Source: Diprion similis
Taxonomy: Eukaryota > Arthropoda > Insecta > Hymenoptera > Diprionidae
DNA: 64,000 nucleotides
Reading direction: 5' to 3'
NCBI RefSeq assembly: GCF_021155765.1
Contig: NC_060107.1
Location: 5,752,501 to 5,816,500 of the forward strand
Shown in pieces: positions 1 through 64,000 of this stretch. The first letter of the stretch is position 1; every line of letters begins with the position of its first letter. A program made the position numbers and the translations under genes. The notes under the pieces were generated by a model. It searched no databases. It was not told the origin of the DNA and worked only from the letters and a program-made list of their open reading frames with translations.

Positions 1-3000
1 ATGAAAAAGAGCGTAGGACCAACAGCAGAGAAATGAGGACGAAAATGAGCAGTTTTTTGGCTGTAACTTTGCAAGCGCTGCTCGCAGCGTATTGGGACTG
101 CGCTTAATCGATTCCTCTCGCAAAATTACGTCGGAATAGTGCCTGACAGAATTAATTGCAGCACTTTCCAAAGTCGTTGAAATTTTCGCCAAAAATCCAA
201 AGGCGTTAGCCTTAGTTTTTTTCTCATTTCGAAAGCCGAAAATTTTTTGATTCGGAATCGATTTGTATGACCCTTTCCGGAGTAAACCGACCCCCAGGAA
301 CTCAAAAAACACATGTAAAAAAGCGTAGGACCAACAGCAGAGAAATGAGGACGAAAATGAGCAGTTTTTTGGCTGTAACTTTGCAGGCGTTGCTCGCAGC
401 GTATTGGGACTGCGCTTAATCGATTCCTCTCGCAAAATTACGTCGGAATAGTGCCTGACAGAATTAATTGCAGCACTTTTCAAAGTCGTTGAAATTTTCG
501 CCAAAAATCCAAAGGGGTTAGCCTTAGTTTTTTTCTCATTTCCGGAGCCGAAAATTTTTCGATTCGGAATCGATTTGTATGACCCTTTCCGGAGTAAACC
601 GACCCCCAGGAACTCAAAAAACACATGTAAAAAAGCGTAGGACCAACAGCAGAGAAATGAGGACGAAAATGAGCAGTTTCTTGGCTGTAACTTTGCAAGC
701 GTTGCTCGCAGCATATTGGGACTGCGCTTAATCGATTCCTCTCGCAAAATTACGTCGGAATAGTGCCTGACAGAAATAATTGCAGCACTTTTCAAAGTCG
801 TTGCAATTTTCGCCAAAAATCCAAAGGGGTTAGCCTTAGTTTTTTTCTAATTTCTGGAGCCGAAAATTTTCCGATTCGGAATCGATTTGTATGACCCTCC
901 CCGGAGTAAATCGACCCCCAGGAACTCAGAAAACACATGAAAAAGAGCGTAGGACCAACAGCAGAGAAATGAGGACGAAAATGAGCAGTTTTTTGGCTGT
1001 AACTTTGCAAGCGCTGCTCGCAGCGTATTGGGACTGCGCTTAATCGATTCCTCTCGCAAAATTACGTCGGAATAGTGCCTGACAGAATTAATTGCAGCAC
1101 TTTCCAAAGTCGTTGAAATTTTCGCCAAAAATCCAAAGGCGTTAGCCTTAGTTTTTTTCTCATTTCGAAAGCCGAAAATTTTTTGATTCGGAATCGATTT
1201 GTATGACCCTTTTCGGAGTAAACCGACCCCCAGGAACTCAAAAAACACATGTAAAAAAGCGTAGGACCAACAGCAGAGAAATGAGGACGAAAATGAGCAG
1301 TTTTTTGGCTGTAACTTTGCAAGCGTTGCTCGCAGCGTATTGGGACTGCGCTTAATCGATTCCTCTCGCAAAATTACGTCGGAATAGTGCCTGACAGAAT
1401 TAATTGCAGCACTTTCCAAAGTCGTTGAAATTTTCGCCAAAAATCCAAAGGCGTTAGCCTTAGTTTTTTTCTCATTTCGAAAGCCGAAAATTTTTTGATT
1501 CGGAATCGATTTGTATGACCCTTTCCGGAGTAAACCGACCCCCAGGAACTCAAAAAACACATGTAAAAAAGCGTAGGACCAACAGCAGAGAAATGAGGAC
1601 GAAAATGAGCAGTTTTTTGGCTGTAACTTTGCAGGCGTTGCTCGCAGCGTATTGGGACTGCGCTTAATCGATTCCTCTCGCAAAATTACGTCGGAATAGT
1701 GCCTGACAGAATTAATTGCAGCACTTTTCAAAGTCGTTGAAATTTTCGCCAAAAATCCAAAGGCGTTAGCCTTAGTTTTTTTCTCATTTCCGAAGCCGAA
1801 AATTTTTCGATTCGGAATCGATTTGTATGACCCTCTCCGGAGTAAATCGACCCCCAGGAACTCGAAAAACACATGAAAAAGAGCGTAGGACCAACAGTAG
1901 AGAAATGAGGACGAAAATGAGCAGTTTTTTGGCTGTAACTTTGCAGGCGTTGCTCGCAGCGTATTGGGACTGCGCTTAATCGATTCCTCTCGCAAAATTA
2001 CGTCGGAATAGTGCCTGACAGAATTAATTGCAGCACTTTTCAAAGTCGTTGAAATTTTCGCCAAAAATCCAAAGGGGTTAGCCTTAGTTTTTTTCTTATC
2101 TCCGGAGCCGAAAATTTTTCGATTCGGAATCGATTTGTATGACCCTTTCCGGAGTAAACCGACCCCCAGGAACTCAGAAAACACATGAAAAAGAGCGTAG
2201 GACCAACAGCAGAGAAATGAGGACGAAAATGAGCAGTTTTTTGGCTGTAACTTTGCAAGCGCTGCTCGCAGCGTATTGGGACTGCGCTCAATCGATTCCT
2301 CTCGCAAAATTACGTCGGAATAGTGCCTGACAGAATGAATTGCAGCACTTTTCAAAGTCGTTGAAATTTTCGCCAAAAATCCAAAGGGGTTAGCCTTAGT
2401 TTTTTTCTCATTTCCGAAGCCGAAAATTTTTCGATTCGGAATCGATTTGTATGCCCCTCTCCGGAGTAAATCGACCCCCAGGAACTCGAAAAACACAGGA
2501 AAAAGAGCGTAGGACCAACAGCAGAGAAATGAGGACGAAAATGAGCAGTTTTTTGGCTGTAACTTTGCAGGCGTTGCTCGCAGCGTATTGGGACTGCGCT
2601 TAATCGATTCCTCTCGCAAAATTACGTCGGAATAGTGCCTGACAGAATTAATTGCAGCACTTTTCAAAGTCGTTGAAATTTTCGCCAAAAATCCAAAGGG
2701 GTTAGCCTTAGTTTTTTTCTTATTTCCGGAGCCGAAAATTTTTCGATTCGGAATCGATTTGTATGACCCTTTCCGGAGTAAACCGACCCCCAGGAACTCA
2801 GAAAACACATGAAAAAGAGCGTAGGACCAACAGCAGAGAAATGAGGACGAAAATGAGCAGTTTTTTGGCTGTAACTTTGCAAGCGCTGCTCGCAGCGTAT
2901 TGGGACTGCGCTTAATCGATTCCTCTCGCAAAATTACGTCGGAATAGTGCCTGACAGAATGAATTGCAGCACTTTTCAAAGTCGTTGAAATTTTCGCCAA

Positions 3001-5195
3001 AAATCCAAAGGGGTTAGCCTTAGTTTTTTTCTCATTTCCGAAGCCGAAAATTTTTCGATTCGGAATCGATTTGTATGCCCCTCTCCGGAGTAAATCGACC
3101 CCCAGGAACTCGAAAAACACATGAAAAAGAGCGTAGGACCAACAGCAGAGAAATGAGGACGAAAATGAGCAGTTTTTTGGCTGTAACTTTGCAGGCGTTG
3201 CTCGCAGCGTATTGGGACTGCGCTTAATCGATTCCTCTCGCAAAATTACGTCGGAATAGTGCCTGACAGAATTAATTGCAGCACTTTTCAAAGTCGTTGA
3301 AATTTTCGCCAAAAATCCAAAGGGGTTAGCCTTAGTTTTTTTCTCATTTCCGGAGCCGAAAATTTTTCGATATGGAATCGATTTGTATGACCCTTTCCGG
3401 AGTAAACCGACCCCCAGGAACTCAAAAAACACATGTAAAAAAGCGTAGGACCAACAGCAGAGAAATGAGGACGAAAATGAGCAGTTTCTTGGCTGTAACT
3501 TTGCAAGCGTTGCTCGCAGCATATTGGGACTGCGCTTAATCGATTCCTCTCGCAAAATTACGTCGGAATAGTGCCTGACAGAAATAATTGCAGCACTTTT
3601 CAAAGTCGTTGCAATTTCCGCCAAAAATCCAAAGGGGTTAGCCTTAGTTTTTTTCTAATTTCTGGAGCCGAAAATTTTCCGATTCGGAATCGATTTGTAT
3701 GACCCTCCCCGGAGTAAATCGACCCCCAGGAACTCAGAAAACACATGAAAAAGAGCGTAGGACCAACAGCAGAGAAATGAGGACGAAAATGAGCAGTTTT
3801 TTGGCTGTAACTTTGCAAGCGCTGCTCGCAGCGTATTGGGACTGCGCTTAATCGATTCCTCTCGCAAAATTACGTCGGAATAGTGCCTGACAGAATTAAT
3901 TGCAGCACTTTTCAAAGTCGTTGAAATTTTCGCCAAAAATCCAAAGGGGTTAGCCTTAGTTTTTTTCTCATTTCCGAAGCCGAAAATTTTTCGATTCGGA
4001 ATCGATTTGTATGACCCTCTCCGGAGTAAATCGACCCCCAGGAACTCGAAAAACACATGAAAAAGAGCGTAGGACCAACAGCAGAGAAATGAGGACGAAA
4101 ATGAGCAGTTTTTTGGCTGTAACTTTGCAGGCGTTGCTCGCAGCGTATTGGGACTGCGCCTAATCGATTCCTCTCGCAAAATGACGTCGGAATAGTGCCT
4201 GACAGAATTAATTGCAGCACTTTTCAAAGTCGTTGAAATTTTCGCCAAAAATCCAAAGGGGTTAGCCTTAGTTTTTTTCTCATTTCCGGAGCCGAAAATT
4301 TTTCGATTCGGAATCGATTTGTATGACCCTTTCCGGAGTAAACCGACCCCCAGGAACTCAAAAAACACATGTAAAAAAGCGTAGGACCAACAGCAGAGAA
4401 ATGAGGACGAAAATGAGCAGTTTTTTGGCTGTAACTTTGCAAGCGTTGCTCGCAGCGTATTGGGACTGCGCTTAATCGATTCCTCTCGCAAAATTACGTC
4501 GGATTAGTGCCTGACAGAAATAATTGCAGCACTTTTCAAAGTCGTTGCAATTTTCGCCAAAAATCCAAAGGGGTTAGCCTTAGTTTTTTTCTCATTTCCG
4601 AAGCTGAAAATTTTTCGATTCGGAATTGATTTGTATGACCCTTTCCGGAGTAAATCGACCCCCAGGAACTCGAAAAACACATGAAAAAGAGCGTAGGACC
4701 AACAGCAGAGAAATGAGGACGAAAATGAGCAGTTTTTTGGCTGTAACTTTGCAGGCGTTGCTCGCAGCGTATTGGGACTGCGCTTAATCGATTTCTCTCG
4801 CAAAATTACGTCGGAATAGTGCCTGACAGAATTAATTGCAGCACTTTTCAAAGTCGTTGAAATTTTCGCCAAAAAGCCAAAGGGGTTAGCCTTAGTTTTT
4901 TTCTCATTTCGAAAGCCGAAAATTTTTCGATTCGGAATCGATTTGTATGACCCTCTCCGGAGTAAATCGACCCCCAGGAACTCGAAAAACACATGAAAAA
5001 GAGCGTAGGACCAACAGCAGAGAAACGAGGACGAAAATGAGCAGTTTTTTGGCTGTAACTTTGCAGGCGTTGCACGCAGCGTATTGGGACTGCGCTCAAC
5101 CGATTTTCCTTGCAGAATTACGCCGATATAGTTCACCACAGAATTGCTTGCCGCATTTTTTAAAATCGTCGAAAGATTGATAAAAAATTTCAAGG
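1..5195. repeat. 312-bp tandem satellite array, 16 full units plus a decaying partial unit
   Basis: The motif beginning at base 1 recurs at 313, 625, 937 and so on every 312 bases to 4993, so 16 full monomers are visible and the array probably continues left of the window. Copies are near-identical over most of the array. The seventeenth copy matches well to about 5100, then decays and is lost near 5195, as expected at an array edge. Variants are shared between non-adjacent copies: the 625 and 3433 copies share a cagtttcttgg variant and a gcatattggg variant, and the 2185-2808 block is almost identical to 2809-3432. Because 312 is divisible by 3, one minus frame and others stay open across several units and give artefactual long open frames. 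I see no coding function. Satellite identity is certain; its family and chromosomal role are unknown. Confidence 0.97.
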
Positions 5196-5782
5196 TTTTG
5201 GGTAGGCCTGAAGTCGATGAGCTAATAATCTTCGTCTTAGAGTAGATCCTACTGATCCTTACTAGACTCATCGGATCCTCAGGAGTGCGAAAAGAGAGCT
5301 AGAACAGCGACCGATTAACAGTTGAGGAAATAAAAAAAAAAAAATATGAAAACAATAAGTCTTTATTCATTCAATACAGGTTATCATAAATCGCATCCTG
5401 CAGACGCGCGTTGCACCTTTCCGCAGGTCGAAACTTAAGTTATATTCAAAAACTATCATAACAACTGTCTAATATAGTAATTTTCATATACTGTCCAGGC
5501 CAATGAATACTGTACACCTATTTCCACACGTAACAATCAGATTTTTTACTTAGTGGTTATTTAATCGAATTTTCGCAGTCCTCTTTGACCATCACTTTAA
5601 TTTTATCTTTCAGCTTGGTAAATTACTGCACCCTGACACCCGTTCACTTGTACTACATTCAAGGCGTATTCAATAAACTCAAGTTTTGGGCTCAGAATAT
5701 GTGAATTGTCTTCACCACCTTCTCGTGAACTCGTCGCAAACTTCATGTATTTCTGTATCTATTTCGGCCGTAACTTCCGATC
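5196..5782. other. gap between satellite edge and stray monomer
   Basis: No convincing gene is visible. There is an A-rich stretch near 5333-5345. The tttatt at about 5360 would read as AATAAA on the minus strand, so this could be the 3' end of an unseen minus-strand transcript, but no coding frame supports it. Confidence 0.4.
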
Positions 5783-6005
5783 AGTTGTTCATGGGGTAAA
5801 CTTTGCTTCCTTTGCCATTTTCCAAGACCAAACGGACCTTTAGAAATGAAAAATAGACATGTAGAACGGCGAGGGACCAACAGCTATAAGGAATACTAAG
5901 AAATTTCCATGTTTTCCGACTGTCACTCTTGATACGTCGCTCTCCGCGTATTGGGTAGAGCATTGCTATAAGCTTAATGAGTAGCTGTTCCATGCAACGC
6001 ATTGA
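5783..6005. repeat. diverged, isolated monomer related to the 312-bp satellite
   Basis: This segment aligns collinearly with the satellite unit. Shared landmarks in order are gggaccaacag against ggaccaacag, a block ending in gtattgggta against gtattgggac, and in minus-strand translation the pattern PIR-x-x-R followed by SRKT, then CWSLAVLH, against PIR-C-x-Q-R, SQKT and the corresponding block. It lies about 0.6 kb beyond the array edge and is far more diverged than any array copy. It looks like an old, stranded monomer, or the remnant of a longer element from which the satellite arose. Confidence 0.7.
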
Positions 6006-7065
6006 AACGAGTTAAGTATTGATATGTTTGTTTATTATTGTTTATTGTTTAGATGAAAGGCCCTGACCACACCGCAATATTTTCAGTATGGACTATGCGG
6101 TAATAAACGTAGGAAAAGGCATCTTAATCCTCCGTGTGTACACGATATTTTTCGAGATGCGGTGTGTACATTGGCTCTTTTAGTGAATTTAACATACAGT
6201 CAGGTTTCCAAGAAATCTTTAAAAAATCCGAATTACTTTTCGAAGTGATTGCTATATGGCCCAGAAGTTGCCACAGTCAAAAGTCTAACACCATTCTGAA
6301 TAATAATTAAATTTGAAAGCGGGAAATTTGAGTTTGAAATTTCAACTATGCCTTTGAAGACTCAGTGCAGACGCGGAGGGTTCATTATGCACGATCGCAC
6401 GATTCTGGAATAATGAGAATGAATGAGATTATTTTTTTACTTCGAAAAACTGCTACCGTTTCATGCGATTTCCTTCTCGCTTCTACATTTTTCCGCTTGT
6501 TCACATTTTCAATTAACAATTTTATATTTCACATCTCTTAGCATAAACACGCAACTGAGAACCACTGATTCAACCACGTAGTTGACGTAGATATCAGACT
6601 AGTGGCATCTTGCCGTTACGTTGCTAACCCTGTTTCATTAGGGTCTTTTTACCGCCGACGATGTAGCGGTGCCGCGTCGATTTGACGCCCGTGAAAATCC
6701 AGCCTGACTGTTAAAAACTCGTTCAGTCGAGCGTGTAGATATCGTTTGCATCGACAAAGCCAAATGTTAGCGAGCGTAAATCTTAACCTCAAATTAATCC
6801 GTGAATTTTGCGCTGATGTTCACACCATTCGTGCAAATGTTACACATACGTTGCATGACGCCATGCATAACTGCATGTGAGATGTCATCGAAGAAACAGG
6901 ATGGACAAAACAAAATTATTTTAACAAATGATTAATATATGTTTAATTTATTTATTTAATACTTATTATTGCACGGGTTCAGAATTGACACAGTAGTGGA
7001 TTAATATTTTTTTAAACTTGTTAAACTCAGCACGTCGTATAATATTCATAATTTGCTGTATCAAC
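6006..7065. other. intergenic region upstream of the TREX1-like gene
   Basis: About 1 kb of AT-rich sequence with no convincing open frame. It should contain the promoter and 5' UTR of the exonuclease gene, but I see no clear core promoter. Confidence 0.4.
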
Positions 7066-8289
7066 ATGAGTGAAACACAATCAAAAACTGACTTGGAATC
7101 TATTGTTAAGATTCAGACTTTTGTATTTTTTGATTTGGAGACAACAGGTCTCATTCACGGCTCTAGTATGCCCAAAATAACCGAAATATCATTAGTTGCA
7201 ACGTCGAGAGATTCCTTATTCAGCAGGGACCACAGGTTGCCCAGAGTTTTGCACAAGCTCCTGATTCCAGTGCAACCGATGCGACTCATTCCATTGATAG
7301 TTTCTGAAAAAACAGGTGATTACACAGCACACACGTTTGTTATCATCTAACGTGACTCCCTTAAATTGTAATGAAAAATTACAGAAATACTAAATGATTC
7401 TCTTAACTCTAGGTCTCTACAACGATTTATTGGAACATGAGAAGCCGTTTGATCATCATACATTCGACTTATTGAACTCTTTTATCAGCAGACTGCATCC
7501 TCCGATGTGTTTTGTGGCTCACAATGGAAAGAGATTTGATTACCCGATTATTTTGTCTGAGTTGAATCGCATCGGAAGGGTAATTCACCATGATTAATTT
7601 TCATATTGATGAACGTTTTATGCACATCAACACCTCAGTATTCAATGACCTGTTGTTTTCATTTTCACAGACTTTACCCGAGAATATTTTATGCATTGAT
7701 TCGTTAGATGCATTTAGACATTTCTTTAGGCATGGTCATTCTGACGAAAGTAAAAAACCTGTTGCTCTGTCAGTTATATCCAAGGATGAGAGCACGACAT
7801 TCTTTGATGACGGAATCGACGCAAAACTTTCTGCAGCCCTTGATACATATACAGTCACTTCAACATCATTAGGAAACGTAAGAGATCTTAAAATAATCAA
7901 ACTAATCATTTGATCAGATATTTAGGAAATATCTGATGTAAATAGCATTTTAACAAGTTTTTCTTTTCGTACAGTCAATGCAAAAATTAAATGAGACAAC
8001 ACCAACTCATCAGAAGAGCAGTCCAATGAATATCAAACCCCGTAAGCTATTCAAGAGAGAATATGGATCACCAGCTAAAAAACGATTAGAATTTACCTAT
8101 GGTGCACCTGCTAATTTCAAATTGGAAACACTGTACAGGCACTTCATGGGTGCTGATCCACTCAATTCTCACTCCGCAGAGGATGATTGTTTATCGCTGC
8201 TTAGTTGCGTACTGAAAATCGGTGTTTCGTTCGTTTCTTGGGCAGACCGCAATGCTGGTCCATTAATTCGATGTGCAATAAAAAAGTAG
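7066..8289 (+). CDS. TREX1: TREX1-like DEDDh 3'-5' exonuclease
   Basis: Four exons join in phase: 7066-7315, 7413-7579, 7671-7877 and 7975-8289, giving 312 residues, close to mammalian TREX1 (314). The three exonuclease motifs are all present: Exo I FDLETTG (D23, E25), Exo II AHNGKRFDYPI (D126) and Exo III HSAEDD (H274, D279), so all four acidic metal ligands and the general-base histidine are kept. The family removes nucleotides from DNA 3' ends, and in mammals it clears cytosolic DNA and so restrains cGAS. No C-terminal hydrophobic anchor of the mammalian TREX1 kind is visible, so the protein is probably soluble, nearer TREX2 in that respect. The ATG at 7066 is preferred over an upstream TTG in the same frame. 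AATAAA lies at 8363. TREX1-like is well supported; TREX1 against TREX2 orthology cannot be settled by eye. Confidence 0.93.
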
Positions 8290-9155
8290 TAAACTCCATC
8301 TTGTAGATGGAGTTTTATTGTGAGATCTCAGTACCAAAGAGATTTGTGAATGTTGCTATGAAAATAAATATAGCATGCTAGTTAGAGTTGTTGATGAATC
8401 ACAGTTGTCCAGAGCAAGAATTAATCATATGCAGATACAATGCATAGCGATTTTGCTCTAATAAGTTAAGTTGGGTTAAAAGAAAAATTTACGGTTCTTG
8501 CGAAAATGAATATATTCTTCATAATCAATGTTCTGTGATATGCAGTCTCCCATCGATTACGCTAATTTTTCTTACATTTTACCTATTTAAAATTGATATA
8601 TTTTTTAATCGAAACCATGTCATGTTTGGGTTTGCAAGAAAAAAAATCGCCAATCTATTTTGGCGTATATTACTTTACGCACATACAAAAACATCACATC
8701 TGATGAAACCAATATATATATATATATATAATGGAAAAAATATTTTACATATTCTAACTATAATGACAAATGATTAAAAGTACCTATTAAGTTACGATAG
8801 CTAAAACTTGTATTAAATATAAAATATTTATCAAATATGTGATTGGATAAAGGCTGAGCCCAATTTTAAAAAATTTGTCTTTTTATGGATAGAATTTTCT
8901 AAGTAGACTTAGTTTGTATAACTGTAAAAATTCATTTTAAAATAATATTATCACATGAATTCCTAATTTACAATTTTTTTCCGATAATGTAGAACATCTA
9001 AAACGTCTGCTGACATTTTTGCAACATCCGTACTTTTGTGTACAGCGACGAACATCTTTTTTTTAAGTTTACTGAACACTTGACCCTTCAGTCAAGCAAA
9101 GTCACCTATGCATAGACATCAAGAAAAATCCGCGGCATTATTTCATACTCCATGT
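8290..9155. other. convergent intergenic region between TREX1-like and cGLR genes
   Basis: This holds the 3' ends of two converging genes. AATAAA at 8363-8368 is a likely poly(A) signal for the plus-strand exonuclease. A short TA microsatellite lies near 8711-8730. No additional coding exon is apparent. Confidence 0.6.
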
Positions 9156-12117
9156 TCATTGAACTGCTGGATTCGTGGTTGGAATTCTCCAGAAGGTATC
9201 CCATATAAATGTCAAAAACCCTCTATTTTGAGGAGCTGGCGCTGGTGCGGGATTTAATCTTATTTCTGCCATTGCACCAGAAAGCATTAATGTTTTCAAC
9301 TTTATCACTTCGTCTCTGTTCACTGTAAAATCAGATACATCTCAAATTAGAAAGCGGAAGGTATTATTTATAGGCTGATATAAAAATATTCTTAGTATGA
9401 TTTGTAATAATTCCCTTTCTAGTCGAAATTTCTGTATGTTAGTGATCAAAATTTTGTATCTGCTCTTTCGATACTAAGAAGTTTTTCGACAATTTCAAAC
9501 TTACGTATGTATTCTGCAATAATGAACTCATTGATCTTAATTTTTTTGTCGATATCTTTGATGATATTATTCAATCTGTCTTTTATGTTTGACATTTCTT
9601 TCTGGCTAATGTTAACCAGCAGATTGTTTTTCGGATTCCAAAAATCGAGTATTTCACCTTTTTCAATTGCTTCTTGAAATTTTTTCAGCATCTGGAACAT
9701 ATATTAAGCTAAAGTAAATTTTTAATACATTTAAAATGGGCAGTCATAAGTAGGAATCACAAAATTACAACTGCAGGCATCACTAATTGTTGATACTGCA
9801 ATAAACAAATTGATGTACTTACATAGTAAAACGTACATGTGCATGTTAATCTTTGAAAATCGAAGCTATAATTTCGTTGCTCCAATTCCCGAAGGAATAA
9901 AGTTTTTATGTAATAACTTGCAATGCTCTTAAAGTTCTGGGTATCCCTCAGTTTCTAAATATAGAAGGACAAATTTGAGGATTTGAAATTTAGGTGTATT
10001 GAAAAATCATGTCTCTTAAGATAAAAAAGGAAAAATAATAAAAAATAAAAATAAAGTAATTTTTATAGCAATATTCAATAATCAGTACCTTCATTTGTCT
10101 GATGACTTGTTTGATACTGCCTTTAAGCAATTCCTGTTCTCTTTCATAGAAACTTGGCCTCCACAGTATATGATTATTGTGACACTGTTGTAACGGTTTC
10201 GATACGGCAAACCAATTCTTCTTCTGTAAATGCAAGGCCTTATTGCATAGCCGGTTTGAGAAATGTTTAATTTTGTATTACCGAAGTGTGACTCCTGAAC
10301 GGTGGAGGAGGTTCGATCATGAATTCAAGGACTGGAACGAGGTCCACATCTACGTTGTGTCCATTAGGTACGTCTATTTTCAGCGTCAGTGCTGGGCCAC
10401 TTTTTTTTTGACGCAGCTAAAATAATTGACGTGTAATTATTTTCCATTTTTCTGATTTTGTAAAAGCAGTCATTTTACTTACTATATATTGTTTTTTATC
10501 CACTGATAAAATGTGCTCATTGTTACGACTGGATGAAAATGATTGAAACGCCCTACTCACAACCGATTCGAACCACTGACGGAATTTGTTTTGATCAAGA
10601 CACATATTTGATTTGTCAAACCATTTGTCCATGACTCTGAAGAGAAAAAATAGTATATCAATAAAATTTGCGTGTAATGAAAACTGAATAAGTAAGCCAA
10701 AGTATATTATACAAGCAGTGATGGTTCTGTCGATGGTTTTCTTGGAAAATATCATGTACCTATTACTCAAAACCTAATAGAATATAGCTCGCAAAAGTTA
10801 GCTCAAACAGTGTTTGATTTCCTGAAAGCAAGGTAAGAAAGAAATTCCGAAAAACGCAAGTTAATAAAGTACAAGCACCAGAACTATGGTGTAAAAAATT
10901 TGTTTTACATTGCATAGGTCAAAAAATAAGAATCATAAGCATATCTGAGTTTCGACAACCATGATAACCCAGTATGAGCAAGATTATAAAACCCTATCGC
11001 AATATTGGCTGGGCTTTCAAGTAACCTGACTCACAACTTTCTATATCCTGCCTTAGGTAAACGGCTGCAAAATATCGTTTGAAAGAACTTTCATTCCAAA
11101 TTTGATCAATCTTCAAACGTGTATCATAATTATTACTAGCATGTGTTTCTTCATAATAGCTATTCACAAATTGCATCACTGTACCTAGCTAATAGGATGA
11201 AACCCCAACTTCAACCTTAAACAAAGCGTTTTATTATTCAGTTCGCTTATAATCAGATCAGGAGGAATTTGACTGAATAACGATTTTGGATATATTGTGA
11301 GTCTAAATGCATTTCACGATTATGGCTTCAGGCGCATATTTTTTGGCATTAGACTTTAATATTAACTCAGAATGTGGATAAAACTTACTTATACTCGTTC
11401 CATCTAACGTGTTTTCTTAGGTTTGTTAGAACGTCTGACTTTGCTTGAATTTTCACATATCCTGGTTTTTCGGCAGCTATTAAAATCTATCAAGCAAAAG
11501 AAGAAAACTTGATTGAAACAAAATTTTCCTAAAATATTTACAGATTTATTTTTCCATCGTATCCAAAAATTATTTCTCAATGAATAATTTTAAAACACAT
11601 TCGTACATGAGCGCGCGTCTATAAAAAGAGTGATCTTTTAATATACATCAACAAAAGCGTAATAAGAAACTTGATATCTGGGTTTCTTACATTCAAAGTC
11701 TTGTAGTCGATTGGTAGATTTATAACAATATTTAGATCGTACTCTTCCGGCTTGCCTACTTTAAGTCCTTCGTAGTAACTGCCCACATATGCAATCCTCC
11801 GATAACAGGCATTAAATAGTGGATCCTTTTCTTTCATAGTTTCAATGAACTTCTTCAAGACCTATATATCACAGTTAAAAATACTGATTTTCATTTTCAT
11901 TCGTTTATTTATTCATTTTTACCAACTATTATTTTGTATGTTCAACAAAGATAATTTGCGGAAATTTTTGTAAAGAGCACAATATAATAATACATACGTT
12001 TTCTAAATGTATACTGTATTTTTTCATTTCGTCATCTTTCAAAGTGATAAATTCTCTATTTATTTCATTGAAAATACGGTCTGATTTGAACCTTGGATCA
12101 GCAAGTACAGACGTCAT
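9156..12117 (-). CDS. cGLR: cGAS-like receptor (Mab-21/cGAS nucleotidyltransferase)
   Basis: Nine exons join in phase from ATG at 12117: 11998-12117, 11691-11861, 11389-11486, 10483-10636, 10282-10416, 10089-10223, 9823-9954, 9505-9691 and 9156-9322, giving 432 residues. The nucleotidyltransferase core shows GSYYEGLKVGKPEEYDLN (G67-S68, acidic pair E80 and D82) and a third acidic residue in VDVDLVP (D206), so the metal-binding triad is complete. The C-terminal Mab-21 half has WRPSF followed by the SYYIKTLFL block and an NNLL motif. This family makes cyclic dinucleotides that activate STING after nucleic-acid binding. The vertebrate cGAS zinc-thumb cysteine cluster, expected between WRPSF and the SYYIKT helix, is absent, as in insect cGLRs, so dsRNA or another ligand is more likely than DNA (inference). 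There is no N-terminal extension or signal peptide. It converges with the TREX1-like gene 867 bp away. Confidence 0.92.
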
Positions 12118-13227
12118 ATTTGTAATCAGTTGAAATATACTACGTAACTCCTTCTGCTATCCTTTCAACACTTTCCTAAAATAAAATATTAACCATATAT
12201 TCCTTAAAACATATTTACACAGAAGTCGCTTCTATCCAAGTTTGATAATATTATTTCAAATATGTCTGTAAATATGAAGAAAACAAAGTAATTTACCTAT
12301 TAGCGGCGCCTAATTAAACTCAAATATAAAACAAGTTTTTTATAAAACTTGAAGTCAAATATTTGAACTATCACCAACTATTGATCAGATATCGATAATC
12401 ATAAATTGTTTCATAAAGTTATTTGAAAGTTGTTAAAAATGGTAAAGCTTGATATTTGCAAACGCGCGGCTCAAGGATCAATAGAACATCGAAAATTTGT
12501 AGACAAGTTAATGAAAATTAATGAAAAATAACGTAAGAGATATGTACCTTTTGGTTGTTGGAGAAAATGTCTGTAAAAATCTGAGTGCGTATTGTTATAC
12601 TTGAATTCTCCCGGCGTTATGTGACATATATCGAACACTCGTTAAACAATCCGTAGACCGAAGTGAACTTCCTTTAATTGACTTAATACGCGCCACTCGT
12701 CGACGTTGAACTGATATTAAATTTTTCGCTCGATTATCTTAAATACGAAGTTCTATGCCGATATAGGATTCCCCGCATTGTTAAAAATCAAAATAGGAAC
12801 AAATCAATCTATCTGACGCCACGTAGACGGTTCTGGACCGAATGAACGTTCGACAGCATTGAAAGCCCAACGTCGAAGGGGATTCACGGAGTAACACGTA
12901 GCCGGCAGCTGGTTAGCCAATTGCAATGTGCCGTGAGGCGGTATAAAGGCGAGTTCACGCGACCAATTCAATTCGCAACTATACAAACAGGAAAGGCGCA
13001 TTGTCAATTGTAATTTTTTTTCATACGTGAGTAATCAATTTTTTATTTTATTTTATTTTTTTACTTAAAAATATTTATTTTATCACTTCTTTTTTATCCC
13101 AAACTTTCAAGTTGTCATTTTCTCCGTGTTTTCTTCTTATAAATAAATATAGATTACAATATTGTAAAGCTTAGCAACTACGTCGAGAAATGTGTGTTAT
13201 TATACCGGATGAATTTATAGTTTCAAA
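12118..13227. other. region between cGLR start and FIRRM stop
   Basis: This is the presumed 5' flank of the minus-strand cGLR gene and 3' flank of FIRRM. A TATA-type promoter-like block on the plus strand near 12918-12975 is listed separately. No protein-coding frame here looks genuine. Confidence 0.5.
12918..12975 (+). promoter_or_regulatory. candidate plus-strand TATA promoter
   Basis: A ccaattgcaatg block is followed by gtataaagg (TATAAA at 12942) and, about 25-30 bases on, a TCAATTC initiator-like sequence near 12967. Spacing fits an insect TATA/Inr core promoter. A GT splice donor (gtgagt) follows near 13027. No protein frame follows, and transcription would run antisense into FIRRM. 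This is inference from motif spacing only. Confidence 0.3.
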
Positions 13228-16200
13228 TCATCCTTCATGCAAAGCAGAAATTATTTTATTAGCTATGACGTCGAGCCTATTTGAAAAAAATTCAGTCAGA
13301 TCTTGCTTTCGTGATAATATGTGATCAATATCGTCAGATAATCTATCGATACGATATCGAATATCGTCTGGAGTCCCCGGCGTCGTTCCACGGGCAGCTT
13401 CAAGTTTCCGGCGTTTCTCTTCCCTGTGGGATTCATCACGATCCGTACAAACGTGATTCCCGGGCGTACTTCTTCTGTGGACTTGGAATAATTGTCTCAA
13501 GAACGATTCCGGCGATGTAAATCCCCTCAGACTGTCCAACGGAGTCTGAGATAGATAAAGCGAAACGCTATCGCGTACTTTTGGGACGCCAGCGACTGCA
13601 TCCACGATTCCTAACGCTAGTTCCTTGTGCGATGCGCTCGTTACGTGTGCGAGACTTTCCAATGCTTCCTCTTTACTCCACGGATTTGAATCGTCCAACA
13701 GTGAACAGTAAAGATTCGACAATGCCTCTACCGTCTTAGAGCCGCTTTTTTCAAAATTCTCTGTTGATTCCTTCAGGTAATTCGACACACGAACTCGCAG
13801 GCATGGAGCTATTTGAGGGACCAGAGACGTCAATGTTGATAGTATCTATGGAAGAAAAATTAAAGGAAGATAAAACATTACTTAATTTTACAATTTTCAT
13901 CTATTATTAACAAGTTTTTTTCATTCGTTTGAAATAGATTTTAGTACGTTATTTTTCTTAAAAAAAAAGTTTTCCAAACAGCAAAGTTAATTGAAAATAT
14001 TCTTCTCACTTACAGTGCAATGATCTTTGTCGCGATCTTGGAGAGTTAGCGTCGCCTCAAAGAGAACAGCGATTAGCTGAGTGATAATATGCAAATGTAT
14101 ACCGTCAAACTCGTCCATAGATTTCCCCAGGCAGTTCCATATTTCAATTAGAGTTTTGACAATGTCCTCGTTTTGGTATTGACCGAAAGTTCCGACAATA
14201 GACAACTGGTTTATCTGTTTTTACAAAAAATAATTCAATCCAGAACGAAAAGAATTCATGCGAAATACGAATTTTTTTACAGTAGTTTACTACATTAGCA
14301 AATTTATAAAGGGATCGGTTTTTTTAAACTCAATATTACAGAGCGACTGAGAGCATACATTAAACTAAAAACTCACAAGACGAGACCAATTTTCAACGGA
14401 GGGTTGCTTGTGGAGGGTTTCCCAGGTCGTGGCAATACTTTCAACTTCCAGCAAAGTCAACTCGTACAAAAACATTTTATCGCTTTGTGAGATACAGCGC
14501 CTTAAAGGTGTCCAAAAACGGGCCTTATTTGTCTCGAATTTGTCGATCAGACGATTTTTCGTCTCACACGGCGATTGGATGTAAAGCCGAAATATCAGAT
14601 TCTCTAACATCACAGCCTCAAGAGAGGTGTTTCGGTTTTTTAAATGTTCATATACAGACAACAAGTACTTAATGTGGTTGTAGCATAAATCTGAAGACGC
14701 GTACCTGAATGATATAAAATGAAGGAAACATGTTGAAAGCGGAAATGCCGTAATTTCCAAGCTGTAGTTGGAATTTAAAGACCTGACACCTTTTTGGATT
14801 CCGATGCAATTTTTATTATACATGAAAAAAAACCCATCCGTTCATTTTATACAGTGACCTCGTCAATTTACAAAAACTCCTAAAACTGAAGTATTTTTAA
14901 CAACGAATTTTTATATCTTAGCACTCGTTGGGTGACCCCATTTAAAAAACCTGAAATCTAAAATTAATTTCAAGCTCAAAGTAAATTATTTACGTCTATT
15001 CGAGAAAACGGCTTCATCGTAATTATTGTACATTTTTCTTAGACCTGAATGTTTAAAAAATCAACGATACTTTTTCTCGTCGAAAATCGCTACTTTTTCA
15101 ACACTGTTGGATATTGAAAATGATTTTGAAAGAAATTTTGTCTATGAAAATCTAGAATTTGACGAAAGCGGCTACTGTATTCAAATATGGATGAGTTTGA
15201 AGGACTAAAAAAGTTACTCGCGGTAAAATTCGAAGTATAACGTCGAATAATGAAGATACAAACAAATCCGTAACAAACAACGAGATCCAAAAAGATCTTT
15301 GACTCAAGAGAAGCAAACACCCTGTAGACATACTGACTTTCCAATGAAACACCAAACGTCAGCGGCCATTAGAGAACACCATAGATTTCCACCCAAAAGA
15401 TTCTTCAAAAGGATAATTTCGAGGGATGGAAAATCCTCGTCTCTCGTCGATGCTACCAGTCCGCAGATCGCGATCAAAGTAGCATCGTAAAGCGGCAGAT
15501 TTCCCAAATAAAGTTCCCCCGCGAAAAGTTCTTCTTGTACTGAAAAGTAAATAAGAAATGAAGCATGAATTTAGAGTTTTAAGTCATTGAATTCGACTCA
15601 AATCCAATAGAAAAATGGTGAAAAGGTAATAATATCGACGCATCTAATATTTAATTTAATTCTCATCTTTTTTCTTGTCTTTTTTTTGACACCGTCAAAC
15701 ATGCTGGATGTATTTGTGCCAAAAGTTTAACAACGCCAAAGATGACCAGTTTTGGCAATATAAAATATAACGTCGCTACATCCTTTGGGGCATAAATGTG
15801 ATATACTTACGAAGGTTGACATTGGCAAAGGCTACTTCCAAAATATCGAATGGTGACTTCCGCCATAGGCGTTCTGATTCGTTGGATGTTGCAATCAGTT
15901 TATTGACTATGTTTACGGTTAAAAAATAATATCCAATATCATCCGCCGTGCCGTTCGATTTGTACGTGAAAAGAGCCTGCAAAGATTGATTACAGATACA
16001 CGGATACGTATATATCTATATATGAAATACCTTACAACGTAGATAACATAAAAATTTCGTTAAAAATAGACACGATACGTCGATAAGTTTTACAAAATAT
16101 AGATTGATCACAAACCTGTTTAAGTTCCGAGTCGGTGATAACGGCGTCTAATAATTGATCTATACTTGATGTAAAATTGGCCTCAATAGAGTCGACAATT

Positions 16201-18961
16201 TCAAGTTGAATGTTCAGCATTTTTAGACAGGACCGCGAATACCTGTTCGATAAGAGAGTGAAGAGAAAGAGAAAGGCAGCCTTAAAACACAAATAATGGA
16301 AATGTGTAACTGTTTATATGTGTAGCAAAAACGTTAATTCTTCTGAAAATATAACGAAAAAAGAACGACTTCCCGAATTCAAATATAATATAAGATATTT
16401 GAACGGTTTGCTTGTTTCAATGTTTATTCATATAATTTTTATATGTTTAGTAATTTAAGTAATAAGAATTATAATATCAACCTATGAAGTTGGACAAGCA
16501 GTCGAAGCACAGCTGAGGCAGCAACGTTTCCCAAATATCCAGAATATGAACCACACAGTTTGTGCAAGATTTTCAACAAGAGTTTATGCAACTTTATCGA
16601 TCGCGCGACGTTTGCTTGGTCAGCTTCCTACGCAGGCATAAAGATTTGTGGTAATAAAAGTTTTCTCTAATTCGTTCGCAACTCTAGAAATGCAAAAACG
16701 GTGTTTCTACCAATATTCGTGAATTTTATATAATTTTTTAGTAGCCGTACAGATCGGTCGGCAAAAAATTTTTGTGACATACAAAATATAAATATATATG
16801 AAACCTTTCTACACCTTCTTAATTTTATACATAGTTTTTCAATTTACCTACTTCTACTATCGTTCGAACAGACGAAGAAACTGCATCTGCGAGTGAAGCC
16901 AAGTGCGGAGTGACACAAGGCGGTGAAAATGTCTTCAAGTCCTTGCAATAAATGACGGCGATTTTAGTAAAGCCTTTCCAACATTCTGCCATACTTTTCG
17001 TGTCCAATCCGTCGATCAGCAAGCAGATTTCTCCCGTTACGCTAACAGCTGCCCAAAATAATGATAAGAAATGTAAAATAAAGTACCAATGATACTGGAA
17101 CCTCATTGAGCCTCATTGCAAAAAATGCAATTGTTGAAGAAAGCTACACGATAACAATGCTCACCTTTAGCCAGAGCGGATAATTCAGATTTTACATCGT
17201 TATTAAATACTATTACTCGTTCCAGAATATGACAGAATAATTTTTGCACCTCGTTCGTTTTTCGAAACAACGTTGTTAGCCTTTCGTTAACCTTTTCGAA
17301 TAAAACGCCGTAAGCTTCTTCGCTGTTGGAAAATCGTCTCGTTAAACATATGAATTAGCAATAAAATATCTCTGTTCGAATCGTTTCCGACGAATAATTG
17401 ATAAATTTCCGGTTCTAGATAAGAGAAAAACACTTGAATATAATATATATATATATAAATTGATGAACACTGACCTTGTTTTGCAATGTTCGAAGGACCG
17501 TTTTATTACTTCGACAACATTTTCCAAAACCGCTCGTACTTGTAAAGCAGGTAATTTTCCAAGCTTGCACAGTTGGACGAGACACTGAGTCCAACATTCC
17601 ATCAAATCCTCACAGAATTCCAATCTCCCTCTGACATCATTTAGGACATCGAATGTCGCTGACGTTACCAGTCCTTCTACCCGGTCTACGGTCTGTAAAT
17701 CGATCGTTAAATTTCTTTCCCTTGACAATAAATCACATTCAAGTATACATGTAGAACATAAAAATGCATTCCTGCAGTAGGAATTTCGCTAATTTTTATC
17801 GCACACAGTTATAGATAAATAATTATCAATAAAATATTTACATTGTATGTATAGTAAGAAAAATATTTAGTCACTAAGAAACGCTGTGTTATTAACTACT
17901 CTTCTGTATAGTTCAATTTCTCAACAAATACGTCAAAATAATTACATTGAAATTATCCCAAAAAACATCCACTTCAACTGATCGCTGGTATATCATATAC
18001 ATTACCTCGAAGAATAAACGTCGTGCGACAGGAGTTGCGTCGTCTAAAATTGTCTCGCCGAGTAAATTTGGCGAACAAATTGCCACACATGGACCCAACA
18101 ACGTCCTGATGGCCGCCAGCTGTACTCGGCAATCAGTTTCTCTAAGAAAATCGTGGATCGTGCTTTAAGGATCAACATATCGTCAGACGCGTAGCTTTAA
18201 CTGGAGCCGATACATCGATACAAACCATGATACATATTTAGCTTTGATATTAAAACACGCTAGCTATTTTTAAACTTTTTTTCCCTATGTTTTCTTAGAA
18301 GTGTAAGGACTCTCGTTGCGGTGCAGTGATTTAGAATCATCTTACAATCAGTAACTGTAAGATGATTCACGCGCTTTGTTATACCCTGAGATTTTTCCTG
18401 AGTGTAAAAAAAATTCACTTTTTCCTTTCTCAGAACTAATTGTAGATGGTAAACTTGTACGGTATAAAATTGACGAGTTTTAAAATTGAGTGAAACGACT
18501 GACTAATCCAGTGCGATTTTTGAAATTAGTAACGAATGTACCGGAAAATTAACGAACGGTAAAGTTCACTGTCATTTCTACGAACGACAAAGATTTATAC
18601 ATTTTCCTGGTTTCTTCAACCACAGTCTAACAATCTCTAGTATGATAAAATACAACACGAAATGGATGATGGTGATGACATTTGCCTAGTTTTCTGAGTT
18701 ATCCTCATGACTGTGTACTAATTTGAGATAAGATATCTCGTACAGTCCCAGAATTGAATTGAAATATATATCAGACGTGTAATCAGAAGCGAGTACATAC
18801 ATCGGCACATGCTGGTATCTAACACAATTCCGAAATGTATTCGTGAGGAACATATCAAAGGATATTTTAAGCCTTGGTAGAAGTTCTTGGAAATTACTTG
18901 CATCGACGGAAAAGTAGCCGTCGGACGTCTGTGATAATGAGCCTGATCGTTGGCTGCCCAT
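13228..18961 (-). CDS. FIRRM: FIRRM (C1orf112 homologue), FIGNL1-interacting recombination regulator
   Basis: Twelve exons join in phase from ATG at 18961: 18801-18961, 17946-18162, 17475-17692, 17165-17322, 16848-17048, 16482-16623, 16116-16242, 15811-15976, 15338-15539, 14377-14704, 14014-14205 and 13228-13845, giving 909 residues (human about 853). The clearest match to human C1orf112 is the block MAADVWCFIGKYASSDLC against the human MDAWCFLARYG region, with a similar alpha-helical repeat on both sides and a similar C-terminal helix. The family partners the AAA+ ATPase FIGNL1 to remove RAD51 from chromatin in homologous recombination and meiosis. The start lies just after a TTTTTTCAG acceptor, so a 5' UTR exon is expected upstream. 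Family assignment is firm. The least certain part is the 18162 acceptor, which has a weak pyrimidine tract. Confidence 0.88.
18335..18367. repeat. short perfect hairpin in FIRRM intron 1
   Basis: Arms AATCATCTTACA (18335-18346) and TGTAAGATGATT (18356-18367) are perfect 12-base inverted repeats around a 9-base loop. No flanking pairing extends the stem, so a microRNA precursor is unlikely. Confidence 0.7.
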
Positions 18962-19212
18962 GGTCCTTTGTCTGAAAAAATATGCAAGCAATACATGTGG
19001 TATGGGTATGAGTATGGGTATACAGTAAAGACTGATATTATACCACACAAAAGAACATAGCAGATTACTTGTAATTATGTATTAACCAGGAAAACCACGT
19101 TTCCTTATTTGCAGTAAAAAAAAAAAAAAAAGAAAAAACAAAGAAACCATCTGCCAATTAATTACGGAGTGAGTTATTACACTGTGTAAATATCTCAATG
19201 ATACGCGTATAT
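18962..19212. other. 5' flank of FIRRM
   Basis: This holds the expected 5' UTR and promoter of the minus-strand FIRRM gene and an A-rich run near 19117-19140. No other gene is visible. Confidence 0.4.
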
Positions 19213-19839
19213 TAGGGTGTCGCAAAAAAACCGACTAATTTTTTTTTTTTTTGAGTCTCGTGTGACAAAATGTTAGTTTTTGATGTTTTAAGAGTCCACT
19301 CCAAAGGATAGCTCATAAAAAAGTTTTTAAGAGGTCACTCCACATTTTTTAAAACGTCAGAAATCGTCAAAAATCGAATTTTTTTTTTCAATTTTTTTTT
19401 TCTCGTCACGGTATAATTTTATAGACCAAAAGAAAATAAGTTTCCGAAAGTTTCAGTTCAAAATTTGAATTTTCAAAGGTCGTTTATAATTTTTCTTCAA
19501 TTTTTTGATACATTTCTTTAGATCTTTTCGAGCGACCTTTTAATATTCGTATTAAAATTGCATACATTTTTTTTCTTTAATTTAGTAAGAAAGAATTGAT
19601 AACAATACACCACGACCTCAATTAAAAATCAAACAAAATACTGAAATTACAATTTTTTTAATTTAATATTTTGACGATTTTTGACATTTCAAAAAATTTG
19701 GAGTGACCTCTTAAATTTTTTTTTTTTTAAGCTGTCCTTTAGAGTGGGCTCTTAAAACATCAAAAAGTAACATTTTTTCACACGAGACTAGAAAAAAAAA
19801 AAAAAAAAAAAAAATAGTCGGTTTTTTTGCGCCACCCTA
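19213..19839. mobile_element. MITE-like foldback element with arms of about 190 bp
   Basis: The left end AGGGTGTCGCAAAAAAACCG mirrors the right end CGGTTTTTTTGCGCCACCCT. The similarity continues inward for roughly 190 bases per arm: agtctcgtgtga near 19252 pairs with tcacacgagact near 19780, and ggtcactcca near 19335 pairs with ggagtgacct near 19700. Arms are estimated by eye at 85-90% identical. The centre of about 240 bases is AT-rich and has no transposase frame. The ends are bordered by TA on both sides, compatible with a TA target-site duplication, but superfamily cannot be assigned from this alone. It is a non-autonomous DNA transposon or foldback element whose transcript would form long double-stranded RNA. 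Confidence 0.85.
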
Positions 19840-22800
19840 GCGTATACGTATATCGCATATTAACGGAAAACAATTATCTCTTGGACCAGAGAGTCTTGTT
19901 TTATCTATCGTAAGCGGATTGGTGATAGATCATTATTGCTTTTTAATGTTCCTGTGCTCATAGCGGCTGATGATAAATATCGACTTTGCCATCATGAACC
20001 TTAGTCGAATTTATTATGAAGGTGTAAGTGAAATTGGACTAAAAAATCTCTCTACAAAAGCGAGTTTTTCTAATAAGATATGAAATCGTTATCTCAAGCG
20101 GAAAAAAAAAGAAATATGTAATTACGAAGAGCTCTTTAAGCAGAGTTTGTACTGTAGTTGAATAGCATTCCCCATTTCTCTCTCGACCTTTACTCTTATA
20201 CTCTAATTTTGCCAAAGTCGTTCACCTTTCCTCCCGTAGTTGTTACTTTTAGCACTGCAACACGAATGAACGAACACGCGAAATCAGGTTCCTCAGATTA
20301 ACATGGACCCTGAGATCTAAAAAAATTTTCTTCATATATTATTTTACAGCGTTAGATCCAACGTTTTGTCACTGCAAGACCTTGAATTCTCGCTTATCGT
20401 TAGCGTACGACTGTATTTGTTTGAACTGAAAGATCAAAAATCGCCACACAACTTTTCCTATCAAGACTTCCTGCGATACTGCGATCAATTTAGTATTCTT
20501 TATAATATTATTGATTACAAAAAATATAAGATTGTTGTATTTTCGAATTGCCTATAATATATTATTCTCTTCTTTGGATTCTCAGTTTTCATGGATACTA
20601 TCTAATATATTCTGTAATTTCTTTAGTAAGAGAAGAAATATAATGAGAGATATAATATCAGGTCAACTTAACTAATAGCTTATTGACTACTTAAATACAG
20701 AATCCATGAAAACTGAAGCTCACTGTTCTGAATGGATTCATTGAAAGAGTCCTAATGTGTGTTTTATCACTGGAATGAACGTGTTGGTATATAATCCCTA
20801 CACATTATATATACAGTGCAACAGTGTAATATCGGCAGCATTTGCCTTGTCGAGTAAAACTGATAGAGATAGGTAAAAGGATCTACGAGCCGAATCAGCC
20901 GATTAATTCTTACAGTAAATGATAACAAAAGCAAAGAATGTACATACGATGAGACCAACGCGTCTGTAAAGTGAAATCGATGAATTTAATCTTGGGCATA
21001 AATTCCCGTAGATGAAAGATCGGGATCGAAGATACATGAGTTGTTTCACGGGTTAGCCTCTGTTTAATTAGAAGTGCCAGTTCACACTATACATACAGAT
21101 GCGCTATACTTCGATGACTGTGAAAGCCGATAGAGATAGATATATGTACGTATAATGCGAATACGTGTGCAGATCGAGGAACGTCTCAGTTTCTGACAGT
21201 CAAGAAGTGTTCCGTAGATCATATATCCCACACGAGTCGTGGGTGTTTCAATTAAGTATATTATTTTTTAATAATTTCTCAAGCTATATAACGTCATATT
21301 TTATACATTTTTTAATCTTCGTTGAATTTCGAACCGTCGCTGTTTTCGATTGTATAAAAAAAAGATGTGTGAAAAAATTAGAGATTTTTTTTTTTTTTTT
21401 TTTTTTCAATTTAAAGCCTATCTACGACCATCCAACGTTGAGATTCCAAAAAAAAAAAAAGAACCATTCAACGACCACCCTAAATTAAGCGACCACGACG
21501 TTGAGCAGGTAAAAAAATTTCTTCCCTGCAGTTAATGATCGGTAAAGATTTGCAGAGAGATGTTGGTAAGATGAAGCCCCTTGCGCGAGTGAATCTAGAT
21601 AAGCATTACCAATTAAAGTGAGTTTGTAATTGGCAGACTTGATTCCCATCGAGGAATCGAGGTGAAGGTATAAGTTTCCAGGCTTCCGCGCTCCGGGTTG
21701 TATTATATAAGGTAAAATTGTTCCTCCTCAAAGTTTTGGCGGAAGAGAGAAGGATGGAAGGGCAGAAAGGAGGGAGGGAGGGAGGGAGTGGCAAGGAGGG
21801 TACCTACGGAATAGCTGGAGCGATTTGAATGATCGGTGAGCGATGCCATGGTAACTATGGACAACAAGCTGTCAGATGATAGGTAAAGTTTTGATCAATA
21901 ACAGGTGACTACTAGAGTTGAGTTGAGTCGAGTCGAGTCGACTCGAGTTCGGGTATTGTTGTTGCCGTAGTATAGTACTGGCACTCGTGTTCCTCCTTCG
22001 CCTAAATCATAGTATTGGCAAGCGATGTACAATATACTACATGCCGAGCACCACAATCCCTATGTGTTGTACTATAACAGGGCACAATACATCGGGCATA
22101 TTAGTAGTGATGGTAACAGTAGTCCTTCTCGTCCTCCTCCTTCTCCTCCTCACCCTCCATCGCCACCTCCACCTTCTCCACGGCGATGGTGAGGTTTGAA
22201 CCTAAGGAGGGCGGCAGAAAAGCGGGGTGGTTTACAGAAGGGTTGCTGGTCGCATTCAGTCAGTCGGCGTGTGCCAGCGGCCCAGGACGACTCCAGGTCG
22301 CCACCCGACCGGCCCGCCAAACAAACCGCGTGTTCCACCACCACCTGGAGGAGGTACGTGGACCGTGCGATTCGATGATTCATGAAACGCGAGGATAGCG
22401 AGGAGTCGGGAAATTGAGCGTTATATAATTACAGCCACGCGCTGCTCTGCAGAGGTAAAGTGGCCAAAGAGTTCCAGTCTTATTCTTCGTCTCGTATAAC
22501 ATGATTTCACCCCATGAAAAGCCACGATATTGCAGTTTGGTGGTGCCGTTTTTATCTTCACTATGATATTCACGTCACAAAATTAAATTGCAGCGTTGTT
22601 TTTTTTTATTTTATTAATTAAATGTCTTTATAATCATCATCATCATTATTATCATTATCGCGGTCACTTTAATGCAATATTTACACTGATTTTTTGGTAA
22701 ACGTAGGGTGATTATCCACCTTGGTGTGTAAAATGTAGAAGAAAGGCGGGTAAAATGAGCCCCATGTACAATGAAATGGGATTGAAAAAAAACGTCGATA

Positions 22801-23513
22801 ACGTTTGAAATGTATTTTTAGTTAAAAAAAAGTTGTCGAAATTGGTTTAACGTTATTCCACCCTTAAGGATCTCATTTTGCCCGCCTTTCCCCTATATAA
22901 GCACCGTAAAGGCCCTGATCAGTGAAAAAGCACAACATGATTCTTCCTAGCTGGTACCGCACGCGAAGTTCGAATAAAAAATCACAGACTGAACTACGAC
23001 TGTTCTGTTTGGCAGGTAACGTCGGTCGGCGAATTTTTATAGCATAAAAATACAGGTATAGGTATAGGGTACAATACTATCCAGCGATTCGGGTATACAA
23101 ATGAGGTAATAAATCACTAAAACCGTGTTAATTTTCGTCTGTGACAATATCGAGAGTTAAAGTCGTAACAACCACGCGCTAACCTATCCAAGTACAGTGC
23201 TTAACGCGTCACACAAGCTGCGCCCTTATATGAGTTCAATGAACTTGGTACGATATTCAGTAATGCATACACAAAAGATCCGGGGTAGGGTATAAAATCC
23301 AAGACCATAATAATTGGAAGTGAAGTGTCCCAACGAGAGTTCAAATAAGAGGCTCTAATCAAACAGCATTAAAACGTAGACATGCACAGAGTATTTTGTA
23401 CGTAAGGATCGGGAGGGATTTAGTAAAATTTATAAAACGAGGGTGATTTTGCTTTCCCCATTTGGGCAGCAGTTTTTAGTTCATTGATAATGGCCATGTT
23501 ATACCGATCCTAG
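19840..23513. other. gene-poor region upstream of the 23.5-kb gene
   Basis: No convincing coding exon is visible. It contains a T-rich run near 21387-21407, a GAGTC-type short tandem near 21914-21948, and a GC-richer block at about 22090-22380 ending in a good splice donor (GAGGAG then GTACGTGG near 22354). That block could be a 5' exon of the gene starting at 23515, whose first coding exon is preceded by a TCCTAG acceptor at 23513. This link is inference. Confidence 0.4.
20582..20716. repeat. 15-bp perfect inverted repeat spanning 135 bp
   Basis: TCAGTTTTCATGGAT (20582-20596) is the exact reverse complement of ATCCATGAAAACTGA (20702-20716). The 105-base spacer is AT-rich and pairs poorly. 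It may be a small foldback element or chance. Confidence 0.6.
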
Positions 23514-23514
23514 A

Positions 23515-26500
23515 ATGTCGAGTCTACGACGTCCTCCTGGTCCAGTGCGTCAGTTGTCGCTGCAGCAGCCTCCGCGACGTCAACAAGTACGACGTCAGCG
23601 ATCGGCTGAGGACGACAACAAGCCACTGCAGGTGTTCGCGAATCCGATACGAAATCGGCTTCAGTGTCAAGATGGAAAGGTGGACCCGGGTCGTCCGAAG
23701 GTGCGGGTTGCGTGGGACGATGACAACCAGGAGTCGGTGGAGAACGGGGTGGCGGTTATCGCGAGGCAGATACCAGGGAAGCCGAGACCACCAACGGCGA
23801 GGACGAAGGTCACCACTCGTCCAGCGATAAGCGAAAAAGCCACGATTCTATACTCGAGACAAGAATTGGCCGAGAGGTTACGCCTCGCGTGGAAACAGCG
23901 AGAAGAGAACAGAGCCAACATCGATATATTCCTTGCCCAAAACGCCGTCGAATCAAACTGCGACTCAAGGCCATCGTCCTGCGCGACTTCCGCACCATCC
24001 TCGGGAATAAGAAGACGAGAACCGATCGCCGATCCGCGGACCAACAGGATAAGCTCTCGAGTGACGCCGAGCAGTGAAACAAGGATGTCATGCACATCCG
24101 TAACGATGACACCTGAGAAAGCGTCGCACCAAGAAGAAAACATCGTTGCAAGTTTAAAACCATCACCTAGTGTTCTGCAAGAATCGGAGAACGGATCAGT
24201 CATCACCGTGGCAAAAGTCCCGACGGATGCTCTTATGGAAAAGCTTGAAATATCCAAGGAAAGAGCATCTGATCAGGGTTCGATTCCTGTTCAGTCAACT
24301 TCCAATTCAGACACCATCGATGCAGTTGCGGTTTTTGTCGACGTCGAGGAGGGCAGGACCAGTCTTCCAGATGATGGCAAAATTTCAGCGAACCGAGAAC
24401 TGCCGCAGAAGGATGGCGATGAGCATCAGGACGTGGTGGAGGGGGAGCTGAGAGACGATGGAGACGTGACGGTAGATGATGTGCCCTCTTCTTTTTGCGT
24501 TCCGAAGAAGACGGACCAAGACGCCGGTGGCGTCAAGGAGTCATTAACGTCATCGTCGACGATAAGCGCGAAGACTAAGCGAGCAAATTTTTCAAACAAT
24601 ACGCTTCACTTGCAAAGAATTTCGACGAACGGATCAGCAACAACAACAGCATCAATTACTCCTGGACAAAGTACAACAGAGCGGCGAGAAAGAAGTCAAG
24701 TCCCGACTCAGATCACTAGGGAGCATAATTACGGTGTTAGTGGTGTAATGTCAACGGTAGAAACGGGCCGAATGCGGCGAACAAATTCGGCACCACCGGT
24801 CCAGCATCGTCGACAATCATCTGGTGCCCAGAGCGCAGGACCAGGTGGTAGAACCCATGTCAGCATAGTAATCGACGCGCCGTCAATCGGGCCATCGTCT
24901 TCGTCATCGCAGGAAACGAAGGCAGAATTGGGGGCAGCGGCCGAAGCGCTGTTGAAAGGATCACCCTCAATTTCCAATCGGGCGATAAAATCAGCTCCGA
25001 TAATAAAAAGGCGAGCGAAAAGCGGCAAGCGACGATCGGGCGGAAGTGGTGGAGGCAGGATAAGCGACGGGGGTGAAGAAGAGGCCCAGAATTCGGACGG
25101 TAAGTCCCGACGTTCTGGGGGACGAGGACGACCCTCGCTCCAGACGAAGGTCCCCGACGTTGTCACGATGGTGTCTCTCGTCAGTTCGGCCGACAGCGAC
25201 AGCGACATCGACCAGAACTCACCGAGGGATGACAAGCTCATTCATGAGCTCAGAAGCAAGCTGCCAACCACACCCATCATTAAGACATCATCTACTGCAG
25301 GATGTCCGGCAATGGCTTCAACACTTCAAAGGAAACCCATCAAGTCAGGTGAAAAAAAATTGTAGAGTAAAAGTTTCGGGTATAAATTTCGAATCGTTAA
25401 CCATTTGGAATTTTGACAATTGATCTATAACTGTCAATCTGCCCTTTGAAACTTCGAAACGTTGATCCGCGCCGAAAATCAACATTAGATAATTGAAATG
25501 TTGCTGAACTTTGGGTACCAAAATTGATCCTCGCGATCTATTGCTCCTTGCGATTTGGGGAGGTGTCGATTTAATAAGAAACACGCAAAGACGTTATTAC
25601 ATTGTTCACTTTCCATAATGGCACAGGGGTGTGGCAAAGTGCCGGCGGTAATAATTGGCCGGAGTTAATTAGACCCTAGATGACGACACGCAACCATCGC
25701 ATTCCACCTTCTTCTTCGTTGACACACGACTTCGCGTAGTAATTATCATTCCTCTTGCGCCGCGTCCACATATATAATCCACGTGCACAAAAAATATTTG
25801 CAAATTTATACTTGTCACACTTATCTCACTAATCTTATCAGTTACAGTTCGTCATACACGCGCACAACTTAATCAGATCGTGTGATTTACTCAAAAGACT
25901 CGGGATGTATTCGAAAGAAATCTTCGACAGTATAACAAGCGGTGTACACGGAAAAGTTGTGGATCGAAAGAGCCGCGATAAATGTATTATATATATATAT
26001 ATATTATATATATATATATATATAATAGGTACAGTTATTAACAGATTCCATCAACCTGTCGTCCCTGACCCAATTTTTAACAAACGTTTTACAGAACCGT
26101 CAAACGCTAATAAACCGGTCACGAGATAAAAGTTTTCCGTACGTTATAACCGTCTATTGTATCCCTATAACAACTGCAGTTTGATGGGCACGACGTGACG
26201 GGCAGAGAGCTTTTCCTTTTCATAAGAGGAAGAAAGGAGAAGAAAATTATCGCGAATAATTTCATGAGTGACTATAGCGATGACTGAATCAAGGGGGGGA
26301 GGGGGCAAGAATTAACGATGGAACAAATTTCGCGCTACAGACTCGCAATCAGTACACTATCTGCGATTTAACTACATGTGTACACACGTACCTGTATGAT
26401 ATGTAACAGCTTCAAGTTAATATTAAAATCGATGCGCATAACAATTTTCACCGTGCGTCAATCAGGCACATCCATCAATGCCGCGGTGCAGTTCGTACAA

Positions 26501-28935
26501 GTGAAAGTTAGTTAGTTAAATAGTTTCGTTTCCAACCGAATCACGTATAAGGTTTGAAGCGGACCGAATAAGGCACCATACATAGATAAGGATATATGGA
26601 GGGGATGTAGAAAAGGATTCAATTCTTTTGTTGAAATCCTCGAAAGGATTGAAATCTTTTGTCGATATTGAAACTTTATCGCAACGTCGATTGCGGTTTA
26701 AAACCAGGAGAAAATGTAATCGTATCACGTTACGTAGCTCGAGATCTTACAGGATGTACTTAAAAATAAATTGCAGATCAACGCATCACGCGATACACAT
26801 CAAGATTAAAGTTTTCAAGCCTTTGAGTCATAGTGCTAAGTATATTCTTACCACCTATTTTATATCCATTTTTTTTATATTCAGAGAACGTTTCAGAATA
26901 TTTCTTTGCGGTTTTATTGCTATTATTGTTAGAAACAAGTTGATTGAAAAAAATCGTGAAAATTGATGGAATAATTCATTTAATTGGAGCAGGTTTGTCA
27001 AGCTGTTGCATCTTCTTCAAACAATAACTGCAACTAAGTTGCTCATCGATTTTTTAGTACATAAAAATGCTTGCTAGATTCTCTTTTTACCGGCAACGCA
27101 GTGCATACAGTAAGAAAATAGTAATAAGTATGAATTCATGGGTATTTCAGCTGTGATCGATCGGACGCGATAATTATATTTGAAAATAGATGACGCGTTT
27201 ACACGGATACACGAATATTATCTTATATTGTTGAACGAATTGTCCGTTAATTTGATTTTATAGCAGAGGGTTCCCTGCTGCGAAATGATGTACAAGGAGT
27301 CCTCCTTTCAGCATTTGTAGTTGACGGGGATGCTCGACGTGCATGTTGCGTCGGATTTTGCCTGTCGATAAATCCGTGATACCATCGCAATTCAATTATG
27401 ATATAACAATGAACGAATATCGATAAAACGCGAAACACTAGCAGTTTCATCGAAAGAATCTGAAGTACGATCGTCAAATTTTATAAGAGCAAATCCAAAA
27501 ATTTATAAATAGCGGAATATTCCCGAAACGATTTCCAAGTTTGAAAATAAGAACAATCAAACCCAAGATCCAAAGCCCTGAATTGAAAGGTGTTTAATTG
27601 ATATTTTCCCCGGATGCAGTGTCCTTTCAACAGGAATCGTTCGACTTTGAAAGGGACGAAAACCCGAAGGACGAACGGAAGTGGGGAGTGGTCGGAGTAT
27701 TCGGACAGCAAAAATTTCCGGTCGTATGCCGAAGCGGAGGAAGTGCTCTTCCAACACCGGAAGAAGCGACGAGTTGGAAATCCGACGACACTCCGGCGCT
27801 CTCGACGACCGCGAGAAACGAATTCAATGATCCTGAGGACGCTTTCATCGCCCCGGTAACCGATCGGGAAAAAAGATGTCTGGCTGTTCCGATCGGAGAT
27901 CCGATTCGCGACAAGAAACGGAGGCTTCTGCGGACGAAAAGCACGCCGCAGCATCCCTGGTGAGTTTTTATTTATATATCTAGAGAATATTGTTAAATTT
28001 ACTAAATATGGCGACGAAAGAGGGGTGGGTTTCGAGTTGAAAATCCGAATTTGAGAAGTGTTTGAAAATTTTTAAAAGCGCGGAACTTGGGAGTAAAGAA
28101 AACAAACTTCGACGAAACAACAAAGTTTCTAATGATCGGATATCCGACGTCTCAAGTTTGATTTCTTGACTTTAAGTTTCGTCACCACAAAATTCGGAAT
28201 TTGGCGCTTTCGCAGGATTTCAATTTCAGAATTTCAACCCCACGCGACCAAACATAGCGAAAGAAATGTTGTGTTCTTTCAAATAAATGTGTCTTCCCTT
28301 GATAACAAAAATTATTAATCTGTCCTCTACTTTGGTGGCGTGAAAAAATAATGTTTCTTTGTTTTGAAAAAATACTTATTTCGCAATATCGGATCGACAT
28401 ACATATTTGTTAACTTGAACAAATCCTTTCTCTGTGCCCAGTTCTAACACCGTAATTTTACTTTCCTTTTATCAAACCTTTTCCTGGGCTAAACTTCGGT
28501 CAATTTATACATATATATATATCTTAGAAAATATTTGCGAATCGGAGTACATTGAATACTCGACGATTAAGAAGAGCAGCAAAAAAACAAGAACAAGAAA
28601 AAATAGGGGATGGTGCTGGGTCGAAACTGGCTCCTGGAAATCGTATGCAAATAATTCGGCGCCGAGGATCGAGGTGGTACAAGCGTATAATAAATCTGCG
28701 AAATAGAATAAGAATAAGGGATAAGGATAATTCTGTGGCCTCGTTTATATTCATTCTATCGTTGTTTTAAAATCGCGAAGGTATCACGAAGTCCGCGATT
28801 CCCGGCCTTCTTATTATACATACTCAGATCTGCATGATAGGTTCGATTCGTTCTGATTTACGAGGACTGCGAGCCAAAAATGGAACGCTTCACCGACTCG
28901 TGTTACTCCTGCAGGTGGGTGTAAGTATACATGTA

Positions 28936-28973
<38 letters not shown>

Positions 28974-29545
28974 CTACCATCCGCCAAGCAGAAGATAATA
29001 TCTTTGGATTAAGTATAGCTGATATCTTTGTATAAGCTAACCGCTATGTTACACATCCTGCAGGAAAAGTAAGGATCTTTAATTCGGCTTGGAATCACAA
29101 ATCTGCACGCCAGGTTTATGAGCGAAAATAATAATAGTAACATCGAAATATTAATATATTATTATCCGCATATTTGAAATCAACTTTCGGACAGATTTTC
29201 ATTAAATTTTCTTTCTAAAAACCTGTGTAATAGTATATAAAGTTTAGTTTTTCAATGTGGAAATAACTATAATTTTTTCATCCCGCAACCTTTGAAAAAG
29301 AATCTATTTTCACGTGGACAAAAACTTCGATTACAGTTTTTTGTCTTTTTTTTTTTACACTCTTTTCTGACGCTTTCACCTTCTTTTTTTTCTTCCTTAT
29401 TTTTCGCCCAATTTTTTGACGGACGTTTAACAAGTTACTTATGAATTGTTTGCTCTTTTCAATCCGATTATGACCCAAGTTTAGTCAATCATTAATCACT
29501 CTACATAGGTACATCGTTAATCTCTAAAAGATATGTATATGCAAG

Positions 29546-29582
<37 letters not shown>

Positions 29583-32018
29583 GTGCGTGTTTATTTATGT
29601 ATACGTATATGTGCCCATGTAGGCATAACTGCTTTATCATTTTTCGCAATTATTACTCATCGGCAACAGAAATAGATTACAAGCATATTACTGTGCGATC
29701 GAACATCCTTTACAAACTTATAAACGAAAGTTAGTTACAACTTACATCCTCCAAAGAGATACGGGAACAAATGTGAGCCAGTTGATAGCTTGTATTACAT
29801 ATACATATAATTACATAATGAATGACAGAGCTAGTGACCTGGCGTAAAACCTCTCACAAAACTTTATAACTCTGAGCAACTATATGTTTCTCCTTTCACT
29901 TCGCGTATTGCCATTCTCACAATTTAACAACAACAACAACCGTATTGATAACGATGATGATTATAAATTTTTAAAATCATTGGGTTAATCAATATCTTGA
30001 TCTATATCTTTCAATGACACGTGATTTCTGTTAAACTGTAATTGATTCAACATTCAAGATAACACATTTTCGCAATGATAGTTTAATAAAATATAAAAAA
30101 AAAAAAAAAAAATCTACACTTTACAATCTGCAGCGGCGAAAGAGTGGATAAGAAATCGCTTTTATTTACTGTCAATCATATGTATTATATGTGTACCTAT
30201 ATAATGTACTTGGGGTGAAATGATCGACGTTAAGCGCTACGCAACACAAATAATAGATCTGTGTGTGTGTGTGTCTAACATGTATTGCAGATGTCTGAGA
30301 CTGGAAAGATGGGACAGGTGTATACCTACAGGGATATTGTAAAAGAACGACAATGGTTATTCAGTTTCGTAAGTGGAACTGGGACAATCGATTAAATACA
30401 TTCCGTAGCTCCGGTTGATCCCGATGTATTTAGTCTACTGTATACATAACTTATACATGTATACATAGAATTATGAGGAGCATGATAAGAGGAGAAAATA
30501 ATTATTGTCTGCAGATTCGTCCCGGGAATGGGATAGTTATTTTTGACGATCATTGGTATTGGCAGCGATTTTCATCATTCTTATTTTTCGTTTTTAGTGC
30601 TCCTGACGAGAGACTTTTGAACTCTCCGGTTACACCTTCCACGGAGAATTCGACTTTGAGAACGATTAGAGATCACGAGGTTGCAATTGATAAGACGACC
30701 GCTTTTTCAGCCGCGAGTAACGAACTTCCGGTGTCTAAGGTGAGTTTCGATGGAAATTTATTTTCCTGAAAATGGTGTGTCTGTTTGATAAGACTGATAT
30801 CGATGAAGAAAAAGAAAAACGAATATGAGTTCAAAAGTCGGCCGTTTCCGTTTTCAAATCATCATTGGATAATAATTTATCGAACAACTAAGACCCAAAA
30901 TCTAAAAATCCTTGTTGTCAAAAATCACTTCGCTATTTTCTTTGTTCTTGAAAAATTAAACTGCCGTTAAAATCGTGGATATTTCTTCTTGCCAATCGTT
31001 TATGAGGTAAATTTAAGCGATACCTAATAAAGAGTGTTGAAGTATGCATAAAACATGCCGCTAATAAAATTCTGGCAGCTTTGTTTAAACATATAACAAC
31101 ACACACCGGTTATAAATATCTACATATTGCTTATCTGGTGGGTAATTCTTGAAATGTAATTGATTAACGGTATTCGTGTAATTTTTTTTCATCTCAATTA
31201 CGATATCAGACCGAAACAAGGAGCGAAATACTGGGAACAGAAACAAATCCAGAGACTAAAGCGACGTCTTCTTTCTCTGAGCCGCAATTTCAAACGAGGA
31301 AAGAACGCGAATGCTGGCATTTGTATAGAAGGATGTGCGATAAAGGAGTTTACGTATCGTTCGACACTGTTCTCAGGTTGGTAGCAATCACACAATTACA
31401 TGATTATCATGACCAAAAGCGCAAATTGCATTTCTAATCCGTTTGGAAAAAAAAAATTTCCTGCTCACTTCACTATGTTAACAGGATACAGTATAAAACT
31501 ATAGATAAGATAAGTCTCGGCGGTTTGACGAGTGAGACATACTCGCAACTGTAATTTATTTGCCATTCAATATGCCGGTTGTCTCTGATGTATGTACATA
31601 GCCGTCAAATTGACAGGCTGGTCAAAATATTATCGAAAGTACAAAAATTATATCAAGCTGAGAAACGATCACCAAGTTACCGATGTGTAAATTGCTATCG
31701 AAATAGCTTCCCCTTCGTTTCGTTGGGCAGATTTTCAATATAACTTTCGATTATACACGTATTTTTCTACATGCATGTGGAGACTAAAACTGTTTTAGTC
31801 GAATTCAATTCGTCAAATTTCAGTTTCACCTTGTGAACTGAACGTTATATTTCATCAGTTTATTCTTTCTTTGGTTCGACAATTTTTCCAACAGACTGTA
31901 CACTCGATACCGGCTACGCAGCTTGAGCCTGAACCCTTACTTTGTATGTTTCAGAGGCATGCTAACACCAACGGAATACCGGTTGCGGCAAAAGGAAGCA
32001 TCGCCATCTGACTGCTGA
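23515..32018 (+). CDS. uncharacterised, mostly disordered protein with an ordered-looking C-terminus
   Basis: I do not recognise the family. A first coding exon, 23515-25348, encodes 611 residues rich in Ser, Arg, Pro, Glu and Gly, with one ordered-looking early segment (ILYSRQELAERLRLAWKQRE, then NIDIFL) and a second near its end (DDKLIHELRSKLPTT). Further plausible exons follow: 27634-27959, 28865-28914 (or from 28841), 30598-30739, 31210-31376 and 31955-32018. The last four join perfectly in phase and end at TGA 32016-32018 with KERECWHLYRRMCDKG followed by VSFDTVLRGMLTPTEYR. Phase does not close between 25348 (phase 1) and 27634 (phase 0), nor between 27959 (phase 2) and 28865 (phase 0), so at least one exon is missing in each gap or two genes are involved. 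The ordered C-terminus suggests a conserved interaction motif. Introns hold TA and GT microsatellites. Confidence 0.55.
25986..26024. repeat. TA microsatellite
   Basis: Two runs of TA dinucleotides separated by one phase slip, inside a presumed intron of the 23.5-32.0 kb gene. Confidence 0.9.
28936..28970. repeat. TA microsatellite
   Basis: Uninterrupted TA dinucleotide run just downstream of the splice donor at 28915, in an intron. Confidence 0.9.
29549..29577. repeat. AT microsatellite
   Basis: AT dinucleotide run in the long intron between exons ending 28914 and starting 30598. Confidence 0.85.
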
Positions 32019-33699
32019 CGTGGCCAGAGTTAATTTGGCACGCGAAATTGGCAATGGGAAAAACAAAAGCGGTGTAAAAATTGCCGGAAAAAATCCATTG
32101 ACAAAAATAATAAAAATAACACACGTACCAAAGTAGATACCGATACGTAAGATTTGCAATTTGTGTACGCCGCGACGCTCGTTATTACGCGCAGCGAGAG
32201 AATTTAAAAAAAAAAAAAAAAAAAAGACACACACACACACACAATATAACTGCAGTATTAAATCGTAAAGAATGATATTTTTTTTTCTTTCATAAATCAA
32301 AGAATAGAAACTTGATTTTTCAACGGTCAGGATAGAGGAAAGTAAGTATCTTTGTGCGCATGATGATGCAGTGGACTAATAATTTCACGATTTTTGTGTC
32401 GTACATACAACGTGTTTTAACAATGCGTATAATTATGAAAATTCACGTAGTAGAACCGTGCGATTTCACTTCTTAGATCATTTTTTTTTTTTTTTTTTTT
32501 TGTGGTATAATAAATCAAACGCTTCGTCATATATACATAAATTATATATTAACTTGAAATGTCGAAGCCTAAGAATTTTCGAGTGTGGTAAAACTCGTTG
32601 GGCGCGCTGAAAGTGGATAATTTGAAAATGAAAAGAGATTGAGGTAAAGAAAAAAAGCAATCCAATTGATAATTAGCGGTAACGAGCTTTTGTTAAAAAC
32701 TGCCTATTTTTAGACCGTGCGTACGTAGGTATGTACATATATACATATATATACAACACTGTAGAAGTGTAGAGACTGTTGTTACTAATATATTATATTA
32801 TTATATAATATAGATTATATATATGGTAGCTGTATAACAATTTGCCAAGAATTTTTTCATTCATTTAAAAGAAAGAAAGAAAAACTGAGAATTACATTCT
32901 ATGATACCCGAACCTAGTATTATACTATATATTATACGTGTCTTCATTATTATTCTTATTATTATTATTATTTGTATAAAGGTTTTTACCACTCGACTCA
33001 TTTTGTAATCGAACTATCGCCTTGCTCAATAAAACAGTTGACTCGTTGTTACCATACGATTTTTAATCCCTATCACGCATTACATCGGTATACTAATAGT
33101 TACAAATTTACCGGGATGTTATCTCGAAAATAAATATCAACCGAAAGACATTGGGTTCGTTACTTATTTGATTATATGTGGATTATATGAAATATCGAGC
33201 TCGATGTTGTCAGCATTCATACCAGTATTGCCCAATTATTTCGCGTGAATTTCTAATTAACGAATCATCACTTATGAAGATTTCAGGATGAAATGTGAGA
33301 GTTAGAAAAAGTTTCAATGCCAAACGATCTATTAGTACCCAAGTCTGAAAACTTATAAGGGAAAACTGTAATACCGGTAGTCGATAAGACTATGAAATCC
33401 TACATTATCAACAATCAAAGATGGGAAATTCAGAAGTTACCGACAGAGAACGGTTATTGTTTGGATATTTTCTACTCTAAATTTTAATGCAGTTTACGTT
33501 AGGTTTATGTATGTTGATAAACGCAGCGAATGGAAGGGCGGAGAAAGAAGAGGGGGGGTAATTGTAAGTGGTGGTTTAGTTTTAAGAAAAATGTAAATGT
33601 CACAATCCGAGAGATATTTTAAATTCATTGCAATGGCACGATGACACGTGCTGAAGTGTATTCGTCATGTTTTTTTGCTGCTTTCACATCGAATCAATC
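32019..33699. other. 3' flank and intergenic region before LRSAM1
   Basis: AT-rich sequence with a CA microsatellite at about 32226-32243, a T run near 32479-32501 and TA-rich blocks near 32735-32825. AATAAA-like sequences occur, for example near 33028 (caataaaac). This is probably the 3' UTR of the upstream gene and then spacer. No coding frame. Confidence 0.5.
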
Positions 33700-36600
33700 A
33701 TGTCAAATTTGGGAAAATATGGAAATAAAGTTCAAGTCGACTACAAAGCTCGCCTCGAACACAAATTGTATCTGGTAAGTGTCGATTTTTCCTTTCATTA
33801 GCATTTCTACATTCATGCAATAGTATTTATACATTTCGAAATTGAAAACAACGATCAGCTAGCTATTATTTTCGAACAAAAGGCATCACGATTTTCGATA
33901 TTGCGCGCTAATTTTTACCATTCCATAATAAAAGTATGTGAATAAATGTAACACAGAACATGTAGAAATTAATGACACATATCTCATCAACCGTCGACAA
34001 CAAACCTATGACTCATGATGTAATTGATTTGTTTATTTAGATGTTGAAAAGAGTGAATGCAAGGAAAAAGGAGAGATTATGCAACTTACATTTAAAAAAA
34101 AAAATTACCGACTTGTGTAAGGTTTGTTTAATGTTCTTTTTTCAGGCCCGAGAAAATCCAGAGCCCGTATTTGATATATCGGAATGCGCGCTGAAGAGTG
34201 TTCCGTCTGGTATATATTCCCTGTGTAAAGTATTTAGAAAGAAAGTTCTATGGATGCAATGCAACAAGTTAAGTTCGCTCTCAGGAGGTGGTGCCTTAAG
34301 CGATCTATCGCTTCTCACAGTATTGGATCTACACGACAATTGCTTCACTTTTTTACCGGGTGATATAGCTTACCTTACATCGCTCAAGGTAATCTAAAAC
34401 AATTCGCAAAATGCGCTTGCGACCTGCTTCACTGATTCATTGAAATGCAGATTCAGTTACATTGCGAACATTTTTTTTCTCAACTCGGATTATTTGATCG
34501 CTGCGCCTGAAATTGATTCGAGCAAGCTTGATCAAAAATTCCAGTTGCCAAAATAAAACCAAGTAAAATTAAGTTAGTTAAGAATTGCACTGATTGCTAT
34601 TAGAATTTGTTTAGATCAAGCTTAGTCGCTCGAAGATTTCAGGTACATAAAAAAATTCAGCGATATGAATAGATGTTCAAGCTTTCTAAGAATCGTTTAT
34701 TGCTAAAACTTTGATGATATTTTTTCCCAACACAGCGAATCCTAAAGAAAACGTGATTCTGCTCTGAGTAAAAAAATTTTTAAAAAATTAGAATTATAGT
34801 TTCTTCGTGAATAAAAAATATAAATTTAGATATAGGCTTCTTTTTACAATAATTATAAAGTCCATTTATTGAAGAAAAAACTACAACTCATTATGAATTT
34901 TATGAAAACAATGACAGAAATAACTTTCCCAAAAGCCTATATCTTTATGAGTGTCATAAACGATTTTTCATCATCTGAATAAATATCGTATGTATTCAAT
35001 TTATCAAAATTAATTCCTAGTAGTCCTTTCAATGAGACATCAATAATATCACTATCAAATGTGGATACTCCATAACTATACCGGATGAATGTAAATTGAT
35101 GATTATATTTTTGCTTGCAGGAACTGTACCTACAAAATAACGCGATCAGGAAGCTACCGATTGAAATACTCAATCTAACAAATTTATCAGTTCTTAATGT
35201 TGCCCAGAATAATTTGAAACAATTACCGGAATCAATGGGAGAGCTACGCCAGCTCACTGTGCTCGACATAAGCCATAACAAACACCTTGATAAGCTACCT
35301 AAATCATTAGGTTACTCGCAGTTGTTATCAGAGATAAAAATTGAAGGACTGAGACTTTCTTACCCACCACAGGACGTAATCTCTGGTGGCGTTGTTGTGA
35401 TAGTTGCTTTTTTGGCTAGAGAATCCGGGGTTGAATACGCCCCAGAAAATAGTATCCAAACAACGGACACCACTCGAAATTCAAGCTCTGAAAATAGACA
35501 AATGAGTTATCAGAATATAGACAATGATATTCAGGTTCAACTTATTGATATTTTTCATCAATAGATCTATGTTGTAACCACTACATCACCATAGTTAATC
35601 ATTTTATAATTTTCCATTTTTAGGCGACGTTAATGAAGTTAGAAAAAAACAAGGCATGTTTTTATGTTATTCGTAAGCTTCGTTTATTTTTCATTATCAC
35701 GTTATCATCATAGCTTAACACACATTGTAGTTTCCAAATTATTGTTCAATGTTCATACATAGTCAGTTAATATTCACTCATAAGTAACTATGCCAATTTT
35801 TATATTTTTTTTATATTTAGAAACCCAAGCTGAATCTTTGAAAATAGTCGTGGAACAGATCTAAGAACGTTATCACTTGTGAAAATTTTAATTTACCAAT
35901 TTCAACGATCAATTCATACGCTATTCATTCTGCGTTCGTTTCTTCATTACACACTTTTTGCTTCTGTTTGGATATAGTAATGCGATTAGCATTTCGTTTT
36001 CTGTGCAATCTCAATTTGGTTTCCAAAATTAGCTTGATTCAAAATATGGATTTACTCAACTAACGATATGTATTTAATTCAGGAACACCGACAAAACGCG
36101 CTTTTAGAAGTGGAGAAAAATATTCGCGAGCAACAAAAATATGAGCACAAATTGCAGTCCTCAATCAAAGCTCACAGAGAAAAGGTGAGAAAAACTTGTT
36201 GAAATTCAATTTTCATTTCATTTAATACTACGAATTCAAAGCTTCTGGAGGATTTGGCGTTGCAACAAACACAATTGGAACAAGAAATCGAAAAGGTTCA
36301 ACAGGAAAGAGACCATGATCGGGCACGCTTGCTATCTTATATCTGTAATGGTAAAGTACTGGTTATTTACAACTGCGTATGAGAAACATAAAAAAACTAG
36401 AGAGAAGAAAACACTCATCGTCCAATGATATTTCAGCTGAAAAAGAAGCTGACAATGTGATCAAGGAATTTCTGCATCATAGCGAAGAAGAGAGACAAAG
36501 CCAGGCAGAGCTTTTGGATAAAGAAAAACTTGAAGAAGTTCAATTACTGGCAGCAAGTCATTCGGCACAATTCAATCTGCGTACAAAAGACACCCTCAGT

Positions 36601-38179
36601 AAGTTAAAAAAATTTTGTTACAACAGTACTGATACATTTTAACGTGAAATAAAATTCCTACATGTATATCGTTTTTACAGGCGCCATGGAAGAGTTGCTA
36701 GGACAGGAACTGCTAACTGAACAAAAACTTGAAGAGTATACCAAATTCCGTGATTATACCGCCCAATCTTTACTGAGCTTGTAAGCATTGAAAGAAAAAA
36801 CCGAACATTTTTAGACTGTCTAATTTCATAGGACTATTAATTTCTAAATTTTATTGTAGAGAAGTAAGGAACAATGATCACCTAACGCGGATAGTACAAG
36901 ATCAGGAAAGAACAAGGCAAGATTTAGTAATAAGTCTGAGAAAAGATGAAGCACTACAAAAGGCTGCTGTCACTGCGTTACTTGAACGTAGTGATACACG
37001 TTCCTGGAGTATAGTGCAACAAGTGAATCTGGTTCAAGCACAGCTTGCGAATCTCACCGCCATAGAGTTGGAGAAACGAAAATTGGAAACAAACCAGCAG
37101 ATTGTAAGAAATTCAATTACTGCAATGATCTGTAAAAATTTATCTAGATTATTGCAACTACTGTGACATATAAAGGCAAATATCCAATTGATCATATTCG
37201 AAACTTTCGCTTTCAGAATGATATCGCTGACAAAAGGGTGACCCTAAGCATCATTCTCATGGACTTATTACAGCAGCAAGAAAAACGAAGAGAACAGCTA
37301 ATAGAAACCATTAATCAAATAGCGCAACAACAACATACAGATGTGAGTAATATCTTTCATATCTTCTTCCAGATTTGAAGCGCTTCAAGTTTCAAGGATA
37401 GATTTGTACGGTCATTGTGGGATCGAGAAAAAGTAATTGAACATTTACGTTTTTACTATTAAAGAGTTCAAGAAGAGGTAGCCAATTCTGGCTAATGCAA
37501 TATCAATCACTCATGGAAACCAGACCTCAAGGCTTACTGGAGACACTCGAGCCAATGTTAGTCAGACACTTAGCTATTGCGGGAGTGATGCATTGTCTGC
37601 CATTTTTGAGTACACTACAGTCACTTTTGCCACATATTACGCATGAGGTTCTAATAGAGGTAAAGACATAAAATTATCAAAGAAAATAGAAAATTATGAA
37701 TCGAAATCAACTTCAAAAACTGAATCATTTGGTAATTATTCTTACACAGGTTGGAATCAAGAGCGCAAATGATCGAGCAGCAATCATATTAGCTACAGAG
37801 AATTATTTAGCTGAGAAAAAAATGAATGCGAGCGAGCATTTGCACGAGATTCCATCTGCTGTACCATCTGCGCCAGAAGACGAAGTTGGCACAAGTTCTA
37901 ATGTGGTTAAAAACGAAGATTCACAGGGCATAAACACCACGGAATGTGTTATCTGCCTCGACATGGCTGTAAGTTTGATTATATTCAGTTTGAAAACCGG
38001 AAATTTAACATGTTCAGTTTTAATTTGACAATCTGTTTTACTGCATGTTTCAGTGTCAAGTAATTTTCTTGCCCTGCGGACATATGTGCTGTTGCACGGA
38101 ATGTGCGAATAAAGTAGCAACGGAGTGTCCAATGTGTCGCAGTGTTGTTGAGCGTAGAATACGAGTTTTAACAACATGA
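33700..38179 (+). CDS. LRSAM1: LRSAM1-like LRR/RING E3 ubiquitin ligase
   Basis: Thirteen exons join in phase: 33700-33774, 34146-34388, 35121-35534, 35624-35653, 36083-36184, 36242-36350, 36437-36598, 36681-36780, 36860-37103, 37217-37342, 37465-37659, 37750-37968 and 38054-38179, giving 714 residues (human 723). Order of parts: N-terminal leucine-rich repeats ([28 protein letters not shown]), the YPP-x-x-V cap, a long coiled coil, a degenerate SAM-like helical region, a PSAP late-domain motif in [10 protein letters not shown], and a C-terminal C3HC4 RING ([20 protein letters not shown], then CPMC). Human LRSAM1 ubiquitinates TSG101 through its PTAP/PSAP motifs and targets intracellular bacteria for autophagy. 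The 30-base exon 35624-35653 needs a GC donor (AAG then GCATGT); skipping it also keeps frame, so its use is uncertain. Confidence 0.92.
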
Positions 38180-40293
38180 TCATTGCGGTATGTTCTAAAA
38201 AACTCGCACAGCATTTGAAGAATGTTTCAGATGGTTTAGTGTACTGCAAAGTTTGAAAGAAAAAAACAACCATGCCCCTGTTTTGTATAATGAAGACATA
38301 AGTATCGGTTAGTAAAAATATTCTATCTTTATTTTAGAATATTTAGTTTATGACTGTCCATTGTGTTATGGTTGATGCAAGTAGATCCTTGAACAAAATT
38401 TGTATACTTGCGTCACCGTACAGATTAGACTAATGTATGGAGCTCAAGAAAACACAATGTTTTCAAGAAAATCATTGCATTTTTGTCCAACATTTAACAA
38501 TAGTATGAACTTCTGAAAAGCCAATGATAGGAATGCTTGAATAACATCTCGTTATTCTTACAGCTTCCTTTGTATACTGAAATAGCGACAGAATTGAATG
38601 TGCAAGACAAACAATTTTTATTATAAAAACCGTTGATAATTTTGATGGTGTTGTATATTTCTTTCTCAAGTTAAGTATCGAAAGATTGGACTAGTTTCAC
38701 ACAAAATCTATGATCCAAGTTCACGATCACTTATCGAAAATGCAAATCATAAATGTCTATGTATAATATTTATATACATTTGATATAGAATTTTTAATGT
38801 CTATTTGCTTGTAAAAAATTTTTATCAAAATTACATTTGTCGAAGAATGATATTAATGAATTTCAATGTCCTTAAAAGTTTTTAAATTACTGTTAAAATA
38901 TTAATAGTAAAGCCAAGTATGTATACAATTACTAATGCAGGATATGAAAACGATCCGAAATCATTCTAAACTACGCGTAATAGTAAATTTTTGCTAAATA
39001 ACATTAGGTGGTACTACTCTTTAAGAATGCCTAACTATTGGAAGGTGATGCTATATATATATATATATATACATCGCAGTTAACTTGGACGAAAAATTCT
39101 TTGATTACTAAAAATGATTAGAATTCGTTCATATTTAATGAACAGTGCTGATCAACGAAGGGCAGTTTGTGTAGTCAATAATTGTATGCTAGTCTTTCTT
39201 TGCCTGTTTTGTAAACATAAAGTGCCATATATACACACATACAATTAATTTTTACGTACAAGATATTATTGCGATGTGTTTACCTATGTACAGTAAGTAA
39301 ACGGAACTGAGATATAAGCTAGGCATAAGATATAACTTTATAATAGAGTGAAGGGGAAAACACAAAGTAAACGAGTAATACAGAATGAAATATGAATTCG
39401 ATAGGCATGTCTATAACTGATCACACTTGTTACTATTGTTAAAAAGAATATTAAACACTGTTCGTAGTGAAATGAAGAATTCCATTATTTTAACATATAA
39501 TGTTTAAATTGTAGTAATTTTCTATATCGCACATTCTACGCTTGATTTAAAAATTCACAAAAAAAAAGAATAAGATTGCTAATCTTTCGTATTGTCATAT
39601 GGAGCTTTAGAACGATTAGAGTATATGATGTTTTTTCCCTATAGCCTATACCTAAAATTACCGTAAGCTCGCAGGATTATTTAATTATCAATCTGATGAT
39701 ATTGAATAAAAAACAGTGACGTATAATATATATATATATATGTATATATATTACTATGTACTCATTAAGATACACACTTCTACGAACGATTTCTGCATAA
39801 ATATGATGTAATCTATTTACTCTCACACCAATATTGTCTTATATACAATTAATAAAATTTTCTGAGACTGTTTGCATATTGTTTGTCATACAATTCAATA
39901 GCACAAACTATTATATTTGCGATACAGTTTAGAAAAGTAGATGTAGGGTGACTCGCTGAAGATTTCGTTAGAATATCATGCAGCACGTCCATCACGTGAC
40001 ACACTTTTACAAAACGTACTGCACAAATGATTTTGCAAAAGCGCAGGTGCTACATCATCGATTCAATATAATGTCAATTTGGAAAAAAAATCAAATAAAT
40101 AAAAAAGAAAACCTGACCTACTCTAAGGGGAAAAAAAACGATCAAGATCTGAGTGAAAAAAAATAGATTCTTATATTATTCAATAGAAATAGTGATTTAC
40201 ACACAGTGATTTATACATATACTTAAGATAAAAATAGATGTATTAAATAGTGTGTGAATGTAAAAGATGCAAAAAAAAAAAAAAAACTAGAAA
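38180..40293. other. convergent spacer between LRSAM1 and POLE3
   Basis: Very AT-rich, probably long 3' UTRs of both genes. It contains short TA microsatellites near 39053-39070 and 39727-39748. No credible coding exon seen. Confidence 0.5.
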
Positions 40294-40671
40294 CTAGTCG
40301 GCGTCTTCGCAAACGATTTCTTCCACTTCTTCGTCATCTTTTTTCTGTTGTTTTCTTTTCGTGGTAGCGTCCTTTTTTTCCTTCTGTGACTTTTTGAAAT
40401 TTTCCAATGCTTCTTGGAGTGGTTCGAGGAACTGGTCAAACTCAATTTCTTCAATAGCTTGAATAACATCAGTACCACTGATAGTTTTTCTTTTTCCTTT
40501 TTTAGCTATTGTGTTGGCAGTCGATGTAATGTACAGTATAAAAATCGAAGCAGCTTTTGCTACCGCTGCACGTGCTTCTTTGCCAATATTGACTCCGTCC
40601 GGCAGAGATTCCTTAATTATTCTTGTTACGACTGCGTTGGGGAGATTTAAGTCTTCTAATCTCTCAGCCAT
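40294..40671 (-). CDS. POLE3: POLE3 / Chrac-14 histone-fold protein
   Basis: A single uninterrupted coding exon of 125 residues (Drosophila Chrac-14 about 128, human POLE3 147). The N-terminus [20 protein letters not shown] and the segments [20 protein letters not shown] and [15 protein letters not shown] are the helices of an NF-YB-like histone fold. A lysine-rich then acidic tail ([10 protein letters not shown]) closes the protein. The family pairs with a CHRAC-16/POLE4-type partner in DNA polymerase epsilon and in the CHRAC/ISWI remodelling complex in the nucleus. The start codon lies just inside a short 5' region and faces the gamma-SNAP gene head to head across 669 bp. Confidence 0.95.
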
Positions 40672-41340
40672 CTATCGAGGTGAAGGGTTATTCGTTAATT
40701 CGTGAAGAAAGAATTCGCAAATTCTATTATCGTGAGATATTAAAACACATTTTACAACGGCGGAAAAGTTGTCGAAAAATCTGAGAGAAATTTCGAGGTT
40801 ATAAAACTATGATGCCGAGGATTTAGACAACGCGGTGAACAAAAATTATGCACTTACCTTTAGCGTTTATGATTGAACAATTTTCAACGAAAGGAAAATA
40901 AAAAGTAGAATATCAATAAGTGATCGACGTTTCAATTGGGTCTCAATTTTCTTCGATATTTCAATCAGATTTTATAAGTAATTGTTTTATTACCGAGGGA
41001 CGCGAGTGTGAATTTTAAAATTGAATATAAACATGTTCGTGTATTCGCTCTATAACTTTATAACCGGTAGAGTGGAGTTGTTTTTTTTTTTTTTTTTCAA
41101 GCTTGCAATCCTGAGACGCCATCTACAGAATTTTTCAGGAACCATAATTTTGTCCAATTTTCGTGACTCAAGAAATTTTCAAATTAGTTTAGGAACACAC
41201 CCAGGGTTTCTGCTTCGCAGTACGGAATACGTCGTCTGCATTTCACGCAGTGAATTGATTTGACAGAAGCAAATTTGACAGTAATACTTTTGTGGAAAAA
41301 CAAAGTGAATTTATAAACGTGAGCCAATATTTTGAGAAAA
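40672..41340. promoter_or_regulatory. divergent promoter region of POLE3 and gamma-SNAP
   Basis: The start codons of the two genes point away from each other across 669 bases, so both 5' UTRs and probably both promoters lie here. A T run sits near 41081-41098. No specific core motif can be named with confidence. Confidence 0.45.
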
Positions 41341-43549
41341 ATGTCGAAAATGGAGGAAGGAATGGCCCACATTCGGCAGGCTGAAAAAAGGTGAGATGTT
41401 TTTCTTAGCACATCAATCCAAATCAGTAGAAATTTGATAATTTTCAACCCCTAACCAGTAAAAACGTACCGTTAATTTAGATCATAATAATTTATTCTTC
41501 TGTTTCCTTAGTTTAAAAACGTCTCTCCTAAAGTGGAGACCTGATTTTGAAATTGCTGCTGATGAATACTCTCATGCGGGTAAGTAGTGATATACTTGTG
41601 CGCTTCATTACTGTCAGTATTTTTAATACTCTCGTTCTATTCAACAGCCACCTGTTTTCGAAATGCAAAAGCTTTTCAACAGTGCAAGGAATGCCTGATG
41701 AAGGCTTCAGACTGTCACAAACAGAACAGATCGTATCCTTTTACACAATCATCAGTGTTATTCAAATATTCACGGTTTACTGTTTAATCAACGAATAATT
41801 TTTTACACAGTTTTCTCGTGTTGAAATAAAAAATTCTTGAATAAGTATAAATCATGCAGATGTTATGTCACAGTTTTCATCTCTTTCGATGAAATAATTT
41901 TTTCTTTGGTATATAGTTAAATCCTTAATTGGTTTCATAGATGGTTTCACGCTGCAAAGTAAGTATGGTTAATTGATTCGAAGATATAAGCGGACTTTAA
42001 AACTTGGAAAATGGTGCTTGGTTCGTAGAAACTGGGCACACGGTAGTTTTTCAAGTGGATGAAAAAAACCAAAACTAGAAATTTTCCCAAATACAGAATG
42101 ATAAAAGCCATCGTATGAAAATCAGCAATTTTTCTCATTTCAAACAATTAGGTCAAATCTTATAATAATTTACTGAACATATTCGTGTTAATTTGATTGA
42201 GAACTAGATTAAATATCTTCGTATTCTCGGCCATGAATAATTTTATTCCCAAATTGTACCATATTGGTATAAAATAAATATTAATTTTCATAAATATGAA
42301 AGGCTGTACTTCTAAAAATCGAATGCATAAACATCTTCAAAATAGAAAAAGAAGTTCAGCATACAACTAGTGCTTTCATAACCCGAATAAAATGACTTAA
42401 AAACCCTGTGTAGGAGTATGGAACAGGCACTTCTGGTGTGCAAGGAATTAGGAAATTTAACCGAAGTACCAAAATTGGCACATTCCGCATGTTCGTTGTA
42501 TCAACAACACGGCTCACCTGAATCAGGTGCTTCGGTACTGGATAAAGCAGCTAAATTATTGGAAGCTACTGAACCCGAACAGGCTCTAGAGCTGTACAAG
42601 CGCGCGGCTGATGTTGTCATGGTATGAAAAAAAGTTTCATAATGATAACTAGCCTGATAGTATTTTCCATCATTAAAGATTAAAAAATAATAATGCTGTA
42701 AAATGTTACAGAGTGAAGACAGTCCAAGACAAGCGGCTGAATACATGAGCAAAGTAGCTAGAATTCTAGTAAAACTAAAAATGTACGATCAAGCTGCAGA
42801 CGCGGTCCGTAGGGAGATTGGAATGCATCAACAGATAGATCACACTCCGTCAGTAGGACGACTAGCGGTAGCACTAGTATTGGTTCAACTCGCCAGAGGC
42901 GATCAAGTCGCAGCCGAAAAGGCATTCAAAGAATGGGGAAACTATTGCGACGTGCCTGAGGCAAGTGGGCTATAGGAATTGTTAATTAAAGCGTGTAAAG
43001 GACGTACAATAATGAAACATGGGCTTGTTTTGCACAGGTACAAACTCTGGAAATGCTACTACAGGCCTACGACAATGAGGATGCAGATTCTGCTAGATCA
43101 GCGTTAAATAGTCCTTTCATCAAACATATGGATGTAGAATACGCCAAATTAGCACGAGGGCTTCCTCTGCCACAAGTAGAATACGCGGTTCCACCGGCTG
43201 GTGTGCGACCGAATGCAGCAGCTTCTTACATATCACCAAATGCTACCAAACTTACTAGCCAAGCGACGGTTGAGGCAGAAGTTAATCAGGTAATAGTCGC
43301 TGGACTTGAGTTACATTTTGCCAGTAGCTATTAAGAACAAATTTCAATGTTTTCATCTGAAGTAAGATTAATTACTATAAATTGCTAGTGACCACATATT
43401 CTTTTTTGCAACAGGAAGACAATGCTGCAGAAGCTGCTAGCGGACAAATTGGTCAAGGCGATCCAAAAGCAAATCCAGTTACACAACCAAAAGATAGTTC
43501 AACGAAGGAAGAAGAGCCGGAAGATGAATATGAAGGTGGACTTTGCTGA
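41341..43549 (+). CDS. NAPG: gamma-SNAP (NSF attachment protein gamma)
   Basis: Eight exons join in phase: 41341-41390, 41512-41579, 41648-41732, 41941-41958, 42414-42621, 42712-42960, 43038-43289 and 43415-43549, giving 354 residues (human 312). The protein aligns along its length with gamma-SNAP: the TPR-like helices around LLKWRPDFEIAADEYSHAA, the HKQNRSWFHAAKSMEQALL block, and the characteristic C-terminus DEYEGGLC (human DEYSGGLC). The family links NSF to SNARE complexes on Golgi and endosomal membranes. Two structural oddities: an 18-base microexon (41941-41958) and a GC-AG intron, where exon 42712-42960 ends GAG followed by GCAAGT. The extra length relative to human is mainly an inserted Pro/Asn/Glu-rich stretch before the C-terminus. 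Confidence 0.95.
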
Positions 43550-44499
43550 TTTGTTAAATTTTGACTGACGCTGTTGTTTAGGTATCAGAATCCGTAGTAA
43601 CATAAAGTAACTGTCGATAGGTGGTTATTGTTTGTTAATTATTAGCTACTCAATATCTTCCGCTTTACTCTGCATTTATATTTACGACTATCCAAATAGT
43701 GTATAAACTGTTGCAATCGCGTTTGCATCTATCACCTATCATTCAAATAGCATCAATGGTGCAATACTCATATACAGTGATAAATTTGTACAACGATATG
43801 TTGATTATTGTAGGTGCCTGGCAAAAATACAAATATTTCTGTCGCACATGTGATTTAAATAATATGCACATAAAAATTATGCAAATTATATTTCACAGCA
43901 AGTTTTTTCTCCACTATCCTTGAAATTTTCAAGCAAATGTTTCTCAATCAGCTGTAATAAATTTTTTTTATATTTATTTTGTTTAAATAGTTGTGATATA
44001 TTGATAATGATGAATTGCAAACTTTCATCCATGATCAGCGAGATATTTAAATATTCGTATCACATGAGAATGAAAACATAGTTGAAGATTTTTACTATGC
44101 AAGATATTAAAAAATCTTGATATTTATCTATATTTATGCCAATCAAAGGATTTGATTAGGAACAGTTTTGCCTTAGTGACGAATTATTATAACCTTATGA
44201 AGATGAGAAGATTAATGAAACATAGTAATAATAGAGTGAAACTAGTATGTATCGCTTTAATTTATTTAAGTATACTGTATGATAAGTAATGTTTGATTTT
44301 TAATCGTAAAACAATCGATGTATGTCACATAACAATCTCTAATCAGGACAAAGTAAATAAAATCAAGCTATCGAGAATGGTGTAAATATATTTACCCAAC
44401 TTTGCGTTAAATTCAAATTTTAATACTCTGTCAATAGGTTACGTTTCAGTCGTCACACGCGGTGTGACACAGTTGCACACACGTTATGCGGATGTAAAC
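43550..44499. other. 3' flank of gamma-SNAP and intergenic region
   Basis: AT-rich spacer with a candidate AATAAA poly(A) signal at 43956-43961. No coding exon supported. Confidence 0.5.
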
Positions 44500-44685
44500 A
44501 TGCTGAGATTTGAAAATTACTCACCCGTTGTTGCTGTGAAAAGTTTGATGACATTAGCTAGTCAAATTACACGTTCTTCAAGTTTTACTGCCGTATCACT
44601 TTATCACCGTTCTGTTCATTTATCCACAATTGCACAATCAGATGTCAGAAAATTGTTTAGAATTCATCACAAACCGCGGGAACCC
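44500..44685 (+). CDS. candidate N-terminal exon with mitochondrial-presequence-like composition
   Basis: From ATG at 44500 a 62-codon frame runs to a good splice donor (GAACCC then GTAAGT at 44686). The product has few acids, is rich in Ser, Arg and Leu (SQITRSSSFTAVSLYHRSVH) and looks like a mitochondrial targeting presequence. It ends in phase 0, and the next strong in-phase acceptor on this strand is at 45937, the first exon of the IFIT-like gene. It may be a 5' exon of that gene, the start of an unrecognised gene, or chance. Confidence 0.3.
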
Positions 44686-45936
44686 GTAAGTACCAAACCT
44701 CGTCTTTGACCTCACTACTACTCACTACGTAGTCCTTGTCTGTCTGTCGCACTGCCGTGCTCTCGAGCTGAACTATCATCTCCGTGTACGGAAAGTGTCG
44801 GTAAAGTAGAGCGTTATGAAGTGTATATATCGTCAGACAACGTCTCTACTCAGTGCCTCTACCCATCCTCTACCTACCATAGATCGAACTGAACTGAAAT
44901 CGAATGCGTTCCGAAATTACCTGGCAGCGCTGAAAGCTCGGCAGAGCCTCGGTGCTGCTTACATGAAGCATGAAGCTAGCTGCAGCCAAAATTTCGGTAA
45001 ATAATAGTTCTTATTCTTACCGACGGCAACGCTGACGTAGATTGTTCTCGGATTTATAATTTAAAGTGATGTAAGATCCGACCCCCCGACTATAATTCTA
45101 TCCATTTCTATTTTATAACCCAACCAACGACGCCTAACTTCAGTACGAGAACCTTGCCTACGAGAAATAGTGTTGAGTAACGCGACGTAGCGGCGAAAAT
45201 CAGAGTTACTATTTTCTCGATCTTTGGCATCACGTGTGGCGCCGAGTTCGGCCTCCTTCACTTTATCCTCCATAGATGCCACCTTCATTTGAATAAGCTC
45301 GATGGTTAACAGTGGTGAATCGGAATCATGTGGGAATCCCTGTCCTGTCTCGTTTTTCGTGCAGGCGTGGTGCATCCGTCCATGATGCATACGACGGTTA
45401 CGTTGATCTGACTGGGTCGAATGGAACATTATTTAGCTCCAGTGTTACAACAATTCCAGAAGCTTGGAATCACGAGTGCTATAGCTGTGAGTGAAGAAAC
45501 AGGTATTTAATCAACATTTTTATTTATATTTAAGCGGCTCGGCGTTCAACAGTAGGCATTAGCTTTGTTTAGTCCCTGCACATTCATAACCACATACCGC
45601 GAGGATCACACGTTTTCAAATCAAACTGAGACTGGTTTTTCTTCAAGATCCAATGTACCAAAGTGACAATGAGTTTTATTTTTCAGTGGAAAAAGTCGTC
45701 CGCCGAAATTTTAACAATATTTCCTAACCTTGTTTTTAAACGTTGTACGATAATGATCAAGAACGTGGCTATTTTGTTCACATATTGCAGTCTAAAGTAA
45801 CGAAATTTGGCAGAATAATTGTTATATTGATGTTTGAATAAAATCAACGTTCACCATATTCGTCAAGAAGACTCAGAATTATTAATAATGCTATCATTAC
45901 TTTTTAAAGTGTGTACTAATTTCCTTTGCACCTCAG
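44686..45936. other. unassigned region between candidate exon and IFIT-like gene
   Basis: There are short open frames on both strands but no frame chain I can close. The plus-strand frame at 44816-45004 begins with ATG and ends near a weak donor. A minus-strand frame at 45061-45429 is listed separately. Confidence 0.35.
45061..45429 (-). CDS. possible small coiled-coil protein, 122 residues
   Basis: An uninterrupted minus-strand frame from ATG at 45429. The middle part (IELIQMKVASMEDKVKEAEL) has a heptad-like helix pattern and the C-terminal third is Arg-rich (EVRRRWLGYKIEMDRIIVGG). The His/Arg-rich first 30 residues look less natural, so a start further in or an upstream splice is possible. 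No family recognised. An antisense plus-strand frame overlaps it. Reality is uncertain. Confidence 0.3.
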   Translation of the reverse strand: MFHSTQSDQRNRRMHHGRMHHACTKNETGQGFPHDSDSPLLTIELIQMKVASMEDKVKEAELGATRDAKDRENSNSDFRRYVALLNTISRRQGSRTEVRRRWLGYKIEMDRIIVGGSDLTSL

Positions 45937-45972
45937 GAAAGTTTGGAAATCGATACGAATAGTCAATCCAGA

Positions 45973-48695
45973 ATGGAACTCAGCTGTCCGTTCACTTGGG
46001 ACATGGAGGATATTGTTAAAAATCGAATTAAATTGATGGACGAAAAAGAAAATCGGTTGGAAGCTGTTACTGATGTACAAGAAGATTTTCCAGAATTTTT
46101 AGTAATATATCATCTTTTACTAGCGTACGAAAATACATTAAGTGATGAGCTGTCGGCTGCCGCCCAGTGCATCGTGGATGCTGAAAAGTGTTTGACTGAT
46201 ATCAAAGAAAAGTTAGTAACCAAATTTCCGTTTATATGTACAATCTAATACCACTAACATAAGTTTATATGTTGTGGCTCATTGCACTTCAAAGTGCATC
46301 GACGTGAATCGCTTCAGATATTCGAAATGTTTGACTCGTCTATGGATTTTTTAAAACAGTTTACCATAACTGGTTATAAAACTAGTCATCTACCAATATA
46401 AATAATATGAGGATAAACTTAGTAACGTTAACGTAATGAAACATTAGGTGAAAAAATCATAAATGCGCAATTTTAAAATAACTTTCAGGGAGTTGGCTTT
46501 TCAAAATAAGAGTACCTATGTTTTGTTTATCATGATTTGCTAAATTTCATACATTACCAAAGGTACGAAGTAACGATTTTTCCCAAACATGCATCACTAC
46601 AGTAACGTTCCTAACTTCATGCTCATTAAATAATGCATTATTGCATCAATGACACTATAGTGTGTATGCTTAATTTCATCCTGAAATTTTCTCTTACAAT
46701 ACCAGGAAAACACTTGTAAATGTGGAAAACGTTTTGCAACATATTTTAATTGGAACGAAATACAATGTACTCAAGAAGCTGGGACAGTTGACAGAGGCGA
46801 GTGACCTTTTGAAAGGGGTTTGTCATATGGATGGCATGAATAACACGGAATTGGCTATGTTGAATGGATGCACATGTTTAGCCTGGTCACTGTATCATGC
46901 AACCGACAATTTAAAAGCGATAACATATGCGCAAAAAGCTATTGAATACGAGAGTGACAATGGCAAATGGTATTTTTTGTTGGGAAAAAATTACAGAAGA
47001 TTGAGAAGGAGGGATAATTCTTTAGCTGACCGGCCAAGTCAACAAGAAGTAGAAGCTTTCAAGACAGCTTACAGATATTCAAAAAGAGTTTTGTTTGGTG
47101 TATCTTTGGCTCAAATGTATCGAGAGTCTGGAAACTATAGTGAAGCTGATAAGATTTATGAGCAAGTATATGCTCTTAAACCGAATTGTTGCAAAGTGCA
47201 ACTGCAATTGGCCCTTGGATTTATACGAACAAAGAAATGTCAATTGGCAAAAAATTGTTTGGATTTTGTAACTGGAAAGATGCCTCATTCCCTGATATAT
47301 GCACACTACATGGGTATATATGAGGAAAAGTGCAACCGAAATTTTGAAGTAATGAGTTATAAATTATGTCCAGTGAATGGCAATCTGTCCCCATTTGTTT
47401 TATTAATATTTCTGATGGGTGTTTCCCCGCATTGATTTAAATCATAGTATCATTACAAATTATTAAAAATATAACATATAAAATATTACTCTTCATAGAT
47501 ACGTGAAAACCAGAAGACTCAACATTTAATAATTCTTGGTTGAATTTTCAGGCTGCTCTGCCATATTACTCAGCAGCAATACAGGGGGCAAATTTTGCGG
47601 CAGAATGCCATTACATGAAATGTAAGAAAATCGTTGAAGGTGTTTGGGATCCACTACCGTACATGTTGGAATTGTTGAATAAGTACGCGAAAGACTCCGA
47701 TCAAACAAAACACCAGATAAACATTATAATTGGATCGTATTATCTCTTTGAGATGCAGGATGTTGTGAATGCATGTCAATATATTGCCAATGCTATAAAA
47801 ATTAAACCAAATGCTAAGATACTAAGGGTATGTAATTAATGTACATACATACATTATTAGTGAATTTCAAATATGGACATATTATATAAATCATGTGAAA
47901 ATGTGCACATTTAATATTAGTTATGTATTTCCTAGAAATTGAAACAAAATCACATGAATATTTGAAATATTTGGGTCAGAATTTTGATTTTTCGCATTTC
48001 AGGAGCATTTTGATCTATTCCGTGGATACAGAGTGAATATATACCAGGCATTGGCAAAAGAAATTACTTTCATAAAACAAACCAAGTCGATAATTTTCAG
48101 CGACGAGGAAATGGTAATATTGGAAGATACGTTGCGCCTCTGTAATAGGAACTGTAAAAATTTACCTTCAATCTGTACATCTGAAGTATGCACATCTAGT
48201 AAACCATCGTCAAAGAGCTTCCACGATTATCATCGAGGTTCTGTGAATACAAAAGGGAATAGCAGTAGTGAAAGAGGTTGTACACTGAATCGAGGCTCTG
48301 CACCCAATCATATTCCGAGAAGTATTTTTAGTACCAAAAATCTCGCCCAAGGATCTCATCGAGGTTCTGTGACTGTGGAAGGGATTACCCGAAGTGGAAG
48401 AGGTCGTGCATCAAATCGAGGCTCTGCATCAAATCATATTCCGAGAAGTACTGATAATATCCATGCCCAAGGATCCTGGAGAACAAGCCGTGAGTTGCAG
48501 AGTAACCGAGGCAGCCGTACAGAATCGCATTCGGTGAGTGCATCCAGAAATACAGGAGGGTCCAGAGTCACAAATCGTGGACAAGATATGCAAAAAATGA
48601 GATCTACAAGTCACAACATCTCATTGTCAGACGATGACGGTGAAGCGATGGCATCATGTTCCCTTGTGAGAACCGTTAAAAAACTAGATATTTGA
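45973..48695 (+). CDS. IFIT-like tetratricopeptide-repeat protein
   Basis: Four exons join in phase: 45937-46211 (start ATG 45973), 46706-47348, 47552-47827 and 48003-48695, giving 616 residues from the ATG. The N-terminus MELSCPFTWD followed by a long helix, a YHLLLAYENTL block and DAEKCL matches the vertebrate IFIT opening (C-H-F-T-W, then NLLAY, then AE). Helical TPR pairs continue to about residue 420 (for example SLAQMYRESGNYSEADKIYE). IFITs are interferon-induced antiviral TPR proteins that bind RNA or partner proteins in the cytosol; whether this insect protein does so is inference. The last exon encodes a Ser/Arg/Gly-rich tail holding two copies of a 40-42-residue repeat (listed separately), absent from vertebrate IFITs. 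The exon opens at 45937, so a 5' exon exists upstream. A general TPR protein is the fallback call. Confidence 0.72.
48231..48476 (+). repeat. two-copy internal coding repeat (126 and 120 bp)
   Basis: Copies at 48231-48356 and 48357-48476 both begin catcgaggttctgtg and end in a caaggatc block. In protein both read HRGSV, then RG, then NRGSA-x-NHIPRS, then QGS. The difference is six bases, so frame is kept. This is a recent in-frame tandem duplication inside the disordered tail of the IFIT-like gene. Confidence 0.9.
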
Positions 48696-49710
48696 AAGTG
48701 AGTTTATCTCACGGTAATCACTTGGAACATTTTGATTGAAATCATTATGTAAACCAATATTATTAACGATCATTTTATCACTGATCTTTGCAGTTGAACG
48801 TAATTGTTAATCCTACTAATTCCTGTTAGTATGACAGAATTTTAGTTTTATTACTCCTTGTGTGAAAATATTTCGTGTGTATAAAATATCGTGCTCAGCA
48901 AAGATCTGAATCTGAAAAAGTTTCATATTGTTGAATATTATATTTTGTTTGTAATATCTATTGTTACAGAAGTGTGTTCATTTTTTAAGATGAATATGCA
49001 GCTGTATCGTTAATGGTCATATATTATCCTATGAAGTTTTTTATTGATTAAGAGAAAAAAAAATAAAAAATTTATCTCAACAGTCAACAAATATGTTATA
49101 CTGAATTCATCTTTTTAATACAAGTTTAGAATGAATGCTAAATCGAAGCTTCAGGTAATAAACAATTAGTAAATTTTATATACACATTTTAATTACATAC
49201 GTAGTCAGTAACTTATTATTAGACAACAATGTGCCACCATTCTTTTTTACAAAGCTAAAAAGCAATGATCGAGTTTCGTTATCATACAAAATGATACACT
49301 ATCACATACCCGTAAACATTCACAATAAATTGCCATATTTCAATTCACATATCGCCACCATGATTCTATTGAATTACAAGTCAGTGTAGTTTAATGCGTT
49401 ATATTGATCGATGTAGAATATTTTACAATGTAGGGGATTCAAGTAAAGTACTTTTCAGCAAATGCAACGGTTTTTTTTCCCCCCAACAAAATTATTGAAG
49501 AAGACTTTTCTAACAATTCATATTTTGAGCATTGATATGTAGGGGCGTGTCGGTAACATGAGCTTGACTAATAACAAACGAACGTCTTGAATCTGTGTAA
49601 TGTTACATTGATTACAGCCGAGATTCCTATGAAGCCCGAACCTTGAAATAATCCATTATGATTTCTCTTGAATTTGATAAATTCCCATGTTTTTACATGG
49701 TAGATCGAGA
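48696..49710. other. convergent spacer between IFIT-like gene and CLEC16A
   Basis: AT-rich 3' UTR and spacer. AATAAA-like sequences occur near 49061 and 49158. No coding exon recognised. Confidence 0.5.
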
Positions 49711-52700
49711 TCAAACAGTTTCCACCTGACCCTTTCTACGTGTTTTTGGCTCTTCTTGATTTTGAGGTGACGTGAACGAGGTTTCTTCAGATTTTTTTAA
49801 TACCGGAGATGTGTCAGATAGAGGAGTTGTACTAGTAATTGCAACATCTATTCTCTCCTGAATTGCTATGGGGAGGCAAGTGACATTTTTCCCTAAAGAC
49901 GCTTTTCTACTGCGCATATCTTCAAGCGGAATCTCCTCGCTTCTTGGTCTTGGCAGTTTCGGCGAATGTTCGCGAGACTTGAGACCATTCTCGCGCATCT
50001 TGCCATTTGGGCTACTATCAGAAAGTTTACCATTCGCTGCAGATTGCCCAGCAACTGAACGTGATGAACTATCACGTCGCATTTGAGCTGCAAATCCTGG
50101 GACTTTATTTACTGTAAACATGGGCCTTGGATGGTCTTTTTGTTTTTGTCCTCTTCCTGTTGTACCTGCGGTAGATTGAACAAAGTCTTAATACACGTGC
50201 TACATACTCTCTTTTGTCAATCGGAAAACTACAAAATAAAATATCAGACGTAAGAGAAACAAAGAAGAGAATTAAAAATCCTATTACGAACTTTCTTAAC
50301 AGACGGCAACTCACGTTCTTGTCGTACATTGAGCAATGTATAATTCGGAGGTGTGGGACAGTGCGGAATGCCAGTTGGAATATCTAGCAGTCTTGCTATC
50401 TGACTCATTTTCTTTTGTCTCGCCTTGATTCTTCCTTTTGTCAATCTGAAGTAATAGATCCACATTCAGTGATAAACAAGACATATAGCATTGGTTCGAA
50501 GGTACTAAATCAATCCTAGTGCAATGCTAATTTGTATACATATAAATTAGCCAATATTCCACATGATTTTTTTTTCCAAGTCGATTATTAAAATTTCATA
50601 ATCACCTCTGTTTAGCTGCCATACATCTTATGTGATCATCGAGAATACATTTTGCCGAAAGTAAGGGTACCCTATTGGTAGCACTGCTGCTTAAAGGTCG
50701 GTGAATTGTCAAATGGAGGCATCTGGAATCATCTTTATCTCCTGTAACTTCTATGTCTTGTAGTAGGCCGACTAATTTCGCTACTCCCCATCCTAACTTC
50801 CTCGTGTCTGGTTCGACAAGAATTATTTGAATTAAGTCCATAACTAAGAACCGTCGAATTTTTTGCCCATCTTTCCCAACAATGGTGCAGGAAATGAGAT
50901 CCGTATTGTCTGTAAAATTATTTAGAAAAGGGAGGAATTAACAAAGATGCCGAATACAAAGGGTGTAGTTTACATTCTGTGTCACATATTTCGATGTCAC
51001 TTTCTAAATTGTACGTACATTTTTGTTATAGTTCATCAAATTTAATATTTACGGGATTTTATAAGAAAATTTTGTACCCAAAAGAAATCAACATCGTACG
51101 CGACAATTTTGAGTTGTAAAGAAAAAGAAAATGACTTGTACTTAGATCAAGGACGTTGTTAACCTGGACGCAGGTTGCCAAATTTGTTAAGGGTAGATGC
51201 GTCTCTGGTTGTCCATTAAGTGTTAATGACAATTCCCTGATCAAAAAGAATATCCTTATTGCTCTTCTTGCTCTTTCCACCTAAAGCGATCAAATTTATA
51301 AATTAATTGCATGAATCATTAAATTGCTATTTTGTTCAATAGTTAAGAAATAACGAACTCATAGGTACACAAGTGTCAATTATGCGATTAAGTGTGCCCA
51401 AAATTGATTTTAAATAGAAGTGTACCTCGCCACATGGTAGTCGTTTGCTGAATTCAATGCCGGTCATCGGAGTTCCAGTGGGTGGAAGCAATATGTTGCT
51501 ATCCATCATCAACCACTCAACATTCAAAGGCCTTTTTTGTAACTCGCTATACTCATCTTCAAACATATCTAAAAATATGTCTTCGCTCTACAAGAACCAA
51601 GCATCTAATACAGTTAAGTGTTTAATTGTGCGATATAGATATTAGGACTTATTTTAATTATTAACAAATGCTCCGAAACTCAATGAAGAAATTTCATACC
51701 TTATAAAAATTCCTAAGCAATGAAGTACTTTGTTCTTTAGCAGATTCAATGGCTGCTAAATGATAATCTTGCAGCAAACTCTGACCATCTGACATGACCA
51801 ATTGTAGAAGTAGCTTGATAGTTAAATCCAGTGTGACTAATCGTACCTTAGTGTCTGAAAAAAATTTCACTTTCTACTAATACCCTGCAACAACACTCTA
51901 GTGCCATATCCTAATAGAGATACAAATTTAAACTAACTTGTTTGACAACTCAACGTGATTATCTGAATCAGTCTATCTACAAGAATTTCATTGTACCAAT
52001 TTTTCGTAAATGTTTTCTGTGACGGGGATAATACCCAGTCCAACATTTCAGGCTTGATACCCTGAAATCGAAATTTTGTTTTGAGATTAATTTTTCTACT
52101 AGAATCATTTCTGAAAGGATTTATAATGCCTAGTCATACCTGATTATTAGCTAAAGCATACAGTAAACATAATGAAAACAACGCTGCATAGTCGTTTTCC
52201 GTACAGCTTAATGCATTTAATATAGATTCCAAAAATGGTTTATTGGCCAAGGGTTCCTGTACATCACTCGACGATTGCTGAGGTGTTAATGGACTTTCGA
52301 GAGCCAGCCGCTGTTCCTTCTCTTCATCTGTCACATTAAGGTTCTTTATTTTATTCAGTGTATCGTTTGAAGTGTCAATATTTAGAACTTCAGGTCGTGG
52401 CAAAGTTTTTGACATATTACTGGAAGTACTTGGTTCAACTGAAGGTGGATTCTCAGTCAGTTCACATTCTGTGGTTTTCTCAATTGTATCTGCAGCAGTA
52501 AACTGAATCTCCGACACGATCCCGTCGCTCTGTGTTTCGTTCAAACTTTCGAGCGACTTTTTCAGGCTTTCCTGCGGCTGTACAAATGCTATTTTCTCAA
52601 CCGCGGACACATTTGTATAATCCTCCAGTAATTGACTTGCACCATTTTCGATTATATTTAAATTAGACTTCAATATTATAGCAGCCAAAGTGTGAACAAG

Positions 52701-54631
52701 TGGTCCGTGCGATATAATCAAAAATACTTGTGAAAGTAGAAACAGGGATACAACGGCACTGACATGTTTCTTCTTCTCCTGAAAATTAATGAAAAGAAGT
52801 TAACAGAATTCATCATGATCATTGGGTCTTATAAGTTTTCATCTTATAAGTTGTTATTAATTAGTTACTTTCGATTTTATTATTATCTATACTCAGTGAC
52901 AACTTACCTTAGTTTGAAAAAATTGTGACTTATGCCTGGTTAACGAATAAACGTACAAAGGCACCAATAATTTGTGAAGCAAGTGTTCGGTAAGAACTTG
53001 ATTTAAATCTGGTATATCCAGGCAAAGAATGTCGTTCAAGTAATGCAGATGATCGAGATGTTCAGCTACTAAATCCGAGAGCCTATTCTGACTCTGGTGA
53101 CTAAAATGTATATTAACTATCAAAAATATAGTAGATTTTGTAGACTTAATAACTAATCAAATTTGTTATTAATGGGAAAAAATATTTCATGGGATATTTC
53201 GTTAGTAATGCATGTTTAACTATAAATATGAAGAGCTTACTCGGCATCGTTTCTAACACAAGTGTCTAGTTCAATGATGTGATTTCCAATAAACCAAACA
53301 AGATTACTAAAATATGGAGCTGCCGTCCTGTCTCTGATGAATGTCAGCATTGAAGCATCTTCAACACGATACACATTTAGCGTCAAAGTGCGCACTGCAA
53401 TGCGCACCATGCCCTCAGTGTGATTGAAGAATTTGATAGCTTCGGTGTATAGTGGGAAGTCGTTCGTATGCTGAAATTTAGATGTCAAGTTATATGAAAG
53501 AATCCATAAACGAAATCTGGATAGTGAGAAAGTGTAGTGCATTTTAAAAATTGTTGACGAGTATTGCATTAATCCATAAGGTAATTAAGAAAAAATAGAT
53601 TGTAGCATCCGCAACTAAGTAATATTGTTATCTCTATTGTTGTTGAAAAATCATGAAATGACATAAAATTAAGGAAATAAAATATGCAGTGTTCTGTGTA
53701 CCTCGTTTACCTCGTTATAGAAGAAGTGAATAGTATGGACGTTCAGTTTAAGGCTCAAAGTTTTGAGAAAGCTTATGTAGTAAGCCATGACTTCTTCGTC
53801 ACTGAAGTCAAATTTGTGAACAATTATACTATTTACATGGTTGTTGCTCAATAAGTAATCTGAAATGATAATCGAACAAATTGATAGTAAACAGACTTCT
53901 AACGAGTATACAAGTTTTATACATCCTCGAATATATGGTTAAAAAAAGTAACTTACACAAAGATGTTTCGTTGCGAATATTCTCAAACAAGATATTGAGC
54001 GTTTGGAGGAGTTGAACACATACGTAGCTACCGCATTTCTGTTTCATTATCCGAAGAAAGAATGAAAGCATATTTTTCTCCAGGAAAAAACTGAAATCAC
54101 ATTAAATGAACAAAATGGAATACCTTTCCAACGCAAGAAATACAGTTTTCGTAACATACTCGAACACACTGCTGTCATTTTGATCGCCCCAGATCAAAAT
54201 TTCAGCTATCGAACGCAAGGTCTCAACTAGTAGGCCTCTGTTATTCTCGGAGACAGTATGATTCTTAGATAAGACGTTGTAAAGGTATCTGAAAAGTGAT
54301 AAATCAACACTAATATCATTTCTCTTGACATAAATAAACCAACCATTTTAAAAATAATTTTAATGTGAAACCATTATATAACTACAACTGACAAGCTGGT
54401 ATTCTATGTATACTTTTAAGAAATTTCAGTTTGCGTAGGCGACATAGAGATTTTGGTAACGATCTGACGATTTGCTGTCTGGTACAATAAAAAAATTATG
54501 ACGCTTCGTCAATTGTCAGTTAAATGCAAAAGGATCCGGTTCATACAGCGGACTTACTTTAGATGTTCCAGAGAATGTGGATTTTTGGGTTTCCAAAGGC
54601 CCCCGCCAAACCAGCTACGACTTCGAAACAT
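49711..54631 (-). CDS. CLEC16A: CLEC16A / ema endosomal-autophagy regulator
   Basis: Fourteen exons join in phase from ATG at 54631: 54558-54631, 54160-54288, 53957-54090, 53711-53859, 53241-53470, 52908-53100, 52140-52778, 51938-52061, 51700-51854, 51426-51587, 51142-51280, 50606-50909, 50315-50445 and 49711-50165, giving 1005 residues (human 1053). It follows human CLEC16A closely: [11 protein letters not shown] start, [57 protein letters not shown] and [20 protein letters not shown]. The first third is the conserved FPL domain. Despite its name the protein is not a lectin; in Drosophila (ema) and mammals it acts on endosomes, promoting endosomal maturation, autophagosome growth and mitophagy. 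Residues encoded by 52140-52778 include a Ser/Thr/Glu-rich insert, and the last exon encodes a basic, Ser-rich disordered tail. Confidence 0.96.
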
Positions 54632-55360
54632 TGCCTCTCGTTGAAGAATCCAATTTCAGGGTGTGTCTTCTCATTTACACAAATCACATCACAGTGTTTA
54701 AGAATGCCTGATTATCGGGTGGCACATTTTCCTGATTTTATTTCCCGTATAACGATACAATTTGTAATTTTCTACTACTTGTGACGAATTCTCGAAGGTT
54801 ATAATCACATCATATAACTAAGGTTAGAAATTGGCTATTTAACACTACGAATTCGTCGTCGCGCCTCACCGGCCTACATTTCGATAAATTTTAATTCTCA
54901 TTACTAAAGACTGTAATTATTTATTCGTAGAACGCGTTACACGTGGAATGATTTAGGTAAATAAAAATGTTCAAGCACCGAGTTACTAAGTATTTGTCGT
55001 CTGCGATCATGGGACTGACGTATGAACGTATGACATCTTAGTGAAGGTTGTTTTCTTATTTTTCCTTAAATGGGTAACAGTATCTTATATAGAAGAGGGC
55101 AGCCGCAATTATCGACGTATATAATCGGATACCGTATCTTTGCCTTATCGAAAAGTCGACCTTAATGTAAATAGAATTCTTAAAAAATATACTATCAAAC
55201 TTTATTCACCGACCGAATTCGTCCACACGCAGCGAAGTAAAGTGTAAACTGCCCATCTGCCATTGTTGTTTTGACAACCACGAACTACCGCACGTTTCGC
55301 TGCTGTTAATAAAATCTATCGCACGAACGAATGGTGTCTTTTTGACCCTGTGGAAAGGAT
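54632..55360. promoter_or_regulatory. divergent promoter region of CLEC16A and TRDMT1
   Basis: The two start codons diverge across 729 bases. The region must hold both 5' UTRs and probably both promoters. No core element is clear enough to name. Confidence 0.45.
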
Positions 55361-57083
55361 ATGAAGGTCTTAGAATTATACAGCGGAATCGGGGGGATGC
55401 ATTTCGCTCTGCGAGGTAATTTTTTCAACTAGATATCTATCTATTATGCATACGAACGCATGTGATCTGTTGCGCGTAGCCAAACTACTCCACTCATATT
55501 TACGATCATTTCCAAATACATTGACCTTTTTGTGTCAATGCGTTTACGTTTGCTATCTCTATCGAATCTCGATGTCGATTGCCAAGATTTTTCGAAGTCC
55601 GCTTATTTAATCTAATTTTCCGACGCGCAAATGGTTTCAACTCAACCAAAAGCTTCTTTTTAGATATTGCAGAAACTAGCGTCACTTTGTTCAAATCGAA
55701 TCAATTTGTAACAGTATTGAAATTTGAGGTTACAAAATGCACGTGTAACGTGTTTACGAAACAAATGACTCAATGAATTCATGAATGCGATGAAAACAAG
55801 TATGATGTATTTCCAATATAGCAATTGATACCTGATTCAGTTTTTCGAAGTCCGTAAATAAACCTAAAATAATCTTCATAAATTTATATTCTACAGTATC
55901 ACTAAAAATTTGAATTTTTCATCGCATTTCATTGGTGGAGTGTTTATATAACTGATCCAATTTCACTATTTATCTTCAAATTCTGCAATTCCACTGGCAA
56001 CGAAGGATCCATTTTAAAAAAACAAAAGAAACACATCTCTGTTCACAAATTGTTACAACGGAAATTTCAGTTTCAAAATGACTATAACAACATTAGTTTT
56101 CCTTTTCAGAAAGTGGTATCCAGTACAAAGTCCTTACTTCGATTGATATAAATACAGCAGCGAACGAAGTCTACCGCGACAACTTTCCCGATACTGTAAA
56201 TTTGGGCCGCAATATACAATCGTTTGACATAGAACAGATAAGAAAGCTATCTGTAGATACCATTCTTATGAGCCCCCCTTGTCAACCATTCACCAGAGTT
56301 GGTCTAAAAAAGGATATATTGGACAACAGAACGGATTCTTTTTTACATGTTTTAGAGTTAATTCCGCAAATCGCAACGCTGAATTATGTTTTAGTCGAGA
56401 ATGTAAAAGGTTTTGAAACCTCGCAAGCCAGGGATAAATTAGTAGAATGTATCGTTAACTCTGGATTCAATTACAAAGAATTTTTATTGAGTCCGTGTCA
56501 ATTTGGAATACCCAACACGCGGCACAGATACTATATGATAGCGAAGAGGAAAGAATTCCGTTTTTTCTTCACTGATCCATCTTTGACAAAATTTTATCCC
56601 GAGGAAATATTAGAAGATAATAAAGGTGCTAAGAGAATTGTAAATATTTTAGAAGATAACATTGACGAGAACAATTATCTTATTTCTACAAAAATATTAG
56701 CAAAACATGCTGGAGTTCTTGACATTCGTACAGCAGCATCGACTAAATCTTGTTGTTTCACAAAAGCTTACGGTCGCTATGCGGAAGGTACCGGATCTGT
56801 TTTTTGCCCAATGTCTGAGGAGCTAGTCTCAGAGAAGTTCTTAGAATCTAAAATGTACGGAGACGATGTCAAAAAGAAAGCAGAAGTACTGAGTAGTTTG
56901 AAATTGCGTTACTTTACACCCCGTGAGGTTGCTAGATTAATGTGCTTTCCGGAAGATTTTCACTTTCCAAAGACTACAACGACAAAACAGAAGTACAGAC
57001 TACTGGGAAACTCAATAAACGTCTTTGTAGTTTGCCAATTAATAAAATTATTGAAATATGGTGACGCTGACGCGTTGTCTTGA
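55361..57083 (+). CDS. TRDMT1: TRDMT1 / Dnmt2 tRNA cytosine-38 C5-methyltransferase
   Basis: Two exons, 55361-55415 and 56110-57083, join in phase 1 to give 342 residues (Drosophila Mt2 about 345). Cytosine methyltransferase motifs appear in order: motif I LELYSGIGGMHFAL, motif IV PPCQPFTRVG with catalytic Cys76, motif VI ENVKGFE, motif VIII QFGIPNTRHRYY and motif X LLGNSIN. The absence of any N-terminal regulatory region and the overall length point to Dnmt2 rather than Dnmt1 or Dnmt3. The family methylates C38 of tRNA-Asp and some other tRNAs, protecting them from cleavage under stress. AATAAA at 57120 is a good poly(A) signal. Confidence 0.96.
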
Positions 57084-57663
57084 GATACCATTAGAATAAT
57101 ATTTCCGTGATCTTATGTAAATAAAAACATGCATTTTATCAAATTATGTTCTTTTGATTACATTATTTACTTTTAGATTGCCTCGAAATTTTTTTCGTTT
57201 TAGTGATACCTTGTCAATATGGGTGGGTAATTATTGAGCAAAAAGACAGAATAACTTTCACGTAATATGGCACGGAATGCAACTAGTTTAATAGTTTTAT
57301 TTACAAGGAAAAGTTCTTTCAATGAATACTTTAACTAAGCGCCTTTACTGACCTTCATTTATAACTTCAGAAATGGCAAATAATTTGAATAACTTTTCGA
57401 CGGGAAGCCTGGTAAATAAATCGTTTTTTAAATTCGTGAGTGATCATGATGATTCTGTGTTGAGTTTTAAAATCAATACTAGCTTTAAACTAAACTAAAA
57501 TTGAGTAAAAGGCTTGTAATTATATTTGCTAGATTATATTTATTCAGTATAACTTGGTTGATTCAAGTGTTTGCTATTTATTTCTTTATTTCTTTTTTTT
57601 TACTCGGAAAACTATAGCAAAGAAAATTTTCAGTTTGGGTGGAAATATGAAATTGGGAATATT
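57084..57663. other. convergent spacer between TRDMT1 and maf-S
   Basis: Short AT-rich spacer holding the TRDMT1 poly(A) signal at 57120 and the 3' UTR of the small Maf gene. No coding exon. Confidence 0.6.
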
Positions 57664-58683
57664 CTACATTGTTTCCAACTCTGCAGGAATGTGGATCTTT
57701 CTACCTAAGGCAAACTTCTTTAGAGCTTCGTATTTGCTGTGCCATGATTCTATTTCCTCTCTCATAGAGTTATTGTCATCCTGCATGTCCTCCATATCTC
57801 TATACTCTTGGGTTTTTTCAGTTTCAAGCTCGTCCTTCTGTTCGATACGTTTTATACGACAGCTTGCTGCATAGCCACGATTCTTCAGTGTTCTCCTGCG
57901 CTGCTTCATTCGAACTATCTCATCCCTTGTCAACCCGCGAAGTTTCAGTTGGCGATTCAAGTCACGAACTGTAATCGTCACCAGCTCATCATCGCTTATG
58001 TCTAAGCATGGTCCTGGTGACAGGGGATCCTGAATCACATAAATTTATTGTTACAAAAATATATTTAAATGCGATATTGAATACTGGACAAAGAATACAT
58101 GACATTTTTCTAACACTCTGATTTTCTTAATACTTAGTGAAATCACTAGCAAAATTTCCTAGAGAACGACAATATCCAAATATTTTTACGGGTTTTAAAG
58201 AAAATTTGAGTATGCAAGATGCAATCAACAAAGTAATTGAAAACAATAAGTAAGTAAATATCTCTACAGAAGCCAAACAAGTGGTACATGATATAAGTAT
58301 AACAGACAAGGCAGAGCAATGACAAGATAGGAATATTAACATAACTGATACCGCTGTGCAAACAACTAGTCTATGTATCATTGGAGCGAGGCAAAACTAA
58401 GACTCTGTATTTCTTAGGTTATGAACAAAGAAACGTGATAACATCATAGAATAATTACAGAAATTAAGAGAACTGTAATCACGAACTGTAAACGTCATTC
58501 GAATGGAATATAAAAATATTCCAATATTCGACGAGTAACACGCCTATCGCAATTACAGCACAAGGTGTGTACACTACAGTTCTATCAATGCGTGTGTAGG
58601 CGTTTGGAATTTACCAGAGAATTTTCATATCTTGAAATAAGACAACATACCATATCGATCATTCTTTTGCCTTCGGAAGGCAT
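57664..58683 (-). CDS. maf-S: small Maf bZIP transcription factor (maf-S / MafK type)
   Basis: Two exons, 58651-58683 and 57664-58029, join in phase 0 to give 132 residues. The extended homology region ([16 protein letters not shown], then [20 protein letters not shown]) runs into the basic region [11 protein letters not shown] and a leucine-zipper-like helix. There is no transactivation domain, as expected for small Mafs. They heterodimerise with CNC factors (Cnc/Nrf2) on antioxidant-response and Maf recognition elements. A first exon of only 11 codons is typical of the insect gene. Confidence 0.95.
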
Positions 58684-59086
58684 GATCAGCTTCGTTTCAG
58701 GAGTTAGAGAGTACAGTGAACGAGCTACTTTTTCCTAGCTGTCCGTTTTTCACAATATTATGCTTTGTCATCGTGAAAGACGACTCCCCAGCTTCGAAAT
58801 TGTCGATTCGTTACACCCAAACAGCCAGTCATCGTGTGGCTTGAAGTTGGCCCGTGGTCGAAGTAAGTATCGCGATCGATTTTGAAATCTGTGATAACAG
58901 GGATCATAATTTACGAGCGCCGTGAAGATAGCCGCGCAGCTGATTTAGCAGACGGTTGCCCGTGCTGGCTGGCTGAAAAAAGGGACGTAGCAAATGTGCG
59001 GATTTGTTGTAATTGAAGAAAATTAATGGAGTGACCAGAATTCTGAATTGAGAACTGAAATAAACTGATAATCGCGTCACTTCAAA
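58684..59086. promoter_or_regulatory. divergent promoter region of maf-S and NDUFS3
   Basis: Only 403 bases separate the two diverging start codons, so a shared or overlapping promoter is likely. The sequence is more GC-balanced than its surroundings. No TATA box is evident. Confidence 0.5.
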
Positions 59087-60486
59087 ATGGCCACAATAAT
59101 AATGAGAAATCTTCGGGCCATCACTAGCTTGGCGTCAGTGGCAGCTCCGAAACGTAAAAATTTTAACCTTATAATGAAGAATATCACGTACTGTTTTAAG
59201 TTACATAAACTTGAATTGCAGGTTGTATTTCGACCTTTCCTGCGCTAAGGAATCAAGCTCAGCCGCCAACTGCACCACCGGTTGAAAAAACAGAAGAAAC
59301 ACGTCGTAAGGTTTCATACATCAAGTCAAATTCTCACTATTTTTTATAACACTTATCCTAATGGGCTGTCGAATAATTGTGTCGTTAGCGAAGAGAGACT
59401 GCATAGTTAGTGCAATCAAGTTTGATGCAAATTTTGTGAATGCTAACAGGGCCCAAATGCATAGACATTTTCTGAGGAATGGATTTTTCGTGCATCGCAA
59501 ATTTATATAAACAATAATTATTTTTCTAGCTACCATCCGCAAATTTGACCACATTGCTCGCAGTCAGTTACAAGACTTTGGTCGCTACGTTGCTGACTGC
59601 GTTCCTAAGTATGTGCAAAAGGTTCAGCTGACAGCAGGAGATGAACTGGAAGTCTTGATATCACCAGAAGGAGTTGTTCCAGTTTTAAGTTTCCTCAAGG
59701 ATCATCAAAATGCTCAATTTCTGAACATCGTAGACATTACCGCAATTGATGTGCCAAGCAGAGAGAACAGATTCGAGGTACCATTTAACAATTGTTTATA
59801 AAAGTACAATGTGGCCATAAACCGGATAATTTTTATTTGAGCATTCGGAAGTGTTTAAAACATCTTTAATTATGTTGCTCTCAGTTTAATTGAAACTGTG
59901 TTTCCTGTATCACACTTTTATTAATGTATGTTCCACAATAATTACTTATCTACAGCTCATATACAATCTTCTCTCGCTGCGCTACAACGCCAGAATTCGA
60001 GTCAAGACGTACACGGATGAACTGTCGCCAGTTGACTCAGCCTGCGAAGTGTTCAAGGGTGCCAATTGGTATGAACGTGAGATATGGGATATGTTTGGTG
60101 TATTCTTTGCCAATCATCCTGATCTACGCAGAATTCTCACCGACTATGGTTTCGAGGGACATCCTCTTAGAAAGGATTTCCCATTGAGCGGATACGTCGA
60201 GGTATACACACAATTTTTTTATAGTAAAAACTCCATCGTTTCCTAATAGAGCTTTAAAGAAGCAATGGAAAACTTTACCGTTCTTTAACTGTATGCTTTC
60301 ATAATTATTTATAACATGTCAATTATTCAGGTACGTTATGACGATGAAAAGAAGAGAGTGGTTGCAGAGCCACTTGAGATGACTCAAGAATTTCGAAGAT
60401 TTGAATTGGCTGCACCATGGGAACAGTTTCCTAATTTCCGAGGTGCACCCCCCAGTTCTGAGGAGATACCAGTCGACAAGAAGTAA
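59087..60486 (+). CDS. NDUFS3: NDUFS3, 30-kDa subunit of mitochondrial complex I
   Basis: Five exons join in phase: 59087-59153, 59222-59305, 59530-59777, 59956-60201 and 60331-60486, giving 266 residues (human 264). An Arg-rich, acid-free N-terminus ([20 protein letters not shown]) is the mitochondrial presequence. The Complex I 30-kDa signature is intact: [20 protein letters not shown] and then [20 protein letters not shown]. The subunit forms part of the hydrophilic arm near the quinone site. The TAA stop (60484-60486) lies inside a sequence that also reads as a splice donor (AA then GTAAGC), so a further tiny exon cannot be excluded; human ends GDKKPDAK where this ends VDKK. Confidence 0.96.
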
Positions 60487-62827
60487 GCATATATTATTGC
60501 TCTGCTATAGTTAAAATAAACATGGATTGATTGTCACCAGATTGTATTAGTTGCTGTAGTTGTTTATTTACAAATCAAGTTCTCTAGTATTCTTCTGAAA
60601 TCTGATTTGACCAAATAATGGCATACACTGGCATCGATGTATAACAACTGTACAATTTTATATTCAGAACTTTTTTTACAGAAGTTCATATTATCTTGAA
60701 TCTGTTTCTGTAAAAATACGTGTATAATATATGTAATTGGTTTATAGTTCACTTGAGTCTAGAAATACTGAAACAATTATGTTGTGTTATTACATGCAAA
60801 TGATTTAATTAAACCCATATCGTAAATAATTGAACAGCTAGAGAGAGAGAGAGAGAGCGAGAGAGAGAAAGCAAACCGTATGTGAAAGTATAATCGTTGG
60901 CAAATAAATGGTACATAATTGCTATAAATTTATTGTTAATTATTTATTTCATTCTCAATTCGTGTGTTTTCTCTACCCCAAATTTCTACACATAAATTAA
61001 TTAAAATGTTAATGACTATCGAAGAGGCAAATTATGTTGAAGATGAAGCGTTTTCATTTTTGGTGATCTAAAACCAATAAACAACAATAGTCTAGGTTTG
61101 TTTGGGTTATTTAAAACCCACGCGGATTCTAGTGCCAACAAGACGCACTTAATTAATATACATTTATAAATAATACATTTCGTTTATGGCTTTCAGAAAA
61201 AAAAAAAAAATCCGAAATACTAATATTGTTACAATTATATACAATAAATTGTACTTTGTTGCTTGTTTATAATATTGGAACTTGTCATGACCTACAGTTT
61301 TTAGATTCAAAATATTCGATGGATTTTATTAGACAAGTGGTTGGTCGTCTAGAATTAGTTTTATGTAACAAATAAACTGTGTATTTGAACTGACGATGAG
61401 CTTATCTAACATGTAATATATACTTTGCCAAAAATATATTTTTTTTATATTATAATGCAGTATTTTGAGTATGGGACTTACATCGTATTTATCCCAGGTT
61501 AAACCTACATGAAAACTTGCTTACATAAATGTATTAATATATTTGAAATATTTTTACCTATATAAATTTTTTAACTTTTCGTAAATTAATTCGTACAGGT
61601 TTTTAAAAAACACACTAAAAGTATTTATAAAAATTTCCAACCAAAATTAAAAATACAAATTTACAAGTAATTTCTTACTTTTTGCAATTGATACGCTAAG
61701 ATGAATTAAATCAACATGATAAAATGGAAGAAAAATGTAATAATTAATGCAACTGATACACTGATTGAGTATAAAATTATTTAATACATAAGATTTTTCA
61801 TGTTAAAAAAATTAGCTATACCAAGTCTTAAGAATTATACACCCAAGATGTATTCAACAAAATAAAACTCCTCATATCCGTGACTTGAACAGGTCTAGGA
61901 GTCTTTTTTCAATTAAATACTAAACTTTGTGGCTTTGGATATGAGTAGCTTATTCTTGCACTACATTTATTATTAATACAGTAACATATTAATGGTTATT
62001 ACCAGCTGGATATCTACAAGTTCATTGATATTTACAAATGGTTCGTGTTCACACTACAAATAATGAATTTGTAATGCCTCGTAACTGAAGCTGCTATTTG
62101 TCACCACCGTCAAACCAATTTTTTTCCATAAATATAGTCATAACCTAGTCCTAAAAGTCCTAAAAATATTAGGATGTTCTCAAAAACCCACAAGATCATA
62201 CGTGAAATTTAAAGATATTCTATCGCATGCTGAGGAGATACAGCTATCATTATTATTCACATAGCCACCTAGATTTTTAAGATTATCGATACCGTGAATG
62301 ATGTTCGTTGTCTTTCTAGTACCTTTAGAACATAAGCGTGTCATTTGAGAGGTATTAGAAAACGTAATTAGAACTTTTAATTCGCAAGTAACACAAGGGG
62401 TAAATTTGATTTTGAGTAATGGGACGTCGATTTGATTAAAATCTTGATTTCCATTGAGCATTGTTGGTTTGCTGACAAACTTCCGTGACATACTCATTTC
62501 TTTACTACTTGTAAAAAATTGGGAAACCAGCCGAAAACCTAATACATCACTATCATTACCTACAACGGTAATGAAAGTAAAACTTTACTGCGATGCAAAT
62601 GAAAATTGCTTGGTACGTATCCAAGTAGTAGTATCCTTGCCTCGTCGTTAATTTCCTTGATACAGTTACTAATACTTAAACGAATTATACAGTAACATTC
62701 GGTAACTTCTCACATATGATTAAATTGTACACGCTCACCTTTGTACCCGCTGAATTCCAACTGAAATTTAATCATTGTAAAACAAACTGTGATTATCAAA
62801 AAATACAGATTAAGATGAACAACAAAA
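60487..62827. other. long convergent AT-rich spacer
   Basis: No credible gene. A GA microsatellite occupies about 60841-60868. Open frames at 62180-62497 (-) and 62454-62651 (+) lack recognisable domains or splice context. 3' UTR of the right-edge minus-strand gene probably occupies part of it. Confidence 0.5.
60841..60868. repeat. GA microsatellite
   Basis: A GA dinucleotide run interrupted once by GC, in the spacer after NDUFS3. Confidence 0.9.
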
Positions 62828-64000
62828 TTATATAGAACTAGTTTTTGGCAGAGGTCTTAATGTAGAGACTTCTCTTTGTCGTTCGTGGAATTCTTGGAAG
62901 CAGGGTACAATGCAGAGATTAGTTTGGCATTCGGGACAATGATATTTAGTCTTCCTCCTCAGTATCCTACCATGCGCGTCTATCGTGTTCCAACAATGAT
63001 TGCAACCCAAAGCTGGTCCAGGTCGCTGTACCGGACAATGACCAAGTCGTTGATCACTTGATCCTTCTCGAGACAGTCGCGATTCACCTCTGACTCCAGT
63101 CTGTTGGAGAAAGCTATGTTTTTACATTTTTTCTTTAATTTATCAACAGTTATCATCCGGGTATGTCATACCGTTCAATAATTTATTGAACTTTTGGTCA
63201 AATGATTTTAAAGACCACTCCTTTCGGTCATACGAAATCTAGATGACATGCCACCTTCAAACGTACCCCTGACATTGTTGTCGATCGTGGTAAGTAATGT
63301 ATCAAGCTAAATTCAATATTAAAATAGTTTCAGGTATTCAACGCAGCTTGAGTATTCTGAATTTTTACCTCATTTTCAGACTGCGGCGTAATTGCTCAAA
63401 AAATGAATCAACATATTAAAACCGAAATAAAACATCTTAGAGGAGAAATATCACGTGCAATAAAGATTGATATGAGAACTCTAACGGTGTAAAAATCGTT
63501 TCACCGTTCAGAATTCTACACGTGATGCGTTAAATTATTTTAAATCCTATTCTGCTCAGGGTGCGATCACCTCCAAACAACAAACTCAAGCTACGTACAT
63601 CCCCTTTCCAAGACTTTATTAATCAATACCAACCTGCGGGGAAGAAGAACTTCGCCTCAACTCAGCGGTCCTTACTCTTAATCCACCGATACTGCTTCCA
63701 GGCTCTCTGATGTCTCTTCCTTCTCCGTGACTACTGTCTTCTGTCTTTATGAATGGTGCGTGTTCTATTATGATACTAGGACTTGTCGATCTTCCAGGAT
63801 ATTCAGGGTTCGAATGTTGTCTATGTATCAAATGACCGCCAGACACACTCTGTTGTTGACTCGGTAACAGTGGATGGGAATGCTGTTTGACTAAGTAGGA
63901 AGGTTGCGGGACGGTTAGAAGGTTTGTCGGGGTGTTGGTCGTCAATAAATTCTGTTGGTTAACTACTGTAATGTGAGGCGAAGGTGTTCTCTGAGTGTCC
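62828..64000 (-). CDS. 3' part of a regulatory-type protein with a C-terminal zinc-ribbon-like module
   Basis: Partial at the right edge. An exon from beyond 64000 to 63634 stays open to the window end and encodes a Ser/Pro/Gln/His-rich disordered stretch with IIIEHAPFIKTEDSSHGEG. It splices in phase 0 (CAG then GTTGGT) to the last exon 62828-63100. That exon carries a Cys/His cluster, GCNHCW followed by KYHCPECQTNLCIVPCFQEFH, of the C-x2-C, C-x2-C, C-x4-C, x-H type. A similar spacing occurs at the C-terminus of piggyBac-type transposases, so a domesticated zinc ribbon on a regulatory protein is one reading. I do not recognise the gene. The 5' part and the true start are outside the window. 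Confidence 0.6.

Follow-up and report, generated by a model that had tools for sequence, protein, structure and literature searches.

Does a nuclease gene that lies tail to tail with the gene for a cGAS-like receptor (cGLR) encode a brake on that receptor? This question is raised by a locus of the hymenopteran Diprion similis, where a TREX-family exonuclease gene and a cGLR gene (cGLR-A) converge within the window that we analyzed, a stretch of 64,000 nucleotides (Table 1). A first-pass annotation of this DNA had suggested that the two genes may form a conserved module of a sensor and its restraint, with chance as an equal alternative. In mammals, ER-anchored TREX1 is reported to degrade cytosolic DNA and to restrain cGAS-STING (PMC11144269). 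Here, we describe the two genes, the interval between them, and the cGLR cluster to which they belong. We consider it rather likely that there is nothing unusual about TREX and cGLR-A, both of which are intact, and that they are probably independent of each other and became neighbors through local rearrangement.

Results

The nuclease gene has a sole frame-consistent GT-AG model within the junction windows supplied. Its protein contains an RNase_T domain (Pfam, 1.9e-05) and matched 32 solved structures at 0.001 (best, 5e-31), of which 28 are named TREX1 or TREX2 and four exodeoxyribonuclease III. The DEDDh active site is complete within the TREX-like domain (D23, E25, D126, H274, and D279; motif positions). 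Thus, the domain, the TREX matches, and the five residues bear out the annotation of this gene as a TREX-family member with a complete DEDDh site. By bit score rather than by tree, the nuclease is closer to TREX2 (107.7 and 107.2 for two sequences, the former being its best match among TREX-named structures) than to TREX1 (at most 93.1); this distinction is a matter of scores, and the top solved match (9l8a, 111.5 bits) bears no TREX name, just that of exodeoxyribonuclease III. The C-terminal extension with an ER tail anchor, which is described as a feature of TREX1 (PMC11904002, PMC11144269), was sought in the protein and is absent: the nuclease stops at residue 312, the TREX1 alignments extend to residue 305, i.e., seven residues short of this end, and the most hydrophobic 19-residue stretch (residues 280-298) lies within the TREX1-aligned portion. 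The nuclease resembles mammalian TREX2 (1y97, 6a45) in its DEDDh core and in ending just past the exonuclease domain; it differs from TREX2 in an insert of ~90 residues, containing lysine and arginine, that precedes the third exonuclease motif. TREX2 is an active exonuclease. Human TREX2 is stated in one source to lack exonuclease activity (PMC12206365), so that by analogy to TREX2 the insect protein is a putative exonuclease. In a whole-genome search, a single TREX copy was found.

Table 1. Positions of the two convergent genes and of neighboring features, numbered from the first letter of the window
Feature	Position	Strand	Description
TREX-family DEDDh 3'-5' exonuclease gene	7066-8289	+	4 predicted exons, 312 aa
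TREX gene exons	7066-7315, 7413-7579, 7671-7877, 7975-8289	+	GT-AG model
cGLR-A gene	12117-9156	-	9 predicted exons, 432 aa
cGLR-A exons	12117-11998, 11861-11691, 11486-11389, 10636-10483, 10416-10282, 10223-10089, 9954-9823, 9691-9505, 9322-9156	-	
Stop-to-stop interval, TREX/cGLR-A	8290-9155		866 bp between (867 by subtraction)
Near-palindrome at the TREX stop codon	8275-8321		11-bp perfect stem, 3-nt loop (8291-8315)
Poly(A) signals	AATAAA at 8277 and 8363	+	that at 8277 within the last TREX codons
Poly(A) signals	AATAAA at 8314-8319, ATTAAA at 8604, AGTAAA at 9068	-	
Satellite array	-8967 to 5174		~312-bp unit, 14 kb; between cGLR-B and TREX

For cGLR-A, 24 splice models were frame-consistent, and the 432-aa model with consensus donors and acceptors was picked by inspection. 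The protein contains the Mab-21 (PF03281, 2.5e-28) and Mab-21_C (PF20266, 3.4e-15) domains of a cGLR, and its catalytic triad, [D/E]-h-D...D, consists of E80-Y81-D82 together with D206; these domain matches and the residue check agree with the earlier reading of the gene as a cGAS-like receptor with E80, D82, and D206. Among three solved matches, the closest relative of cGLR-A is Tc-cGLR of Tribolium castaneum (PDB 7lt2, XP_969398.1; E 1.8e-53), with 134 of the 360 aligned residues identical. Both are Mab-21-type proteins with an E-x-D motif, a distal D, and a basic pI. They differ at the C terminus, where residues ~394-432 of cGLR-A form a tail rich in Pro and aromatic residues, in a comparison that covered all but the last 25 of the 399 Tc-cGLR residues. 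The gap between the EYD motif and D206 is 123 residues in cGLR-A and 120 in Tc-cGLR, and both exceed the 50-90 quoted for cGLRs (PMC8410604). The pI of cGLR-A is 9.44 and that of its paralog cGLR-B (see below) 9.28, in line with the pI above 8.5 given for nucleic-acid-sensing cGLRs (PMC9980059). Tc-cGLR is reported to be specifically activated by dsRNA (PMC8410604), and 2'3'-cGAMP is given as the product of a T. castaneum cGLR in a source that also describes dsDNA-sensing cGLRs in oysters (PMC9980059). By analogy to Tc-cGLR, the ligand of cGLR-A is probably long dsRNA.

The annotated tail-to-tail layout was confirmed, as was the spacing of 867 when taken by subtraction. Only one AATAAA occurs on the minus strand of the interval; it borders a hairpin and is 25 bases away from the TREX stop codon. 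In the fold predicted for this hairpin, its outer arms bring the plus-strand AATAAA (8277) into pairing with the minus-strand AATAAA (8314-8319). The fold has a z score of −3.61, and one of 200 shuffles folded equally well. Because the hairpin 25-mer is unique in 269 Mb, allowing up to three mismatches, we rejected the idea that it is a repeat element. We conjecture that the hairpin is a candidate two-way 3' end for TREX and cGLR-A. Overlapping 3' ends of the two genes are possible, and among convergent genes of insects they would be nothing out of the ordinary; such layouts are common in Drosophila, where 4366 convergent loci were studied (PMC7144943). Upstream of TREX and cGLR-A, we found no kappa-B-like patterns, which says little because their rarity in the window leads one to expect 0-0.02 per region. 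A STAT-like palindromic site occurs once upstream of TREX (6206; both strands counted) versus 1.27 expected, and not at all upstream of cGLR-A versus 1.33 expected, which are unremarkable counts.

A tandem paralog, cGLR-B, lies 24 kb to the left of cGLR-A outside the window, and TREX sits inside this cGLR cluster between the two copies. cGLR-B appears complete, with the catalytic triad and both the Mab-21 and Mab-21_C domains; the C-terminal tail of cGLR-A is absent from it. The exon structures of the two models match, with the cGLR-B junctions having been sought where cGLR-A predicts them. Between the two genes, dN is 0.29 and dS 1.27 (pairwise dN/dS about 0.23), and the dS value argues that the duplication is old. 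Among the listed frames of at least 75 aa, the next recognizable gene downstream of cGLR-B encodes an ankyrin-repeat protein rather than TREX. A search of 114 kb for a TREX relic beside cGLR-B gave chance-level matches only (E 0.9 to 7.9). Thus, of the two cGLRs, only cGLR-A has a TREX neighbor, based on these 114 kb and the whole-genome search.

The count of two cGLRs is a lower bound because further Mab-21_C matches, two over the cut-off on contig C4 (C4:25210797 and C4:23181767) and a weak one on contig C6, may represent additional Mab-21 family genes. STING_LBD exons were located on another contig (C5:3035402-3038360; two of four places over the cut-off), in keeping with the annotators' background that insect cGLRs act through STING. 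Drosophila species are reported to have three to seven cGLRs each (PMC8410604). As in such insect expansions, more than one closely related cGLR is present here; the difference is that an unrelated TREX gene and the 14-kb satellite separate both copies.

Searches of viral contigs with cGLR-A and TREX (two and five pattern-matching stretches, respectively) confirmed no relatives, and neither did searches with an alignment of cGLR-A and cGLR-B in genome contigs (41 stretches) or viral contigs (64 stretches). The TREX-cGLR neighborhood is unmentioned in the literature titles and abstract openings surveyed.

Discussion

Our preferred explanation is that TREX and cGLR-A are ordinary genes brought together by local rearrangement. 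From the sequence, we read the predicted gene structures, the catalytic residues, the paralogy, the STING-domain exons, and, through searches, the copy number; the ligand, the product, the localization, and the lack of coupling between TREX and cGLR-A we infer. We suggest that long dsRNA is the probable ligand of cGLR-A, which belongs to a tandem pair of insect cGLRs, and that the activated receptor would probably make a cyclic dinucleotide acting on STING, whose exons lie on another contig. The nuclease would probably function as a TREX2-type 3'-5' exonuclease that processes the 3' ends of DNA, either in the nucleus or in the cytosol. Rearrangement around the growing cGLR cluster would have made TREX and cGLR-A adjacent, and the two would share only what any convergent pair has, i.e., nearby or slightly overlapping 3' ends. 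Several considerations count against this explanation. First, the chance of TREX immediately neighboring one of two cGLRs is 2.7-4.0e-4, assuming 10,000-15,000 genes, which speaks against independence, though this is tempered by the pair having been chosen post hoc from many conceivable pairs. Second, a TREX2-like enzyme could still clear cytosolic DNA. Third, the dsRNA ligand of cGLR-A is only probable, given that dsDNA-sensing cGLRs are described in oysters, and the TREX2 assignment of the nuclease is one of scores.

A detailed form of the same explanation, with which its likelihood overlaps, is that TREX moved into the cluster, or that a cGLR duplicated past TREX, by recombination around the 14-kb satellite. 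The position of the ~312-bp repeats between cGLR-B and TREX and the matching exon models are consistent with such an accident of this lineage; however, the old duplication indicated by dS fits it less well, and we propose this course of events only tentatively.

It is also conceivable, but unlikely, that the convergent transcripts themselves have a regulatory role. According to this model, read-through or overlapping 3' ends would generate dsRNA and siRNAs and lead to mutual damping of TREX and cGLR-A, or would provide a source of self-dsRNA next to the gene for a dsRNA sensor. The lone minus-strand AATAAA at the unique hairpin so close to the TREX stop codon argues for this model, as do observations in flies, where most of the 4366 convergent loci are reported to yield moderate Dicer-2-dependent siRNAs (PMC7144943). 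However, the nearer AGTAAA and ATTAAA could terminate the cGLR-A transcript early, and an effect of this kind would apply to convergent genes in general.

In the restraint model originally proposed, self nucleic acid would be degraded by the nuclease before it could trigger cGLR-A, and selection would hold the genes together; this model appears improbable to us. In its favor, the active sites of both proteins are intact, TREX is the immediate neighbor of cGLR-A and lies between the two cGLRs, and, as in the mammalian TREX1-cGAS axis, both protein families and STING occur in one genome. However, the insect nuclease leans toward TREX2 by score and lacks the ER tail anchor, and the receptor is nearest to the dsRNA-activated Tc-cGLR; a DNA exonuclease would not remove dsRNA, which weakens this reading. 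Moreover, cGLR-B has no TREX beside it, and because TREX and cGLR-A converge, they share no promoter. To our knowledge, the human TREX1 and cGAS genes are not neighbors. We attach very little weight to the conjecture that selection keeps TREX among the cGLRs because it is a brake, linked to them, on cyclic-dinucleotide signaling, with the palindrome as a shared two-way 3' end through which the outputs of sensor and brake would be coupled.

How insects avoid self-activation of cGLR-STING signaling is, as far as we know, an open question, and a nuclease linked to a cGLR would, if the link were true, be an obvious candidate for preventing it. Under the preferred explanation of two neighboring but probably independent genes, the locus adds one more two-gene cGLR cluster to those of insects. 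It also calls for caution, in that membership of an insect gene in the TREX family does not by itself make the gene a brake of the TREX1 type that acts on a sensor of DNA.

Results

Judged by sequence, the DEDDh exonuclease gene (TREX gene) and the convergent cGAS-like receptor gene cGLR-A are intact, and each is of a known kind. The first-pass annotation had described both accurately, and gene models, domains, and catalytic residues were all recovered. The TREX model is the sole frame-consistent GT-AG model inside the supplied junction windows; for cGLR-A, the 432-aa model with consensus splice sites was chosen among 24 frame-consistent splice models.

The predicted TREX protein matches Pfam RNase_T (1.9e-05) and has the complete DEDDh catalytic set (D23, E25, D126, H274, and D279). 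Among its 32 matches to solved structures, 28 bear a TREX1 or TREX2 name; the other four, which include the top match (9l8a, 5e-31), are called exodeoxyribonuclease III. Two TREX2 sequences scored 107.7 and 107.2 bits, and no TREX1 match exceeded 93.1 bits. Based on hydrophobicity and alignment to TREX1, no C-terminal tail anchor was seen, because the protein ends 7 residues past the TREX1-aligned part and its peak hydrophobic 19-residue stretch (280-298) lies within that part. An insert of ~90 residues precedes the third exonuclease motif. Thus, the initial label "TREX1-like" is too specific; the scores support a TREX-family nuclease nearer TREX2. A PADLOC CRISPR-associated DEDDh model also matches the protein (1.6e-13), as expected from the shared fold.

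cGLR-A contains Mab-21 (2.5e-28) and Mab-21_C (3.4e-15) domains and the active-site residues E80, D82, and D206, and has a pI of 9.44. Of its three matches to solved structures, 7lt2 is the best by far (E 1.8e-53; next, 8.8e-13). This structure is Tc-cGLR (PMC8410604), to which cGLR-A is identical at 134 of 360 aligned residues. PADLOC oligonucleotide-cyclase models match cGLR-A (best, 2.4e-05), as expected from the shared fold.

A genome search (269 Mb, 60 contigs) with cGLR-A, in which only the top candidates were scored, one exon at a time, recovered the exons of cGLR-A itself plus another gene, cGLR-B, which lies 24 kb to the left in the same orientation. The cGLR-B model is the best-scoring of several, with junctions sought where cGLR-A predicts them; its nine exons match those of cGLR-A, and it has both Mab-21 domains and the same catalytic triad. 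The two proteins share 230 of 396 residues (58%), with dN 0.29 and dS 1.27 over 396 codons. Two single-exon Mab-21 genes lie on contig C11. Two cGLRs is a lower bound because two further Mab-21_C matches, on contig C4, exceed the family cut-off. STING-domain exons are present on another contig.

An equivalent genome search found no further TREX, and within 114 kb (the window plus 50 kb of left flank) matches beyond the TREX gene itself were at chance level (E 0.9 or worse). From the flank searches around cGLR-B and TREX, TREX lies inside a two-gene cGLR cluster and adjoins one copy only. The satellite array in this cluster shows 95% matches in its window part (1-5174); clearly repetitive as it is, it keeps reading frames open for hundreds of codons.

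Positions of genes and other features (plain numbers, window positions; C3, contig of the window, which spans C3:5752501-5816500)
Feature	Position	Strand	Description
TREX gene	7066-7315, 7413-7579, 7671-7877, 7975-8289	+	312 aa (predicted)
cGLR-A	12117-9156	-	nine exons, 432 aa (predicted)
cGLR-A C-terminal tail	~9156-9275	-	residues ~394-432, Pro- and aromatic-rich; absent from cGLR-B
cGLR-B	C3:5740689-5735600 (-11811 to -16900)	-	outside window; 9 exons, 399 aa, apparently complete (predicted)
Ankyrin-repeat gene	C3:5733276-5734309	as cGLR-B	next recognisable gene downstream of cGLR-B among frames >=75 aa
Satellite array	-8967 to 5174		~312-bp unit, 14 kb; between cGLR-B and TREX
Mab-21_C matches	C4:25210797-25211060; C4:23181767-23181988		perhaps other Mab-21 family genes
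Hairpin	8291-8315		directly 3' of TREX stop codon
AATAAA	8314-8319	-	25 bases from TREX stop codon
ATTAAA; AGTAAA	8604; 9068	-	variant signals
AATAAA	8277; 8363	+	8277 within last TREX codons
C-5 cytosine DNA methylase domain	56097-57080	+	PF00145, 1.6e-41
CLEC16A C-terminal domain	52137-52799	-	PF19439, 3.3e-28
Long open frames	C3:5723452-5729001	+	myosin heavy chain-like by eye

The 866-bp gap between the stop codons has a single AATAAA on the cGLR strand, and the cGLR-A transcript could end before reaching it. The hairpin has a perfect 11-bp stem and a 3-base loop, and in the predicted fold (-20.9 kcal/mol, z -3.61; matched by 1 of 200 shuffles) two AATAAA signals, one per strand, pair with each other at its base. 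Its 25-mer occurs nowhere else in the genome, even with up to 3 mismatches allowed. For the 114 kb, 181 short-loop stems of >=10 bp were listed, a total in which some stems appear twice owing to different loop sizes; no other stem on the list has four G or C in an arm. We conjecture that this hairpin is a candidate two-way 3' end.

Discussion

We consider it likely that TREX and cGLR-A would be independent neighbours. With two cGLRs placed at random and 10,000-15,000 genes assumed, TREX would have a cGLR as immediate neighbour with a chance of 2.7-4.0e-4, for a pair picked post hoc among all pairs that a story could link. The convergent layout itself is common; a fly study reports 4366 convergent loci, most giving a moderate amount of Dicer-2-dependent siRNAs (passage in PMC7144943). 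A local rearrangement may have brought the two genes together, a detailed form of the independent-neighbours reading, so that the confidences in the two overlap.

The ligand of cGLR-A is most likely dsRNA, by analogy with Tc-cGLR of the beetle Tribolium castaneum, for which Slavik et al. 2021 (PMC8410604) describe specific activation by dsRNA. Passages of a preprint (Li et al. 2023, PMC9980059) attribute 2'3'-cGAMP synthesis to a cGLR from this beetle; they also place dsDNA-sensing cGLRs near human cGAS and describe dsRNA sensors as divergent. Mammalian TREX1 is described as kept at the ER by its anchor, degrading cytosolic DNA (PMC11144269, PMC11904002), whereas the Diprion protein has no visible tail anchor. 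The probable mismatch between a dsRNA-activated receptor and a DNA nuclease, the lack of a visible ER anchor, and a cGLR-B without a TREX neighbour make it improbable that, as first proposed, the pair is a sensor-and-brake module in which TREX restrains cGLR-A signalling.

TREX2 is an active exonuclease. At odds with this, one published passage describes human TREX2 as lacking such activity (PMC12206365). In one table of a cotton bollworm study, a "three prime repair exonuclease 2-like" gene is listed at 8.51 before and 2.14 after dsRNA in the wild type (PMC6823249). These values hint at an insect TREX that may respond to dsRNA.
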